From Oscillospiraceae bacterium (GTDB taxonomy: Bacteria; Bacillota; Clostridia; Oscillospirales; CAG-272): DNA of 64,000 bases. The position numbers were made by a program, and so were the translations under genes. Location of the stretch: positions 1 to 64,000 of the forward strand of contig SVTW01000002.1 in NCBI GenBank assembly GCA_015063585.1, in the 5' to 3' direction. The notes beneath the pieces are model-generated. The model made no database searches, was not told the DNA's origin, and saw nothing but the letters and a program-made list of their open reading frames with translations. Each line of letters starts with the position of its first letter. Position 1 is the first letter of the stretch. Below are positions 1 to 64,000 of this stretch, piece after piece.

Positions 1-501
1 GAGGTGCAAACCGGAAACGGACGCACGGGTCAGCTTTATGCTTATATGAATTACGGCATCATGCCCGACGTCGTAACAACGGCAAAGGGGCTCGGCGGCG
101 GACTTCCGATCGGTGCGGCGCTTCTTGGGGAAAAGGTGCAAAATGTGCTTGGTTTTGGTGATCACGGTTCCACCTACGGCGGCAACCCTGTTTGTTGTGC
201 GGGCGCGATCAGCGTGCTTTCACGCATAGATGAATCCCTGCTCGGGGAGGTTCGTGAAAAGAGCGCGTATATTTTCCAAACGCTCAGCGGTGCCAAGGGT
301 GTCGAATCGGTCAGCGGTATGGGCTTGATGGTTGGAATCAAGACCGTAAAACCCGCCGCAGAGGTTGTAAAGCTGTGTATGGAGCGAGGCGTTTTGTGCC
401 TCACCGCAAAGGATAAGGTCAGACTCCTTCCCGCGCTGAATATCCCGCCGGAAACACTCGCGGAGGCAATTGACGTGATCAAAGAGATCTGCGCCATGTA
501 A
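1..501 (+). CDS. argD: Acetylornithine aminotransferase, C-terminal part (partial)
   Basis: The reading frame is open from base 1 ([10 protein letters not shown]), so the gene begins upstream of the window and only its last 166 residues are seen. It is a class III PLP-dependent aminotransferase. The PLP lysine lies in [13 protein letters not shown] and the substrate/PLP loop in GSTYGGNPV. In arginine synthesis this enzyme makes N-acetylornithine from the semialdehyde. The assignment to ArgD rather than another class III enzyme rests on argF following 43 bases downstream, presumably in one operon. The ATG offered by the ORF track is not the real start. Confidence 0.9.
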
Positions 502-544
502 TCCCGATGCCGGAGAAATGATTGGACAGAAAGGAACTCACGAT

Positions 545-1528
545 ATGTTTTTAAAAGGAAAGAGCTTTTTAAAGCTTTTGGATTTTACCCCTGCCGAAAT
601 TGAGGGGCTGTTGGATCTCGCGGCGGAGCTGAAGCAAAAGAAAAAGGCAGGTGTTCCGCACCGCCTTTGCGAAGGAAAATCGATCGCGTTGATCTTTGAA
701 AAGACCAGCACGCGCACACGTTGCGCTTTTGAGGTCGCGGCGGCAGATCTCGGCATGCACCCCACCTATCTCGATCCCACGGGATCGCAGATCGGCAAAA
801 AGGAGAGCATTGCCGATACGGCTCGCGTGCTTGGCAGAATGTACGACGGCATTGAATATCGCGGCTTTGGGCAGGCGATCGTAGAGGAGCTTGCCGCCTA
901 TGCGGGTGTTCCGGTTTGGAACGGACTCACCAACGAGTTTCACCCCACGCAGATCCTTGCCGATTTTCTCACAATTCGCGAGTATTTCGGATCGCTGAAG
1001 GGCAAGAAGCTCGTTTATATGGGCGACGCGCGTTACAACATGGGAAATTCGCTTATGGTGGGATGCGCGAAAATGGGCATGCACTTTGTCGCATGCGCGC
1101 CTGCCGCGTATTTTCCGAGTGCCGAGCTGGTAGAAGCCTGCCGCGAGATTGCCAAGGAGACGGGCGCTGTGATCGAGCTTTGTGAGGAGCCCAAGACTGC
1201 TGTTGTGGGTGCTGACGTGATCTATACCGACGTTTGGGTTTCGATGGGCGAGCCCGACAGCGTTTGGAAGGAACGCATTGAGGCACTTACGCCTTACCGC
1301 GTGACCAAGGAGCTGATGGACACGGCAGGTGCGCAATGCCGATTTATGCACTGCTTGCCCGCGTTCCATGACCTGAATACCAAGATCGGTAAGGAGATTT
1401 ACGAGAAATTCGGAATTGACTGCATGGAGGTTACAAACGAGGTTTTTGAATCACCGCAGTCGATCGTATTTGACGAGGCGGAAAACCGCATGCACACCAT
1501 CAAGGCTGTCATGGCGGCAACGCTGTAA
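545..1528 (+). CDS. argF: Ornithine carbamoyltransferase
   Basis: Cytosolic enzyme joining carbamoyl phosphate and ornithine to give citrulline. Family signatures are all present: carbamoyl phosphate loop STRTR near residue 54, HPTQ near residue 132, and HCLPA in the C-terminal half, which binds ornithine. The 327 aa length is normal for ArgF. The start is placed at ATG 545 (MFLKGKSFL) because AGAAAGGAA lies about 8 bases upstream; the longer ORF-track start at 518 has no such site. It follows argD and is closed by a terminator, so the two end an arginine operon. No arginine operator was recognised. Confidence 0.95.
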
Positions 1529-1549
1529 TCCGGCGCAAAACCGAATCGA

Positions 1550-1600
1550 AACAACGGGCAAGCCCCCTGCATCCGGTAGGGCTTTTCCCGTTGTTTTTTT
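1550..1600 (+). terminator. Rho-independent terminator of argF
   Basis: The arms AACAACGGGCAAGCCC and GGGCTTTTCCCGTTGTT pair across a short loop and run into TTTTTTT. The element begins 22 bases after the argF stop codon. Confidence 0.88.
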
Positions 1601-1969
1601 GTTCTTAAAATGCGTCGAGAGAAACGGTTGAGGGGATTGGGTCGGAGACTTGACGGTGGTGCGTTTTTGCGATATAATAAGAATGGCGGCACAGGAGCGC
1701 AAACTTGACAAAGCCCCCCGCGGTATTCTGTGTTTCGGTTTCATGCAATTGCAAAATTTGCCATATGGAGCAGGTTGGCGTTTTTTATCGAAAAAAACGA
1801 TGTGCAATCTGTCTATATTATGCTGCTTCAAAATGTGCATTCTGCTGAATTTTAGAAAAAATGAAAAAAACTTGTAAGTTTTTTGTAATTTGAGGGTTGT
1901 ATATAAGTGAGGGGATAGAGATGGACTTTTCAGAAACCGACTGAAAAGGTGAAAGGAGGTGCGTACGCT
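1601..1969 (+). other. Intergenic leader of the sigma factor gene
   Basis: This 370-base gap holds a promoter at 1650-1678 and then about 285 bases before the sigma factor start. An ORF of 64-75 codons can be drawn here (1650-1877 in the track), but it has no ribosome binding site at a suitable distance and resembles nothing recognisable. The DNA becomes AT-rich towards 1860. A long untranslated leader or a small RNA is possible; the sequence does not decide between them. Confidence 0.5.
1650..1678 (+). promoter_or_regulatory. Sigma-A type promoter upstream of the sigma factor gene
   Basis: TTGACG (1650-1655) and TATAAT (1673-1678) are separated by 17 bases. This is a near-consensus housekeeping promoter. 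It probably serves the sigma factor/DUF4367 operon, with a long 5' leader. Confidence 0.7.
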
Positions 1970-2530
1970 ATGATTTTATTTATGATCGCGATGATAGAAT
2001 CCCCACGGGATCGAGATATCGTGGAGAGGATCTATCAAAGGTTTTATCGCGCAATCTACCAGTGTGCGTATAACACGCTCCAAAACAAGCAAGATGCCGA
2101 GGATGCAGTGATGAACACCTTTAAGCGGATCATCGAGCATGCGCACAAATTTGATTTGGAATCCGACGACGATATTGCGGCATTGGTATCCATTTACGCA
2201 AAAAATGAGATCAACCGCCTTTATCGGGCGCGAAACCGTTACCTCGAGCATTACGTGAATGCCGACGAATATCCGCAGCTCACCCCGATCGCCGATTCAG
2301 GCGAGGACATTGTGCAAGAGGTGATTCAGAAGGAAACGCTGAACGAGGTTATGTCTGTGCTCGATCAGCTGGATTCGGCTGAGCGCGATTTGTTTCTTTT
2401 GAAACATTATTATTCTTATAGCTATGCGGAAATTGCTGAGATTCTGGGAATTTCCGAAAACAATGCGCAGGTAAAGGTACATCGTTTGAAGAAGAAAATA
2501 TTGAAAAAGATTGGGGGGACAAAGACATGA
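1970..2530 (+). CDS. RNA polymerase sigma factor, ECF-like (sigma-70 family)
   Basis: A small sigma factor of 186 aa with only regions 2 and 4. Region 2 covers roughly residues 15-80 (CAYNTLQNKQDAEDAVMNTF) and region 4 the last 60 residues, with the helix-turn-helix SYAEIAEILGISENNAQVKVH. It would redirect RNA polymerase to a small regulon. The start is ATG 1970, with AAGGAGGT at 1953-1960; the track's GTG at 1949 overlaps that site's upstream side. Its stop overlaps the ATG of the next gene (ATGA), so the two are translationally coupled. The neighbour is a one-pass DUF4367-type protein, the usual arrangement of sigma and anti-sigma. The lipoproteins downstream may be targets. Confidence 0.9.
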   Translation: MILFMIAMIESPRDRDIVERIYQRFYRAIYQCAYNTLQNKQDAEDAVMNTFKRIIEHAHKFDLESDDDIAALVSIYAKNEINRLYRARNRYLEHYVNADEYPQLTPIADSGEDIVQEVIQKETLNEVMSVLDQLDSAERDLFLLKHYYSYSYAEIAEILGISENNAQVKVHRLKKKILKKIGGTKT

Positions 2531-3294
2531 GCAAGCCCTATTTTGATTCATTGGACCATATCATTGCCCTGTCGTTGAAAGGGTACGTCCATCAGGAGGC
2601 GCAAACGCTGCAAGAAACAGAGGTACACCATGTCCCCGATCCGAAGTTCACCAAAAAGATCGAACGATTGATCCGCGCGCGCAGAAATCCGCGCAGAGGC
2701 GGCGCGATACACACGTTTAAGGTGTTGGCGGTTGCTTGCTTGATCCTGCTGTCGCTCGCATTTGCGGCGTGTGTGTCTATCGCCGAGCTGCGTGAGTGTT
2801 TTTGGATTGCAACCGTGGAATGGGGAGAAAATTATCTTTCGGTATATTTCCCAAAGTCCGAGGATGAGATCGGCGAGGATCAACCGCCCGAGGCGCAGTC
2901 CGAAGAAGAAAACAAGTCCGAGGTAATCCGCCCCAATTGGTCGCTACTCCCTGCGTTGGAGGAGATAAATCCTCCAACCTATATGCCAAACGGCTACACG
3001 GCGCAGGATTCGAAAGAAACGCATACCTATTATAAGTTGTATTATGATGCGGAGGGAGAATATAAATATTTCTTTATGCAAAAGAACTATCCCGCCGAAT
3101 TTCAGATTTCGAATACAGATGTAACCGTGCATACGGTTCAGATCCATCAGTCGGAAGCTGTGTTGATTGCAGACAAGGAAGGTACGCTACTGATGATTTG
3201 GCGTGATGAATTTTATTGCTATTTGCTTTCCGGAGAATTTGAATCACAGGAGGAAATTATCCGAATTGCCGAGAGCGTGAGACCGATTACGTAA
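2527..3294 (+). CDS. One-pass membrane protein with C-terminal DUF4367-like domain; probable anti-sigma factor
   Basis: 255 aa. A cytosolic N-terminus of about 60 residues, basic near the membrane, precedes one transmembrane helix around residues 63-82 (VLAVACLILLSLAFAACV). An outside part follows, with an acidic linker (about residues 115-135) and a C-terminal domain with the DUF4367 look: a proline-rich entry (PTYMPNGY), strands, and a final helix of the EEIIRIAESV type. Coupling to the sigma gene by a 4-base overlap suggests it holds that sigma factor at the membrane. That role is inferred from gene pairing; no catalytic motif is visible. Confidence 0.75.
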   Translation: MSKPYFDSLDHIIALSLKGYVHQEAQTLQETEVHHVPDPKFTKKIERLIRARRNPRRGGAIHTFKVLAVACLILLSLAFAACVSIAELRECFWIATVEWGENYLSVYFPKSEDEIGEDQPPEAQSEEENKSEVIRPNWSLLPALEEINPPTYMPNGYTAQDSKETHTYYKLYYDAEGEYKYFFMQKNYPAEFQISNTDVTVHTVQIHQSEAVLIADKEGTLLMIWRDEFYCYLLSGEFESQEEIIRIAESVRPIT

Positions 3295-3304
3295 GTGAAT
3301 TTGA

Positions 3305-3427
3305 GTAGCTTATTTCTACTATCATAATGGTTATCATTGTCCATATACTGACTATAGTATTAGTGTAGGGGAGCTGATGCCAGAAGGTCAGCGCGCGGAA
3401 TATGTAAAATATTACCGTCTCGGTTAA
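3305..3427 (+). pseudogene. Possible remnant of a coding sequence (40 codons)
   Basis: After an in-frame TGA, 40 codons stay open to TAA at 3425 and read as a plausible protein C-terminus (ELMPEGQRAEYVKYYRLG). There is no start codon with a ribosome binding site. It occupies most of the 184-base gap between the DUF4367 gene and the first lipoprotein. It may be the tail of a lost gene; chance openness is not excluded. Confidence 0.25.
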
Positions 3428-3478
3428 TCATTCTCTAAATGGTTGATCAAAGTCAAATAAAAAAAAGGAGATTATACT

Positions 3479-4111
3479 ATGAGAAAATTATCCATTTTGC
3501 TTTTGATTATTGTCCTGTTGCTCTGCATGTTTGCGTCGTGTCAGCAGCCCGACATTCCACCTGTGGACGGCTCCGATTCGGACAGTGACACCGAGAGCGA
3601 AAGCGAATCCGAAACACTTAACAGCACCGAAAACGGCTGGGATCCCACGATTCAAGCATATTGGAATGCGTGCGTAAAAAACGGTGAAATACGCCCCGAA
3701 TCGCTCAACTCCACTGAATGGAACATTGCCGCGCCTGCCACGCCGTATACAAAATACAACACCTACACCAAAGCGTCCGATATTGACGTTTTCATGCAGG
3801 CATTAAATGAAATTGCAGATACACTTCCCACCCCCGATCACAGCGGTGAAATAGAGTATTCATCAACAACGGTGAGCTCATCATCACTCATACCTGCAAA
3901 AAAATCGAACTCCATTTCATGGAGCACCGGTGAAAAATGGTTTCAAATCAACACGGTATGCAAGGATCAAACAGAAACGCCCACCTATTCATTGTCTATC
4001 GTTCTGTTTTTGTATCAAGAAAACAAAATTCAAAAAATGTACGGAGCTTCATTTACGTTAACCGAATCACAATATACCAATATTTTGGAAACGCTTCACG
4101 CAATTATCTAA
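3479..4111 (+). CDS. Lipoprotein of unknown function, tandem family member 1
   Basis: 210 aa. A type II signal peptide with lipobox MFASC places the lipidated cysteine at about residue 20. A Ser/Asp/Glu linker (residues 30-46) follows, then a globular domain beginning WDPTIQAYWNACV and ending FTLTESQYTNILETL. The same start and end signatures recur in the next three genes, so these are paralogs. AAAAAGGAG lies just before ATG 3479. No known domain was recognised. It is probably anchored to the outer face of the membrane. Its linker DNA is almost identical to that of member 4 but not of members 2 and 3, which suggests recombination within the array. Confidence 0.8.
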   Translation: MRKLSILLLIIVLLLCMFASCQQPDIPPVDGSDSDSDTESESESETLNSTENGWDPTIQAYWNACVKNGEIRPESLNSTEWNIAAPATPYTKYNTYTKASDIDVFMQALNEIADTLPTPDHSGEIEYSSTTVSSSSLIPAKKSNSISWSTGEKWFQINTVCKDQTETPTYSLSIVLFLYQENKIQKMYGASFTLTESQYTNILETLHAII

Positions 4112-4276
4112 ACGTATAAAAAATATTTAAACAAAAAACAAGGGGCTGACTCAATTTTAACGCCGATGGTAGGCGACATCATCTGTTATTTTGATTTGCC
4201 GGAAGCTGTCATGTATCAATGTACCGATTGCGGATATGTGACCACTATTATGCCTCCCGAATTTGAAGTGCAATAA
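4112..4276 (+). pseudogene. Open stretch after lipoprotein 1 with a CxxCGY zinc-ribbon-like tail
   Basis: The frame of lipoprotein 1 stays open for 54 codons beyond its TAA, ending at TAA 4274-4276. The last part (VMYQCTDCGYVTTIMPPEF) looks like one knuckle of a zinc ribbon. It has no convincing ribosome binding site. Its final 30 codons are repeated exactly at 4978-5067. It is best read as a coding remnant now serving as spacer and leader. Confidence 0.3.
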
Positions 4277-4313
4277 ATTACGATTACATACTAAACAGAA
4301 AATCGAAAGGAGA
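4187..4313 (+). repeat. 127-bp direct repeat, copy 1
   Basis: Identical to 4978-5104, with an offset of exactly 791 bases. It ends in the ribosome binding site of lipoprotein 2 (GAAAGGAGA). Similarity continues into the signal peptide codons of both genes at the same offset, so the repeat marks a tandem duplication of leader plus gene. Confidence 0.95.
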
Positions 4314-4319
4314 CACTTT

Positions 4320-4967
4320 ATGAAAAAATTAACCGTTCTGCTCTTACTCTTGTCCATGCTACTCTGCATGTTTGCGTCGTGTTTTCAAAACGGGACACCG
4401 CCTACTGAAACTTTCGATTCAAATGACGCGAGTGAAAGCGATACCGAATCTGAAACAGAGCCTGATGAATTAGAGATTATCTCTGTCGAATGGGCGCCGG
4501 AGCTGAAAGCCTTTTGGGATTCCCTTGTTGCAAAGGATATGCCAAATCCAACCTGTATCACAGCTCAGTCTTTTCAAATGGACTACCCGATACTTCCGAT
4601 GCCGGTAGAGGAATACACGGAAACGAAAGAGATAGAAAAAAAGCTGAATAGAATCATAAAATGTAATGACTATTTATCCAATCCGGTTTTCTTTGACACT
4701 TCTGCACTTTCTGTTCGCGAAATCAGAAATTATTATTGGGTAATTGAGGGATATGGCGAATTTCTATTTGGACTTTACGAGTTTAAGACGGAATCCGGCG
4801 AAGCCCTTTATACAGTGTGTCTGCAACTTATGCTATATGAAAAACGACCGAATGTAATAGGAGATATTGGATGTGCACAGCTTTTTTTGTTGACAGAAGA
4901 GCAATTTCGCCCTTTATCCGCTTCGTTATTATTAGAAACAGAATCGCGCGCAATCTTTGACTATTAA
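4320..4967 (+). CDS. Lipoprotein of unknown function, tandem family member 2
   Basis: 215 aa. Signal peptide MKKLTVLLLLLSML with lipobox MFASC, then an acidic linker (SESDTESETEPDE) and a domain opening WAPELKAFWDSLV and closing FLLTEEQFRPL, the family pattern. The start is ATG 4320, with AAAGGAGA about 6 bases before it; the track's start 19 codons earlier lies inside the repeat. The gene has the same length as member 3 and sits 791 bases from it, so the pair arose by tandem duplication. The mature parts have since diverged strongly while the signal peptides have not. Function unknown. Confidence 0.8.
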   Translation: MKKLTVLLLLLSMLLCMFASCFQNGTPPTETFDSNDASESDTESETEPDELEIISVEWAPELKAFWDSLVAKDMPNPTCITAQSFQMDYPILPMPVEEYTETKEIEKKLNRIIKCNDYLSNPVFFDTSALSVREIRNYYWVIEGYGEFLFGLYEFKTESGEALYTVCLQLMLYEKRPNVIGDIGCAQLFLLTEEQFRPLSASLLLETESRAIFDY

Positions 4968-4977
4968 AAAAGCATGG

Positions 4978-5104
4978 TATTTTGATTTGCCGGAAGCTGT
5001 CATGTATCAATGTACCGATTGCGGATATGTGACCACTATTATGCCTCCCGAATTTGAAGTGCAATAAATTACGATTACATACTAAACAGAAAATCGAAAG
5101 GAGA
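4978..5104 (+). repeat. 127-bp direct repeat, copy 2
   Basis: Exact copy of 4187-4313, beginning 10 bases after the stop of lipoprotein 2 and ending in the ribosome binding site of lipoprotein 3. It carries the same 29-codon CxxCGY remnant and stop. Divergence starts abruptly at both edges, apart from the signal peptide codons downstream. Confidence 0.95.
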
Positions 5105-5110
5105 AATAAT

Positions 5111-5758
5111 ATGAAAAAATTAACCGTTCTGCTCTTGCTTTTGTCCATGTTGCTTTGCGCGTTTGCATCGTGTCAGCAAGCCGACGTGCCGCCCGCGGAT
5201 AGCTTCGATACGAATGATACCGATGATTCTACGTGGGATTCCTCAATCCAAACTTATTGGGATGCATGCGTTACGAAAGGGGACACAAAGCCGGAGTGCA
5301 TAATTTCCACCAATTGGGATATTGATTTTCCGGCGGTTTCAACCCCACGGTTTTATATTTATTATACAACAGACGAAAAAGAAGCGATCATTCAAAAAAT
5401 GGGGGAGATTGCGGAATTTTTGCCCAATCCATCTTCATTTACGCCTACTACTGTTTCTACGTCATCCTATCCGCTTTCTTCTTTTCTTTCCTCTTTTTCG
5501 CCAAGTTCATCCGATGCCGTTACGGAGAAAAAAAGTGATATGATCAGTTGGGAGACTGACGGAAAAAGGATCTTAATTACTGTTATTCGCGATGAAAGTG
5601 AGGAGATAGTTAAGTATTCTTTTTCGATTCGTCTGTATGTTGGGGAAAACGCATACGGAAACAAATTTACCTTAACAGAGGAACAGTACACGGAGATTAT
5701 AACTAAGGTGGGTACCGTACTCGCAGAATTTCAAGACGAACATATCTATGGGGAATAA
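5111..5758 (+). CDS. Lipoprotein of unknown function, tandem family member 3
   Basis: 215 aa. Signal peptide MKKLTVLLLLLSML with lipobox AFASC. The linker is short (SFDTNDTDDST), followed by WDSSIQTYWDACV, a central serine-rich stretch (SSFLSSFSPSSSD, about residues 125-137) and the closing FTLTEEQYTEIIT. ATG 5111 is chosen from GAAAGGAGA upstream. In domain start and end it is closest to member 1, but its leader and signal peptide match member 2, so the array looks mosaic. Surface location is inferred from the lipobox; function unknown. Confidence 0.8.
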   Translation: MKKLTVLLLLLSMLLCAFASCQQADVPPADSFDTNDTDDSTWDSSIQTYWDACVTKGDTKPECIISTNWDIDFPAVSTPRFYIYYTTDEKEAIIQKMGEIAEFLPNPSSFTPTTVSTSSYPLSSFLSSFSPSSSDAVTEKKSDMISWETDGKRILITVIRDESEEIVKYSFSIRLYVGENAYGNKFTLTEEQYTEIITKVGTVLAEFQDEHIYGE

Positions 5759-5862
5759 AAGATTGACATGGGTTTGCGGGCAGACATTGTATCAATATCT
5801 TTTGCCTTTGAAGTTAAATCAAATAATACACTGCATTATCAATTTCTGAAAGGAGAAACAAT

Positions 5863-6534
5863 ATGAAAAAATTAACCGTTCTGCTCTTGCTTTTGTCCAT
5901 GTTGCTTTGCGCGTTTGCGTCCTGTCAGCAGCCCGACGTTCCACCCGTGGACGGCTCCGATTCGGACAGTGGCACCGAGAGCGAAAGTGAAATAGAAACC
6001 GAATCGCTTCCCGACGGAAGCATCGTGATTACGCCTGCCGAATGGGATTCTGAGTTAAAAAAGCTTTTGGATTCCTTTGTGACTGGGGAATTTGGGGAGG
6101 TAGATTCGATGTCGAAAAATTTTTATGCTTCCTATCAATCCAGCTTTGTTCCAGTCAAAAGTGTAACCGACGCTGAAAAAATTGCAAAAAATGTTGAGGC
6201 TCTGAAGGACAGTATTGGAATTTTCACCAAGCCTGTGTCTGTAGAGACGATTGTGAACGGTGAACCAACGAACCTGTTTCATTCCCCCCTTGGTGTTTAT
6301 TTTTGGAGATTTCGATTTGACAGGTATTATCTTGAGGTCTTGTTTTTCCAAGCGCCTCCCATTCAAACAGGCAACACGGACGCATATTTTATCTCTTTAG
6401 CAGTTAGCCCGCGTCCCAACCTTCTCTATAATACTCCCATCGTGATAGGTCCCGGTGAGGACTACCCTCAATACACCACAATGTTTCAGGTGACAAAGGA
6501 ACAATATAAGGCACTTTTGTTGAATGACGAGTGA
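5863..6534 (+). CDS. Lipoprotein of unknown function, tandem family member 4
   Basis: 223 aa. The signal peptide is nearly identical to member 3 at DNA level (lipobox AFASC); the linker DNA is nearly identical to member 1 (GSDSDSGTESESE). The domain begins WDSELKKLLDSFV and ends FQVTKEQYKALL. It is the most divergent member in the middle, with a tail of only a few residues after the closing motif. GAAAGGAGA precedes ATG 5863. It is the last gene of the array, before a hairpin-rich gap and the convergent feoB. Function unknown. Confidence 0.8.
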   Translation: MKKLTVLLLLLSMLLCAFASCQQPDVPPVDGSDSDSGTESESEIETESLPDGSIVITPAEWDSELKKLLDSFVTGEFGEVDSMSKNFYASYQSSFVPVKSVTDAEKIAKNVEALKDSIGIFTKPVSVETIVNGEPTNLFHSPLGVYFWRFRFDRYYLEVLFFQAPPIQTGNTDAYFISLAVSPRPNLLYNTPIVIGPGEDYPQYTTMFQVTKEQYKALLLNDE

Positions 6535-6579
6535 GCCTGATACCTGTTCTGTCTCAAACATATTTCACTGATAAAACCC

Positions 6580-6622
6580 GGGGGGTGAGTCAAATGCAAA
6601 AATGCATTTGGTACTCACCCCC
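6580..6622 (+). terminator. Strong hairpin closing the lipoprotein array
   Basis: GGGGGTGAGTCAAATGCA pairs with TGCATTTGGTACTCACCCCC across an AAAA loop, and GACGTTTTTG follows. It lies 45 bases after the stop of lipoprotein 4 and is probably its terminator. Confidence 0.65.
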
Positions 6623-6653
6623 GACGTTTTTGCTTTGCGGCTAAACACCGCAA

Positions 6654-6678
6654 TTTTCGACTGCTTTGCAGTCGAAAA
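6654..6678. repeat. Perfect 11-bp inverted repeat
   Basis: TTTTCGACTGC and GCAGTCGAAAA flank a TTT loop. It is one of several hairpins in the gap between convergent genes and may act in both directions. Confidence 0.7.
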
Positions 6679-6726
6679 CCGAAAATTCCGCGCTACAAAA
6701 AAGACTACCGTCGGCTTTTTTGAGCA

Positions 6727-6751
6727 GAGGCTGCGCCAATGACGCAGCCTC
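6727..6751 (-). terminator. Hairpin downstream of feoB
   Basis: GAGGCTGCG and CGCAGCCTC form a 9-bp stem 14 bases beyond the feoB stop on the minus strand. The T-rich tail expected of a terminator is weak here; a second imperfect hairpin with T runs lies just beyond (6697-6722). Confidence 0.55.
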
Positions 6752-6764
6752 ATTTTCGCATTTC

Positions 6765-8906
6765 TTAAAATCCAATTGTTGTTGCGACAAGATTGATCAG
6801 ACCGCAAAGCAACAGCCCAAACAGCGTTGGCAGAAGAGCGGCAAGAAGCGTCCATTTACGGCTTTTGGTTTCCTTATAGACCGTGATGAGCGTGGTGGAG
6901 CAGGGCCAATGGAACAGGAAAAAGATCAGTACGCAAATTGCCGTGACGGGTGTCCAACCGTTTGCCAAAAAGAGCTCTTTTGTCGCGCTCAAACTGTTTA
7001 ATTCCGTAAGCTGACCTGTTTCCAGATAGCCCATGATCATAATGGGAATCACGATCTCATTTGCGGGCGATCCAAGCACAAACGCGAGTAGGATCACGCC
7101 GTCAAGTCCGAAAAAAGATGCAAAAGGATCGAGAATGGCAGAAAGGTGAGACAGCAGGGAAAGCTCCCCAACGGTCACGTTTGCCAAAATCCAAATCACT
7201 AAGCCCGCGGGAGCGGCAACCGCCACAGAACGCCCCAGCACAAACAGAGTGCGGTCAAACACCGAGCGCACAAGCACGCGGCCCACCTGCGGTTTGCGGT
7301 AGGGCGGAAGCTCCAATACAAAGGACGAGGGGAGTCCGCGCAGAAGTGTTACAGAGAGAAGCCGTGTTGCGGTCAGTGTCATAAGGACCCCTAACACGAT
7401 CAAAGCGGTGAGCAACAGGGCTGAGAGCAGGGAAGGGAGAAGACCGCCCGAAAAGCCGATGAAAAACATGGTGAGAATTGCGATCAGCGCGGGAAAACGG
7501 CCGTTGCAGGGAACAAAGCTGTTGGTCAGGATCGCGAGTAAGCGCTCACGCGGGGAATCAATGATGCGACATCCCACCACCCCTGCCGCATTACACCCGA
7601 ATCCCATGCACATTGTCAATGCCTGTTTTCCGCAGGCATTGCAACGCTGGAAGGGGCGGTCGAGGTTATATGCAACACGCGGAAGATAGCCTGCGTCCTC
7701 AAGCAACGTGAAAAGCGGAAAAAAGATCGCCATTGGCGGCAGCATGACCGAAACCACGCGGCAGAGCACGCCGAGAATACCGTCGATCAACAGTTCGTGC
7801 AGAAGCGGAGGGGTTCCGATTGCGATCAGCCATTCGGAGAGCATGCCCGTGAGTTTTGAAAAAAGCGCGGAAAGGGCGGCGGAGGGATAGTTGGCACCGT
7901 AGATCGTGAGCCAAAAGATGCCGAGGAGAAGCAGGAGCATGATCGGAAAGGCGGTTACGCGCCCTGTGAGAAGTCTGTCCAGCGGCTTTCTCGGCGTGTC
8001 CTTTCGCGCGTTGGCATTTGGAATGGCTTCGCGGCAGATCTCTTCGGCTTGCCGCATCGCACATGCGGCAATTATGTCATGCAGATGTGTAAGGTCGAAG
8101 CCCTCTATGGCGAGTTGTTGCCGAACCTTCTCCACCGCCGCACCCAAGTCGGGATCGCTTAGAAGCGAATACCCAAGATAACGCGTTATTTCGGCGGATA
8201 GAGCGAGGTCTGATTCAAGCAGCTTGAGGCTCACCCAGCGTCGGTTTAAGCGCTTCAGTTCGAATTTCGCAAGCGCCTGCGAAAGCAACTCGACGGCACG
8301 TTCCACCGCATCAGGGTAGTGGATTTTTTCGGGGCAGGGGGGCTCTTTCCCTGAAACGACCCGATCAATGGCTTCGGTCAGGGCGGTCAGCGTTTTCTTT
8401 TTGCGTGCCACCGTTCCCACCACAGGCACACCCAGCTGTTTTTGCAACAGTGTAAGGTCGGGCGCGCGACCGTTGCGTGCGGCTTCGTCCAAAAGATTGA
8501 GGCAGACCACAGCGCGCGGCATTGCCTCCAGAACCTGAAGTACAAAATTCAGGTTTCGTTCGGGTGCGCTCGCGTCACAAACAATCACCGCAATATCGGC
8601 GTCTCCAAAGCAGATAAAGTTCCGCGCGATCTCCTCCTCAGCCGAATGGGCAAGCAGGGAATAGGTGCCGGGGAGGTCGATCATACGGTAGGTGCCAATG
8701 GGCGTCTGAAATTTTCCCTCGGCGCAAGAAACGGTTTTGCCCGACCAATTTCCCGTATGCTGATTCATTCCCGTGAGCGCGTTAAATAGGGTGCTCTTTC
8801 CCACGTTCGGGTTTCCCGCCAAAGCCACACTGAATGCGGCTTCATAGCGGCGTGCGGTACTGTCCGCACTTGCGCCCCGTCCCGTTGATGACGTTGTAAG
8901 TCCCAT
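6765..8906 (-). CDS. feoB: Ferrous iron transport protein B
   Basis: 713 aa membrane Fe(II) transporter with an N-terminal G domain. G1 is GNPNVGKST (about residues 31-39), G3 is DLPGTYS, and the G4 position reads NLLDEA, a small variant of the usual NMLDEA. The C-terminal half has the multiple helices and two gate regions, including MGFGCNAAGVVGCR and VPCNGRFPALI. The start is ATG 8906: GGAGG sits 8 bases upstream inside the end of feoA, and the feoA stop lies one base before it. The track's longer start at 8984 would overlap feoA. Coupled with feoA; no FeoC was seen. Confidence 0.95.
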   Translation of the reverse strand: MGLTTSSTGRGASADSTARRYEAAFSVALAGNPNVGKSTLFNALTGMNQHTGNWSGKTVSCAEGKFQTPIGTYRMIDLPGTYSLLAHSAEEEIARNFICFGDADIAVIVCDASAPERNLNFVLQVLEAMPRAVVCLNLLDEAARNGRAPDLTLLQKQLGVPVVGTVARKKKTLTALTEAIDRVVSGKEPPCPEKIHYPDAVERAVELLSQALAKFELKRLNRRWVSLKLLESDLALSAEITRYLGYSLLSDPDLGAAVEKVRQQLAIEGFDLTHLHDIIAACAMRQAEEICREAIPNANARKDTPRKPLDRLLTGRVTAFPIMLLLLLGIFWLTIYGANYPSAALSALFSKLTGMLSEWLIAIGTPPLLHELLIDGILGVLCRVVSVMLPPMAIFFPLFTLLEDAGYLPRVAYNLDRPFQRCNACGKQALTMCMGFGCNAAGVVGCRIIDSPRERLLAILTNSFVPCNGRFPALIAILTMFFIGFSGGLLPSLLSALLLTALIVLGVLMTLTATRLLSVTLLRGLPSSFVLELPPYRKPQVGRVLVRSVFDRTLFVLGRSVAVAAPAGLVIWILANVTVGELSLLSHLSAILDPFASFFGLDGVILLAFVLGSPANEIVIPIMIMGYLETGQLTELNSLSATKELFLANGWTPVTAICVLIFFLFHWPCSTTLITVYKETKSRKWTLLAALLPTLFGLLLCGLINLVATTIGF

Positions 8907-8907
8907 T

Positions 8908-9153
8908 TCAGTTGTCCTCCGTGCGCTCTTTTTCAACGCCGATCTTGCTCGCGTCACTCGCTCGGATCGCAAACACCGACCCACGGATCCGATATGCCGA
9001 GGGATCCCCGCACGGACTTCTGCCGATACACGCTACAACGGTTCCTTCAATGAGCCCGATATCGCGTAATCGGTTGCGTATCGCGCCTTGATTTTGGAGA
9101 ACCCTAACCGTGGCAGATTCTCCAACCCCCAATTGATCAAGCCGTATCGTCAT
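8908..9153 (-). CDS. feoA: Ferrous iron transport protein A
   Basis: 81 aa, a small SH3-like cytosolic protein needed for FeoB activity. Family features are IRNRLRDIGLIEGT and the C-terminal strand pattern YRIRGSVFAIRASDASKI. Start at ATG 9153 (MTIRLDQLG): GGAGGT at 9160-9165 is 6 bases away, whereas the track's ATG 9159 would leave no spacing. It is the first gene of feoAB, transcribed divergently from the MBOAT gene. No clear Fur box was found in the 170-base gap. Confidence 0.92.
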   Translation of the reverse strand: MTIRLDQLGVGESATVRVLQNQGAIRNRLRDIGLIEGTVVACIGRSPCGDPSAYRIRGSVFAIRASDASKIGVEKERTEDN

Positions 9154-9242
9154 AAGCATACCTCCGTTCGGATTCTGTTAAAAGCGTATGTCAGAATTCG
9201 ACAAAACGTTCGGCGAGAAATTTTTTGTTTACACGGAATTTA

Positions 9243-9271
9243 TTGACAAAAAAACGTGGATACTGTATAAT
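9243..9271 (+). promoter_or_regulatory. Promoter of the MBOAT-DHHW operon
   Basis: TTGACA (9243-9248) and TATAAT (9266-9271) with a 17-base spacer. The transcript would begin with a small hairpin (TCTCGC/GCGAGA, 9288-9306) before the AAAAGGA ribosome binding site. Confidence 0.85.
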
Positions 9272-9325
9272 AAAAGAAGTATGAATCTCTCGCATGGAAG
9301 GCGAGACTCGGAAAAGGATTGAAAT

Positions 9326-10735
9326 ATGGTTTTTTCGTCTTTGATTTTCTTGTTTGCATATTTGCCCTTGGTGCTCCTCACCTATTATCTGGTGCCGCGA
9401 CGCTGGCGAAATCCCGTTCTATTTGCCCTCAGCCTGCTTTTTTACGGGTGGGAGGAGCCCGTTTATATCCTGCTGATGGTGCTTTCGATTACCACCGCCT
9501 ATCTCTTTGGGTTTGGCATTGAAAAATACCGTGAAAGTGACCCGCGGCGCGCAAAGACCGCGATGATCCTTTCGCTTGCCATCAACCTTGCGCTTCTCTT
9601 TTTCTTTAAGTATTACAATTTCTTTGCCGCAAACCTGTCGCATATCCCATTTATTTCGGTTCCCGTAATCGCAGGGCTCGAGTTGCCGATCGGCATTTCG
9701 TTCTATACCTTTCAGATCATGTCATATACCATTGATCTCTACCGCCGTGATTGCTCGTTGCAACGAAATTACGTGTCATTCGGCACCTACGTTACGCTTT
9801 TTCCGCAGCTGGTTGCGGGTCCCATTGTGCGTTATCGGGACGTGGACACGCAGCTGAGCGACCGCCGCGAAACGATTGACGGCTTTGCCGCCGGTGTTTC
9901 TCGCTTTTGTGTTGGTCTTGCCAAAAAAATTCTCATAGGCGACATGCTTGCGGCAGGGCATGAATATTTCAAGGGAATAGCGGAGTTTTCGTCCACCTCT
10001 CTTGGTGCCTGGCTGATCATCATTCTCTTTACCCTGCATCTTTATTATGATTTTTCGGGCTATTCCGATATGGCAATCGGTCTTGGACGAATGTTTGGCT
10101 TCTCGTTTCCCGAAAACTTCAATTATCCCTATATTTCAAAGAGCATTACCGAATTCTGGCGTCGGTGGCATATTTCGCTTTCCACGTGGTTCCGCGAATA
10201 CGTTTATATTCCGCTCGGCGGAAACCGTCGCGGGCGGGGAAGGCAATATTTCAATCTTGCCGTGGTTTGGTTCCTCACGGGCTTTTGGCACGGCGCAAAT
10301 TGGAATTTTATTTTGTGGGGGCTTTATTTTTGCGTCATTCTGATCCTTGAAAAAGCCTTTTTATTGCGTGCTTTGGAAAAGATTCCCACCGCTTTCCGAC
10401 ATGTTTACGCAATGCTGCTGGTCACGCTCGGCTTCCTGATCTTTTCCTTTACCGACCTCTCGGCAGGGCGTGCGTGCTTCTTTGCGTTGTTTGGCTTCGG
10501 TGTGACCGGATTTACCAATGCAACCGTCACCTACCAGCTTCTGCGGCTTCTCCCGCTTCTCCTGATCGCGGCGGTTGGCGCAACCCCGCTGCCTCGCACT
10601 CTTTGGAAACGGTTTACAGAGAACCGTTCGTGGACATCGGTGTTGATCCCGCTTCTTTGTGCCTGCGCGTTGCTCCTTTGCACCGCGTATCTCGTGGATT
10701 CCACCTTCAGTCCTTTTGCTTATACCCAATTCTGA
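9326..10735 (+). CDS. MBOAT family O-acyltransferase (AlgI/DltB type)
   Basis: 469 aa polytopic membrane protein with about 11 predicted helices. The MBOAT core is clear: the segment YPYISKSITEFWRRWHISLS and, further on, FWHGANWNFILWG with the conserved histidine. Such proteins move an acyl group, often acetyl, across the membrane to a polysaccharide or teichoic acid. The next gene encodes a DHHW/SGNH protein, the usual partner in AlgI-AlgJ/X type pairs, so O-acetylation of a surface polymer is likely. There is no dltA or dltC nearby, so D-alanylation is less likely. Substrate unknown. Confidence 0.9.
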   Translation: MVFSSLIFLFAYLPLVLLTYYLVPRRWRNPVLFALSLLFYGWEEPVYILLMVLSITTAYLFGFGIEKYRESDPRRAKTAMILSLAINLALLFFFKYYNFFAANLSHIPFISVPVIAGLELPIGISFYTFQIMSYTIDLYRRDCSLQRNYVSFGTYVTLFPQLVAGPIVRYRDVDTQLSDRRETIDGFAAGVSRFCVGLAKKILIGDMLAAGHEYFKGIAEFSSTSLGAWLIIILFTLHLYYDFSGYSDMAIGLGRMFGFSFPENFNYPYISKSITEFWRRWHISLSTWFREYVYIPLGGNRRGRGRQYFNLAVVWFLTGFWHGANWNFILWGLYFCVILILEKAFLLRALEKIPTAFRHVYAMLLVTLGFLIFSFTDLSAGRACFFALFGFGVTGFTNATVTYQLLRLLPLLLIAAVGATPLPRTLWKRFTENRSWTSVLIPLLCACALLLCTAYLVDSTFSPFAYTQF

Positions 10736-10749
10736 CGAAAGGAGTCGCT

Positions 10750-11931
10750 ATGAAGCAAAAAACAAATCTGATCACGGTCGTGCTGTTCCTTACGTTGCTC
10801 TTTGGCTTTTCGTTGGCGTTTTTCTTAATGCCCGACCGAGCCTTTTCGGAACAGGAAAACCGAAGCCTGCGCACATTTCCGCCGTTTACCCTGGAACGAC
10901 TCTGCAACGGGAGCTTTGGGGATGACATCAACGATTATTTTGCCGATCAGTTCCCACTGCGCGATTCTTTGGTAGGCTGGAAAGGCGTTACCGAGCTCGG
11001 GCTTGGAAAGGGTGAAAATGACGGCATCCTTCTTGGAAAAAACGGACAGCTTGCAAAACGCTTGTATGAGATCAAAACCGTTGACGGTGAAAAAATTGCC
11101 GTTGCGCTGGACACCTTTGATCCCGCGCGCATCGAAGCGGCAACGAATGGGATCAACCGTCTTTCCCAAAATTTGGAGGTCCCTCTCACCGTTTTTCTGA
11201 CCGGTCGAACGATCGACGTTGCCGCCTCGGCTTTTTCCTATCCCACCGAGCAAAGTGACGCGCTTCTATCCGCCATTTACCGAGAAATCGACCCTTCGGT
11301 AGAGGCGCTTAACAGCGTGCCGATGTTCCGTGCGCGCTATGACAGCGGAGAATACGTCTATTATAAAACCGACCACCACTGGACAACACGCGGTGCCTAC
11401 TACGCCTACACCGAGCTGATGCGCACGTGGGGAATGGAGGACGAGATCCTGCCGATTTCCGCCTTTTCCCGTGAGACTGTTTCCGATTCGTTTTACGGCA
11501 CGGCATGGTCGGCGGCGGGGATGAAGTTTGTCAAGCCCGATACGATGGAAATATGGTATCGGGGCAATGAGCGTGACTTTTCGGTCGTAGCCGATGGGGT
11601 CGCGCTGGACTGCGGGCTTTATAATTTGAATTACCTTGCCAAAAAAGACAAATATTCCACGTTTTTAGATGGAACCCATGACGTTGTAACGGTAACAAAA
11701 AAAGGCGAGCAGACGCGCCCGACCCTGTTGATTTTAAAGGATAGCTTTGCCAATGCCGCCGCGCCATTTCTGGCACAGCACTTTGATCTTGTGCTCCTGA
11801 ATCTCTCCTCGGTGCGGGGAGATTTCAGCAACGTCAGCGCACTTGCCGGGGAATACCAAGCCGATCGGGTGCTTTTGCTTTATACAGTAGAAAATCTTGT
11901 TACGGCATCAAAGCTTGATGACCTGCACTGA
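10750..11931 (+). CDS. DHHW family (SGNH-like) protein, partner of MBOAT
   Basis: 393 aa. One N-terminal membrane anchor (about residues 7-27), then an extracytoplasmic domain with the N-terminal ENRSL and DYFADQFPLRD motifs typical of DHHW proteins. The name-giving TDHHWTTRGAYYAY is near residue 206, and a late LKDSFANA block lies where SGNH enzymes hold a catalytic residue. Start at ATG 10750, with GAAAGGAG upstream; the track's start 92 codons earlier lies inside the MBOAT gene. It probably works outside the membrane on acyl groups delivered by the MBOAT protein. Confidence 0.85.
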   Translation: MKQKTNLITVVLFLTLLFGFSLAFFLMPDRAFSEQENRSLRTFPPFTLERLCNGSFGDDINDYFADQFPLRDSLVGWKGVTELGLGKGENDGILLGKNGQLAKRLYEIKTVDGEKIAVALDTFDPARIEAATNGINRLSQNLEVPLTVFLTGRTIDVAASAFSYPTEQSDALLSAIYREIDPSVEALNSVPMFRARYDSGEYVYYKTDHHWTTRGAYYAYTELMRTWGMEDEILPISAFSRETVSDSFYGTAWSAAGMKFVKPDTMEIWYRGNERDFSVVADGVALDCGLYNLNYLAKKDKYSTFLDGTHDVVTVTKKGEQTRPTLLILKDSFANAAAPFLAQHFDLVLLNLSSVRGDFSNVSALAGEYQADRVLLLYTVENLVTASKLDDLH

Positions 11932-11955
11932 TCAAAATGAAAGGAGAACACAAAC

Positions 11956-12846
11956 ATGCAATTGACTGAACAGTCCCGCCGCGCGGGGCGTGTGCTTCTG
12001 ATCGTTATCGGATGCCTTTTGGCGGCGGTTTTGATCTTTGGCATTCTCAATGCCTTTTTTGGAGACGGTACGCTCGGATGGTTCCGCTATCGCTATGATG
12101 GGCGGGACTATACGGTTGGGGAGGGCACGGTTCCGCATGCCGATATTAAACGGATTGAGCTCGATTGGATCGATGGATCGGTTGAGATCATTGCCTGCGA
12201 CGATGCCTTTCCTTCTCTCACCGAATCTGCCGACGGAACGCTTGCCGAGGCGATGAAGGTGCGATGGAAGGTTGACGAAAACGGAACGCTTTCGATCAAA
12301 TACCGAAAATCCACGTGGTTTGTTGGCTTTGGAATCGGTCAAGCCAACAAAAAGCTGATTTTGCGAATCCCGAAGTCTATGTTTGCGGATCTCACCGCGC
12401 TGGAGGTCGAAACACATTCCGCCGATCTTGCGATTTCCGATATCTCGGCAGCGTATTTTTCGGTTGAGACGGAATCGGGGGACGTCACGGCGGAGCGGTG
12501 TCACTTTTCACGGTGCGAGCTTGAATCGGTCAGTGGGGAGGCTACTTTTCTCGCATGTGACATCAATCGCTTTTCGGCTGAGCTGGTCAGCGGAGATCTT
12601 ACGTTGAACGTTGCGAAATGTCCCCATCATGTTGAGATCGAAACGGTAAGCGGGGACGTTGAGCTTTGGATGCCTGCGGACTCTGATTTCACGCTTTTCT
12701 ATGAAACGGCGAGCGGTGCTCTGGTGTCGGATTTTTCCATGCAAACACAGGGAGACCGCCGCGTATGCGGTACGGGCAGCGCAAGTATGCGCATTGAAAG
12801 CGTGAGCGGCGACGTGATTTTGTCACAAAATAACGATATCGAATAG
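11956..12846 (+). CDS. Membrane-anchored DUF4097-type beta-repeat protein
   Basis: 296 aa. One transmembrane helix at about residues 14-36, then a beta-rich domain made of repeated strands with the SVSGDV-type motif (ESGDVTAE, SVSGEATF, LVSGDLTL, TVSGDVEL, SVSGDVIL). This repeat is characteristic of DUF4097, whose biochemical role is not known; members often accompany envelope-stress regulators. It follows the DHHW gene by 24 bases with AAAGGAG, so it is likely co-transcribed and acts at the cell surface. Confidence 0.8.
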   Translation: MQLTEQSRRAGRVLLIVIGCLLAAVLIFGILNAFFGDGTLGWFRYRYDGRDYTVGEGTVPHADIKRIELDWIDGSVEIIACDDAFPSLTESADGTLAEAMKVRWKVDENGTLSIKYRKSTWFVGFGIGQANKKLILRIPKSMFADLTALEVETHSADLAISDISAAYFSVETESGDVTAERCHFSRCELESVSGEATFLACDINRFSAELVSGDLTLNVAKCPHHVEIETVSGDVELWMPADSDFTLFYETASGALVSDFSMQTQGDRRVCGTGSASMRIESVSGDVILSQNNDIE

Positions 12847-12863
12847 AATACGGGACAGAAACA

Positions 12864-12920
12864 GAAGAAGGGGTGTCAACTCTTATGCGAAACGCATTTG
12901 AGTTGACACCCCTTCTTTTG
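12864..12920. terminator. Bidirectional terminator between convergent genes
   Basis: AAGAAGGGGTGTCAACTC pairs with GAGTTGACACCCCTTCTT, followed by TTTG on the plus strand and preceded by A-rich sequence for the minus strand. It separates the DUF4097 gene from the convergent helicase gene. Confidence 0.85.
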
Positions 12921-12946
12921 GTGTGTAAGATTCTTTTGAATTTTGA

Positions 12947-15900
12947 TTACAAGCTGTCAACAAGCGAGCAGATATTGGCGATCTCGGTGTGCGGATCACG
13001 CCACCAATCCATGCTCCAGATGCGCTTGATGCGCCATCCGCGCGATTCCAGATATTTCTGGCGGTGGTAATCACGCTCTCTTGCCGATGCGGGCGTGCTG
13101 TAAAGCTTGCCGTCGCATTCAATTCCAAGCACGTATTTGCCGTCCTTTTTCACCGCGATGTCAATGCGGTATCCACCGATACCAACCTGCGTATCGATCT
13201 CGTAGCCCTTCTCACGCAATGCCTCCGCAACCTTTTGCGCGTATTCGGTTTCGTAAGCGGCGGGCGCGATACCAAAGGTTTCCCCAAAGGATTGCAAAAT
13301 GCGCTCGGCATCTTCTTTGTCGCCGTTGCTGATCGCAAAGGCGTATTCGAGATAGCGCTTGAGAATGCGCGGACCGTCGTTTTTCGCGTCGTCGAGCATC
13401 AGCTCGGAGGGGCGGAAGGAGGTAACAATGTGAATCTTTTTCTTCGCACGGCTGATGGCAACGTTGAGTCGGTTTTCGCCGCCCTTTTGGTTGAGCCAAC
13501 CGAAATTGTGCATCAGTCGACCGTTTGTATTCTTTGCGTAGCCGATCGAGAACATGATCACATCGCGTTCATCCCCCTGTACGCTTTCAATGTTTTTCAC
13601 AAACAGACCCGTATCCTCGCCGTTGTCCTTGCGCGACATTTCCGCACGTACCTGCAGAGCGAAATCATGGTCCTTGAGCGATTCCTCGTCGATCACGTCG
13701 TAGATCATATCACGCTGAGACGCGTTGAACGCGATCACGCCGATGGTTTCGTTGTTCTGTCGGGTTTGGAAGAATTCCTTGATCAGGGCAACGATATGCT
13801 CGGCTTCCTTGCGGTTCGCGCGGCCCTGCCAAACGGCATCGTCCACGAGATGCACCTCGATGGGGGGCTTTTCGGGGGTGTCGGTGTTGGGCGCGACAAA
13901 GAGCCTACCCTTATAGAAGGCGTAGTTGGAGAAGTCGATCAGCTCCTCATATTTGGAGCGATAGTGGGTATTGAGCAGAATATCGGGATAACGGAAGCGC
14001 GCCAAGTCAAGCAGGCTTTCCTCCTCGAGCGCCGCCGAGATCTCGGCATCCTCATCGAGCAGGTCGTCCGCCATTTCAAATCTGCCTTCACCGAGGCTGG
14101 AGGGGCGAAGCTGCTTGTGGTCACCCGCGATCACAACCTTCTTGGCACGAATGATCGAGGGGATACTCTTTTCTACGTAGAGCTGAGATGCCTCGTCAAA
14201 GATCAACAGGTCAAAGAGATCATTCTGCTGCGGCAGAACCTCGGAGACCGCTTCGGGCGTCATCAACCAAATTTTAATCGCTTTAAAGAGTTCAAAGTCA
14301 AATTTCTTGACGAATTTGGATACGCTTGCGCGTCTGCGGCTCTCAATTGCGCGGTTGATCTCACCCTTGCGCTTGGAGGAGGTGATATATTGCACGTCGT
14401 CTGCCAGCACCTTTGCGATGCGTTGCTTTGCGAGAGCCTGCTTCTCACCGATCGCGCGCTCGATCGAGGAGATGATCTTCTCAAAGGAAGCAACCTGCGG
14501 CAGGAGCGTGCGGTTTTCCATCTCAAAGCGTTGAATGTGTTCAAAGAGCATCGTGTTGTAGAGCTCGTCGTTCCACTCAATTACGGTGCCTCCGCAGATC
14601 TTATGGATCTTACGCAACGCGGTCAGATAGATGTTTTCGTTTTTGGTCAGGCTTGTCACGATCGGCTTGAGGTTTGCGTAACCTGCGGTGAATTCCTTCA
14701 AGCTTTGCTTTACGGCTTCGGGCTGCTCCATGATGAGGCGCACTGTATAGGCACCCGCATTTTTGCCGAAATAATCCTTGGTTGCCTGCTGGATCTCCTT
14801 GGAAAGGCGTCCCTTGGCGGTCTGTCTCTTCAGGAAGGGGAGGTTGCGCCATTCGTCAACCTTCAGGATCAGCTCGTCGATCGAATCCGAGAAGAGGATC
14901 AGGTCGTATTGTGAGAGCGTGTCCTTCATTTGCAGGAACCACGGATAACGCTCAATGGTGAGCTGATAGTGGTCCAGGCTGTCGGTGAGCTGACCGTTGG
15001 CAAATTTTTTGTGAATTGCCGCGATCTCATCATATTTCAAATCCAGCAGCTCGGGGGTCATCATACCGCGGATCGTTTTATAGGTTTTGATTTGCTCATG
15101 GTTTTGCAGATTGATCCGACGGCTCTCCATATAAAGGCGGTAAGGCTCTACACCGAACGCACCGGGGGTGAAAAGCTTGTCAGCAATGATCTCAAGCGTT
15201 GCAACGTCGGTGTCGATCTCGGTGGAAAGTGCCGAAAGATCGGGTGCCTGCAGGGGAGCGTTTGCGTCGTTGCTGTAAAGCAGACGCTCCAGCTGCGTAT
15301 AGAACAGGTTTTTGTTGTTGGAATCGTCCATCATCATGGCATAGCGCGAAAGCGTGCCAAGACGCGAATAAACAACGTCGAGCGCGGTTTTCTTTTCGGA
15401 AACCATCAAAACGGTTTTGCCTTCGTTTACAAACTGTGTGATCAGGCTGGTGATGGTTTGCGATTTACCCGTGCCGGGAGGGCCCTCCACAACCAACTCG
15501 TCCATTGTTTCTGCTGCATGCAAAACGGCTTCCTGTGCGCTGTTGAGCGCATTGATATAAACGAGGGAATGCTCGCTGATATCCATTTTTTTGCCGGGTT
15601 GGTTGAGCTCCAGATCGGAGTTGGTATTTTCGGAATAGAAATCGGTGGCTCCATAGTCCGAAACGAGGTCTGAGACAAGGCGATTGATCAGTCCTTTTTC
15701 CAGAATCTCGTCAAAATCGCGTTGGATCGAGTTGGAATAAGCAGGGAACTTTCCAATAACGATGTTATGAACCAGCTTGAGTGTTCCGCGTGCATAGTGC
15801 GGGAAGGACTCGCCGGGATATTCCTTGAATTTTTTCAGCTCATCGCTGTCGTATTCAATGCGAATATCGTTTTCTTTATAAAAATCGAGCAGATTTTGCA

Positions 15901-16711
15901 GGAAGGTTTCGGGGTCGATCTCCTCAACCGAGCAATCGGGCAGAGGTGTTGTAATGCTGTTGAATTTGTCATGCGCGAGGATCAGCGTGCCGTTGTAGAT
16001 GATGTCACGCGTGGGATCTGCCTGCACGGTAATGTTGGCGGTGCTGCGGTCAAGCGTGACGGGGAAGAGACAGAGCGGCGCGCGGATGCCAAATTCTCCG
16101 TTTACAAGATTGCCCTGCACAAAGGGATAGCCGATGTAGAGGTCGTTTTGACCCTTGTCGCGCATATCGCGCACGGTTTCGCGGATCAATCCCACAAGGT
16201 TGCGATAACGCTCGCGGGTGGGATCGGTACGGGGAAGATCCTGCGAGGAAACGTCGGCAATGGTAATAGGTCCCTTGCTGTCGCCAAACAAAATATCGAG
16301 CGGATTGTAGCTTCCCGAGGCATCGAAAAGATCGACCGCATATTTCGGAGAAAGGCGGGGGAGGAACAGCATTCGGTTGTTGCGATTGATGTTGATCAGC
16401 TTTTTGGAAAGCTCTCTGAGCGTTTCGTCCACCGAGCGGTTTGCAGCGGGTGCCTCGGCAGCTCCATTATAATCGGCAAGCAAAATCAAAAAGTCTCTGG
16501 CAAAGTTTTCAACAAATGCTTGTCCGACACCGGGAATGCTGAGAAAATCCGAGGGCTTGCGCGGCATCAGACGCACCATCTCGCGAATCGACTCATCCGA
16601 GCAGATCTGCGGGGTACGGCCGGTTTTCAATTTTTCACGTTCCTTCAAGGATTGACGCAGACGAATCAGGGCTTCTTCCAATGTAGCGGTATTTTGACGG
16701 TTCTGTTCCAT
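12947..16711 (-). CDS. HRDC-containing superfamily I helicase with C-terminal MTES_1575/Vsr-like nuclease (DUF4011-type)
   Basis: 1254 aa. Residues 10-80 look like an HRDC domain (LSIPGVGQAFVENF). A DUF4011-type region follows, with LININRNNRMLFLPRLS around residue 100. Helicase motifs are intact: Walker A GPPGTGKS (about residue 415), DEAS in LLIFDEASQLY, AGDHKQLRPSS, NTHYRSKYEELIDF, and SRAKK in the arginine-finger region. The last 110 residues match the MTES_1575 nuclease pattern: RIDIAV, GIECDG, ARERDYHRQ and RIWSMDWWRDP. It should unwind and cut DNA. It stands alone as one transcription unit, and relatives occur in genome maintenance and phage defence. ATG 16711 has AGAAGGA upstream. Confidence 0.85.
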   Translation of the reverse strand: MEQNRQNTATLEEALIRLRQSLKEREKLKTGRTPQICSDESIREMVRLMPRKPSDFLSIPGVGQAFVENFARDFLILLADYNGAAEAPAANRSVDETLRELSKKLININRNNRMLFLPRLSPKYAVDLFDASGSYNPLDILFGDSKGPITIADVSSQDLPRTDPTRERYRNLVGLIRETVRDMRDKGQNDLYIGYPFVQGNLVNGEFGIRAPLCLFPVTLDRSTANITVQADPTRDIIYNGTLILAHDKFNSITTPLPDCSVEEIDPETFLQNLLDFYKENDIRIEYDSDELKKFKEYPGESFPHYARGTLKLVHNIVIGKFPAYSNSIQRDFDEILEKGLINRLVSDLVSDYGATDFYSENTNSDLELNQPGKKMDISEHSLVYINALNSAQEAVLHAAETMDELVVEGPPGTGKSQTITSLITQFVNEGKTVLMVSEKKTALDVVYSRLGTLSRYAMMMDDSNNKNLFYTQLERLLYSNDANAPLQAPDLSALSTEIDTDVATLEIIADKLFTPGAFGVEPYRLYMESRRINLQNHEQIKTYKTIRGMMTPELLDLKYDEIAAIHKKFANGQLTDSLDHYQLTIERYPWFLQMKDTLSQYDLILFSDSIDELILKVDEWRNLPFLKRQTAKGRLSKEIQQATKDYFGKNAGAYTVRLIMEQPEAVKQSLKEFTAGYANLKPIVTSLTKNENIYLTALRKIHKICGGTVIEWNDELYNTMLFEHIQRFEMENRTLLPQVASFEKIISSIERAIGEKQALAKQRIAKVLADDVQYITSSKRKGEINRAIESRRRASVSKFVKKFDFELFKAIKIWLMTPEAVSEVLPQQNDLFDLLIFDEASQLYVEKSIPSIIRAKKVVIAGDHKQLRPSSLGEGRFEMADDLLDEDAEISAALEEESLLDLARFRYPDILLNTHYRSKYEELIDFSNYAFYKGRLFVAPNTDTPEKPPIEVHLVDDAVWQGRANRKEAEHIVALIKEFFQTRQNNETIGVIAFNASQRDMIYDVIDEESLKDHDFALQVRAEMSRKDNGEDTGLFVKNIESVQGDERDVIMFSIGYAKNTNGRLMHNFGWLNQKGGENRLNVAISRAKKKIHIVTSFRPSELMLDDAKNDGPRILKRYLEYAFAISNGDKEDAERILQSFGETFGIAPAAYETEYAQKVAEALREKGYEIDTQVGIGGYRIDIAVKKDGKYVLGIECDGKLYSTPASARERDYHRQKYLESRGWRIKRIWSMDWWRDPHTEIANICSLVDSL

Positions 16712-16770
16712 TTTTATCCTTCTTTCTGTCGATCTCGTAAATGAAATTATATAATCAAATTACTATAAAC

Positions 16771-16799
16771 AGTATAGCATATTTTGGAATACGCGTCAA
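16771..16799 (-). promoter_or_regulatory. Promoter of the helicase-nuclease gene
   Basis: On the minus strand TTGACG (16799-16794) and TATACT (16776-16771) are 17 bases apart, giving a leader of roughly 50 bases. Confidence 0.75.
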
Positions 16800-16979
16800 G
16801 CGGTTTTTTCCAACTTCTTATGTAAAATCTTTCTCAAATTTTTCACTCTGAATTTGTCTGAAAACACCAAAAATGTAAATATTTTACATAAAGAAAAAGG
16901 ATCACCGCGAGAAAGCAAAAAAATTGATAAAATATCGCAAAAAAAATGAAAAAAATTTAAAAAAATTTTCAAAAACCTC

Positions 16980-17008
16980 TTGCGCATTCTTGATTAATAG
17001 TTTATAAT
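16980..17008 (+). promoter_or_regulatory. Promoter of the dcw cluster
   Basis: TTGCGC (16980-16985), a 17-base spacer and TATAAT (17003-17008), about 100 bases before mraZ. MraZ binds repeated sites near its own promoter in other bacteria; clear repeats were not seen here. Confidence 0.65.
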
Positions 17009-17106
17009 ATTATTACGCAGTGGTGCGTGGTGGAGCGCGATGTTTCAAAATGGAGCATTTGTGGGGAAAAATCCACCGAAATTTCAGAGAAATGGAGGAA
17101 GCCGAA

Positions 17107-17529
17107 ATGCTTGGCGGTGAATTCAGACACAGTTTAGACAGCAAAAATCGAATTTTTGTTCCCGCAAAGCTGCGCGATGAGCTTGGCGCGTCGTTTATTA
17201 TCGCCAAGGACATTCGCGAAAAATGCCTGAAGGCATACTCGCTCGCGGGTTGGGAAAAGTACACAGCCCCCCTGCGAGAGCAGAACCGTCGGCTTTCCGA
17301 AAAAATATTGCGCTACCTGCACGCCTCATTGGTTCAGGTCACGCCCGATTCACAGGGAAGAATCGTTTTGCCGCAGGAGCTTGTCTCCTATGCCGAAATC
17401 GAGAAAAACGTGGTGTTTGTCGGCTGCTGCGATTACGCGGAGATCTGGTCCGACGTGGCATACGATAATCTCAAGGCAAACGAGGATATTTCCGCGATCC
17501 TTGCCGAGCTGGAATCTCTCGGACTCTGA
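17107..17529 (+). CDS. mraZ: Transcriptional regulator MraZ
   Basis: 140 aa with two SpoVT/AbrB-like halves: GGEFRHSLDSKNRIFVPAKL at the start and LVQVTPDSQGRIVLPQELV in the middle. MraZ is a DNA-binding ring that controls the dcw cluster. The start is ATG 17107 (MLGGEF), the family's usual first residues, with GGAGGA about 8 bases upstream. The track adds 29 residues from an upstream GTG that have no counterpart in the family. First gene of the division and wall cluster. Confidence 0.93.
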   Translation: MLGGEFRHSLDSKNRIFVPAKLRDELGASFIIAKDIREKCLKAYSLAGWEKYTAPLREQNRRLSEKILRYLHASLVQVTPDSQGRIVLPQELVSYAEIEKNVVFVGCCDYAEIWSDVAYDNLKANEDISAILAELESLGL

Positions 17530-17571
17530 TTGGCAGAGTGATACACTGAATCGAAAGAAAGGACGTACCCC

Positions 17572-18519
17572 ATGTCGGAATCGGTTGAATTTTCGCACCG
17601 TCCGGTTTTGCTGGATGAATGTATAGAGGCGCTTGCCATTTCTCCAAACGGAATTTACGTAGACGGCACCGCGGGCGGCGCGGGTCACAGCTCTGTAATC
17701 GCCTCGCATCTTGGTGAGGGCGGCATGCTTCTCGCGCTCGATCAGGATGAGACCGCGGTTGCGGTGGCAACCGAACGGCTTTCCACTTACGGGGAGCGCG
17801 CACGCGTGGTACGCAGTAATTTTTGTGAGGTAGGTTCGGTGTGCGAATCGTTGGGGATCAACGCGATCAACGGCATGCTGCTCGACCTTGGTGTCTCCTC
17901 TTATCAGCTTGACACGGCTGAGCGCGGGTTTTCCTATCAGGCGGACGCGCCGCTCGATATGCGAATGGATCGCCGCAATCCGCTTACCGCACGAAAGATT
18001 GTAAATGAATACAGCGAGGATGCCTTGCGCAGGATCCTCTTTGAATACGGCGAGGAACGTTTTTCCTCGCGAATTGCATCGAACATTATCCGCGAAAGGG
18101 AGCGGGCACCAATCGAAACCACAGGGGAACTGGTTGAGATCATCAAACGCTCGATCCCTTCCGCGAAAAGAGACGGCGGACATCATCCGGCAAAGCGTTC
18201 GTTTCAGGCGTTACGCATTGAGGTGAATGCCGAGCTGGATGTGATCGCACCCGCGATCCGTTCCGCCGTTCGTCTCCTGAAGCCGGGTGGCAGAATTGCC
18301 ATTATCACCTTCCATTCGTTGGAGGACCGCATCGTAAAACAGACCTTTGCGGGCCTTGCGGAGGGATGCACCTGTCCGAAGAGCTTTCCCGTATGTGTAT
18401 GCGGTAAACGGCCGATCGTGAAGGTGGTCAGCCGCAAGCCGATCCTGCCATCGGACGAGGAGCTGGCGATCAATCCGCGTGCGCGGAGCGCCAAGCTTCG
18501 CGTAGCTGAAAAGCTGTAA
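17572..18519 (+). CDS. rsmH: 16S rRNA (cytosine1402-N4)-methyltransferase
   Basis: 315 aa, normal for the family (formerly MraW). The SAM-binding start is YVDGTAGGAGHSS near residue 27; LLDLGVSSYQLD and RGFSYQADAPLDMRM follow, both highly conserved. IITFHSLEDRIVKQ is the late family signature. It methylates the decoding centre of 16S rRNA. Standard position directly after mraZ, with AAAGGA upstream of the ATG. Confidence 0.95.
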   Translation: MSESVEFSHRPVLLDECIEALAISPNGIYVDGTAGGAGHSSVIASHLGEGGMLLALDQDETAVAVATERLSTYGERARVVRSNFCEVGSVCESLGINAINGMLLDLGVSSYQLDTAERGFSYQADAPLDMRMDRRNPLTARKIVNEYSEDALRRILFEYGEERFSSRIASNIIRERERAPIETTGELVEIIKRSIPSAKRDGGHHPAKRSFQALRIEVNAELDVIAPAIRSAVRLLKPGGRIAIITFHSLEDRIVKQTFAGLAEGCTCPKSFPVCVCGKRPIVKVVSRKPILPSDEELAINPRARSAKLRVAEKL

Positions 18520-18557
18520 TACCATAAGTAAAATAAAATGAAAGGAAATTGGAAAGC

Positions 18558-19154
18558 ATGAATTGCGAAAAGAAAAATCGATTCCCGTCAATCCAAGCCA
18601 ACACCGCGAACAACGCAATCTTGGAATCACAGCAAGCTGTGCTTTCCGATCGCTGTGTCAATCGCAGCTCGCGCGGAACGGCTGCTTTGGCGAGGATTGT
18701 AGACCGCGCCAAGCATCTGCCGGGCGAATGGGTCGCGAATATGCGGCACCAAGCCCCTACGTGGTTTAATTTTTCTAAGCCCGATACCTCGCACGAGATC
18801 AGACGGTTTCCCGTTTCGGCATTTGCGGCGGTGCTGGCGGTTGCTATGTCCTTGATGCTCATTGTGGCAAGCTCGATTCTATTAACGCGTGCCGAAAACA
18901 ATCTCAATTCGATCCGCTCCGAGATCTCAAAGCTTTCCGACGAGGTGGTGGAGCTGAAGTCGGATTTTCAAGCGCAGCAGAATCTGATCGAAATTTACCG
19001 CATCGCAACCGAGGAATACGGTATGGTGAGCGAGGAATATATTAAAATGCAATATCTTGCACTGAATGCAGGCGATTCGGTTGAGACCTTTGAAGGCGAG
19101 CGTGATCAAACCGTTAATCTTTCGGCAATTCTGAGTGCGATAGGCGTAAAATAA
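18558..19154 (+). CDS. ftsL: FtsL-like cell division protein
   Basis: 198 aa. A long cytosolic N-terminus of about 90 residues, unusually long for FtsL, precedes one membrane helix (about residues 92-114, FAAVLAVAMSLMLIVASSIL). A coiled coil on the outside follows (NLNSIRSEISKLSDEVVELK). FtsL sequences are poorly conserved, so the name rests on this topology and on the position between rsmH and the class B PBP. It would join FtsB and FtsQ in the septal complex. ATG 18558 is preferred to the track's TTG 18549. Confidence 0.75.
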   Translation: MNCEKKNRFPSIQANTANNAILESQQAVLSDRCVNRSSRGTAALARIVDRAKHLPGEWVANMRHQAPTWFNFSKPDTSHEIRRFPVSAFAAVLAVAMSLMLIVASSILLTRAENNLNSIRSEISKLSDEVVELKSDFQAQQNLIEIYRIATEEYGMVSEEYIKMQYLALNAGDSVETFEGERDQTVNLSAILSAIGVK

Positions 19155-19183
19155 ATCCGAGGCTGTCATAACCTCGGATTTTC
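19154..19183 (+). terminator. Hairpin between ftsL and the PBP gene
   Basis: AATCCGAGG and CCTCGGATT form a perfect 9-bp stem around a 9-base loop, followed by TTCC. It starts inside the ftsL stop codon region. With only a short T run it may be a weak terminator or an mRNA processing or attenuation site inside the cluster. Confidence 0.5.
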
Positions 19184-19272
19184 CTCCATAAGATTAATAA
19201 TGGGATCGCGAACGGATCCCAAAAATTTGAAAGAAAGGCAGTTTTTCTTGTAACGAAAACAGGGTGAAGATA

Positions 19273-21582
19273 ATGAGTGAACGCCTGCCCGAGGTACCGC
19301 AGGATCCAAACGAGAGCATACATCCCAAGGTTTTATCCCGATCCAAAATTCTGCTCACGTTTGCGGTTGTTCTTCTCTCGCTTCTGCTTTTTCGAATTCT
19401 GCTTTTGCAAACCGCGGGGTATGCGCGTTACCGTCAAAAGGTAATCGAGCAGATCACCACCGAATCACAGGTCAATGCCACGCGCGGTAATATTTACGAC
19501 GCAAACGGCGTTTTGCTTGCCACCAATATCAGTACCTACCGTATTTTTATTTCTCCCTCCGCCATTGCCGCGGCGCAAAGCGAGCATGATGAGATCGCGG
19601 ACGGTATCCGCTTGGACAAATTGATTGCCGAGGGACTTTCCACTGCTTTGGACGTTGGTTACGATTACGTTATGAAGCAAACCACCTATACGCGTTATCT
19701 TGACCGCACCATTCTGCGTGAGGCGGATGAAAGCTCTGCCGATCGCGTTCGGGCGTTTATTGATGAATACGGTCTGGAGCGTATGATCTATCTGGAAACC
19801 ACCAGCACGCGCTATTATCCCTACGAGGATCTGGCATCTCACGTTCTCGGCTTCACCGGAAGCGACGGCGGCGGACTGTACGGTTTGGAATATTCCTATA
19901 ACGCACTGCTGGCGGGCACAAACGGACGCTACATCACGGCTCGCGACGCGCAGGGCAACGAAATGCCTTATGAATATAAGGAATACATTGCGGCACAGGA
20001 CGGCTATCACGTTCACACCACGCTCGACGTTTTCGTGCAATCGGCACTTGAGGAACAGCTTGAAGCGGCTTATCTTGAATCCGAGGGACAAAACCGTGCG
20101 GCGGGCATCGTGATGAACGTCAACACGGGCGAAATTCTCGGCATGGCGGTTTATCCCGATTTTAACCTCAACGATCCGTGGGCTTTGGATTTTCAGTCGG
20201 TCGCGAAGCTCGAAACCAGCGGTCTTGAATTGGGGAGCGATGAATACACCGCGCTCAAGCAACAGCTTTTGCTTGGCATGTGGTCCAATAAGGCAATTAC
20301 CGAGTCCTACATTCCGGGCTCGACCTTTAAGGTCATTACGGCGGCAATGGCATTGGAAGAATCGGTTGTCAGCACCGAGGAAAGCTTTTACTGCCGCGGA
20401 CACTTGAATATTTTGGGTCATTCGATCCATTGTCATAAAGTAAACGGTCACGGCTCGCTCAGCTTCGTGCAGGGCATTCAGCAGTCCTGCAACCCCGTTT
20501 TGATGACGGTTGGAACAAGACTTGGCAGAGAGACCTTCTACGGCTATCTGAAATCCTTCGGATATCTGCAAAAGACGGGAATCGACCTGCCGGGTGAGGG
20601 AGTGAGTCTGTTTGCCCCGGAGGCGAATTTTACCGATCTCGACCTTGCGATCTATTCCTTCGGTCAAAACTTTAACGTCACACTCTTGCAGCAGATCACA
20701 GCGGTCAGTGCCGTTGCAAACGGCGGATACCTTGTCAAGCCTCACCTCGTTTCCTCCATTACGGACGAAAACGGAAGCGTGATCAAATCCTTCGACACCA
20801 CGGTATTGCGTCAGGTGGTGAGCAGTGAGATCTGCCAAACGGTTTCGGATATTCTCGAGGGCGGTGTTTCGGGCAACGGAGGCGCGAAAAACGCATACGT
20901 GGCAGGATATCGCATTGCGGCAAAGACCGGAACCTCTGAGAAAAAGAACGCGGGGAGCGTGGGACAGTACGTCTGCTCCACGGTCGCATATGCCCCTGCC
21001 GATGATCCGCAGTACGCGGTGATCATCATTGTAGATGAGCCGACCAAAGGCTTGCTTTACGGAAGCACAGTTGCGGCTCCTTATGTTGGAAACGTGATGG
21101 AGACCATTCTGCCGTATCTCGGCGTGGAGGCGGTCTACACAGAACAGGAGCTTGAAAAGCAGGCGCTGAAGGTTGCCGATTACCGCTATTGGAGAGCATC
21201 GGTTGCTGAAACGTACGCCAAGCGGGTTGGGCTTACGGTTGAAATTGTGGGAGATCCCGACGGTGTAGTCTACAAACAGTATCCCGAGGCGGGGACCGTG
21301 ATTGAGAAAGCATCGGGAAAGATCATTTTCTATACCGATAAGAATACCGAGCCGGAAATGCTCAGTGTTCCCGACGTTACGGGAATGACGGCAGTGGCGG
21401 CAAATCAAACGCTTGTCAATGCGGGCTTCAATATTCGGATCAAGGGCACGAAAAACTATCTGTCGGGAACGGGCGCTACCGTAATCTCGCAAAGCGTGGA
21501 AAAGGGAACCCTGCTCCCGCGCGGCAGCGTGATCGAGGTAACATTCCGCTATCTTGACGATACCAACGACGGCGACTACTGA
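19273..21582 (+). CDS. Class B penicillin-binding protein with PASTA domains (FtsI/SpoVD type)
   Basis: 769 aa. N-terminal membrane helix (about residues 25-45), dimerisation domain with ATRGNIYDANG, then the transpeptidase: SxxK in PGSTFKV near residue 350, SxN as SCN, and KTGTSEK. Two C-terminal PASTA domains follow (GLTVEIVGD and VPDVTGMTAVAANQTL). It crosslinks septal or spore-cortex peptidoglycan; FtsI-like and SpoVD roles cannot be told apart from this gene alone. ATG 19273 with AGGGTGA upstream is preferred to GTG 19264. It is the only PBP in the cluster. Confidence 0.92.
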   Translation: MSERLPEVPQDPNESIHPKVLSRSKILLTFAVVLLSLLLFRILLLQTAGYARYRQKVIEQITTESQVNATRGNIYDANGVLLATNISTYRIFISPSAIAAAQSEHDEIADGIRLDKLIAEGLSTALDVGYDYVMKQTTYTRYLDRTILREADESSADRVRAFIDEYGLERMIYLETTSTRYYPYEDLASHVLGFTGSDGGGLYGLEYSYNALLAGTNGRYITARDAQGNEMPYEYKEYIAAQDGYHVHTTLDVFVQSALEEQLEAAYLESEGQNRAAGIVMNVNTGEILGMAVYPDFNLNDPWALDFQSVAKLETSGLELGSDEYTALKQQLLLGMWSNKAITESYIPGSTFKVITAAMALEESVVSTEESFYCRGHLNILGHSIHCHKVNGHGSLSFVQGIQQSCNPVLMTVGTRLGRETFYGYLKSFGYLQKTGIDLPGEGVSLFAPEANFTDLDLAIYSFGQNFNVTLLQQITAVSAVANGGYLVKPHLVSSITDENGSVIKSFDTTVLRQVVSSEICQTVSDILEGGVSGNGGAKNAYVAGYRIAAKTGTSEKKNAGSVGQYVCSTVAYAPADDPQYAVIIIVDEPTKGLLYGSTVAAPYVGNVMETILPYLGVEAVYTEQELEKQALKVADYRYWRASVAETYAKRVGLTVEIVGDPDGVVYKQYPEAGTVIEKASGKIIFYTDKNTEPEMLSVPDVTGMTAVAANQTLVNAGFNIRIKGTKNYLSGTGATVISQSVEKGTLLPRGSVIEVTFRYLDDTNDGDY

Positions 21583-21664
21583 TTTTATAATAAAGGAAAA
21601 AACAAGAAAACGGATTTTCCGTTCGGGAAGTGAAAGCAATTCAATTTTTCGGAGGGAAGATCCT

Positions 21665-23161
21665 ATGAAACTGAAATTTCTTTGCGATGCGGCAGGCATT
21701 GACTGTCCTGCTCGCTATGCTGATCTTACAATTGATTCAATTGAAAGCGATTCACGCTACGTGCAGGCAGGTGCGCTCTTTGTATGTATCCGCGGTTTGC
21801 ATACCGATGGGCATACTTATATTGCCGATGCCTGCGCGGCGGGCGCCGTTTGTATCCTCGCCGAAGCCGACGCGCTGATCGGGGAAGAAACCAAGATCCC
21901 GATTCTGCGGGTTCTGAATACGCGCCGCGCGATCTCCTATCTTTACCATGCGTGGTACGGATTTCCGACCAAGCATTTGAAAATGATCGGCGTAACGGGA
22001 ACAAACGGAAAAACGAGCGTGACGCACATGCTGCGTGCCATTTTGGAAGCATCCTTTTACCGATGCGGTCTGATCGGAACGGTTGGATGCGAGTCGGCAG
22101 GGCGGCATTTGGACGCGCGCGGGCATAATCCCGCGGCAAATATGACCACGCCCGATCCCGAAACCCTTTACCGCTTGCTATCCCAGATGGTAGACGACGG
22201 TGTGGAATACGTGCTCATGGAGGTCACCTCGCATGCGCTCGCGCTGGAAAAGCTTGCACCGATTCGGTTTGAGGCGGCGATCTTTACCAACCTCACCCCC
22301 GAGCATCTTGATTTTCACGGTACCATGACGGCATATGCCGAGGCAAAGTCTGCGCTTTTTTCGGCATCAAAACTGTCTGTTCTGAATTTTGATTCTCCGT
22401 ACAGCGCTTATATGAGGGAAAAGGCGACCGGAAGGGTGATCACCTGCTCGCAATTTCGCTTCGCGGATTACCGTGCCGAGGGGGTGCGGGCAGATGAGAG
22501 CGGTGTGGAATACCGTTTGCGTTCGGACCGCGCGGATATGCGGATCCAATGCTCGATCCCGGGCGGATTCAGCGTGATCAATTCCATGCAAGCCGCTTGC
22601 TGTGCCTTGGAGCTTGGGATCAGCGCACCGCGGGTACAGGACGCGCTGGCATCTTTGATCGGGGTACGCGGTCGAATGGAGCGGGTCAAACTTGGCTTTG
22701 ATGCCGATTTCACGGTTTTGATCGATTACGCGCATACACCGGACGCTCTGGAAAATCTTTTGCGAACGGCGGCAGAGCTTCGCGACCCTCGCGGTCGTAC
22801 CGTATTGCTCTTTGGCTGCGGCGGTGACCGTGACAAAGGAAAGCGTCCCATGATGGGGAAAATCGCTTCCTCCAATGCGGATTTTGTGATCGTGACCTCG
22901 GACAACAGCCGGAGCGAGGATCCGCAACAGATCATTGATGAGATCTGCGCGGGAATGGATACGCGGGAGAATTCTGTTGTGATTGTTGACCGTGCCGACG
23001 CGATCCGATACGCGATTCGCAACGCGCGGCCGGGAGACCTGATCCTGCTTGCAGGAAAAGGTCATGAGGAATATGAAATTACGCGGGAGGGCCGATGTGC
23101 CTTTTCCGAGAAGAAGCTCGTGCGTGAAGCCTTTGCGGAGCGAACGCGCGCGAAAGACTAA
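21665..23161 (+). CDS. murE: UDP-MurNAc-tripeptide synthetase
   Basis: 498 aa Mur ligase. ATP loop GVTGTNGKTSVTHM near residue 107, central YVLMEVTSHALAL, and C-terminal IDYAHTPDALENLL. The motif that reads the third amino acid is SDNSRSEDP; meso-diaminopimelate enzymes have DNPR, and the arginine that contacts DAP is kept here while proline is replaced by serine, so DAP remains the likely substrate. ATG 21665 follows GGAGGGAAGA; the track's 37-residue extension lies in the leader. Next in order is murF. Confidence 0.93.
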   Translation: MKLKFLCDAAGIDCPARYADLTIDSIESDSRYVQAGALFVCIRGLHTDGHTYIADACAAGAVCILAEADALIGEETKIPILRVLNTRRAISYLYHAWYGFPTKHLKMIGVTGTNGKTSVTHMLRAILEASFYRCGLIGTVGCESAGRHLDARGHNPAANMTTPDPETLYRLLSQMVDDGVEYVLMEVTSHALALEKLAPIRFEAAIFTNLTPEHLDFHGTMTAYAEAKSALFSASKLSVLNFDSPYSAYMREKATGRVITCSQFRFADYRAEGVRADESGVEYRLRSDRADMRIQCSIPGGFSVINSMQAACCALELGISAPRVQDALASLIGVRGRMERVKLGFDADFTVLIDYAHTPDALENLLRTAAELRDPRGRTVLLFGCGGDRDKGKRPMMGKIASSNADFVIVTSDNSRSEDPQQIIDEICAGMDTRENSVVIVDRADAIRYAIRNARPGDLILLAGKGHEEYEITREGRCAFSEKKLVREAFAERTRAKD

Positions 23162-23185
23162 AACGAGAGTGCGGAGAACCGAGCT

Positions 23186-24607
23186 ATGAAAATGTCATTC
23201 AGTATCAATCAAATCAGCTTCGGGACCTTGGCGCGTTTGTGCGGCGGTGAGTTGTATCAGGGCGCGCTTGGCGAGGTTGCCGTACGTTATATCTGTACCG
23301 ATTCACGGGAGGCAGATGCAGAGACTGCGTTTGTAGCGCTCAGAGGCGAGCGCGTGGACGGTCACGATTATATTGCCGCAGCAATTGCGAGCGGCTGTAA
23401 ATGCATTATTTGCGAGCATAGAACGCTCGAGCTTGAGCAGTCCGCTGCTACGGCGATCGTGGTCAATGACAGTGAACTTGCGCTGTCCAGACTTGCCAAC
23501 CATTATAGGGCGTATCTCCGTTGCAAAACGGTTGCCGTTACGGGAAGCGTTGGAAAGACTACGACAAAGGATCTGATCGCGTCGGTTCTTTCGGTTCGCG
23601 CCAAGGTCGCGAAAACACCGGGGAATCACAACAGCACGGTTGGCATGCCCTTGTCAATGCTGGCAATTCCGACCGACAGCGAATGGTCGGTGCTTGAAAT
23701 GGGAATGAGTGATTTCGGTGAGATCGAGCGACTTTCGATCACGGCAGAGCCCGACATTGCCATCATTACGAATATCGGTACATCGCATATGGAAATGCTT
23801 GGCTCCCGCGAAAATATCTGCCGCGCGAAGCTTGAGATACTTTCCGGACTCCGTGAAAACGGGATCCTGATCTTGAGCGCGGATGAGCCTTTGCTTCAAA
23901 ACGTAGGCGGGAAAAGTTACCAAACGGTTTATGTGTCCCATTCGAGTGAAAAAGCCGACTTTTATGCAAAGAATATCAAAGTGGAAACCGATCGAACGGT
24001 ATTTGATATTGTTCACGGCGATCACGTGGCGCGTGAGCTTTCGATTCGTCTGCTCGGCCGTCACAATGTCTATGCGGCACTTTACGCGTATGCGGTTGCC
24101 TTTTTCGCGGGCCTTTCCGAGGACGAGATTCGAGAGGGCTTGATGAATTACAGTCCCGACGGCATGCGTCAGCACATTTATGAGATGGGAAAGATCACGG
24201 TGATCGAGGATTGCTATAATGCCTCGCCCGAATCTATGATCGCCGCTGTTGACGTGCTTCGCCAATACAGCATGCGAACCGGAAAACGAAGTGTTGCGGT
24301 ATTGGGCGACATGCTCGAGCTTGGGGTCGATAGCCCTGCGTTGCATCGCTCGGTCGGCGCGTACCTGACCAAAAAGGGGATTCAGCAGCTGTTCACGGTC
24401 GGAAAGGGCGGAGAGCAGATCGCGGTGGGCGCGAGACAGCACGGAATGCCGCGTGCGCATATCGTGCAGAACGCCAACGTAAACGCCTTGGAGATCACGG
24501 CACAGCAGCTTGCGGAAAAGCTTTGCGACGGAGACGTGGTACTGTTTAAGGCAAGCCGCTCGGTTGGCGCGGAAAGGATTATCGCATATCTGAAGGATTT
24601 GCTTTGA
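23186..24607 (+). CDS. murF: UDP-MurNAc-tripeptide:D-Ala-D-Ala ligase
   Basis: 473 aa. Mur ligase with N-terminal YICTDSREADAETAFVALRG, ATP loop VTGSVGKTTTKDL near residue 119, GNHNSTVGMPLSML, and C-terminal VIEDCYNASPESM and LGDMLELG, all MurF-type. It adds D-Ala-D-Ala to complete the UDP-MurNAc-pentapeptide. It lies 24 bases after murE. ATG 23192 is an alternative start two codons later. Confidence 0.95.
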   Translation: MKMSFSINQISFGTLARLCGGELYQGALGEVAVRYICTDSREADAETAFVALRGERVDGHDYIAAAIASGCKCIICEHRTLELEQSAATAIVVNDSELALSRLANHYRAYLRCKTVAVTGSVGKTTTKDLIASVLSVRAKVAKTPGNHNSTVGMPLSMLAIPTDSEWSVLEMGMSDFGEIERLSITAEPDIAIITNIGTSHMEMLGSRENICRAKLEILSGLRENGILILSADEPLLQNVGGKSYQTVYVSHSSEKADFYAKNIKVETDRTVFDIVHGDHVARELSIRLLGRHNVYAALYAYAVAFFAGLSEDEIREGLMNYSPDGMRQHIYEMGKITVIEDCYNASPESMIAAVDVLRQYSMRTGKRSVAVLGDMLELGVDSPALHRSVGAYLTKKGIQQLFTVGKGGEQIAVGARQHGMPRAHIVQNANVNALEITAQQLAEKLCDGDVVLFKASRSVGAERIIAYLKDLL

Positions 24608-24634
24608 TTGAGCGGAGAGAGGATCGGCAGTTTT

Positions 24635-25651
24635 ATGGATTGGTTTATAATTGGATTTATTGCCGTTGCGCTTTCTGTTTTCGCGCTGACGGTCATCATA
24701 GAGAGCAGATTGATTCCGATTTTGCGTTCCCGAAAGCTGGGACAAAAGATCCTGGACATCGGTCCGCGTTGGCACAAATCGAAAGAGGGAACGCCGATCA
24801 TGGGCGGGATCGGGTTTATTCTCGCCACCGTTCTGGTCATGGCAGTCTTCTTTGTGGTGCAAGGTGTGCGTGGCAATTCGGCGCACTTTATTCCGCTTGC
24901 GCTCACACTCTCCTTTGCGGTGGCAAACGGCGCGATCGGTTTTGTTGACGATTACTGCAAGCTCGTAAAAAAGCAGAATGAGGGGCTGACCTCCAAACAA
25001 AAGCTCTTTTTACAGCTTGTGCTGGCGGCTGCATACGTATGTGTGATGTCGTACACGGGAAATATGGATACCGTTTTGCGCGTTCCGTTTACCGATATTA
25101 TGCTGGATCTTGGGATCTTCTGGTATCCCTTGGCGATTCTGATCCTTGCCGGTGTTGTCAACGGCGGCAATATTACGGACGGCATCGACGGACTCGCAAG
25201 CTCGGTCACCTTTGTGGCGGGCGCGTTCTTTGCGCTCTGGGCGTTTGTGATCCGCGACGAGCAGCTTGCTCCCGTTGCGGCGATCCTGATCGGCGCGTCG
25301 CTTGGATTCCTGGTTTATAATTTCCATCCCGCAAGAGTCTTTATGGGGGATACGGGATCCCTGTTTTTCGGAGCTATGCTGATCGCAACGGCGTTTCAGA
25401 CCGAGGAGGAAGCAGTTGGATTGATCCTATCGGCTGTCTTTATTTTGGAAATGCTTTCAAGCCTGCTCCAATCCACTGTTTTTAAGATTACCAAGCGTAT
25501 TTGCAAAGACCGCCGCGGAAGACGGATCTTCCGCATGGCACCGCTGCATCACCATTTTGAAAAGTGCGGTTGGAGCGAAAATCAGATCGTTGCGGTCTTT
25601 TCATTGGCGGAACTCTTGTTCTGCGTGTTAGCGTGGTTTGCGCTTTCATGA
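24635..25651 (+). CDS. mraY: Phospho-MurNAc-pentapeptide transferase
   Basis: 338 aa membrane enzyme that transfers phospho-MurNAc-pentapeptide to undecaprenyl phosphate (lipid I). About ten helices are expected. Motifs: GTPIMGGIGF, FVDDYCKL, GGNITDGIDGLASS, FMGDTGSLFFG and APLHHHFEK. Start is uncertain: ATG 24635 has GAGAGGA at a rather long distance, while TTG 24608 overlaps the murF stop and has GAAGGA upstream; the ATG fits the usual N-terminus. The next gene in most relatives would be murD, which is absent here. Confidence 0.93.
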   Translation: MDWFIIGFIAVALSVFALTVIIESRLIPILRSRKLGQKILDIGPRWHKSKEGTPIMGGIGFILATVLVMAVFFVVQGVRGNSAHFIPLALTLSFAVANGAIGFVDDYCKLVKKQNEGLTSKQKLFLQLVLAAAYVCVMSYTGNMDTVLRVPFTDIMLDLGIFWYPLAILILAGVVNGGNITDGIDGLASSVTFVAGAFFALWAFVIRDEQLAPVAAILIGASLGFLVYNFHPARVFMGDTGSLFFGAMLIATAFQTEEEAVGLILSAVFILEMLSSLLQSTVFKITKRICKDRRGRRIFRMAPLHHHFEKCGWSENQIVAVFSLAELLFCVLAWFALS

Positions 25652-25679
25652 ATTCATTGCATAAAAAAGGGGGCGGCGT

Positions 25680-26933
25680 ATGAATCGGGAAGAGAATCAG
25701 TCAAATACACCGCACCGAAACGGCTTTTTTCGAACCGGGAAACAGTCGGGAAAGGCGGAGTCTGTTGAGACAACCTACTCCGAGCCCGAGCGCGAAACGA
25801 TTCTTCCGGCAAAGGGGAGTGTGGACGTACCGTTTTTGCTGATCACAACGGCACTCGTTCTGTTCGGATGCGTTATGATATACAGTGCCTCCTCGGTTTA
25901 CGCCGAGCAGTATCACGACGACAACACCTATTTCATCGCGCGGCACCTGCTCTTTCTCTTGATGGCGGTTGCCTTTACAACCGTGATCGTGAAATTTTGC
26001 ACACCGTTGTTCTGGCGCGACTTCAGTTACGTGCTGTTTGGTGTTTCCGTTGTCTTGCTTTTACTTGTTCTTGTGATCGGTGTGGATCTCGGAAGCGGTG
26101 CCAAGCGTTGGCTCAATCTCGGGATCTTTACGGTACAACCTTCCGAGATCGCAAAGCTCGCGTTGGTTCTCGCGCTTGCGCGTTTTCTTTCCAGACATGA
26201 GCGAGAGATCCTTTCAAACGCGCGGCGCGGCGGACATTTCCGCTACGGTGTGATGTGTCCGGGAATTATGATCGGCACGATCGCGCTTTTGATCGCGGCG
26301 GAAAAGCACATTTCGGGATTGATGATCGTGGGAATGATCGGCATTGCCGTTATGCTTCTTGGCGGAACACGCTGGAGATGGATCCTCGGCATCGCGGGTG
26401 CGGTGTTTGCCGCGGGATGCCTGCTGGTCCTTGTCTCGGAATACGCGCAGGCGCGCGTGATGACTTGGCTTTACATCGAGGATGCCGACCCGCTCGGCTC
26501 CGCCTGGCAGACTCTGCAAGGGCTCATGGCGATCGGTTCGGGTGGCTTTTTCGGAAAAGGGCTTGGAAACAGCGATCAGAAATTCGGTTACGTTTCCCAG
26601 CCGCAAAACGACTTTATTTTTACCATTGTTTGTGAGGAGCTTGGCTTTGTGGGCGCCTTTTTGGTACTTGGTTTATTTGCGGCGTTTGCATGGCGCGGAT
26701 TCTATATCGCGCGGCATTGCCCCGATAAATTCAGCGCACTCACGGTTTACGGCTTGACCTTTAAGGTGGTCTTACAGGTGATCCTTAACGTGGCGGTTGT
26801 AACCAACTCCATGCCAAACACGGGAATTGCCTTGCCGTTCTTCAGCTACGGCGGAACCTCATTGATGTTGCAGGTTTTTGAGGTGGGAATCATTTTGTCG
26901 ATCTCACGTTATGCTTCCCACAGAAAAATATAA
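25680..26933 (+). CDS. ftsW: Lipid II polymerase FtsW (SEDS family)
   Basis: 417 aa. A hydrophilic N-terminal tail of about 50 residues, then around ten membrane helices. SEDS signatures are SASSVYAEQYHDD near the start of the membrane part, GSGAKRWLNLG, QNDFIFTIVCEELGFVG, and late NTGIALPFFSYGGTS. It polymerises glycan strands at the septum with the class B PBP encoded four genes upstream. A SpoVE role is possible. Ribosome binding site GGGGG about 7 bases before ATG. Confidence 0.92.
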   Translation: MNREENQSNTPHRNGFFRTGKQSGKAESVETTYSEPERETILPAKGSVDVPFLLITTALVLFGCVMIYSASSVYAEQYHDDNTYFIARHLLFLLMAVAFTTVIVKFCTPLFWRDFSYVLFGVSVVLLLLVLVIGVDLGSGAKRWLNLGIFTVQPSEIAKLALVLALARFLSRHEREILSNARRGGHFRYGVMCPGIMIGTIALLIAAEKHISGLMIVGMIGIAVMLLGGTRWRWILGIAGAVFAAGCLLVLVSEYAQARVMTWLYIEDADPLGSAWQTLQGLMAIGSGGFFGKGLGNSDQKFGYVSQPQNDFIFTIVCEELGFVGAFLVLGLFAAFAWRGFYIARHCPDKFSALTVYGLTFKVVLQVILNVAVVTNSMPNTGIALPFFSYGGTSLMLQVFEVGIILSISRYASHRKI

Positions 26934-26972
26934 AATACGGCGAGAGTGTGCCGTTTGAAAGGAGAATCCGAG

Positions 26973-28097
26973 ATGCGTTTGCTATTGACAGGCGGTGGAA
27001 CGGCGGGGCATATCAATCCCGCGCTTGCCATTGCCGAAACCGTAAAACAGAATGATCCGAATGCCGAGATCGCGTTTGTAGGCGTGCGTGGCAAGCGTGA
27101 GGAGGATCTTGTTCCGCGTGCGGGATATCCGCTTTATTTCGTGCAAGCGCGCGGATTTCGCGGAAAATTGCCAACGCTGTCCAATCTACGGGCGGCATGG
27201 CTGGCACTTACGGCTCCCAACGCAAAGGATACGCAGGAGATCCTGGATACCTTCAAGCCCGATCTTGTGATCGGAACGGGCGGATATGCCTGCTGGCCCC
27301 TGATGGTGGCGGCGGCAAAACGGGGGATCCCGACCGCCGTGCATGAGTCCAATTCACACCCCGGCAAGGCGGTTCGCATGCTGCAGGGAAAGGTAGATCG
27401 CATTTGGACCAATTTCCCGAATACCGTACAGCATTTGCGGCGGCGGGAAAAGGTGGTTCGCGTTGGAAATCCTCTGCGCGGCGACTTTGGCGCACTCACA
27501 CGCGAGGAAGCGAGAGCGCGGCTGGGAATTTCAAGTGACCGCCTGTTTATCCTCTCCTTTGGCGGAAGCGGCGGTGCCGAAAACGTCAACCGCGGCGTGA
27601 TCACCATGATGCGGGAATTGAGCGCGAAGAACCCCGCTATTTTGCACATGCACGCAACCGGAAAGGCGGATTTTGAGGCAAGTATGCTCGCCTTTCGGGA
27701 GGCAGGGCTTGACGAGGTGCAAAACTGCATTCTGAAGGACTATATCTACGACATGCCTCTCTGCATGGTGGCGGCGGATCTGATCATCAGCCGCGCGGGT
27801 GCGATGACACTCTCGGAGCTCGCGCTTCTTCATAAGGCATGTGTGCTGATCCCCTCTCCAAACGTAGCATACAACCATCAGGTCCTCAATGCCACCGAGC
27901 TTGGACGCGCGGGAGCGGCAAAGGTGCTTGATGATGACGCGGTAACAAAAGAGGGCGTTCTGGCATCGGCAGTACAGGAGATCCTGACAGACGGGACGCT
28001 TCGTCACAGTATGGAAGAAAAGATCGTTGCGTTTGCCGATCCCGAGGCAAACCGTAGAATCTGGGAGGAGATCGGTGCGTTGCTCAAAACGCACTGA
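26973..28097 (+). CDS. murG: UDP-GlcNAc:MurNAc-pentapeptide-lipid transferase
   Basis: 374 aa glycosyltransferase (GT28) forming lipid II at the inner membrane face. N-terminal LTGGGTAGHINPALAIAE, then GTGGYACWPLMVAAA, SFGGSGGAENVN and the donor site SRAGAMTLSELALL. ATG 26973 (MRLLLTGG) has GAAAGGAG about 9 bases upstream; the track's nine extra residues come from a TG-rich leader start. Placed directly after ftsW as usual. Confidence 0.95.
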   Translation: MRLLLTGGGTAGHINPALAIAETVKQNDPNAEIAFVGVRGKREEDLVPRAGYPLYFVQARGFRGKLPTLSNLRAAWLALTAPNAKDTQEILDTFKPDLVIGTGGYACWPLMVAAAKRGIPTAVHESNSHPGKAVRMLQGKVDRIWTNFPNTVQHLRRREKVVRVGNPLRGDFGALTREEARARLGISSDRLFILSFGGSGGAENVNRGVITMMRELSAKNPAILHMHATGKADFEASMLAFREAGLDEVQNCILKDYIYDMPLCMVAADLIISRAGAMTLSELALLHKACVLIPSPNVAYNHQVLNATELGRAGAAKVLDDDAVTKEGVLASAVQEILTDGTLRHSMEEKIVAFADPEANRRIWEEIGALLKTH

Positions 28098-28152
28098 GAC
28101 AAAAGAAAGGAAGGAATAACCGCACCTGCTGATGCGGTACGGTTGAAAGATC

Positions 28153-29007
28153 ATGAATGCACAAGAAGTAAAAAAGAATCAAACGCAAAAGAACGGGCAG
28201 AGAAACGCGACACCCGCGCGCTCTCCGCAAAGACGGCGCCCGAATCCTGCTGCGCTCCGTTTGTTGCGCAATTGCATGCTCGGTCTTGCGGGATTGATTT
28301 TCGTGGTCGGCATGCTCCTGATCATTCTCCCGCTCTTTCGCGTGAAGACGATCGTGGTGGAGGGAAACAGCTACTACAGCGCCGAGCAGATCATTGAGGC
28401 ATCGGGTATAGAAGTAGGGCAGGAGATCCTCGGGGTTGACGTGGATGCCGTTTGTCAGGCGATCTGGGCAGAGTGTCTCTATGTCAATGAAATCGGTGTC
28501 GGAAAGAGCTTTTCCAAGATCACCATTGTGATCAGCGAGCGCGAGAACGTTATGTACACCGAATTTAACGGTGATTACTATTCTCTCGATTCTAATTTCC
28601 GTGTGTTGGAGCGCTCGGAGGACGCGGCTGATTTCTCGGATTTTTTAAGGGTCGAGTTGCCGCAGATTCAATCGCTTTCGATCGGAAAACCGTTGCATTT
28701 TGAAAAAGAGGAAATGGATCTTTCCTACATCGGAGAGCTGATCGGGGTGCTGGAGGAGCAGGAGATTTTGGATCGCGTGACCTCCATCGATTTTTCGAAA
28801 AAATATAGCGTTTCCTACGTGATGGATAACACCTGCCGTGTTGAGCTTGGACGTGTGGACGACCTTTCTCTCAAGCTTGAGATCATCAGCGGCATTTTGG
28901 AAATGAAGGGCGACCTTGGCGGTATGAGCGCGGTGGTAGACGTTACCAATCTGAGTAAGCCCACCTTCCGTCTGCTCGGTGCCTCCGATACGTTGCTATC
29001 GGACTAA
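28153..29007 (+). CDS. ftsQ: Cell division protein FtsQ/DivIB
   Basis: 284 aa. A basic, proline-rich cytosolic tail (about 35 residues), one membrane helix (LAGLIFVVGMLLIILPLF), and a POTRA domain starting VKTIVVEGNSYYSAEQIIEA. The beta domain follows (DLSYIGELIGVLEEQ to FRLLGASDTLL). It links FtsL and FtsB to the septal synthases. Name based on domain order and on the position before ftsZ. No murB or murA lies between murG and ftsQ as in many relatives. Confidence 0.88.
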   Translation: MNAQEVKKNQTQKNGQRNATPARSPQRRRPNPAALRLLRNCMLGLAGLIFVVGMLLIILPLFRVKTIVVEGNSYYSAEQIIEASGIEVGQEILGVDVDAVCQAIWAECLYVNEIGVGKSFSKITIVISERENVMYTEFNGDYYSLDSNFRVLERSEDAADFSDFLRVELPQIQSLSIGKPLHFEKEEMDLSYIGELIGVLEEQEILDRVTSIDFSKKYSVSYVMDNTCRVELGRVDDLSLKLEIISGILEMKGDLGGMSAVVDVTNLSKPTFRLLGASDTLLSD

Positions 29008-29031
29008 AAAATTGAATTCAATCATGAAATG

Positions 29032-29077
29032 GGCCGTTTTTGTCGAAAAAAGCAGAGTGAATGCGACAAAAACGGCC
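29032..29077. repeat. 14-bp perfect inverted repeat after ftsQ
   Basis: GGCCGTTTTTGTCG pairs with CGACAAAAACGGCC around an 18-base loop. It is followed by TAAAAAAAAG rather than T, so it is not a classic terminator on the plus strand. It sits 60 bases upstream of the ftsZ promoter. Confidence 0.7.
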
Positions 29078-29135
29078 TAAAAAAAAGATTTTTGAAAAAT
29101 AAATGTGATTTTATTCAAAAAAATTAAAAAAACAC

Positions 29136-29164
29136 TTGCAAAATCCGAAAAAAAATAGTATGAT
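29136..29164 (+). promoter_or_regulatory. Promoter of ftsZ
   Basis: TTGCAA (29136-29141), a 17-base spacer and TATGAT (29159-29164), 88 bases before the ftsZ start. It would let ftsZ be expressed apart from the dcw cluster. Confidence 0.7.
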
Positions 29165-29251
29165 ATTATATGAGTAAGTCTAAATTGCCCTGAAAATGGG
29201 CGTCGGATCATAAAAATCCGAAGATTGTAAAAGTTCGGGAGGATGAAAACC

Positions 29252-30433
29252 ATGACATTTGAACATGATGATAGCCTGGAATGTGGCGTTAACATTAAGG
29301 TTATCGGTGTAGGTGGCGGCGGAAACAATGCCGTAAACCGCATGATCGTCAGCAACATTCGCGGCGTCGATTTCGTTTCGGTAAATACCGACCGTCAGGC
29401 TCTGCGTAAGTCTGAAGCACCCAGCCAGCTCGTAATCGGTGAAAAAATCACCAGAGGCTTCGGCGCGGGCGCAAACCCCCAGATCGGTGAACGTGCGGCA
29501 GAGGAGTCGATTGACGATATCCGCACGCTGCTTGAGGGCACCGATATGGTGTTTATCACAGCCGGTATGGGCGGCGGAACCGGAACGGGTGCAGCTCCCG
29601 TAGTGGCACGTGTTGCACGTGAGCTTGATATTCTCACGGTCGGTATCGTAACCAAACCCTTCAATTTCGAAGGTAAGAGAAGAATGGAGCAGGCTGAGGC
29701 AGGTATTGCCGAGCTCGCACAGTACGTTGACTCTCTGATCGTAATTCCCAACGAGCGCCTCAAGGAGGTTACCGCAACCAAGATCTCGATCTCCAATGCG
29801 TTCAACATTGCCGACGACGTGCTTCGCCGCGGTGTAAAGAGTATTTCGGATCTGATCAACGTCACGGGTCTGATCAACCTCGACTTTGCCGACGTTACCA
29901 GCGTTATGGCAAACGCGGGCTATGCACACATGGGCGTTGGTGCCGCAACCGGTAAGGATAAGGCAGAGCAGGCTGCAAGAGAGGCAATCTCCAGCCCGCT
30001 GCTTGAAACCTCCATCAAGGGCGCAAAGGGTATCCTGATGAACATTTCGGTTTCTCCCGACGTAGCGCTCGAGGATACCGAGCTCGCTTCCACGCTGATC
30101 GCGCAAGAGGCACACGAGGACGCAAACGTGATCTGGGGTGTTACGCTTGACGAGGAGCTTGAGGACGAGATGCGCATCACGATCATCGCCACGGGTTTTG
30201 AAAAGAAGCCCGAGGACGCTGCTCGCAACGTTCCCAAAAACCGCACCTCTGTTTTCCAGAAGGAGGCTGCAAAGGCGGCTGCTCCCGCAGAGGCTCCCGT
30301 TGAAAAGAAAGCTGCTCCCGCAGAGGCTCCCGCAGTCAGACGCGTGGTAAAGCCCGTTCCGAAGCAGACCAAACCTGTTTCCGACGATGATGATTTTGAC
30401 GATATCCTGGATATCGTTCGCAAGAAAAAATAA
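29252..30433 (+). CDS. ftsZ: Cell division GTPase FtsZ
   Basis: 393 aa tubulin-like protein that forms the Z ring. IKVIGVGGGGNNAVNRM near the start, tubulin signature GGGTGTGAAPVVA near residue 107, and the T7 loop region NLDFADVTSVM. A flexible linker rich in Ala/Pro/Lys ends in the conserved tail DDDFDDILDIVRKKK, which binds partners. ATG 29252 is preferred: GGGAGG is 9 bases upstream, whereas the track's ATG 29243 abuts it. No ftsA precedes it. Confidence 0.97.
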   Translation: MTFEHDDSLECGVNIKVIGVGGGGNNAVNRMIVSNIRGVDFVSVNTDRQALRKSEAPSQLVIGEKITRGFGAGANPQIGERAAEESIDDIRTLLEGTDMVFITAGMGGGTGTGAAPVVARVARELDILTVGIVTKPFNFEGKRRMEQAEAGIAELAQYVDSLIVIPNERLKEVTATKISISNAFNIADDVLRRGVKSISDLINVTGLINLDFADVTSVMANAGYAHMGVGAATGKDKAEQAAREAISSPLLETSIKGAKGILMNISVSPDVALEDTELASTLIAQEAHEDANVIWGVTLDEELEDEMRITIIATGFEKKPEDAARNVPKNRTSVFQKEAAKAAAPAEAPVEKKAAPAEAPAVRRVVKPVPKQTKPVSDDDDFDDILDIVRKKK

Positions 30434-30446
30434 TTTCTTCATTTCA

Positions 30447-30486
30447 TAAGAAAGCCGCCGCGGTTGACCCCGCGGCGGCTTTCTTA
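30447..30486 (+). terminator. Terminator of ftsZ
   Basis: TAAGAAAGCCGCCGCGG and CCGCGGCGGCTTTCTTA form a perfect 17-bp stem with a 6-base loop, 13 bases after the ftsZ stop. Confidence 0.85.
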
Positions 30487-30493
30487 AACGGAC

Positions 30494-30522
30494 TTGACAA
30501 AGCGACAAAAAACGTGTATAAT
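30494..30522 (+). promoter_or_regulatory. Promoter of the nucleotidyltransferase gene
   Basis: TTGACA (30494-30499) and TATAAT (30517-30522) with exactly 17 bases between; both boxes are consensus. Confidence 0.88.
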
Positions 30523-30557
30523 AAAAGACGATCGAATAAAAGGAGGTTTATTTATTG

Positions 30558-31442
30558 ATGGATACAACACTTGTGATTCTGGCGGCAGGCCTTGGCAGCC
30601 GCTTCGGTGGAAATAAGCAGATCTCTCACGTGGGTCCCAATGGTGAGATCTTGATGGAATACTCGATCCATGATGCGATCGAGGCGGGTTTTACGCAGAT
30701 CGTTTTTATTTTAAAGGAAGAAATGGTGGAAACCGTTCGGGAAAGTGTCGGAAAACGCATTGAGGGGCGCGTACGCGTTGATTACGCGGTGCAGGACATG
30801 CAATCACTTCCCGCGTGGTATTCGGTCCCTGCCGACCGTGTCAAGCCTTTTGGAACGGTTCACGCGGTGCTCTGCGCCAAGGACGTGATCCGCGGTCCCT
30901 TCGCAACCGTCAATGCAGATGACTATTACGGCAAGGAAGCCTTTCGGTTGATGCATGAAATGCTCAGCGGTTTCCAATCCAAATCCGAGGCGGGAATGGT
31001 TCCGTATATCCTCGGCAATACGATGAGCGAAAACGGCGGCGTGACCCGTGGGATCTGTGACGTGCAGAGAGGGTATTTGCGCCGTGTAGATGAAACACAT
31101 GATATTCATTATGAGGAAGATCACCGCATTGTGGGTGAGTATGGCGGACTCGACCCGCAGGAAATGGTTTCTATGAATATCTGGGGCTTCCACCCCGAGC
31201 TGCTTGCCGATATGCAGAACTATTTTGAGGATTTTCTGCATGCTCTTACGCCCGAGCAGATCAAGGCGGAGTGCCTGTTGCCTGTGATGGTAAACGATTT
31301 TCTGGAGACACAGAAGATCTCTGTCCAGGCAAGAGCTTCGGGCGATCGCTGGTTCGGCATCACCTATCAGGCGGATCGCGAAACCGTTATGACGGAGCTG
31401 AAGCTGCTTCATAAAAAGGGGATTTACCCCGAAAAGCTGTAA
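30558..31442 (+). CDS. Sugar-phosphate nucleotidyltransferase family protein
   Basis: 294 aa. A GT-A nucleotidyltransferase fold: ILAAGLGSRFGGNKQ near residue 8 (nucleotide loop), TVNADDYYGKEA near residue 120 where the metal-binding aspartates lie, and a later GVTRGICDV block. It probably activates a sugar or polyol phosphate with an NTP; the exact substrate cannot be read. It differs from GalU and RmlA in the glycine loop. The start is ATG 30558 after AGGAGG; TTG 30555 is also possible. Single-gene unit with its own promoter and terminator. Confidence 0.8.
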   Translation: MDTTLVILAAGLGSRFGGNKQISHVGPNGEILMEYSIHDAIEAGFTQIVFILKEEMVETVRESVGKRIEGRVRVDYAVQDMQSLPAWYSVPADRVKPFGTVHAVLCAKDVIRGPFATVNADDYYGKEAFRLMHEMLSGFQSKSEAGMVPYILGNTMSENGGVTRGICDVQRGYLRRVDETHDIHYEEDHRIVGEYGGLDPQEMVSMNIWGFHPELLADMQNYFEDFLHALTPEQIKAECLLPVMVNDFLETQKISVQARASGDRWFGITYQADRETVMTELKLLHKKGIYPEKL

Positions 31443-31461
31443 AGCAATTTTTCATACAAGG

Positions 31462-31506
31462 CGGGACGGTATTTGAGAAGATACCGCCCCGCATGGTTTT
31501 TTGTAT
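31462..31506 (+). terminator. Terminator of the nucleotidyltransferase gene
   Basis: GCGGGACGGTAT pairs imperfectly with ATACCGCCCCGC, followed by ATGGTTTTTTG. Confidence 0.75.
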
Positions 31507-31519
31507 ATAAACTAAAAAT

Positions 31520-31593
31520 TGCACACCGAGACCGCTGATGCGCAGGGATGCCATAAGCTTGGCATTTCGCAAAATCGGAAAGTGGTGTGCAAA
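31520..31593. ncRNA. Structured element of unknown kind
   Basis: The outer arms TTGCACACC and GGTGTGCAA enclose nested pairs (ACCG/CGG, TGCG/CGCA, ATGCCA/TGGCAT) in one long interrupted hairpin with loop TAAGCT. On the minus strand it is followed by TTTTTAG, so that strand could end transcripts there. It matches no RNA family I can name. A small RNA, a processed 3' end or a dispersed repeat are all possible. Confidence 0.4.
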
Positions 31594-31830
31594 AAAGGGG
31601 AACCTGACAGACGGTTGCCTGTCAGCATGAATATTATACCAAAGTCAGTGCGATTTGTAAATATTCAATAGTGACGAAAATCGGCAAAAAAATTTGTGAA
31701 AAAGCATATGGAGTAGAATTTAATGCCCATTCTGTTCGCTTCTTTTGTCCATTTTTCCAATAGACATTTCATGTCGTACCAAAAAATGGAAGGTGAAAAA
31801 ATATTGTGTAAAAATTTTTTTGAAAAGCTA

Positions 31831-31859
31831 TTGACAAAGCGGGAAAACTGTGGTATAAT
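31831..31859 (+). promoter_or_regulatory. Promoter of infC-rpmI-rplT
   Basis: TTGACA (31831-31836), 17 bases, TATAAT (31854-31859). Both boxes are consensus, as expected for a ribosomal protein operon. Confidence 0.9.
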
Positions 31860-31865
31860 ACGCGA

Positions 31866-32023
31866 GTAAAACAAAGCAGAGCACTCCGCTCTCACCTACA
31901 CACCGGTTGTGATGTGGGTTGATAACGTAAAATCCTTTTGTGCAAAATGTGCGCAATGGGGGAGCCGTGCGGAGATGCTGTGTCTTTGTACGGTTTATTT
32001 TTTTCGCTTGGAGGTGTTGAACT
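31866..32023 (+). promoter_or_regulatory. infC leader, probable L20-type attenuator
   Basis: About 158 bases of leader. AGCCGTGC (31963-31970) pairs with GTACGGTT (31988-31995) with two or three G-U pairs and runs into TTATTTTTTT, a terminator placed just before the infC ribosome binding site. In Bacillus subtilis ribosomal protein L20 controls this same operon through premature termination in the leader. The position and architecture here fit; the L20 binding structure itself was not verified. Confidence 0.65.
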
Positions 32024-32548
32024 ATTAGCGCGAAAGACAAAGAAAACCTGCTCAACGAGGAGATTACCGCGAAAGAAGTCCGCTTGATCGGATCTGACGG
32101 AGAATCGCTCGGCATCATGAGTTCGGCAAAAGCATTGGAAATGGCTTATGAACGCGGAATGGATCTTGTAATGATGGCATCGCAGGCAACCCCGCCCGTG
32201 TGCAAGATCATGGACTATGGAAAATTCCGTTTTGAACGCGATAAGCGTGAGAAGGAAGCCAAGAAAAAGCAGCAGACCGTTGAACTCAAGGAGATCCAGT
32301 TGTCCTGCCGCATTGATACGCACGATTTTGAAACCAAGGTCAAGCATGCGATCCGCTTTTTGACCGACGGAAACAAGGTGCGCGTTGTAATGAAGTTTAA
32401 GGGACGCGAGATGAGCCATATGAATATCGGCCGCGAGGTGCTGGAGCGCTTCGAAGCGGCGTGTTCTGAGGTTGGAACGGTGGATAAGAAGCCTGTTCTG
32501 GACGGCAGATTTATGAGTATGGTGATTTCACCTGTCAAAGCCAAATAA
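32024..32548 (+). CDS. infC: Translation initiation factor IF-3 (AUU start codon)
   Basis: 174 aa, normal for IF-3. The start is ATT at 32024: GGAGGT lies 8 bases upstream, and the next codons (SAKDKENLLNEEITAKEVRL) supply the standard IF-3 N-terminus, absent from the track's ORF, which begins at TTG 32084. The core PPVCKIMDYGKFRFE links the two domains, and the C-terminal part has VKHAIRFLTDGNKVRVVMKF. An AUU start is known in infC of other bacteria and lets IF-3 repress its own translation, because it rejects non-canonical starts. First gene of infC-rpmI-rplT. Confidence 0.95.
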   Translation: MSAKDKENLLNEEITAKEVRLIGSDGESLGIMSSAKALEMAYERGMDLVMMASQATPPVCKIMDYGKFRFERDKREKEAKKKQQTVELKEIQLSCRIDTHDFETKVKHAIRFLTDGNKVRVVMKFKGREMSHMNIGREVLERFEAACSEVGTVDKKPVLDGRFMSMVISPVKAK

Positions 32549-32656
32549 TTCGGCACGCGAAACCGCAGCTTTGGTTCTTTGCATTCGCAGAGACCTCAAA
32601 TTGTAAGATCATCGGCATCATCCAAATGCCGAAAACAGAAAAAAGGAGTAATGAAA

Positions 32657-32851
32657 ATGGGAAAGGTCAAAACACATAAGGCTTCTGCCAAGAGATTTTC
32701 CGTAACCGCCAACGGCAAGGTAAAAATGTTCCACAGCTCGCACCGTCATAAGACCGGTAATAAGAGCGCAAAGAGACTCAGACATCTGCGTTCCAGCACG
32801 ATGGTGCAGGGTAAGATGGCAGAGAATCTGAAGACATTGATTCTGAAATAA
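32657..32851 (+). CDS. rpmI: 50S ribosomal protein L35
   Basis: 64 aa basic protein, typical for L35: MGKVKTHKASAKRFSVTANG and RHKTGNKSAKRLRHLR. The start is ATG 32657, 8 bases after AAAAGGAG; ATG 32651 is too close to that site and the track's 26-residue extension is leader. Lies between infC and rplT as in most bacteria. Confidence 0.97.
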   Translation: MGKVKTHKASAKRFSVTANGKVKMFHSSHRHKTGNKSAKRLRHLRSSTMVQGKMAENLKTLILK

Positions 32852-32873
32852 GACGAAACGGAGGATATAGAAA

Positions 32874-33227
32874 ATGGCAAGAGTTAAGGGCGCAATGATG
32901 ACGCGCAAGAGAAGAAAGTCCATGCTCAAGGCAGCCAAGGGCTATTGGGGAGCAAAATCCAAGCATTTTAAGATGGCAAAGCAAGCCGTTATGAAGAGCG
33001 GCAACTATGCATTCGCCGGCAGAAAGATGAAGAAGAGAGACTTCCGTTCTCTCTGGATCACCAGAATTTCCGCACAGGCAAAGGTGAACGGTATGAACTA
33101 CTCCACCTTTATGCACGGTTTGAAGAAGGCAGGCATTAACCTCAACCGCAAGATGCTGGCTGAAATTGCTGTTTCCGATAAGGAAGCATTTGCAGCACTC
33201 TGCGCACAGGCAAAGGCAGCTCTCTGA
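32874..33227 (+). CDS. rplT: 50S ribosomal protein L20
   Basis: 117 aa, the normal length. [20 protein letters not shown] starts the long basic helix and [20 protein letters not shown] is the conserved centre. It binds 23S rRNA early in assembly and, in Firmicutes, represses its own operon through the leader upstream of infC. Followed by a terminator. Confidence 0.97.
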
Positions 33228-33238
33228 TTTTGAGAATA

Positions 33239-33267
33239 AAAACCCGATGATTTCATCGGGTTTTTGT
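33239..33267 (+). terminator. Terminator of infC-rpmI-rplT
   Basis: AAAACCCGATG and CATCGGGTTTTT form a compact hairpin ending in a T run, 12 bases after rplT. Confidence 0.9.
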
Positions 33268-33332
33268 CATTGATAGACACCTTTTTGCAAGGTGGTTTTT
33301 TCATAAAAATGGACGGAAAGGAGGCTGTTTTT

Positions 33333-34181
33333 GTGAATTGGAGCCAGGAAGTGATCTGTTCCAGGCAGAACCGAACGGTGGTTGAATTGTGTAAATTGAG
33401 CGACAGAAAGGCGCGCGAGGCACATTGTTCCTTCCGCTTCGACGGCATTAAATTGCTGGAGGAGGCGGTGCGAAATCGGCTCGCACTTGAGCTTGTTGCG
33501 TTGCGTGAATCAAGCGCGGAACGCATCGGCAGGGCATATTCCGAATGGTGTGAAAGCACGAACTTTGAAGGTGCAAAGCGGATCTTGGTTCTTTCTGACG
33601 AACTTTTTGATAAAATTTCGGAAGAAAAATCACCCGAAGGCGTAATTTGTGTGGCAAAATATATTGACAAATTTCAAAAAAACATTACAATATATAATAG
33701 CGCCGATTTTTTGAAGCTGAAAAACGAGCGAATCGTGCTGGTGGAATCGGTTCGGGATCCCTCCAATATCGGAGCGATCATTCGCAGCGCGGCAGCGCTT
33801 GGAGTTGACCGCTTGATCATGAGCTCGGATTGCGCCGACATTTACCATCCCCGTGCGGTGCGCGCCTCCATGGGAACGCTTTTTAATCAACCGATCGACC
33901 GTGTGGACGACCTTGCGCAGGTCATCGCGCAGTTGCGTGGGACAGGGCGGCGCGTTTATGCGGCGGCACTCGATCCCTCCGCAAAGCGCTTGGGAAGCTT
34001 CGCAATTTCGGAGCATGACACCGTTGTGATCGGAAACGAAGGACACGGATTGACCGATGAGACGATCGCGGCATGCGATGCTTGCGTGATGATTCCGATG
34101 AGTGACCGTGCCGAGTCTTTTAATGCCGCAGTTGCGGCATCGCTCCTGATGTGGGAGTTCGTTGGAAAAACAACCGTTTGA
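33333..34181 (+). CDS. TrmH family (SPOUT) RNA 2'-O-methyltransferase
   Basis: 282 aa. N-terminal substrate-binding part (CKLSDRKAREAHCSFRFDG), then the SPOUT knot: ESVRDPSNIGAIIRSAAALG, VVIGNEGHGLT and IPMSDRAESFNAAVAASLL, the three SpoU motifs. It uses SAM to methylate a ribose in rRNA or tRNA; the target base cannot be read. The start is GTG 33333, with AAAGGAGG 8 bases upstream. The track's start at 33264 lies in the rplT terminator, and ATG 33309 has no ribosome binding site. Often found beside rplT. Confidence 0.88.
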   Translation: MNWSQEVICSRQNRTVVELCKLSDRKAREAHCSFRFDGIKLLEEAVRNRLALELVALRESSAERIGRAYSEWCESTNFEGAKRILVLSDELFDKISEEKSPEGVICVAKYIDKFQKNITIYNSADFLKLKNERIVLVESVRDPSNIGAIIRSAAALGVDRLIMSSDCADIYHPRAVRASMGTLFNQPIDRVDDLAQVIAQLRGTGRRVYAAALDPSAKRLGSFAISEHDTVVIGNEGHGLTDETIAACDACVMIPMSDRAESFNAAVAASLLMWEFVGKTTV

Positions 34182-34204
34182 TTTTTGGAAAGGAGTGCGA
34201 TCGG

Positions 34205-35557
34205 ATGCAAAAGGGAATGCTATTCTGGATATGGCTTGCCGAGGCTTTGGGCCCTGCCAACCGCGATTTCCGCGCGTTGATCAGTATTTATGAAAATCCA
34301 TACGATATTTTCCACGCGGAAGAGGAAGAATTGGAACGGCTGTCTCTTTCCGATCGCACCCGTAAAAAGCTTGCCGATAAAAATCTTTCACATGCAACCG
34401 ATATTCTTGACGTGTGTGAACGGTCCGGCATCGGGATTCTCGCCTATTCGGATGGGGAATATCCCAATACACTCCGTCAGATTGACAGTCCGCCCGTTCT
34501 GCTCTATTACAGCGGAACGCTTCCCGATTTCAATACACGGCTGTGTGTTGGCATGGTGGGCACACGGCGCATGAGCGCTTACGGATTGCGGTCTGCGTAT
34601 AAGCTTGCATATGAGCTTGCTTGCACAAAGGCAATGGTGATCAGCGGAATGGCGGCGGGAATTGACGGCGTATCTGCTGCCGCGGCAATCGCCGCAAAGG
34701 GAACTACCGTTGCGATCCTCGGCTGCGGCGTCGATGTTGTTTATCCGCGCCATCATCAGCGGCTCCGAGACGAGATCCGCCGAACCGGTGTGATCCTTTC
34801 CGAGTATCCGCCCGGAACGCGCCCCAACTCCTATCATTTCCCGATCCGAAACCGGCTGATCAGCGGACTTTCGCACGGCACGGTTGTGGTAGAGGCGGGT
34901 ATTGGAAGCGGTTCTTTGATCACGGCAAAGGATGCGATCGTGCAGGGCAGAGACGTATTTGCGATTCCTGCCAACGTTGGAAGCGTTGGAGCGGAAGGAA
35001 CAAACGGGCTTTTGCGAGACGGTGCCAATCTCGTAACGCAGGCAAAGGATATTCTGGACCGCTATGCGTACGTTTTCTCAGAGACGCTTGATACTGCGAG
35101 ATTGCTCAAGATCGGCGATCGCTCCGAGGCGGATCTCGCCTTTTTGGAGCAGATGGGCGTGATCACGCTCCATAAAGGTCCCACCCCTCAATCGCCTCGC
35201 CTGCAAGCAACGGCACCGATTGAGGAAGCTGCGCCGAAGCCGAAAAAGCGAGCGGCCAAACCGAGCGGGAACCGCAAAGGAAGGACGGACGAAGCAGTCT
35301 CCGCCCACCTGACCGAATCGAGGCAGGCGCGTGAGGCGGAAGCACCGACTGCACGGCAAACCCCCGACGAGGTTCTGACCTCTCTCAATGAGGTCCAACG
35401 CGCGGTGCTGGAGGCAATTCCGGATGACCGCGCCATTCATGCGGACGCGCTTTGCGGATTGGACTTTTCATACGGCGACATCGTTGCCGCACTTACGATG
35501 CTTGAAATCCTGGGGCTGATCCAAAAGCTTCCGGGTGCACTATATACTAAAAAATAA
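34205..35557 (+). CDS. dprA: DNA processing protein DprA
   Basis: 450 aa. N-terminal helical part, then the Rossmann core: VGTRRMSAYGLRSAYKLAYE, ISGMAAGIDGVSAAAA, AILGCGVDVVYPRHHQ and FPIRNRLISGLSHGTVVVEA. A charged, low-complexity linker of about 65 residues (roughly 330-395) is longer than usual and leads to the winged-helix tail (RAVLEAIPDDRAIHADAL). DprA loads RecA on incoming single-stranded DNA in transformation. ATG 34205 follows AAAGGAG. It precedes topA, the common order in Firmicutes. Confidence 0.93.
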   Translation: MQKGMLFWIWLAEALGPANRDFRALISIYENPYDIFHAEEEELERLSLSDRTRKKLADKNLSHATDILDVCERSGIGILAYSDGEYPNTLRQIDSPPVLLYYSGTLPDFNTRLCVGMVGTRRMSAYGLRSAYKLAYELACTKAMVISGMAAGIDGVSAAAAIAAKGTTVAILGCGVDVVYPRHHQRLRDEIRRTGVILSEYPPGTRPNSYHFPIRNRLISGLSHGTVVVEAGIGSGSLITAKDAIVQGRDVFAIPANVGSVGAEGTNGLLRDGANLVTQAKDILDRYAYVFSETLDTARLLKIGDRSEADLAFLEQMGVITLHKGPTPQSPRLQATAPIEEAAPKPKKRAAKPSGNRKGRTDEAVSAHLTESRQAREAEAPTARQTPDEVLTSLNEVQRAVLEAIPDDRAIHADALCGLDFSYGDIVAALTMLEILGLIQKLPGALYTKK

Positions 35558-35580
35558 CCCTTGACAGAAAGGAACCAAAA

Positions 35581-37896
35581 ATGGCAAATAATCTGGTGAT
35601 TTTGGAGTCTCCTTCCAAAGCTTTGACTGTGAAAGGATATCTCGGAACCAACTATAAAGTAATCGCGTCCTTCGGACACGTCAGAGATCTGCCCAAGAGC
35701 TCTCTCGGTGTCGACATTGAACATGATTTTGACGCGCATTATATCAATATCCGCGGCAAGGGCGATCTGATCAAAGAGATCCGCCGAGAGGCAAAGGCGG
35801 CAAACAAGATCTTCCTCGCAACCGACCCTGACCGCGAAGGAGAAGCCATTGCTTGGCATCTCGCCGCGGCACTTGGGATTCCGGAAGAAAAAACACAGCG
35901 CATCTGCTTCAACGAGGTTACAAAAACCGCGGTAAAGGCGGCAATCAAGTCGCCCCGTCCGATCGACATGAATCTTGTAAATTCTCAGCAGACACGCCGT
36001 ATTCTTGACCGTATCCTCGGTTATAAGCTCAGCCCTCTGCTTTGGAAAAACGTGAAGAGCGGCTTGAGCGCGGGACGCGTACAGTCGGTCGCAACGCGCA
36101 TGATCGTGGAGCGCGAGGAAAAGATCCGTTCCTTTGTACCTGTGGAGTATTGGACCATCGATTCCATGCTTCACAGCCCCGACGGAAAGAACTTTATCGT
36201 TCACTTTTGGGGGGATCGGAACGGAAAGATCCGACTTTCCAGCGAGGCAGAGGCACAGGCTGTCGCACAGGCGGTGAACGGACGGCAGTATGCGGTCCAC
36301 TCGGTCAAAAAGGCGGCAAAGCATAAGCTCCCCGCAGCCCCCTTTACAACCTCCACCCTGCAGCAGGAGGCGTTCCGCAAGCTTGGATTTCAGTCCCAGC
36401 GCACCATGCGCGTAGCGCAGGAGCTTTACGAAGGTATCAATCTCGGCACGGAGCTTGGCGGTGTGCAGGGTCTGATCACCTATATGCGTACCGATTCGGT
36501 CCGTATTTCGGCTGACGCGCAGACAAGCGCACGCGAATTTATCAAACAAAAATACGGTGAGAGCTATTGCCCCGAAACGCCCCGCGTCTTTAAGACCAAG
36601 GCAGGCGCGCAGGACGCGCACGAGGCGATCCGTCCCACCAACGTTGCATTTGAGCCGCAACGTCTTCGCAAGCAGCTCACAGCCGATCAGTTCAAGCTTT
36701 ACAAGCTGATTTGGGAATGCTTTATCGCAAGCCAGATGGAATCTGCCGTATTGGATACAATCACCATTGATTTCCTTTGTGCCGATTATATCTTCCGCAC
36801 CAGCGGCTATTCGGTTCAATTCCCCGGATATATGGCGGTTTATGAGCAGAGCGAGGAGGAGTCGGGCAATAATGCCGATGATCCGCGCGAGGTCAAGGAT
36901 ATTCGTTTGCCCAATCTGGCAAACGGTCAGATGTTGAATGCCGATGACGCAGAGCTGACTCAGCATTTTACAGAGCCGCCCGTACGCTATAACGATGCGT
37001 CGCTCATTCAAATGCTCAAGGATCTGGATATCGGACGTCCCAGTACGTACGTCAGCATCATTACCACCATTCTTGCGCGCAATTACGTGAAGCGAGAGGG
37101 AAAAGCGTTTGTGCCCACCCCCTTGGGAGAGGTTACCAATAAGCTCATGCTGGAGAATTTCGCTTCGATCGTTGACTACGGATTTACCGCGGAGATGGAA
37201 AAGGCACTCGATGAGATTGAGGACGGAAACGAGGAGATGCTGAACGTTCTTCGTCGCTTCTGGGGGGATTTCTCCAAGCAGCTTGAGGTTGCGGAAAAGA
37301 CGATCGGGGAGAATGCGATCGAGGTTCCGCCTGAGGAGACCGATATTATCTGTGATAAGTGCGGCAGCCGCATGGTTGTCAGAAACGGACGCTTCGGCAA
37401 ATTTGCCGCATGTCCCAATTATCCCACCTGCCGCAACACCAAGCCCTTAACGGCTCCCGTCGTAACCGATTCCGAAGAAAATGAGGAATCCGAGGCGGAG
37501 AAGAAGAAGGCTCCCGTGATCGCTGATTTCAAATGCGAGAAATGCGGAGCGGATATGGTTCTCCGTACGGGAAAATTCGGAAGCTTTTATGCTTGCAGCC
37601 GCTATCCCGAATGCAAGTACACCAAGGCGCGCGTGCGTGAGACCGGCGTGGATTGCCCCAAGTGCGGCGCAAAAGTGATCACAAAGCTTGGCCGTAACCA
37701 TTCGGTTTTCTATAGCTGTGAAAAATATCCCACGTGTGATTTCTCGTCCTGGGATATGCCCGTGAATGAGCATTGTCCCAATTGCGGCAAGCTGCTCTTC
37801 CGCAAGAAGGGGAAAAACCTGCTTGTGTGCCATGATACGAATTGCGGGTATTCGCGTGTGATCGAAAATCAGACGTCCGAGGGAACAGAGGAATGA
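35581..37896 (+). CDS. topA: DNA topoisomerase I
   Basis: 771 aa type IA enzyme. Toprim domain at the start (LVILESPSKALTVKGYLG; TDPDREGEAIAWHLA), active-site tyrosine in ITYMRTDSVRIS near residue 301, and RPTNVAFEP. The tail has zinc-ribbon modules of the CDKCGSRMVVRNGRFGKFAAC and CEKCGADMVLRTGKFGSFYAC type, with a third CPKCGAKVITKLGRN and a fourth shorter CPNCGKLL. It relaxes negative supercoils. Its stop overlaps the trmFO start. Confidence 0.96.
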   Translation: MANNLVILESPSKALTVKGYLGTNYKVIASFGHVRDLPKSSLGVDIEHDFDAHYINIRGKGDLIKEIRREAKAANKIFLATDPDREGEAIAWHLAAALGIPEEKTQRICFNEVTKTAVKAAIKSPRPIDMNLVNSQQTRRILDRILGYKLSPLLWKNVKSGLSAGRVQSVATRMIVEREEKIRSFVPVEYWTIDSMLHSPDGKNFIVHFWGDRNGKIRLSSEAEAQAVAQAVNGRQYAVHSVKKAAKHKLPAAPFTTSTLQQEAFRKLGFQSQRTMRVAQELYEGINLGTELGGVQGLITYMRTDSVRISADAQTSAREFIKQKYGESYCPETPRVFKTKAGAQDAHEAIRPTNVAFEPQRLRKQLTADQFKLYKLIWECFIASQMESAVLDTITIDFLCADYIFRTSGYSVQFPGYMAVYEQSEEESGNNADDPREVKDIRLPNLANGQMLNADDAELTQHFTEPPVRYNDASLIQMLKDLDIGRPSTYVSIITTILARNYVKREGKAFVPTPLGEVTNKLMLENFASIVDYGFTAEMEKALDEIEDGNEEMLNVLRRFWGDFSKQLEVAEKTIGENAIEVPPEETDIICDKCGSRMVVRNGRFGKFAACPNYPTCRNTKPLTAPVVTDSEENEESEAEKKKAPVIADFKCEKCGADMVLRTGKFGSFYACSRYPECKYTKARVRETGVDCPKCGAKVITKLGRNHSVFYSCEKYPTCDFSSWDMPVNEHCPNCGKLLFRKKGKNLLVCHDTNCGYSRVIENQTSEGTEE

Positions 37897-39245
37897 TGGA
37901 TCAACCGATCGTTCATATCTACGGAGCGGGGCTGGCAGGGTGTGAGGCCGCATGGCAGGCTGTTCGCAACGGCGCGCGGGTTCGGCTTTTTGAAATGAAA
38001 CCCGAAAAATACACCCCCGCTCATCACACCCCCGATTTTGCGGAATTGGTCTGTTCCAATTCGCTTCGCTCAGACAGTGTATCCAATGCCGTGGGGCTTC
38101 TCAAAGAGGAGATGCGCCGCCTTGGGTCGCTGATCATGGAAGCGGCAGATGCCACACGTGTCCCCGCGGGCTCGGCGTTGGCGGTCGACCGCGTGAAATT
38201 TTCGCAATATATCACCGATAAGATCCGTTCCTGCCCGATGATCGAGGTGGTTTCCGCCGAGGCGGATCGGGTGGAGGACGGGTGCGTTACCGTGATCGCA
38301 ACAGGACCCCTTACCTCGGATCGCATGGCGAACTACATGCAAACCGATCTTGGGTGTGAGGGATTGCATTTCTTTGACGCGGCGGCACCGATCGTGGACT
38401 ACGCGTCGATCAACATGGACGTCGCATATTTTGCGTCGCGCTATGATAAGGGCGATGCGGACTATATCAACTGCCCGATGACAAAGGAACAGTATGATGC
38501 CTTTTACGAGGCTTTGCTATCCGCCGAGGAGGCAGAGCTGAAGGAATTTGACCGTGAGAGTCAAAAGTCTTTGAAGGTTTTTGAGGGATGCATGCCGGTG
38601 GAGGTAATGGCACGGCGCGGCTACGATACGCTCCGTTACGGACCGCTCAAGCCGGTGGGGCTCATTGACCCCCGCGTGGGGAAGGAGGCATATGCCGTTG
38701 TGCAGCTCCGCAAGGAGAACGTGGAGGCAACGATGTTCAATCTCGTTGGCTTTCAAACGCACCTGACCTTTCCCGAGCAAAGACGCGTGTTCCGCATGAT
38801 CCCCGGGCTTGAAAACGCCGAGTTTTTGCGCTACGGTATCATGCACCGAAACACCTATCTGAATTCTCCCGGCTTTTTGCAAGCCGATTACTCCATGCAA
38901 TCGCGCCCGCAGATTTTCTTCGCGGGGCAAATGACAGGCGTTGAGGGATACGTAGAGTCAGCGGGAAGCGGGCTTGTTGCGGGCATCAATGCGGCGCGTC
39001 GCGCAAAAGGCGAGACGGCAAGGATCTTCCCCGAGGAGACCATGCTCGGTGCTATGGCGGCTTACGTCAGCCGAGGCGGAGTGGGGGCATTTGTTCCCAT
39101 GAATGCCAATTTCGGAATCGTTCCGCCGCTGGGCTATCGCGTCAAAGGCGGAAAGACCGCCAAAAATGAAAAGCTTGCCGAACGCGCGCTTGCGCTGATC
39201 GAGTCGATTGCGGGCGGTGACGCTTGTTCAACCGACGCCACGTAA
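37893..39245 (+). CDS. trmFO: Folate-dependent tRNA (uracil-54-C5)-methyltransferase
   Basis: 450 aa flavoprotein that makes ribothymidine at position 54 of tRNA with methylenetetrahydrofolate. FAD-binding start VHIYGAGLAGCEAAWQAVRN, then HTPDFAELVCSNSLRSDSV and late FFAGQMTGVEGYVESAGSG, all TrmFO marks. The start is ATG 37893 or 37896, overlapping the topA stop (ATGATG); the track's extra 17 residues lie inside topA. The topA-trmFO pair is typical of Firmicutes. Confidence 0.94.
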   Translation: MMDQPIVHIYGAGLAGCEAAWQAVRNGARVRLFEMKPEKYTPAHHTPDFAELVCSNSLRSDSVSNAVGLLKEEMRRLGSLIMEAADATRVPAGSALAVDRVKFSQYITDKIRSCPMIEVVSAEADRVEDGCVTVIATGPLTSDRMANYMQTDLGCEGLHFFDAAAPIVDYASINMDVAYFASRYDKGDADYINCPMTKEQYDAFYEALLSAEEAELKEFDRESQKSLKVFEGCMPVEVMARRGYDTLRYGPLKPVGLIDPRVGKEAYAVVQLRKENVEATMFNLVGFQTHLTFPEQRRVFRMIPGLENAEFLRYGIMHRNTYLNSPGFLQADYSMQSRPQIFFAGQMTGVEGYVESAGSGLVAGINAARRAKGETARIFPEETMLGAMAAYVSRGGVGAFVPMNANFGIVPPLGYRVKGGKTAKNEKLAERALALIESIAGGDACSTDAT

Positions 39246-39284
39246 ATAAAAGAAGGATCGGCGATCTCAGCCGAGGAAAGATAA

Positions 39285-40328
39285 ATGAAAATCATTGTGG
39301 ATATCATGGGGGGCGACAATGCCCCCGAGGAAACCGTCAAGGGCGCGATCATGGCAACGCGCGAACTTGATGCCGAATATATTTGGGTTGGAGACCGCAA
39401 CGCGATCGAGTCGATCGCAAAGGCGGAAAATTTTGATCTGAGCGGTATTGAGATCGTTCATGCCGAGGATGTGATCACAATGGAGGATGATCCTCTTTCG
39501 ATCACACGCGCCAAAAAACAGTCGTCCATGGCAGTTGGCTTGCGTTTGCTTGCCGAAGGGCGGGGCGATGCCTTTGTCAGCACGGGAAATACGGGTGCAC
39601 TCTTTACGGGCGCTACCTTGATTGTGCGCAAGATCAAGGGATTGCAACGCGCGGGAATCGGTACGGTTTTGCCGATGAAGAATCCCGTTCTGCTTCTGGA
39701 CTGCGGTGCGAACGTGACGGTAACCGACGAGAATCTGGAGCAATTTGCCGTGATCGGATCTGCATATATGCGCAAGATGTTCGGCATCGCGTCGCCGCGT
39801 GTCGGACTGCTCAACAACGGCACCGAGGCTTGCAAGGGCACCGAGCTCCAACAGGCGGCTTACCGCCGTTTGTCGGAGGCTCCCGATCTCAATTTTGTCG
39901 GAAATATTGAAGGCAGCGCAATTGCCGCCGACCGTTGCGACGTGCTTGTTGCCGATGGTTTTACCGGTAATATCCTGCTTAAAAGCATTGAGGGCGTTGG
40001 AAAATTCATGCTCAGCAAGCTCAAGGGCGTGTTTTACTCCTCGCTCGTGACCAAGCTTGCCGCCGCTGTGATCAAAAAGCCGCTTTATGCCATGAAAAAG
40101 GATCTGGATCCCAACGAGCAGGGCGGTTCCCCGATCCTCGGTATATCCAAGCCGGTGATCAAGGCGCACGGTTCTTCAAAAGCCAAGGCGTTCAAGAATG
40201 CCATTCGCCAAGCGATCGCTTTTTCGCAATCGGGAGCGATCGAGGAGCTGACCGAGGCGGCTGCCGCATACGCGGCAAGAAAGAAAGCCGCGCGGGAACG
40301 TGTTTCGTCGCAAAGTTCTGCGGAGTAA
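39285..40328 (+). CDS. plsX: Phosphate acyltransferase PlsX
   Basis: 347 aa. It makes acyl phosphate from acyl-ACP for phospholipid synthesis. MKIIVDIMGGDNAPEETVKG is the family start; GDAFVSTGNTGAL, GVGLLNNGTE-like RVGLLNNGTEACKG and VLVADGFTGNILLKSIEG follow. The final tail is a charged, Ala-rich stretch. The usual partner acpP is not between plsX and rnc here. Confidence 0.94.
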   Translation: MKIIVDIMGGDNAPEETVKGAIMATRELDAEYIWVGDRNAIESIAKAENFDLSGIEIVHAEDVITMEDDPLSITRAKKQSSMAVGLRLLAEGRGDAFVSTGNTGALFTGATLIVRKIKGLQRAGIGTVLPMKNPVLLLDCGANVTVTDENLEQFAVIGSAYMRKMFGIASPRVGLLNNGTEACKGTELQQAAYRRLSEAPDLNFVGNIEGSAIAADRCDVLVADGFTGNILLKSIEGVGKFMLSKLKGVFYSSLVTKLAAAVIKKPLYAMKKDLDPNEQGGSPILGISKPVIKAHGSSKAKAFKNAIRQAIAFSQSGAIEELTEAAAAYAARKKAARERVSSQSSAE

Positions 40329-40394
40329 TACGTGGCTCCATCGGAATACACATTCCGAAAAACTTTTAGCACGACAGAAAGAGGTTTTGATTTC

Positions 40395-41117
40395 ATGCCA
40401 TTGTCATTGGAAGAATTGCAGGAGCGGGTTGGTTATCGCTTCCGCGATCCTGAATATTTACGTCGCGCGCTGACGCATTCGTCTTACGCGAATGAGACTG
40501 GTGTACCCAATCACCACTTGCTCTGCAACGAGCGCTCGGAATTTCTCGGAGATTCGGTGCTTTCTTTGGTAACGAGCGATTTTCTGTTCCACCGTTACCC
40601 CGAGCTACCCGAGGGCGATCTGACGCGCATGCGCGCCGAGCTGGTTTGTGAAAAAGCCTTGGCGTCCTTTGCCACCGAGCTTGGATTGGGCGATTTTCTT
40701 CTGCTTGGAAAAGGGGAACGTAACAGCGGCGGTGCCGAAAAGCCTGCCGTGATAGCCGATGCTTTTGAGGCAATTTTAGCCGCGATCTATCTGGATGCCG
40801 GAAGAATGAACGGGCTGCATGCCGTAGCCGATTTTCTGCTTCCTTTTCTGGAACGCGCGGCGGCTACCATGCCCAATGCGGGCGGTTACCATGCCGACTG
40901 CAAATCACGCTTGCAGGAGTTTGTGCAAAAGGATCATTCCAACGGAAAGCTTGATTACCGTTTGGTCAGCGAAACGGGGCCCGATCATAACAAGACCTTT
41001 ACCGTAGAGGTTTATCTTGACTCCAATTGTATCGGCCGCGGGGTCGGACATGCTAAAAAGATGGCTGAACAAATGGCGGCACGCAACGCGCTGGCTTTGT
41101 TTGGAATCGAAGTTTAA
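40395..41117 (+). CDS. rnc: Ribonuclease III
   Basis: 240 aa. Catalytic domain with LTHSSYANE and the signature NERSEFLGDSVL, a later DAFEAILAAIYLDAG, then a double-stranded RNA-binding domain (DCKSRLQEFVQKDHSN to KKMAEQMAARNAL). It cuts double-stranded RNA in rRNA maturation. ATG 40395 (MPLSLEELQ) is preferred over the track's GTG 40332 because AGAAAGAGG lies 11 bases before it. Its stop codon abuts the ATG of the radical SAM gene. Confidence 0.95.
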   Translation: MPLSLEELQERVGYRFRDPEYLRRALTHSSYANETGVPNHHLLCNERSEFLGDSVLSLVTSDFLFHRYPELPEGDLTRMRAELVCEKALASFATELGLGDFLLLGKGERNSGGAEKPAVIADAFEAILAAIYLDAGRMNGLHAVADFLLPFLERAAATMPNAGGYHADCKSRLQEFVQKDHSNGKLDYRLVSETGPDHNKTFTVEVYLDSNCIGRGVGHAKKMAEQMAARNALALFGIEV

Positions 41118-42164
41118 ATGGCACATCGCAATATCCCCATTTTTATCCCGCATATGGGATGCCCAAACCAATGTGTGTTTTGCAATCAGCGTTCGATCTC
41201 GGAATGCCGCTCGTTTGACCGAGCGCAGGTGCGTGTTCAGATCGAGCAATGCCTCGCTACCATTCCCGCAACCGATGACGTTGAGATCGCTTTTTTCGGC
41301 GGGTCATTTACAGGGATCGACCGGGACCTGATGATCGGGCTTTTGGAGATCGCACAGGATTACGTGCGGCAGGGCAGGGTTGGCGCGATCCGTCTTTCCA
41401 CCCGTCCCGATTATATCAGCGAGGAGATCCTGTCGATCCTCTCGCGCTATTCGGTACGCGTGATCGAGCTCGGATTGCAAAGCATGGATGAGCGTGTATT
41501 GTTGGCATCAAAACGGGGACATACCGCACAGGATTCCGAGCGGGCGTGCCGTATGATCCTGCAAGCAGGCTTTGGTCTTGTTGGGCAAATGATGATTGGA
41601 CTGCCGGCTTCTACCCCCGAGAGTGAGCTTGCAACCGCCCAAAAGATCTGTGATATGGGTGCCGAGGCGGTTCGTATCTATCCAACCGTCGTGTTTTATG
41701 ACACACCCCTTTGTGAGATGGTGAAAAACGGTTCCTATGTGCCCTTAAATCAATCCGATGCCGTTGCGCGGTCGGCGGCTGTGCTCCGTATATTTGTTGC
41801 GCGAGGAGTTCCTTGCATCCGTTTGGGGCTTTGCGCAACCGAAACGTTGACTTCACCGCAAGCCGTGATGGCGGGACCGAATCACCCCGCACTCGGAGAG
41901 CTTGTTTGGAACGCGGTGTGGTACGGCGTGCTACGGGAGCGGGTCGAACAACGCGGATTTTGCGGGGAAGAAATTATACTTCGGGTTCCCGCGCGTGAAA
42001 TCTCGCGTATTGTGGGACAAAAGCGTTGTAATATAGACCGTTTGGAGCGCGAAACCGGCACGCGCGTGAAGAAAATTGTCGGTGAGAAAGAGTTACAGGA
42101 AATTCTGCCGGAGGCGGCAGATACAAACAAAGATGCGCAGGAGGAAAAGCCACCGTGTATTTAA
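41118..42164 (+). CDS. Elp3-like radical SAM protein
   Basis: 348 aa. The radical SAM cluster motif is CPNQCVFC, residues about 14-21; FFGGSFTGI and ELGLQSMDERVL follow in the barrel, as in the Elp3/COG1243 group. The C-terminal 60 residues (RIVGQKRCNIDRLERET) are outside the barrel and lack the acetyltransferase domain of true Elp3. Function unproven; tRNA modification is an inference from the family. It sits between rnc and smc, a common Clostridia order, and its end overlaps the smc start. Confidence 0.85.
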   Translation: MAHRNIPIFIPHMGCPNQCVFCNQRSISECRSFDRAQVRVQIEQCLATIPATDDVEIAFFGGSFTGIDRDLMIGLLEIAQDYVRQGRVGAIRLSTRPDYISEEILSILSRYSVRVIELGLQSMDERVLLASKRGHTAQDSERACRMILQAGFGLVGQMMIGLPASTPESELATAQKICDMGAEAVRIYPTVVFYDTPLCEMVKNGSYVPLNQSDAVARSAAVLRIFVARGVPCIRLGLCATETLTSPQAVMAGPNHPALGELVWNAVWYGVLRERVEQRGFCGEEIILRVPAREISRIVGQKRCNIDRLERETGTRVKKIVGEKELQEILPEAADTNKDAQEEKPPCI

Positions 42165-45100
42165 AATCGTTGGAAATGCAGGGATTCAAATCCTTTCCCG
42201 ATAAAACCAAGCTTGTTTTTGAGAATCAGCCGCAGGTTACACTTCTGACCGAAGGGGCAAATGCGGAGGGCTCGGCACAAGGCGTTACGGTTATCGTAGG
42301 TCCGAACGGATCTGGAAAATCGAATATTGCCGACGCGATGCGTTGGGTTTTGGGTGAGATCTCGTCGAAAAGCCTGCGCGGATCCAAAATGGAGGACGTT
42401 ATTTTCGGCGGTGCCGACAGTCGCCGTCCGATGGGATATGCCGAGGTTTCGGTCACCTTTGACAACCGAGGTGAGTTTGCAAAGCTCGACTGCCCGTATG
42501 ATGAGGTAACCGTTACCCGCCGCTATTATCGCGCGGGAGACAGTGAATATTTTATCAACCGTAAGGGGGTTCGTCTGAAGGATATTTACGAGCTCTTTAT
42601 GAACACGGGTATCGGACGTGACGGCTATTCGATCATCGGACAGGGTCGAATCGCTGAGATGGTTTCGCGTAAGAGCGAGGAGCGCCGCAGTACCTTTGAG
42701 GACGCTTCGGGAATTGCGAAGTACCGTTACAAAAAGAACGAGGCGGAGCGCAAGCTCAAGGATACCGAGGACAACATGGCGCGTGTCAATGATATTTTCG
42801 CGGAGGTCTCCTCGAGAATCGGACCGCTTGAAAAGGAAGCCGAAAAGGCAAAGCGCGCGATCGAGCTCATGGAGAACAAGAAGCGCGCCGACGTCAGCCT
42901 TTGGCTTTACGATACCGAAAAGCTTCGCGGGGAGTTGACCGCCGCCGAGGAGGCAATGCAGCACGCATCGTTTGACCTTTCGGCAGCCGAGGACGCGATC
43001 CAATCGCTGGAAGCGCAAAATACAAAGCTGTTTGAGGTCTCGCAGGGAAGTAAGAAGGAGTCCGAGTCTCTTTTGACGCAGATTCAGGAGCAGACCGAGC
43101 TTTGCCACCGTTTGGAGAGCGAATACCGCGTATCCGAAAATACCATCAGCCACGCGAAGGACCTGATTGCCGCCACGCAGGGCAGTGTAACCAGCAATGA
43201 AAAGTCGATGCAGGCCGAAATGGATGCCGCAAAGGAGCACGCTGAGAAGATCGCGGCATTGCAGGCAACCGAGGAAGGGCTGGCGGAAAGGCGCGAGGTG
43301 CTTTTGACCGAACAGCAACAGCTCTCGCTTCGCGAAAGTGATCTTGAGGTAGCAATTGCGCAGTCGCTTGACGATATTCGCGCGCTTGAAGCCGACGCTG
43401 TCGACGTGAAGGTACGCGTATCGGTCCTTGAAAATGCTAAAAACAGTGATACAGATAAAAACAGCTCTGCGCTGACCGAGCTTGCGGGATACCGCAAAAT
43501 ATCCGAGGATCTTGGTGCGCAGTGCGAAGCAAAGGAACGCACGGTTGCGGGGTACGATGCTGAGATCGCCGCGATCGATGCCGACGTTACCGAAGCCGAA
43601 ACCAAATTGGAGGCGGCAGGGGCAGAGGTCAAGCGATTGAGCGAGGATCTCAATGCCGAGATATTCCGCCGTGATTCGGTAGAGCAGCGAATCTCCACGT
43701 TCAAGTCCATGGAGGAGCATTTCGAGGGCTATTCGGGGGCTGTCCGCTTTGTAATGAAGCAGTATGATGAGGGCAGGATCACCGATGCGCACGGCGCGCC
43801 GTGCGGTAAGATCTACGGTCCGCTTTCCAAGGTCATTTCGGTTGAGGATCGCTTTATTACCGCGATTGAGATCGCGCTTGGCGCAAATCTGCAAAATATT
43901 GTGGTCGAAAATGAGTCCACCGCGAAGGCGGCAATGTTTGCGCTCAAACGCGGAGAAGCCGGACGCGCAACCTTCTTCCCGCTGACCTCGATGCGCGCGT
44001 CCACTCCCACGAAAGAGCTGACCGATGCCACCGGATTTGCGGGCTATATCGGAATTGCCGATACGCTTGTTACTGCCGACGCAAAATTCCGTGACGTGCT
44101 GTCCTCTTTGCTTGGCAGAACCGTGGTGTTTGACAATATTGACAACGCAACCGTAATGGCAAAGGCACTGCATTACCGTGTGCGCGCCGTCACGCTTGAC
44201 GGACAGCAGATCAACGTGGGCGGTTCGTTTACGGGTGGTTCGGTCCGCACAGGAAGCGGCATTTTGTCTCGCGCGGGAGAGATCAAGCGTTTGGAGGGTG
44301 AGCTTGCCGAGAAAAACGCGAAGATCGCCAAAATGCAGAGCGGTCTGAAACACGCGCAGGAAAAGCTGGAGTCTTTGGAGGACGAAAAATACGCGGCAGA
44401 GGATCGCCGCGAGCTGATCGTTGTTTTGCGGAATACCGAGAACGGTCAGTTGGATCAATTGCGCGCTAAATTGGATGCAAACAATACGCTCCTTGAAAAG
44501 CTCAAGGCTGACATGCGGCAGTATGAGGAGGCAAGAGCAAGATACGAGGAAGATATTGAGAGCTTGGCAGCCGAGGAAAAGAACCTGCGTCACAGAATTG
44601 CGGAGCTTACCGATTTCCGAACCGAAAAGAGCGGAGAGCGCGGCGAGGTGGTTCTGCGGCTTGAAGAGATCTCGCGCAGCTTGACCGAGCTTTACATCAA
44701 GATCAGCGAAACGCAAAAAGATATCGAAACCGAAAACACCCTCAGGGCGGGCGCCGAGGAACGCTTGGAAGCACTTAACCGCGAGCTTTTGATGCTCTCC
44801 GGGCGTATCAATACGCAAACCGAGCAGATCAGCGCGGTGCAGGCGTCCATGGAGGCAAACCGTATCGCGCACGCGTCGGCAACGGCACAGCTGGAGATTC
44901 TCAGCGCAAAACGCGGTGAGGTTGAAAAGGATAATTTTGAGTTTGAGCGAAAACTCAACGAGCTCAACAGTAAGCTCCGTGACCGTATGAATCAAAAGGA
45001 GCTGATCTTCCGAGAATATACAAAGTGTGAGTCCAAGCTGGCATCTCTGCGTGACACGCAGGATAAGCTTGCAACCAAGCTTTGGGACGACTATGAACTG

Positions 45101-45841
45101 ACAAGAAGCGATGCCATCGCGCTCGGATATCCGCCCGTTACGCGCGAGAACCGCACCGAAATGATCTCGCTTCAAACCGAGTGCAAGAATAAACTGCGCG
45201 TGATGGGAAGCGTGGATCTCGACGCGGTCAATAAATATGCCGAGCTGAAGGTGCGGTATGACTATATGAATGGTCAGATCACCGATCTGGAAAAGGCAAA
45301 GAAGGATCTCGACGGCATCATTTCCGATCTTGAATCCGAGATGAAGACCGCGTTTGTGGATTCCTTTAACCGCATCAACGAAAACTTTGGCAGGGTATTT
45401 GCCGAGCTGTTCGGAGGCGGATCCGCCGAGCTTTCGCTCACCGACCCCGAAAACGTGCTCGAAAGCGGTATCGAGATCAAGGCGGCACCTCCCGGAAAGA
45501 TCATCAAGAGCCTCATGCAGCTCTCGGGCGGCGAGCAGGCATTCATTGGTGTCGCGCTCTTCTTTGCGATTTTGCAGGTTAACCCCACGCCCTTCTGTAT
45601 TCTCGACGAGATCGAGGCGGCGCTGGACGAGGTTAACGTAGAGCGCTTGGCGCAGTACATCAAGCGTTATTCACACGGTACGCAGTTTATTATGATCACG
45701 CACCGTCGCGGAACCATGGCGGCTGCGGATAGACTTTACGGCGTTACCATGCCCGAGCATGGTATCTCCAAGGTGCTTATGCTCGATGTGAACGATATTT
45801 CCAAGAAGGAAGGAGAAGACTGGAATGGGATTTTTGGATAA
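42155..45841 (+). CDS. smc: Chromosome segregation protein SMC
   Basis: 1228 aa condensin ATPase. Walker [11 protein letters not shown] near residue 50, long coiled coils, hinge around residues 515-680 ([20 protein letters not shown] and [18 protein letters not shown]), signature [15 protein letters not shown] and Walker [17 protein letters not shown]. Between strand KLVFE and VTVIVGPNG an insertion of about 20 residues ([16 protein letters not shown]) is not present in ordinary bacterial SMC. It starts at GTG 42155 after GGAGG, overlapping the previous gene. Partner genes scpA and scpB are not in this window. Confidence 0.95.
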
Positions 45842-47432
45842 GCTGTTCGGAAAAAAGAAAAAAGAACGCGAAGCCGAAGACCAACAAATAGCCGAGGAGC
45901 AGGCGCGAAAGGAAGCCGAAGCGAAGGCAGCGGCTGAGGCGGAGGAGCAAGCAAAGGCGGCCGCCGAGGAACGTGCGCGCCGCGAGGCAGAGGAAAAGGC
46001 GGCTGAGGCGGCAATGAAAGCGGCGGAGGCTGCGCGTCTTGCCGCGGAACAAGAGCGTATCGCATCGGAAGAACGCGCGCGAAAGCTTGCCGAGGAAGCG
46101 GCTGCCAAAGAAGCGGCTGAGGAGGCACGCAGAATTGCGGAAGAAAAGGCACGCGCGGTTGCCGAAGAAAAAGCAAAGCGCGAAGCCGAGGAACAGGCAA
46201 AGCGCGAAGCCGAGGAACAGGCAAAGCGCGAAGCCGAAGAACAGGCAAAGCGCGAAGCCGAGGAACAGGCAAAGCGCGAAGCCGAAGAACAGGCAAAGCG
46301 CGAAGCCGAAGAACAGGCAAAGCGCGAAGCCGAAGAAAAAGCAAAGCGCGAAGCCGAAGAACAGGCAAAGCGCGAAGCCGAAGAACAGGCAAAGCGCGAA
46401 GCCGAGGAACAGGCAAAGCGCGAAGCCGAGGAACAGGCAAAGCGCGAAGCCGAAGAACAGGCAAAATGCGAAGACGAGGCGTCAGAGGACGCATTGGTTT
46501 CTGAGGAAAGCAAGAAAAAGGAGAAGAAATCCTTTTGGAGCCGCGTAAAAGCAGGCTTGAATAAAACCAAAAACGCGCTGTTCGGTCAGATCGACGACCT
46601 TTTGAAGAATTTTGTTAAGGTGGACGAGGATCTTCTTGAGGAGCTTGAGGAGGTTTTGATCTGTGCCGACGTTGGAATCAATGCCGCTGAGCAGATCATT
46701 GATGAATTGCGCGAACAGATCAAGGACGGTCGTCTGAAGGAAAAGGAACAGGTCATGACAGCTCTGCACGGCATTTTGGAGGGCATGATCGGAGAGGGAG
46801 AACCCCTCAATCTTTCCACTACACCGAGCGTGATCCTTGTAATCGGTGTCAACGGAGTTGGAAAAACCACCTCGATCGGTAAGATCTCCAATCAGCTCCG
46901 TCGGGCAGGCAAAAAGGTTGTGGTCGCGGCGGCAGATACCTTCCGTGCGGCGGCGATCGACCAGCTTGCGGTTTGGTGTGAGCGTGCCAAGGTGGATCTG
47001 ATCCGTCAAAATGAGGGCAGTGATCCTGCGGCGGTGGTTTATGACGCTTGCCATGCCGCGAAGAACAAAAACGCGGACGTTTTGATCATTGATACCGCAG
47101 GACGCTTGCATAATAAAACCAATTTGATGAATGAGCTTGCAAAGATCAACCGCGTGATCGACCGTGAATTGCCGGGCGCTGCGCGCGAAAACCTTTTGGT
47201 TCTTGACGCCACAACCGGTCAGAACGCGATCTCGCAGGCAAAGGAGTTCAAGAACGCGGCGGCACTTACGGGGCTGATCCTCAATAAAATGGACGGCACC
47301 GCAAAGGGCGGAATCGTGCTCTCGATCCGCCAGGAGTTGAACATTCCCGTGAAGTTTATCGGTGTCGGAGAAAAGCTTGACGATATGCAGGCGTTTGATC
47401 ACAAGGAATTTGTGGACGCGCTCTTTGAATAA
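45825..47432 (+). CDS. ftsY: Signal recognition particle receptor FtsY
   Basis: 535 aa, long because of an acidic/basic N-terminal A domain of about 220 residues made largely of a 12-copy AKREAEEQ repeat. The NG domain follows: [50 protein letters not shown] and [11 protein letters not shown]. It is the membrane-side GTPase that receives ribosome-SRP complexes. Start overlaps smc by 17 bases with GGAGAAG upstream. Confidence 0.95.
46173..46460 (+). repeat. 12-copy 24-bp tandem repeat in ftsY
   Basis: The unit GCAAAGCGCGAAGCCGAGGA plus ACAG codes for AKREAEEQ; copies differ at the GAG/GAA codons, and copy 7 reads AKREAEEK. A degenerate 13th unit (AKCEDEA) follows. The unit is a multiple of three, so copy-number change would keep the frame. 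The heptad-like pattern should form a long charged helix. Confidence 0.97.
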
Positions 47433-47447
47433 AGGCAGAGGTAGAGC

Positions 47448-48065
47448 ATGAAAATAGTATTGGCATCCAGAAACCGCAAAAAGATCGAGGAGCTTCGCAC
47501 GCTTCTCGCGCAATCCTTTGCGGATATCGAAATCCTCTCACTTGATGACGTTGGTATTCTCGGAGAGATCGAGGAGGACGGCACAACGTTTGAGGAAAAC
47601 GCGCTGATCAAGGCGCGTGTTGCCGCCAAGACCGGTTATATCGGTGTGGGCGATGATTCGGGACTTTCGGTCGACGCGCTCGGCGGCGAGCCCGGGATCT
47701 ACTCCGCGCGCTATGCGGCACGCTGTCAGTTTGCGGGCGACCATGACGACGAAGGCAATAATCAAGCGCTTTTGAAAAATCTGGAAAACGTTCCCGACGA
47801 AAAACGCACGGGCGCTTATGTGTGCGCGATCGCGTGTGTTTTTCCCGATGGCAGGGAATTTACGGTTCGCGGAGAATCGCGCGGCAGGATCCTGCGAGAA
47901 TATCACGGAACCGGTGGCTTTGGGTATGATCCGCTTTTCTACTTTGACGAGTACGGCAAAACCTTTGCCGAGGTCACGCCCGAGGAGAAGCACCGTGTTT
48001 CGCACAGAGGCTTGGCAATTGCCGCGTTTGCTGAAAAATTGAGATCTATGGAGAACGGTATATGA
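47448..48065 (+). CDS. rdgB: Non-canonical purine NTP pyrophosphatase (RdgB/HAM1)
   Basis: 205 aa. It removes dITP, XTP and the like from the nucleotide pool. VLASRNRKKIEELRTLLA at the start, GDDSGLSVDALGGEPGIYSAR in the active site, GFGYDPLFYFDEYGKT and AEVTPEEKHRVSHRG. The stop overlaps the ATG of the next gene (ATGA). Confidence 0.95.
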   Translation: MKIVLASRNRKKIEELRTLLAQSFADIEILSLDDVGILGEIEEDGTTFEENALIKARVAAKTGYIGVGDDSGLSVDALGGEPGIYSARYAARCQFAGDHDDEGNNQALLKNLENVPDEKRTGAYVCAIACVFPDGREFTVRGESRGRILREYHGTGGFGYDPLFYFDEYGKTFAEVTPEEKHRVSHRGLAIAAFAEKLRSMENGI

Positions 48066-48547
48066 AATTTTCCGATTATTTCCACGCACCGGGAGTGCGG
48101 TTCCTTTCGTTCCTGTTCGGTGTTTTTACAGGACTCCCGATTGCGATTTTTTGGGATTGGAGATACGGTGTGCTCGTTTGCGCGGTCGTAACGGTTTTGG
48201 CATCTTTTATTCTGCCGATCCGTTTGTGGCGCGCGGAGCTTCCGTATAATAAAATCAAAAGCACCATCTCCGATTCCTTCCTGTTTGATCTGCGCGTCCG
48301 TTTCACAATCCGAAACGGAACGGTTGGGGGACATTTTCTCCTGACGCAGCAAAGCATGATCTTCCTTTCATTTGAGCAGGGAGAGCATCGCCTGGAGCTG
48401 TCGCGTGATGACGTGAAGGCTGTGGAGCTTAGTGAAAATATGACCATCAGCATTTTTTTGAATGATAAGCAATTCGTTCGGGTCATCTCGGGCGAATGTG
48501 AGGAGATTTACGAGATCCTCCGAGACAACCAGTGGGCTGTCCGATAA
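48062..48547 (+). CDS. Small membrane protein with PH-like domain, function unknown
   Basis: 161 aa. Two membrane helices near the start (VRFLSFLFGVFTGLPIAIF and YGVLVCAVVTVLASFILPI), then about 90 residues of beta-strand pattern with IRNGTVGGHFLLTQQSMIFL, reminiscent of GRAM/PH-like domains, and a final helix (ECEEIYEILRDNQ). No enzyme motif. Coupled to rdgB and followed by yhbY. The fold is a guess from strand pattern. Confidence 0.65.
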   Translation: MKFSDYFHAPGVRFLSFLFGVFTGLPIAIFWDWRYGVLVCAVVTVLASFILPIRLWRAELPYNKIKSTISDSFLFDLRVRFTIRNGTVGGHFLLTQQSMIFLSFEQGEHRLELSRDDVKAVELSENMTISIFLNDKQFVRVISGECEEIYEILRDNQWAVR

Positions 48548-48575
48548 CAATAACACAGAAAGGCAAGTTCATTTT

Positions 48576-48872
48576 ATGATTACTTCCAAGCAACGCGCCT
48601 ATTTGCGCGCGCTGGCAAACGAACTGCCCGCGATCATGCAGATCGGAAAGGGCGGACTGAACGACAATATGCTCAAAACCTTTTCGGATGCACTTGAGGC
48701 TCGTGAGCTGATTAAGCTCCACGTTCTGGAAAACAGCGGTGCCTCTCCCCGTGACGTGCTCAACGCGCTTGCCGAGGCATTGGACGCTGAGGCGGTGGCG
48801 GCAACGGGAAAGAAGATCGTGCTTTACCGTGCCTCCGAGAAGAATCCGACGATCGTTTTGCCCAAGGCATGA
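48576..48872 (+). CDS. yhbY: YhbY family RNA-binding protein (CRM domain)
   Basis: 98 aa. One CRM domain: TSKQRAYLRALANELPAIMQ, IGKGGLNDNML and a late GKKIVLYR. YhbY associates with pre-50S ribosomal particles in other bacteria. ATG 48576 has AGAAAGGCA upstream; the track's 38-residue extension overlaps the previous gene. Its stop overlaps the nadD start (ATGA). Confidence 0.92.
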   Translation: MITSKQRAYLRALANELPAIMQIGKGGLNDNMLKTFSDALEARELIKLHVLENSGASPRDVLNALAEALDAEAVAATGKKIVLYRASEKNPTIVLPKA

Positions 48873-49471
48873 CGCGCATCGGTATCTACGGCGGAACCTT
48901 TTCACCGCCACACAATGGGCATCTGCAAGCGGCACGCGCCTTTATGGAGCAGATGTGGCTGGATTTTCTTTATGTGATCCCAACCGCAACACCGCCGCAC
49001 AAGGAAATGGAGGCACCTGTTTCCGCCGCACATCGGTTGGAGATGTGCCGGCTGGCTTTCTCGGACATGGAGGGCGTTTACGTAAGCGATCTGGAAATGC
49101 GGCGCGGCGGCATCAGCTACACGGTTGACACCCTGCGCGAGCTTTCGGGGGAGGATCGCCGTCTGTTCCTGCTTTGCGGAACCGATATGATGCTCACACT
49201 TGACCGTTGGCGCGAGCCCGACGAGATCTTCCGTCTTTGCTATCCCGTCTATATCCGCCGTGACAACGACCGTTCTCTCGATGCGCCGATCATTGACAAG
49301 ATCGCGCAGTATCAGCGTAATTACGGAAAGGTCGTGCGCAGGATCGTAACCGAGCCGATCGAGCTTTCGTCCAGTGACGTGCGCCGATGCATTGCCGACG
49401 GCAAGGAAATCGACGGAATGGTTCCCAAAGCGGTGAAAAAATACATCAAAGACAATCTTTTATACGTTTGA
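48869..49471 (+). CDS. nadD: Nicotinate-nucleotide adenylyltransferase
   Basis: 200 aa. Nucleotidyltransferase that forms NaAD in NAD synthesis. IGIYGGTFSPPHNGHLQAAR with HNGH near residue 16, PPHKEMEAPV, and late ISSTxxR-like ELSSSDVRRCIADGK. Standard place before yqeK. Confidence 0.95.
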   Translation: MTRIGIYGGTFSPPHNGHLQAARAFMEQMWLDFLYVIPTATPPHKEMEAPVSAAHRLEMCRLAFSDMEGVYVSDLEMRRGGISYTVDTLRELSGEDRRLFLLCGTDMMLTLDRWREPDEIFRLCYPVYIRRDNDRSLDAPIIDKIAQYQRNYGKVVRRIVTEPIELSSSDVRRCIADGKEIDGMVPKAVKKYIKDNLLYV

Positions 49472-49492
49472 GGCGAAAGGAGAGTGCCAATA

Positions 49493-50134
49493 ATGATAGA
49501 GATTACCGATGCAATGCTTGCCGATCTGCGGGAACGCGTGATGCGGCTGATGTCGCCGAAGCGCTTTCGGCATACGGTTGCCGTTGAGGAAATGGCGGCA
49601 CGGCTTTGCGCTCTGTTTTGCCCCGATTCCACAAACGCCATGCGCGCGGCGGCTCTTTTGCATGACATCACCAAGGAATGCTCTGTTGAGGAGCAGGAAG
49701 CGCTTTGTTGCAAATATGGGCTATCCGTGAGCGAGGGGGACCGCTTGGCACCCAAAACCTTTCACGCGCGAACCGCGGCGGCAATGATTTCCGACGTCTA
49801 TCCCGCGTTCGCACTTCCGGAGGTGATCGAGGCGGTGCGCTGGCATACCACCGGACACGCGAATATGACCTTGACCGAACGCTTGGTCTATCTTGCCGAT
49901 TATATTGACGAATCGCGCACTTTTCCCGCTTGTGTGTTGTTGCGTCGGTATTTCTGGGGCGCGGATCCCGAAAGAATGACGCCCCCTGAGCGTGATGCAC
50001 TTTTGCGCAATACGTTGATCTTATCCTATGATCTGACGATCCGCGATCTGCTCGATGAGGGCAAGCCCACCGCGCCGGACACCGTGAATGCCCGAAATGA
50101 GCTGCTTTTGGAGAAAAAGAACGCTGAGGCTTGA
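49493..50134 (+). CDS. yqeK: HD-domain protein YqeK, probable Ap4A hydrolase (symmetrical)
   Basis: 213 aa. HD-domain metal site: FRHTVAVEEMA, LLHDITKE (HD), HARTAA, and WHTTGHANMT. YqeK-type proteins split diadenosine tetraphosphate to two ADP. The C-terminal 40 residues beyond the HD domain are variable. ATG 49493 lies 10 bases after GGAG; the track begins at GTG 49484, within the spacing. Follows nadD as usual. Confidence 0.88.
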   Translation: MIEITDAMLADLRERVMRLMSPKRFRHTVAVEEMAARLCALFCPDSTNAMRAAALLHDITKECSVEEQEALCCKYGLSVSEGDRLAPKTFHARTAAAMISDVYPAFALPEVIEAVRWHTTGHANMTLTERLVYLADYIDESRTFPACVLLRRYFWGADPERMTPPERDALLRNTLILSYDLTIRDLLDEGKPTAPDTVNARNELLLEKKNAEA

Positions 50135-50185
50135 TAAAAGCGAATCCTACATATCCATATAAAAATGTGATGGGGTGGGATTGAT

Positions 50186-51193
50186 ATGAAATTTAATATT
50201 AAAAAGAGCATTTTTTGTGTTTTGCTCTTAGGATTGACCGCAATCGGTCTTTCATACGTTTTTGCAACCGCAAATACAGGCACGTCCATTGCCGAGGACT
50301 GTTTATCCGATCCGACGGCATCCGCGGTTTCCGATGCGGATGAGACGGGAAGGATCACGCGCTTTTTGGTTCTCGGAACCGATCGGGCGGCAGGACTGAC
50401 CGATAGCATTATGCTGGTAACGGTCAATGAGAGTGAAAACACCGCAAGTGTTTTGCAGATCCCGCGCGACACCTACGCAAACTATACCGATCATGATTAC
50501 CGAAAACTCAACGGCGCGCTTTCCGCGCTTGGCGAATCACGGATCAAACAGCTATTTTCCGAGGCATTCGGGGTTCGCGTTCACTATTTTGTCATTCTTG
50601 ATCTTTCGGCGTTTGGCACGATCGTGGACGCGATCGGAGGTGTGGATGTTGTCTCCCCTCAGGAAATGCATTACAGCGATCCCACGCAGGGCTTGGAGAT
50701 CCATTTGCCGCAGGGAACCGTTCATTTGGACGGTCATTCTGCCGAACAGTTTATTCGTTACCGTTCGGGATACGCGAATGCCGATCTCGGTCGTTTGGAT
50801 GCGCAAAAGATCTTTTTACGTGCCTTCGCGCAAAAAACGGCTTCACTTTCGCCGCTTGAATTGACGCGCGCTCTCTCAACCGTGCTTACCAAGCTGCAAA
50901 CCGATCTTGATCTGCCGAGTGCGATCCGTATTGTATCGGCACTGAAACGCTGCTCCGCGGAAACCTTTCCAATGGCAACGCTTTCGGGGCAGGCTGTGCA
51001 GGGCGCAAGCGGAGCATGGTATTATGCGGTCAATCGTGCGGGGGCTGCGCGTATGCGCGCGGAATATCTGCTGCCGCGTGCAACCGATGCGGCAGAGTTT
51101 GACCCCAACCGTATCTTTGACAGACCGCAAACCGAACGGTTTCACCGAATTTATATCGCTCCCGAGGCAGATTTGCCTTTGGACGACGCATAA
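50186..51193 (+). CDS. LytR-CpsA-Psr (LCP) family protein
   Basis: 335 aa. One membrane helix at about residues 8-27, then the LCP domain: ITRFLVLGTDRAAGLTDSIM, LQIPRDTYANY with the pyrophosphate-binding arginine, GGVDVVSPQEMHY, and EQFIRYRSGYANADLGRLD. LCP enzymes move teichoic acid or polysaccharide from lipid carrier to peptidoglycan. Embedded in nadD-yqeK-LCP-rsfS-leuS. Confidence 0.9.
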   Translation: MKFNIKKSIFCVLLLGLTAIGLSYVFATANTGTSIAEDCLSDPTASAVSDADETGRITRFLVLGTDRAAGLTDSIMLVTVNESENTASVLQIPRDTYANYTDHDYRKLNGALSALGESRIKQLFSEAFGVRVHYFVILDLSAFGTIVDAIGGVDVVSPQEMHYSDPTQGLEIHLPQGTVHLDGHSAEQFIRYRSGYANADLGRLDAQKIFLRAFAQKTASLSPLELTRALSTVLTKLQTDLDLPSAIRIVSALKRCSAETFPMATLSGQAVQGASGAWYYAVNRAGAARMRAEYLLPRATDAAEFDPNRIFDRPQTERFHRIYIAPEADLPLDDA

Positions 51194-51213
51194 GAAAGAA
51201 AGGACCCTATCGA

Positions 51214-51627
51214 ATGGAAGAAATGTTACAGCAGCAGCTGCCCTCGCTGGAGGGCGCAACTCCCGAGGAACTCGCACACGCGATCTTTGACGTGCTCGAT
51301 GCCAAAAAAGCACAAAACATCAAGGTCTTGCACGTTGAGGACCAAACTGTGATCACCGATTATTTTGTAATCTGCACGGGTAATTCGTCCACGCAGGTCA
51401 AATCTCTTGGCGGCGAGGTTGAATATAAGCTCGGCTTGCGCGGGGTTGATCCCGTTCATTTTGAAGGACGTGATAACAATGGTTGGATCGTAATAGATTA
51501 CAGCTCGGTTATCGTTCATATATTCAGTCGCGAGAACCGCGATTTTTACAAATTGGAAAAACTGTACGGAGATTCGCAAGAGATCGTCTTCATGGGAATC
51601 GACGACAAGATTGGAGAACAGCAATGA
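51214..51627 (+). CDS. rsfS: Ribosomal silencing factor RsfS
   Basis: 137 aa. DUF143 family: KAQNIKVLHVEDQTVITDYF, FVICTGNSSTQVKSL, GWIVIDYSSVIVHIFSRENR and FYKLEKLYGD. It binds L14 and blocks subunit joining under poor nutrition. An extra N-terminal 15 residues (EEMLQQQLPSLEG) precede the domain. The stop overlaps leuS (ATGA). Confidence 0.95.
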   Translation: MEEMLQQQLPSLEGATPEELAHAIFDVLDAKKAQNIKVLHVEDQTVITDYFVICTGNSSTQVKSLGGEVEYKLGLRGVDPVHFEGRDNNGWIVIDYSSVIVHIFSRENRDFYKLEKLYGDSQEIVFMGIDDKIGEQQ

Positions 51628-54026
51628 AATACGATTTTAAAAACATTGAGGAAAAATGGCAAAAGCGTTGGGACGAGGCAGGCGCGTTCCGCGCGGAGGA
51701 TTTTTCGGACAAGCCCAAATACTATAACCTGGTTGAATTCCCGTATCCGAGCGGACACGGCATGCACGTTGGCCACATCAAGGCTTATTCGGGCTTGGAG
51801 GTCGTTTCGAGAAAGAGAAGAATGCAGGGCTACAACGTTCTGTTTCCCATTGGATTTGATGCATACGGACTTCCCACCGAAAACACCGCGATCAAGGATA
51901 ATCTTCACCCCAGAGTGGTAACAGACCGCAACATTGAGAAATTTACATCTCAGCTTAAGCGCGTCGGTTTTTCCTTTGATTGGTCGCGCGTGGTTGACAC
52001 CACGGAGGAAAACTACTACCGTTGGACGCAGTGGATCTTCCTCAAAATGTTTGAAAAGGGCTTGGTGTTCCGTGACACCGCACTGGTAAACTACTGCCCG
52101 AGCTGTAAGGTCGTACTTTCCAACGAGGATTCGCAGGGCGGTAAATGCGACATCTGTAAGAGTGATATCGTGCAGAAATCCAAAACCGTTTGGTATCTGC
52201 GCATTACCGAGTATGCCGACAAGCTTTTGGAGGGCTTGGATCGCGTGGACTATCTGCCCAACGTCAAGCAACAGCAGGTCAACTGGATCGGCAAATCCAC
52301 GGGTGCGTTTGTAAACTTCAAGCTCAAGGAGATCGAGGAGTCGCTTCGCATCTACACCACCCGTCCCGATACACTTTTCGGAGTTACCTTTATGGTGATC
52401 GCTCCCGAGCATCCGATCATTGAGGCAAACCGTGACCGCATTGCCAATATGGATGCGCTTGACGCATACCGTGAGGAATGCGCAAAGAAGACCGAATTTG
52501 AGCGTACTCAGCTTGTAAAGGATAAGACCGGTGTTTGCATTGACGGTTTGACCGCGATCAATCCCGTGAGCGGCAAGGAAATTCCGATCTATATCTCGGA
52601 TTACGTTATGATGGGTTACGGCACGGGCGCGATCATGGCGGTTCCCGCACATGACGAGCGTGACTGGGCATTCGCGAAGAAATTCGGGATCGATATCATT
52701 GAGGTCATCAAGGGTGGCGATATTGAAAAGGCTGCCTATGCGGGTGACGGTGAAATGGTCAATTCGGCTTTCCTCAACGGTTACACCAACAAAAAGGATT
52801 CGATCGCGCGTATGCTTGAGCACTTGGAGGCAGAGGGCATTGGTGAGCGCGGTGTGCAGTATAAGATGAAGGATTGGGCATTCAACCGCCAAAGATATTG
52901 GGGAGAGCCGATTCCGATCGTGCACTGTCCTTGCTGCGGCATTGTTCCTGTTCCTTATGAGGAGCTGCCGCTCCGTTTGCCCGAAGTGAAAAACTTTGAG
53001 CCCGGAGAGGGCGGCGAGAGCCCGCTTGCAAAGATTGATGCTTACGTCAACTGCAAATGTCCCAAATGCGGAAAGGACGCAAAGCGCGAAACCGACACTA
53101 TGCCGCAATGGGCAGGATCCTCGTGGTATTTCCTCCGCTATATTGATCCGCACAATGACCAAGCCTTTGCCGATCCCGAAAAGCTGAAATATTGGATGCC
53201 GATCGATTGGTACAACGGCGGTATGGAGCACGTAACGCGACATATGATCTATTCGCGTTTTTGGCATAAATTCCTCTACGATCTCGGCGTTGTTCCATGC
53301 GATGAGCCTTACGCAAAGCGCACCGCGCAGGGCTTGATCCTCGGTCCGGACGGTGAGAAGATGTCCAAATCCAAGGGCAACGTGGTGGATCCGAATGACG
53401 TGGTTGATCTTTACGGTGCTGACGTGCTCCGTACTTACGTGCTCTTTATGGGCGACTACGGAAGTGCCGCACCTTGGAACGAAAGCTCGATGAAGGGCTG
53501 CAAGCGATTCCTGGAACGTATTGCCGATCTGTTTGATATGGCAAAGGGCGAGGGGGTTACGCCCAAGCTTGAAACAGCGTTCCACAAGACGGTTAAAAAG
53601 GTGTCGCTTGACATTGAAGACCTGAAGTTTAACACGGCAATCGCATCTATGATGGCGTTGATCAACGAGATCTATGAAGTTGGAAGCCTGACACGTGATG
53701 AGATGAAAACGCTTGTTCGTCTGATTTGTCCCTTTGCACCGCACTTGGCGGAGGAGCTTTGGGAAATGCTCGGCGGGGAAGGTCTCTGCTCGCTTGCCGC
53801 ATGGCCCGAATGGGACGAAAACAAAACGGTTGACAGCACGGTAGAGGTTGCGGTGCAGATCAACGGTAAGGTTCGCGGAACCGTTTCGTTGCCGCTCAAC
53901 TGCCCGAAGGACGATGCCATTGCGCTGGCAAAGGCAGATCCCAAGATCGCCGCCGCAATTGAAGGGAAAACGGTGGTGAAAGAGATCAGTGTTCCCAACA
54001 AGATTATTAATATTGTTGTAAAATAA
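51624..54026 (+). CDS. leuS: Leucyl-tRNA synthetase
   Basis: 800 aa class I synthetase. HIGH-type PSGHGMHVGHIKAY near residue 43, zinc-type CPSCKVVLSNED, editing-domain TTRPDTLFGVTFMV, a second cysteine cluster (CPCCGIVPVP; CKCPKCGKDAKRETDTMPQW), GEKMSKSKGNVVDP near residue 578 and the anticodon-binding tail. ATG 51624 is fixed by the MKYDFKNIEEKWQ start; the track's 47 extra residues lie inside rsfS. Confidence 0.97.
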   Translation: MKYDFKNIEEKWQKRWDEAGAFRAEDFSDKPKYYNLVEFPYPSGHGMHVGHIKAYSGLEVVSRKRRMQGYNVLFPIGFDAYGLPTENTAIKDNLHPRVVTDRNIEKFTSQLKRVGFSFDWSRVVDTTEENYYRWTQWIFLKMFEKGLVFRDTALVNYCPSCKVVLSNEDSQGGKCDICKSDIVQKSKTVWYLRITEYADKLLEGLDRVDYLPNVKQQQVNWIGKSTGAFVNFKLKEIEESLRIYTTRPDTLFGVTFMVIAPEHPIIEANRDRIANMDALDAYREECAKKTEFERTQLVKDKTGVCIDGLTAINPVSGKEIPIYISDYVMMGYGTGAIMAVPAHDERDWAFAKKFGIDIIEVIKGGDIEKAAYAGDGEMVNSAFLNGYTNKKDSIARMLEHLEAEGIGERGVQYKMKDWAFNRQRYWGEPIPIVHCPCCGIVPVPYEELPLRLPEVKNFEPGEGGESPLAKIDAYVNCKCPKCGKDAKRETDTMPQWAGSSWYFLRYIDPHNDQAFADPEKLKYWMPIDWYNGGMEHVTRHMIYSRFWHKFLYDLGVVPCDEPYAKRTAQGLILGPDGEKMSKSKGNVVDPNDVVDLYGADVLRTYVLFMGDYGSAAPWNESSMKGCKRFLERIADLFDMAKGEGVTPKLETAFHKTVKKVSLDIEDLKFNTAIASMMALINEIYEVGSLTRDEMKTLVRLICPFAPHLAEELWEMLGGEGLCSLAAWPEWDENKTVDSTVEVAVQINGKVRGTVSLPLNCPKDDAIALAKADPKIAAAIEGKTVVKEISVPNKIINIVVK

Positions 54027-54036
54027 AAATAAAACA

Positions 54037-54072
54037 GAGAGGGAAGCGTTCGTTTGAAAAAGCTTCCTTCTC
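54037..54072. repeat. Inverted repeat after leuS
   Basis: GAGAGGGAAGC pairs with GCTTCCTTCTC apart from one mismatch. There is no T tail on the plus strand, so it is only a possible terminator. Confidence 0.4.
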
Positions 54073-54094
54073 CGTTATAGAGGGAGGGGTGTTG

Positions 54095-54715
54095 ATGAAT
54101 TATCAGATCGCGATCTATTCAACCGACGAAATTTTTTCACGCATGATCGAGCTGGAGTTTTTGTTTCTCGGAAAAAGCGTATTTCGTGCCGCGCAGGCAG
54201 AGGAGCACGTCTTTTCGGATACCGTGATTTTGGATCTTGATACCGCAACGCCGCCCCCCTCCGATTGCTATCGCCGCATGATCGGTTTTACCAACACCAC
54301 CGCGCTCTCGGCAGACGACGCGCGACGGAAATGCTCGATGATCCTGCACCGTCCGTTTGAGATTCGGCTGTTACGAAGCGAGGTGCTGGGAGAGAACTTT
54401 GTTGAAACGGCAAGGGGATCGCTGATACAGCCGCCCAAAAACGGATCAAGGCGCTTACAAATAAAACGAACAGAGAGCTGTGTTTCGGTGGACGGTGTCA
54501 ATATTTCTCTCAGTCCGCGTGAGCTTGACGTAATGGAGCTCATGCTTGCAAGCAGAGGCGAGCCTGTTTCACGCACCGCCATTTCCGAACGGATCGGCGA
54601 ATCGAGCGCAAATAAGGCGGACGTTTATATCTGCTATCTGCGCCGCAAATTTGAGGCGGCGGTGGGGGATCGCTTGATCGCAACCGTGCGCGGAAAAGGA
54701 TACCGGATATCATGA
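54095..54715 (+). CDS. Orphan OmpR-type winged-helix regulator with degenerate receiver
   Basis: 206 aa. The first 115 residues have receiver-like strands (YQIAIYSTDEIF; TVILDLDT) but lack the acidic pair at the N-terminus and a clear lysine, so phosphorylation is doubtful. The C-terminal 90 residues are a Trans_reg_C winged helix: ISLSPRELDVMELMLASRGEPVSR and a final RLIATVRGKGYRIS. No histidine kinase is next to it. ATG 54095 after GGGAGGGG is preferred to GTG 54089. One base separates its stop from the next gene's upstream GTG, so the two are likely co-transcribed. Confidence 0.8.
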   Translation: MNYQIAIYSTDEIFSRMIELEFLFLGKSVFRAAQAEEHVFSDTVILDLDTATPPPSDCYRRMIGFTNTTALSADDARRKCSMILHRPFEIRLLRSEVLGENFVETARGSLIQPPKNGSRRLQIKRTESCVSVDGVNISLSPRELDVMELMLASRGEPVSRTAISERIGESSANKADVYICYLRRKFEAAVGDRLIATVRGKGYRIS

Positions 54716-54734
54716 TGTGAAAGGAGAAAATGGC

Positions 54735-56075
54735 GTGAAGGATTTTGTAATTGAGAATCAAAGATTGATCGCGTACAATGGAAAAAGCAAAGATCTGATT
54801 ATCCCAAACGGTGTTATCGAGATCGAGTTTCAGCTCTTTCGGGGGTCAACTGAGGTTGAGCGTGTGGCACTTCCGGGATCGTTATCCACGGTTGAAATGG
54901 GGAGCTTTCAGGACTGCACGTCACTCAAAAGCGCAGTACTGTTCGAGGGGATCAAAAAAGTGGATTGGTACGCGTTTCGGGACTGTAGTTCCCTGGAGGA
55001 GCTTTCGCTTCCCGATAGCTTGGAGGAGTTTGATGCAGAAGCCATTTTAGACTGTAAAAAACTTCGTTATAACGAATACGCAGGCGGAAAATATCTCGGC
55101 AATGAGAAAAATCCATACGTTGTTTTGGTCTCAGCGTCGGATAAGGATATGGATGCCTTTGAGATCCATCCGAATACGAGGGTGATTTTGGACGAGGTTT
55201 TTGCGGACTGCAAATATTTAAAACAGATCGTCCTTCCAAACGGTGTCAAGCGAATCAATTATTCCACGTTTCGGGGATGTGGATCCTTGGAAACCGTTCA
55301 ATTTCCGCAATCTCTGAATGAGATCGGTCTGAACGCATTTGAGCATTGCAGCGCGCTGACACGGATTGATCTGCCCGAAACGCTGAAAAGGATCGAAGCA
55401 CACGCCTTTGACGGTTGCGCCAAATTGAAAGACGTTCTCATTCCAAGCGCAATTGAAATGATCGGGGAAAAAGCCTTTGGGTATTGCCCACAGCTTTGCT
55501 ATAACGAATATGCAGGCGGAAAATACCTCGGAAATGCTGAAAATCCGTTCGCGGTCCTTGCCGAAATCGCTCCTTGCACCGCAGAGCGGTTTTCCATTCA
55601 TGAGGACGCGCGAATCATTATGGACTGCGTATTTAGCGGTTGTAAAACCTTGAAGCAGGTTACGCTCCCACAAGGCATACGGCAAATCGGAGACCAAGCC
55701 TTTTGCGATTGCACCGCTTTGACGGAAATGCATTTTCCGGAGGGACTGCGCGAAATCGGGGCAAGCGCCTTTGTAAGTTGCTCGTCCTTGGTTTCCATCA
55801 CCTTGCCGATGAAAGGCACCACGATTTGCGAGAACGCATTTGAGGGCTGTAGCGCGCTCGAACGGTTGGAGATCCACTGCAATTCGATTTGGGATTACGC
55901 TTTTTGCGATTGCACGTCGCTCAAGAGCGTGACAATTTCCGAAGGATCGAAATGGATAGGGGAGGGGATCTTCTGCGGTTGCTCAGAGATTACCGATGTA
56001 TTCCTGCCGGCAGGACTTTCATTGCCGGACGATTGCTTTGAGGATTGTGAAAACGTTACCTTTCATGAGCAATAA
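54735..56075 (+). CDS. BspA-type leucine-rich repeat (LRR_5) protein
   Basis: 446 aa of about 16 repeats of roughly 23 residues with the LRR_5 pattern, e.g. AFEHCSALTRIDLPETLKRI. No signal peptide or anchor is visible, so it may be cytosolic, unlike many BspA proteins. Two units share the unusual cassette YNEYAGGKYLGN, at about residues 114 and 255, pointing to internal duplication. The start is GTG 54735, 8 bases after AAAGGAG; the track's GTG 54717 comes before that site. Probably in one operon with the orphan regulator. Confidence 0.85.
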   Translation: MKDFVIENQRLIAYNGKSKDLIIPNGVIEIEFQLFRGSTEVERVALPGSLSTVEMGSFQDCTSLKSAVLFEGIKKVDWYAFRDCSSLEELSLPDSLEEFDAEAILDCKKLRYNEYAGGKYLGNEKNPYVVLVSASDKDMDAFEIHPNTRVILDEVFADCKYLKQIVLPNGVKRINYSTFRGCGSLETVQFPQSLNEIGLNAFEHCSALTRIDLPETLKRIEAHAFDGCAKLKDVLIPSAIEMIGEKAFGYCPQLCYNEYAGGKYLGNAENPFAVLAEIAPCTAERFSIHEDARIIMDCVFSGCKTLKQVTLPQGIRQIGDQAFCDCTALTEMHFPEGLREIGASAFVSCSSLVSITLPMKGTTICENAFEGCSALERLEIHCNSIWDYAFCDCTSLKSVTISEGSKWIGEGIFCGCSEITDVFLPAGLSLPDDCFEDCENVTFHEQ

Positions 56076-56118
56076 AAAACACACGCGGAACAGATTTTCT
56101 GTTCCGCGTGTGTTTTTT
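56074..56118. terminator. Bidirectional terminator
   Basis: AAAAAACACACGCGGAACAG and CTGTTCCGCGTGTGTTTTTT form a 20-bp stem with a 5-base loop, ending in T runs in both directions. It separates the LRR gene from the convergent lipoprotein gene. Confidence 0.93.
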
Positions 56119-56151
56119 TATTTGTAGATGTTTTTTGATAAATTATCAATC

Positions 56152-56916
56152 TTAGCCCATCAGGTCGCTCATATCGAGGTATTCATCCGCATCAGCAGGA
56201 GCCTCGATCGTGGGAGCAGTGGTAATGTCCTTGAACTCATAAACAACGGTTGCTTTTGCAGCCATGCCGTCAGCATCGGTTGCTTCCTCGGTGGGAACGA
56301 TCTCAAGATCCATAGCCATCTTGATCAGCTTGCCGCTCTTATCAAAGGTAAGGGTAACGTCAAACTTTTCAACCTTGATTTCATCGTCATCGCCAAAGAG
56401 CGAGCCGAGAACGCTGTCTGCAAAGTACTTCTTGCTGTCCTCACCTGCAAGTGCGATGGTAAAGAACTTGTTGTCGCCGTCTTTTTCGATCTTAACGTCC
56501 TTCAAAAGCTCTTCGGTCAGCTCAGGGAGAGCAACCTCACCGGTGTCATAATCTTCTGCGAACTCATCGGCGCTAACTTCCATCTTCATCTTGCCGCCGA
56601 GCTCACCCATATCCATGTACATAACGCCATCAACGTAGAGGATCGTGTTTTCCATGGTTTCGCCGTCCATATCGACCTTGGTTACCATAGAGAGGTTCTC
56701 GCCATTTGCCTTCATATCCATCTCGATCTTCTGCTCCATGGCTTCGTCGCCACCGGTGATTTCGAGGTCGATCGTAACCTTCGCGTCAACACCGTTTGCC
56801 GCAGTCATAGCTTCGTTTGCAGCGGTATAGAGCGAATAGGGGGTTTCTTTTTTGCAGGAAGCAAAGGAAAAGAGGCAAACAATTGCCAGAACCAAAATCA
56901 AAATGCGTTTTTTCAT
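56152..56916 (-). CDS. Lipoprotein, DUF6612/LolA-like
   Basis: 254 aa. Signal peptide with lipobox FASC near residue 20 (KKRILILVLAIVCLFSFASC). A beta-rich acidic domain follows with VDAKVTIDLEITGG, ILYVDGVMYMDMG and FDVTLTFDKSGKLIKMAMDL, a pattern seen in LolA/LppX-fold lipoproteins such as DUF6612. Such folds bind hydrophobic ligands, but no ligand can be named. ATG 56916 has AAAGGA upstream; the track's 52 extra residues are promoter and leader. It has its own promoter. Confidence 0.8.
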   Translation of the reverse strand: MKKRILILVLAIVCLFSFASCKKETPYSLYTAANEAMTAANGVDAKVTIDLEITGGDEAMEQKIEMDMKANGENLSMVTKVDMDGETMENTILYVDGVMYMDMGELGGKMKMEVSADEFAEDYDTGEVALPELTEELLKDVKIEKDGDNKFFTIALAGEDSKKYFADSVLGSLFGDDDEIKVEKFDVTLTFDKSGKLIKMAMDLEIVPTEEATDADGMAAKATVVYEFKDITTAPTIEAPADADEYLDMSDLMG

Positions 56917-56968
56917 GTCTTTCGTCCTTTCTTTCCCCGTTTGTTTTTTTATTTTTTGGGGTACTATC

Positions 56969-56997
56969 ATTTTAGCACAGAAATGTGAAAATGTCAA
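56969..56997 (-). promoter_or_regulatory. Promoter of the DUF6612-like lipoprotein gene
   Basis: On the minus strand TTGACA (56997-56992) and TAAAAT (56974-56969) are 17 bases apart, about 50 bases before the start codon. Confidence 0.8.
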
Positions 56998-57049
56998 TCC
57001 TTTTTTCATTTTTTCTTTTTTTTGTAGGGAGCGATAAAGCGTTGACCGG

Positions 57050-58105
57050 TCAGGAAATAATTCCGCCGCCAATTACACAATTGCCATCGTACATCACAAC
57101 CGACTGCCCGGGGGAAATGGCCCGCTGCGGTTCATCAAAGTGAAGGAGCAGACGGTCCTCGTCGATCTGCTCTGCCGTGGCGCGGGCGGGAGATGCCTTG
57201 TATCGGATCTTTGCCTCCACGCGAATGGGGACGTTTATGCGGTCGGCGGCAATCAGGTTGATGCGGTGCGCTACAAGCTCCCGACGGAACAGTGCGTCAT
57301 TGTCACCAAGCGTTACGGTATTGGTCTTTGCATTTTTCTCACAAACGTAGGTGGGTTTTCCAAAGGCTATTCCCAAGCCCTTGCGTTGACCGATGGTATA
57401 CCGCAGGTGGCCCTCGTGTTTTCCGAGAATATTGCCTTCAAGATCGATGAAATTACCGGAGGGGAATTTTAACCCCGTAATGCGTTCAATAAATCCAACG
57501 TAGTCGCCGTCGGGGATAAAGCAGATGTCCTGACTGTCCCTGCGTTCGGCGTTGCAAAAGCCGTTTGCGAGTGCCAATTCGCGGATCTCGTTTTTGGTCA
57601 TGGAGCCAAGAGGAAAGAGCGTATGCGCGAGTTGATCCTGCGTGAGCTGCCACAAAACGTAGGATTGATCCTTGGAGTCGTCCACGGCACGGATCAGCTG
57701 ATAACGCCCGTTGCCGTCTCGTTCAATGCGCGCGTAATGTCCCGTTGCAATTTTTTCACAGCCTTCTGCTTGCGCAAGCGAGAGCAAATGCCCGAACTTC
57801 ATGGTACTGTTGCAGACCACGCAAGGATTCGGGGTTATCCCTTCCAGATAGCTTTGAATAAAATAATCGATCACGTGTTGGCGAAATGCCTCGGAGCAAT
57901 CATAAGTCATAAAGGGGATCGAGAGTAGATCTGCGATGCGGCGGGCATCGCGTCCGTCCTCTTTCGGGGTAATTCCGATCTGTTCGGGGGAAAACAGCGA
58001 CATCATTGCGCCCATGCAATCATAGCCCTGCTGTTTGAGGAGCCATGCCGCCACGCTGCTGTCCACACCGCCGCTCATGGCGATCATGATTTTTTCTTTC
58101 GTCAT
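57050..58105 (-). CDS. mnmA: tRNA-specific 2-thiouridylase MnmA
   Basis: 351 aa. PP-loop IAMSGGVDSSVAAWLLK near residue 8, catalytic cysteine in NPCVVCNSTMKFG near residue 100, ATGHYARI, DQSYVLWQL and the second cysteine in DSQDICFIPDGDY. It makes s2U34 in tRNAs for Lys, Glu and Gln. ATG 58105 follows AAGGAGG; the track's ten extra residues contain that site. The gene is 22 bases after trmL, so both wobble-modifying enzymes share an operon. Confidence 0.95.
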   Translation of the reverse strand: MTKEKIMIAMSGGVDSSVAAWLLKQQGYDCMGAMMSLFSPEQIGITPKEDGRDARRIADLLSIPFMTYDCSEAFRQHVIDYFIQSYLEGITPNPCVVCNSTMKFGHLLSLAQAEGCEKIATGHYARIERDGNGRYQLIRAVDDSKDQSYVLWQLTQDQLAHTLFPLGSMTKNEIRELALANGFCNAERRDSQDICFIPDGDYVGFIERITGLKFPSGNFIDLEGNILGKHEGHLRYTIGQRKGLGIAFGKPTYVCEKNAKTNTVTLGDNDALFRRELVAHRINLIAADRINVPIRVEAKIRYKASPARATAEQIDEDRLLLHFDEPQRAISPGQSVVMYDGNCVIGGGIIS

Positions 58106-58127
58106 GCGTATCCTCCTTTTTAAAAGA

Positions 58128-58631
58128 TCAGTCATTCCATGTGTACGCGGTCAGGTTTCCCGTTCCCTGCAAGCCTTCAAAATTTCCCTGCCGCAGAATT
58201 TCATAAACGGCAACCGCCACTGTATTGGAGAGATTGAGGGAGCGCAGTCCTTCCCGCATCGGAAGACGCACGCAGGTATCGGGATTTTTCAGAAGCAGCT
58301 CCTCGGGCAGTCCTTTTGTTTCCTTGCCAAACATAATAAAAACAGGGGAGGGGTAGGAGATCTCGGTATAAACGTGACGTGCTTTGGTGGTAAAATAAAA
58401 CACCTTGGCATCGGGATTTTTTTGATAAAAATCCTCCAACCCATCGTAATAGGTGATATCGAGATGGTGCCAATAGTCAAGTCCTGCACGTTTGAGCTTT
58501 TTATCGTCGATGGTAAACCCGAGCGGGCGGATCAGATGGAGTGCCGCGCCCGTAGCGGCGCAGGTACGCGCGATGTTTCCCGTATTTTGCGGAATTTCGG
58601 GTTCGTGGAGTACAATATTGATTGATTTCAT
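58128..58631 (-). CDS. trmL: tRNA (cytidine/uridine-34-2'-O)-methyltransferase TrmL
   Basis: 167 aa SPOUT enzyme: INIVLHEPEIPQNTGNIART at the start, FIMFGKETKGLPEELL and RSLNLSNTVAVAVYEILRQ. It methylates the wobble ribose of some tRNAs. ATG 58631 has AAAGG about 12 bases upstream, and the track's 20 extra residues are leader. First gene of trmL-mnmA. Confidence 0.93.
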   Translation of the reverse strand: MKSINIVLHEPEIPQNTGNIARTCAATGAALHLIRPLGFTIDDKKLKRAGLDYWHHLDITYYDGLEDFYQKNPDAKVFYFTTKARHVYTEISYPSPVFIMFGKETKGLPEELLLKNPDTCVRLPMREGLRSLNLSNTVAVAVYEILRQGNFEGLQGTGNLTAYTWND

Positions 58632-58679
58632 GGAATCAAACAGCCTTTCTGATAGGTTTTTCGGATAGTAGACGGATAC

Positions 58680-58708
58680 ATGATAGCACATTTTTCTATT
58701 TTGTGCAA
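58680..58708 (-). promoter_or_regulatory. Promoter of trmL-mnmA
   Basis: Minus strand TTGCAC (58708-58703), 17 bases, TATCAT (58685-58680), about 50 bases before trmL. Confidence 0.7.
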
Positions 58709-58922
58709 GAGAAAAGAATAAAATTTACAATTTCTAATATATTTTTATCTAAAATTATAGTATAATAAAATCAATATTATAAAATGGCGGAGTTTTTAAA
58801 TCTGAGCCGATCGGGTCCCATGTTTTTAAAAATTTAAAAAAACAACGGGGATTCAACCAATCGGTGATTGCAAAACGTAAGTGCATGTGATATGATAATC
58901 GCAGTGCCGGATCCGCCGAAAG

Positions 58923-58951
58923 ATCGCACCGTTTTCCTTCCTCGGTGCGAT
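58923..58951 (+). promoter_or_regulatory. Hairpin in the secA leader
   Basis: ATCGCACCG and CGGTGCGAT form a perfect 9-bp stem with an 11-base pyrimidine-rich loop, ending about 10 bases before the secA ribosome binding site (AAAGGA). It could influence translation; there is no T tail. Confidence 0.5.
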
Positions 58952-58975
58952 AGGGAAAAGAAAGGATCGACCGTT

Positions 58976-61747
58976 ATGTCTTTGATTACGAAAATGTTCG
59001 GAACCTACAGCCAGCGTCAGCTTAAAAAGCTGACCGTTATTGCCGACCGCATTGATGCGCTGGCGGAAAAGTATGCCGCAATGACCAATGAGGAGCTGCA
59101 GGGCGTGACCCCCGCTTTGCGCGCCCGTTTGGCGGCAGGGGAGACCACCGACGATATTTTGACCGATGCGTTTGCCGCGATCCGTGAGGCAGACACCCGC
59201 GTGCTTGGCAAGCGACCCTTCCGCGTGCAGATCCTTGGCGGAATTGTTTTGCATCAGGGGCGTATTGCCGAGATGAAAACAGGTGAGGGTAAAACGCTTG
59301 TTGCAACGCTTCCCGCATATCTCAACGCACTTTCGGGCAACGGTGTTCACATTGTAACCGTGAACGATTATCTGGCGCGCGTCGGTGCCGAGGAGATGGG
59401 GCGTGTGTATGAATTTATGGGGCTGACAACGGGGCTTGTTGTCCACGGACAGAGCCACGAGGAAAAGCAGGCGGCGTACCGTGCCGACATTACCTACGGT
59501 ACCAACAATGAGTTCGGCTTCGATTATCTCCGCGATAATATGGCGGTATATAAACGGGATATGGTTCAGCGCGGTCACGTTTTCGCGATTGTGGACGAGG
59601 TCGACTCGATCCTGATCGATGAAGCGCGTACGCCTCTGATCATTTCGGGATCGGGCGAAAAGGCGACCGATCTTTATGAGCGTGCCGAGCGGTTGGTGCG
59701 CGGAATGCGCAAGTTTGTGATCAAGGAGCTTGACAATAAAAAGGATCAGGACGACATCAACGCAGACTATGTGGTTGATGAAAAAGCCAACCATGCGGTC
59801 TTAACACCGCAGGGTGTGAAAAAGACCGAGCAGTTTTTCGGAATTGAAAATCTTTCGGATATGGAAAACGCAATGATCGCGCACCACGTAAATCAGGCGA
59901 TCTCGGCACATGGCTGCAAGCACCGCGACGTGGACTACGTTGTAAATGAAAAGGGTGTTGTGATCGTAGATGCCTTTACGGGGCGTTTGATGCCCGGCAG
60001 ACGCTACTCCGACGGACTCCATCAAGCAATTGAAGCCAAGGAAGGCGTGCAGGTACAAAAAGAGAATAAGACGCTTGCAACCATCACCTTCCAAAACTAT
60101 TTCCGCATGTACCGCAAGCTTTCGGGTATGACGGGAACGGCACTGACCGAGGAGAGTGAGTTCCGTGAGATCTACCGCCTTGACGTGGTTGAGATTCCAA
60201 CCAACAAGCCGATGATCCGCATTGACCACCCCGACGTTGTCTACCGCGGAATGGAAGGAAAATACCGCGCGATCGTGGAAAAAATTCGCGAATGTCACGA
60301 AAAGGGACAACCGGTTCTGGTTGGTACGGTTTCGATCGACAAATCCGAGGCGCTCTCTGCGCGTTTGACGAAGGCGGGAATCCGCCACACCGTGCTCAAC
60401 GCCAAGCATCACGAAAAAGAAGCCGAGATCGTTGCGCAGGCAGGTAAATTCGGCGCGGTTACCATTTCCACCAATATGGCGGGACGCGGAACCGATATTC
60501 TGCTCGGCGGCAATCCCGAGTTCATGGCAAAAGCCGAGATGCGCTCACGCGGATATGACGAGGAGCTGATTCAGCATTGCACCGGCTTTACCAATACCGA
60601 TGATGAGGCATTGGCGGAAGCACGCGAAACCTTCCGCGCACTTGTTAAGCAGTACCGCGAGGAGATCGAGCCCGAGGCGAAGCGCGTGCGTGAGGCGGGC
60701 GGTCTCTTTATTCTGGGTACAGAGCGCCACGAAAGCCGACGCATCGACAATCAGCTGCGCGGTCGTGCAGGCCGTCAGGGGGACCCGGGTGAATCGCGCT
60801 TCTTCCTCTCCATGGAGGACGATCTGATGCGCTTGTTCGGAACCGATCGGATTCAGGGCATTGTGAGCGCGCTGAAAATCAAGGAGGACGAGTGTGTGGA
60901 CCTCAAGGTCCTGTCGGGCGGTATCGAGCGCGCACAGAATCATTTGGAGGAAAACAATTTTAAGCGCAGAAAGTACGTTTTGGCATACGATGACGTTATG
61001 AACCATCAGCGCACCATCATCTACAAGCAGCGTCAGGACGTGCTTGACGAGGAGGACGTTTCGGAAACCATTCGCAAAATGTTCCTTTCCTCGGTTGAAA
61101 GCGCGGTTGCCGAATTTACCAACGGCGATGTTCCCGATGAATGGGATTTTGACGGCTTGCGCAGTTATTTTGCGGGAACGCTTACAACCGATTCGGATTT
61201 CCACTACACGCAGGAGGAGTTGAACCATCTGGAGCGTGAGTCAATCACAGAGCTGCTCAGCGAGCGTATTCTCGCGCGCTATGAGGAGAAGGAAAAGCTG
61301 TTCGGTGCCGAGATGCTGCGTGAGCTGGAGCGCGCGATTCTGTTGCGTCAGGTCGATCTGGCATGGATGGAGCATCTTGATACGATGGAGGATTTGAAGG
61401 GAAGCGTGGGGCTTCAGGCATATGCCCAGCGTGACCCCATTACCGAATTCCGTATCCAGGGAGCCGAGCTGTTTGAAGGAATGGTGGAGGAGATCCGTCA
61501 AAAAACGGTACGCGCTTTGCTCTCTCTTGTTCCGCAGGAGAAGCCGATCAAGCGTGTGCAGGTCGCAAAGCCGATCTTTGCGGGTCCCGCATCGCCCGTT
61601 GTAAAACACAAAAAGGCACCCGTAGCCGGACGCGCGCCCACAACCTTTGTAAAATCCTCGGCGGATATCGGGCGAAACGATCTTTGTCCTTGCGGAAGCG
61701 GCAAAAAATATAAAGCATGCTGCATGCGCAAGAACGCAGGAAATTAA
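58976..61747 (+). CDS. secA: Protein translocase ATPase SecA
   Basis: 923 aa. Walker A MKTGEGKTLVATLPAY near residue 103, DEVDSILIDEARTPLI, STNMAGRGTDILLGG and GRAGRQGDPGESRF. The C-terminal SEC-C zinc motif is intact (RNDLCPCGSGKKYKACC). It drives preproteins through SecYEG. ATG 58976 (MSLITKMFG) follows AAAGGA at 9 bases; the track's 36 extra residues come from an open leader. Confidence 0.97.
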   Translation: MSLITKMFGTYSQRQLKKLTVIADRIDALAEKYAAMTNEELQGVTPALRARLAAGETTDDILTDAFAAIREADTRVLGKRPFRVQILGGIVLHQGRIAEMKTGEGKTLVATLPAYLNALSGNGVHIVTVNDYLARVGAEEMGRVYEFMGLTTGLVVHGQSHEEKQAAYRADITYGTNNEFGFDYLRDNMAVYKRDMVQRGHVFAIVDEVDSILIDEARTPLIISGSGEKATDLYERAERLVRGMRKFVIKELDNKKDQDDINADYVVDEKANHAVLTPQGVKKTEQFFGIENLSDMENAMIAHHVNQAISAHGCKHRDVDYVVNEKGVVIVDAFTGRLMPGRRYSDGLHQAIEAKEGVQVQKENKTLATITFQNYFRMYRKLSGMTGTALTEESEFREIYRLDVVEIPTNKPMIRIDHPDVVYRGMEGKYRAIVEKIRECHEKGQPVLVGTVSIDKSEALSARLTKAGIRHTVLNAKHHEKEAEIVAQAGKFGAVTISTNMAGRGTDILLGGNPEFMAKAEMRSRGYDEELIQHCTGFTNTDDEALAEARETFRALVKQYREEIEPEAKRVREAGGLFILGTERHESRRIDNQLRGRAGRQGDPGESRFFLSMEDDLMRLFGTDRIQGIVSALKIKEDECVDLKVLSGGIERAQNHLEENNFKRRKYVLAYDDVMNHQRTIIYKQRQDVLDEEDVSETIRKMFLSSVESAVAEFTNGDVPDEWDFDGLRSYFAGTLTTDSDFHYTQEELNHLERESITELLSERILARYEEKEKLFGAEMLRELERAILLRQVDLAWMEHLDTMEDLKGSVGLQAYAQRDPITEFRIQGAELFEGMVEEIRQKTVRALLSLVPQEKPIKRVQVAKPIFAGPASPVVKHKKAPVAGRAPTTFVKSSADIGRNDLCPCGSGKKYKACCMRKNAGN

Positions 61748-61750
61748 CGG

Positions 61751-62491
61751 GTGACAGACATGGGATTTGGTTATCTTTTGATCGGATATCTGATCACGTT
61801 TGTGCTGTATATGACGGTCAACGGACTTGGATTTGGAGGCTTGGCGCTTTTGCTTGGATATGGGCTGATGTTTTATGCCCTTGGGGAGCTATGCCGCTAC
61901 CACCGCGCATTTCTTTACGCAAAGTGGCTCCTCGTACCGTGCTTTCCGCTTGCACTGTACGATCTTTTGGGCACTCTTGATGAAATGCTTTTGTGGGGGC
62001 TTCCGATCTACGGTTCTGCCGTGACAAATGTGACCGATTGGCTCACGTTCCTGCTCCTGATCGCATTTAATCTTGCGATGCTGTACGGTATCCGCATGAT
62101 CGCGACCGACGTTGGAATTGGACATATGGCAACTACCGCAATGAGAAATTCCTTTTTCGTAGGGCTTTATGCCATTCTTTACCTGTTTGTAAGACTGCCG
62201 ATCGCGGCACTGGACGGTGCGCGCCCCTATTTGGGAATTGCTTTGATGCTTTGTAATTTGATGTGGATTTTTTTCAATCTGCTTCTCCTGCTCTCCTGCA
62301 ACAAAAATATTTGCCGCGCGGGAGATGAAGATCAGCCCGCAAAGCCCTCTCGGTTTGCGTGGGTCAATCGAATCGGGGACGCTTACGAGCGCAACCGTCA
62401 AAAGGCGATCGACAATACCACACGTGAGGCGGAGGCGGTTTTGCGTCGACGTAAGGAACGGCGTGAATCCAAAAAGAAAAAGAAAAAATAA
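61751..62491 (+). CDS. Polytopic membrane protein of unknown function
   Basis: 246 aa with about six membrane helices (first YLLIGYLITFVLYMTVNGLG), and a strongly basic cytosolic tail ending in RRESKKKKKK. No enzyme motif. Only three bases separate it from the secA stop, so it is likely co-transcribed. GTG 61751 and ATG 61760 are both possible starts. Pattern resembles uncharacterised Clostridia proteins next to the following gene. Confidence 0.7.
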   Translation: MTDMGFGYLLIGYLITFVLYMTVNGLGFGGLALLLGYGLMFYALGELCRYHRAFLYAKWLLVPCFPLALYDLLGTLDEMLLWGLPIYGSAVTNVTDWLTFLLLIAFNLAMLYGIRMIATDVGIGHMATTAMRNSFFVGLYAILYLFVRLPIAALDGARPYLGIALMLCNLMWIFFNLLLLLSCNKNICRAGDEDQPAKPSRFAWVNRIGDAYERNRQKAIDNTTREAEAVLRRRKERRESKKKKKK

Positions 62492-62521
62492 TCGACCGCT
62501 CTCGGAAAGGAGAAGGCAACC

Positions 62522-63943
62522 ATGCAAGAAAAAAATAAAATGGGCAGAGGTTTTCTGTTAATCCTTTTGTCCGCGCTCTTTCTGTTTAATCCCGTGATCG
62601 GCTTTGTCGATCCGGTGCCAAACTGCTTCGGCTATCTGCTCCTTTGTCTTGGACTGTCACAACTTGCCGATCTTTCCGAATCGGTTTCCGAATCGCTTCG
62701 CCGTTTTCGCATTTTGTTGCTTTTGAGCCTTGCGCACATGCTTGGCATCTATTTGATCTACGGTGTAATGGGAGCACGCTCCGCTGAAATGAATCGCCTG
62801 GAACAGCCGGTTTATATTCTTTTGGCGTCCTTTTTGTTCCTTTTGGCGCAGTGGTATTTTCTGATCCCCGCAATGCGTGATCTTTTCAAAGGAATCCGGA
62901 CCTTAGCCGAGGCGCAGGGGGCTGACGCTCTGACGCGTGAAAACAGAAAAGGGAAGACTCCGATCGATCGAATCCGTACCGCAACAACGCGCTTTGTGAT
63001 CCTGTCCTCGCTTTTCGCGATGCTTCCCGAGTTGACGATCCTGACATCCTTCGAATATGAAGTTGAAAATCGGTATTTCCCGTTTGATTGGTATCGTTTT
63101 GTCGGACTTTTTCGGATTTTGTTTGGCTTTGCCGCATTTGTCGTTGGAATACTGTGGCTGATTCGTATGATTCGGGTTTGTATCAAAGCCATGAAGGACA
63201 AGCCATGGCTCGATGCACTCCATGAAAGATACTGCCGCGAGGTCTTGCCGCAAACAGGCATGTTGACGGTACGGCGCTTCTCCGGTGTGTTTTTCCTGTT
63301 TCGGCTTGCGTTGATCTTTGCGATCAGCCTGCGTTTTGACAACCAATCCATCTTGCCCGCATTCTTTTTTGCAATCCTTGCGATCTTCGCAATCTATAGC
63401 CTGGGTGATCTTGTTTCCCGCGAGGCACGCCTGCCTGTTTTCATCGCATCGGTGTGGCTTGGCGGTGTTGGTGTGGCACAGATCTTTTTTACAGCCGATT
63501 ATCTCAAGCATTTTCTGCCCGAGGCCTCGCTTTACCAGCCCGATGCTTACCGCGCATTTTTGATTGTGCGCGCGATTGACGTGGCAGAGGTCGTGCTGAC
63601 TTTTGTGCTTGTTTGGATTCTTTTGCGCTTTTTTATGTCGATCGTCACGTCACACACCGCGGTCGATTACGGGTCCAATGACGCGCGCTATCTATCCGCG
63701 GACGCAACCAAGCGCCTGCACCGTGAATTCCGTGTACGCCATTATCTCTCTTTGATCTTTTTCTTTATCGGCACTTGCTTTGGAATTGTTGACGCGTGGT
63801 TTCGTTTGGAGTATCCGTGGATGTGGATTCCCGCCGCACTTTTTACCGTAGTTGGAATCGCTTGCGCGTATTCCTTCCTGTTTGAATTAAAAACGCAGAT
63901 CCAATATACGTATCGTTCAAATGGCATGAATAAAAATCAATGA
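62522..63943 (+). CDS. Polytopic membrane protein of unknown function
   Basis: 473 aa with roughly ten membrane helices (first FLLILLSALFLFNPVIGFVD; last AALFTVVGIACAYSFLFEL). Its opening VDPVPNCFGYLLLCLGLSQL resembles an N-terminal pattern of small helical membrane proteins of unknown role. No catalytic motif was seen. GAAAGGAG precedes ATG 62522. Organised as a pair with the previous gene, behind secA. Confidence 0.7.
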   Translation: MQEKNKMGRGFLLILLSALFLFNPVIGFVDPVPNCFGYLLLCLGLSQLADLSESVSESLRRFRILLLLSLAHMLGIYLIYGVMGARSAEMNRLEQPVYILLASFLFLLAQWYFLIPAMRDLFKGIRTLAEAQGADALTRENRKGKTPIDRIRTATTRFVILSSLFAMLPELTILTSFEYEVENRYFPFDWYRFVGLFRILFGFAAFVVGILWLIRMIRVCIKAMKDKPWLDALHERYCREVLPQTGMLTVRRFSGVFFLFRLALIFAISLRFDNQSILPAFFFAILAIFAIYSLGDLVSREARLPVFIASVWLGGVGVAQIFFTADYLKHFLPEASLYQPDAYRAFLIVRAIDVAEVVLTFVLVWILLRFFMSIVTSHTAVDYGSNDARYLSADATKRLHREFRVRHYLSLIFFFIGTCFGIVDAWFRLEYPWMWIPAALFTVVGIACAYSFLFELKTQIQYTYRSNGMNKNQ

Positions 63944-63957
63944 CGCGGCACATACTT

Positions 63958-63983
63958 TTTTTGTAATTCCCAATTACAAAAAA
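63958..63983. repeat. Inverted repeat overlapping a ribosome binding site
   Basis: TTTTTTTGTAATT and AATTACAAAAAA pair around CCC. The downstream arm runs into AAAAAAGGAG of the next gene, so the hairpin could close a transcript or mask that site. Confidence 0.55.
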
Positions 63984-63996
63984 GGAGTGCAAAACA

Positions 63997-64000
63997 ATGC
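63997..64000 (+). CDS. Start of a further gene (cut by the window end)
   Basis: AAAAAAGGAG followed at 9 bases by ATG 63997. Only the first codon is inside the window, so the product cannot be named. Confidence 0.4.

Follow-up and report, generated by a model that had tools for sequence, protein, structure and literature searches.

ECF sigma factors typically recognise promoters with an AAC box at -35 and a CGT box at -10, and later classifications of these factors have dropped the autoregulated AAC/CGT promoter as a requirement (PMC8103513). The consensus bound by Bacillus subtilis WalR reads TGTWAH-N5-TGTWAH (PMC9210968). DUF4367 proteins, of which we found no mention in the literature searched, recur behind ECF-type sigma genes in the bacterial family considered here; distant sigma/DUF4367 pairs occur in both genus and family (sigma factors 21-33% identical), and in other genomes distant DUF4367 relatives lie directly behind sigma genes. 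The window analysed here, a 64,000-nt stretch of Oscillospiraceae DNA, contains such a pair, followed on the same strand by four lipoprotein genes. We consider it about an even bet that all six genes form a single transcription unit whose sigma factor also drives a second lipoprotein cluster, C71, elsewhere in the genome.

The sigma gene (1970-2530, + strand) is best started at ATG 1970, which has a Shine-Dalgarno sequence, GAAAGGAGG, immediately 5' of it; the list of open reading frames starts the gene at GTG 1949 in the identical frame. The protein matches Sigma70_r2 (Pfam, E 1.5e-8) at residues 28-97 and Sigma70_r4_2 (E 4.6e-15) at residues 132-184 of 193, with no Pfam domain in between, as well as TIGR02937, the NCBIfam model of the ECF superfamily (E 9.7e-25). 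It thus has the sigma2 and sigma4 regions only, joined by a linker of fewer than 50 residues, as is used to define an ECF factor. Sharing 4 bp with its 3' end is a gene for a 255-residue protein (2527-3294, + strand) that has one hydrophobic stretch, at about residues 66-86, and a C-terminal DUF4367 domain (PF14285, E 1.9e-14; 54.5 bits, above the curated cut-off of 22.1). We regard this protein as a putative anti-sigma factor. Note that no anti-sigma domain model matches its cytoplasmic part, DUF4367 being the sole Pfam match up to E 0.1. An earlier note had read the two genes as a sigma factor coupled to a one-pass DUF4367 protein, an instance of a known regulatory arrangement of sigma factor and membrane partner, and both statements are borne out by the domain matches, the overlap and the topology. 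In the collection of genome contigs searched, the sigma factor had five weak relatives and the DUF4367 protein none.

Downstream, and likewise on the + strand, lie lipoproteins 1 (3479-4111), 2 (4320-4967), 3 (5111-5758) and 4 (5863-6534), built of a leader, an acidic linker and a mature domain. Every signal peptide ends in F-A-S-C, and the linker, rich in Ser, Asp and Glu, varies in length and is shortest in lipoprotein 3. The shared opening and closing motifs described in the earlier note are present in all four (WDPTI, WAPEL, WDSSI and WDSEL; FTLTESQY, FLLTEEQF, FTLTEEQY and FQVTKEQY, in gene order), and the mature domains are approximately 15-40% identical. Across the assembly (2.24 Mb, 86.5% complete) the family has six members, the remaining two lying on other contigs, the C71 paralog on contig C71 (L028 4312-4971, + strand) and the C11 paralog on contig C11 (L029 8114-8704, - strand), neither of which is adjoined by a sigma or DUF4367 gene. 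A hidden Markov model built from any five members recovers the one left out, at E 1.4e-13 or better (1.9e-16, 1.4e-13, 4.4e-17 and 2.3e-31 for lipoproteins 1 to 4, the last being the best value overall), when the best of 1994 shuffled decoys reaches only 3e-3. Judged from these comparisons of sequence, the homology of the six mature domains, and hence their membership of one family, is secure.

To which family of described proteins might these domains belong? None of the six mature domains matches a Pfam family above the curated cut-off, and for the four lipoproteins of the cluster the same is true of all Pfam and NCBIfam models, so that they still fit no described domain. Matches of the lipoproteins to Conotoxin, DUF1372, BamJ and PAZ stay below cut-off and reflect the leader or chance, and a relationship of the mature domain to DUF4367 is ruled out by an hhalign probability of 0.3% against the DUF4367 partner. 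A sequence search of the PDB returned no significant match, and a search of Rfam returned none at all. A mature-domain profile run against 146 related genomes, including some 34 of the same genus, turned up no convincing member; the sole weak match covers 47 residues within an 1828-residue frame. The domain was found neither in viral contigs nor in plasmids, and on this evidence it looks restricted to the species. A profile of the full-length lipoproteins, by contrast, has matches in 178 of 395 genomes of the family, nearly all of which are confined to the leader plus acidic linker (roughly the first 60 model positions). These parts are generic in this bacterial family, and the first 60 or so residues are therefore unfit as evidence for membership of the lipoprotein family. 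The predicted structures consist of helices, a sheet of long strands and a C-terminal helix. These models are of low confidence (pLDDT 47 and 66), and the best fold match, at E 0.1, is not significant, so that only the sequences and the secondary-structure prediction point to a fold common to the family.

Are the lipoprotein genes expressed together with the sigma gene? No + strand terminator is predicted between 1733 and 6534, and 3' of lipoprotein 4 there is a strong terminator-like hairpin (6573-6630, + strand; -33.4 kcal/mol, z -6.4, TTTTT end). Together with a promoter-like block that recurs at a second locus, discussed below, these features support co-expression, and we think it probable, as far as the DNA can tell, that the sigma gene, the DUF4367 gene and the four lipoprotein genes constitute one operon. 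The gaps between genes, at 104-208 nt, are long enough to hold further promoters. One might accordingly picture the lipoproteins as an unrelated tandem array, placed behind a sigma/anti-sigma pair by chance and served by promoters of its own. Promoter-like sites inside the cluster, however, occur at chance level. The same scenario would have to treat the element before the C71 paralog as no more than a remnant left by duplication of the sigma operon, and we return to it once that element has been described.

The block in question, TGAAAAAAACT-TGTAAG-N5-TGTAAT-N10-TATATAA, lies 5' of the sigma gene (1862-1906, + strand). A search of the whole assembly with three overlapping patterns gave full matches at two sites only: this one and a second copy that precedes the C71 lipoprotein by 160 bp. 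There is no third site in the 2.24 Mb. The stretches upstream of lipoproteins 1 and 4 and of the C11 paralog lack the block, nor can one be seen before lipoproteins 2 and 3. Upstream of the sigma gene and of the C71 paralog, the DNA can be aligned locally over about 100 bp, down to the Shine-Dalgarno site, with a score of 74 where shuffling gives at most 28. The C71 lipoprotein is the first in a run of other lipoprotein genes behind this block copy (L028 5122-9095), among them a pair of paralogs of 294-296 residues, 60% identical, that is found only there in the genome.

An alignment extending to the sigma Shine-Dalgarno site is what a duplication relic would leave, and it also suits an unrelated array that the C71 and C11 paralogs have no sigma gene alongside and that other sigma/DUF4367 pairs lack lipoproteins of this family. 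Yet a relic should not have kept its promoter core far better than its coding sequence: the block core is about 85% identical between the two loci, compared with about 63% DNA identity for the mature coding sequence between C71 and lipoprotein 4, its nearest paralog, which argues for function. We therefore consider an unrelated array quite improbable. The lipoproteins probably belong to the output of this regulator, to judge by the duplicated block and the operon anatomy. The earlier suggestion to that effect stands in part, since the sigma factor is a putative reader of the block and the block itself is non-canonical; the further idea raised there, that the lipoproteins sense a surface signal, is conjecture. 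Its corollary that homologs should lie near such a sigma/DUF4367 pair fares similarly: neither C71 nor C11 does, but C71 carries the promoter of the pair.

What, then, reads the block? It has no AAC...CGT pair at the usual ECF spacing and is not a canonical ECF promoter. A tentative but serious alternative is that a WalR-like regulator of the OmpR/PhoB type binds TGTAAG-N5-TGTAAT and switches on a housekeeping promoter whose -10 element is TATATAA, so that the sigma operon and C71 would be co-regulated and the sigma factor would have other targets. Boxes of the OmpR/PhoB family are laid out as a direct repeat with an 11-bp period, followed by the -10, and the block fits this anatomy (11-bp period, then N10 and the -10). 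The repeat is, moreover, a single mismatch away from the B. subtilis WalR consensus (PMC9210968). A regulator of this kind should nonetheless have more sites: the pattern TGTAA-N6-TGTAA-N9..13-TATA, in a search confined to the TGTAA form, occurs at just the two places already named, and its reversed control at one. So small a number of sites favours a reader devoted to them, the sigma factor for instance, over a broad WalR regulon, and we give the sigma factor slightly better odds than a response regulator.

The lipoprotein copies also differ in how their parts are related. The tract upstream of lipoprotein 2 (4184-4319, + strand) is near-identical to that before lipoprotein 3 (4975-5110, + strand), with 131 of 136 bases in common and no further copy in the genome, despite the fact that the mature domains of the two proteins are only 23% identical. 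Leaders are closest among lipoproteins 3, 4 and C11 (84-91% at the DNA level), whereas the mature domains pair otherwise, lipoprotein 4 with C71 (54%) and lipoprotein 1 with lipoprotein 3. These conflicting groupings, and the shared tract beside diverged domains, suggest that recombination between copies has probably homogenised the 5' parts as the exposed domains diverged. Each tract begins with a short tail of an open reading frame, ending in YQCTDCGYVTTIMPPEFEVQ before its stop, that resembles the end of a zinc ribbon; this duplicated, CxxC-containing tail (YFDLPEAVMYQCTDCGYVTTIMPPEFEVQ and stop; 4184-4273 and 4975-5064) lacks a parent gene in the rest of the assembly.

The single-unit reading set out at the beginning would work as follows. 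The promoter at 1862-1906 would drive the sigma gene, the gene for its DUF4367 inhibitor and the four lipoprotein genes, with transcription ending at the hairpin at 6573-6630. The DUF4367 protein, as presumed anti-sigma factor and sensor, would respond to a signal from the envelope by releasing the sigma factor. Once free, the sigma factor would read the block and thereby increase transcription at both its own operon and the unlinked lipoprotein cluster on C71. Diverged lipoproteins peculiar to the species would then coat the cell surface, if this is indeed their role. We prefer this explanation on the strength of gene order, family homology, the two-locus block, the end hairpin and the lack of an internal forward terminator; against it stand a block without AAC/CGT, the 104-208 nt gaps, the C11 paralog without a block and the lack of a recognised anti-sigma domain. 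A bolder version, in which a dedicated sigma circuit spanning two loci regulates a variable, species-restricted repertoire of surface lipoproteins whose leaders are recombined and whose mature domains diversify, strikes us as rather unlikely.

Exported proteins also accompany related pairs. In genome G005, tandem lipoproteins carrying DUF4367 lie beside a sigma/DUF4367 pair, and in G020, G024, G029 and G065 a homologous exported protein of about 140 residues does so (phmmer E ~3e-14 or better between them). A regulator with exported proteins nearby thus recurs, with exported families that differ, a pattern that fits the neighbour as output and falls short of proof. The exported family of about 140 residues has no Pfam model; its members adjoin ECF/DUF4367 pairs at L062 7259-7675, L063 8735-9178, L064 6250-6684 and L067 8918-9355. 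Two tandem DUF4367 lipoproteins right behind a sigma/DUF4367 pair (L066 8194-9198) could be decoys for the sensor domain of the anti-sigma factor. The closest DUF4367 homolog, in G052 (L060 862-1557), has an in-frame TGA where its relatives have Trp, reflecting a pseudogene, an error or recoding. For ECF/DUF4367 systems at large, the two-locus block offers a concrete, testable target, and it gives a lipoprotein family that would otherwise be an orphan a link to such a system.

How does the locus compare with known systems? It shares with the WalR (YycF) box the TGTWA direct repeat and the 5 nt between hexamers, but departs from the consensus at one base and has its only counterpart in the genome at C71, a WalR-like regulator being a candidate only. 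Like ECF sigma factors with a co-transcribed transmembrane anti-sigma factor, it combines a sigma protein of sigma2 and sigma4 regions and a short linker with an overlapping 3' gene for a one-pass membrane protein and a putative self-promoter; unlike them, it has an exterior DUF4367 domain, no recognised cytoplasmic anti-sigma domain, a block without AAC/CGT boxes and four appended lipoproteins. The ECF/DUF4367 loci of G005, G020, G023, G024, G029, G052 and G065 show the same gene order and topology, and in several of them small exported proteins or lipoproteins adjoin the pair, although their sigma factors are just 21-33% identical and the neighbours come from other families. The regulatory unit is thus of a known kind; what is new is the orphan lipoprotein family attached to it.
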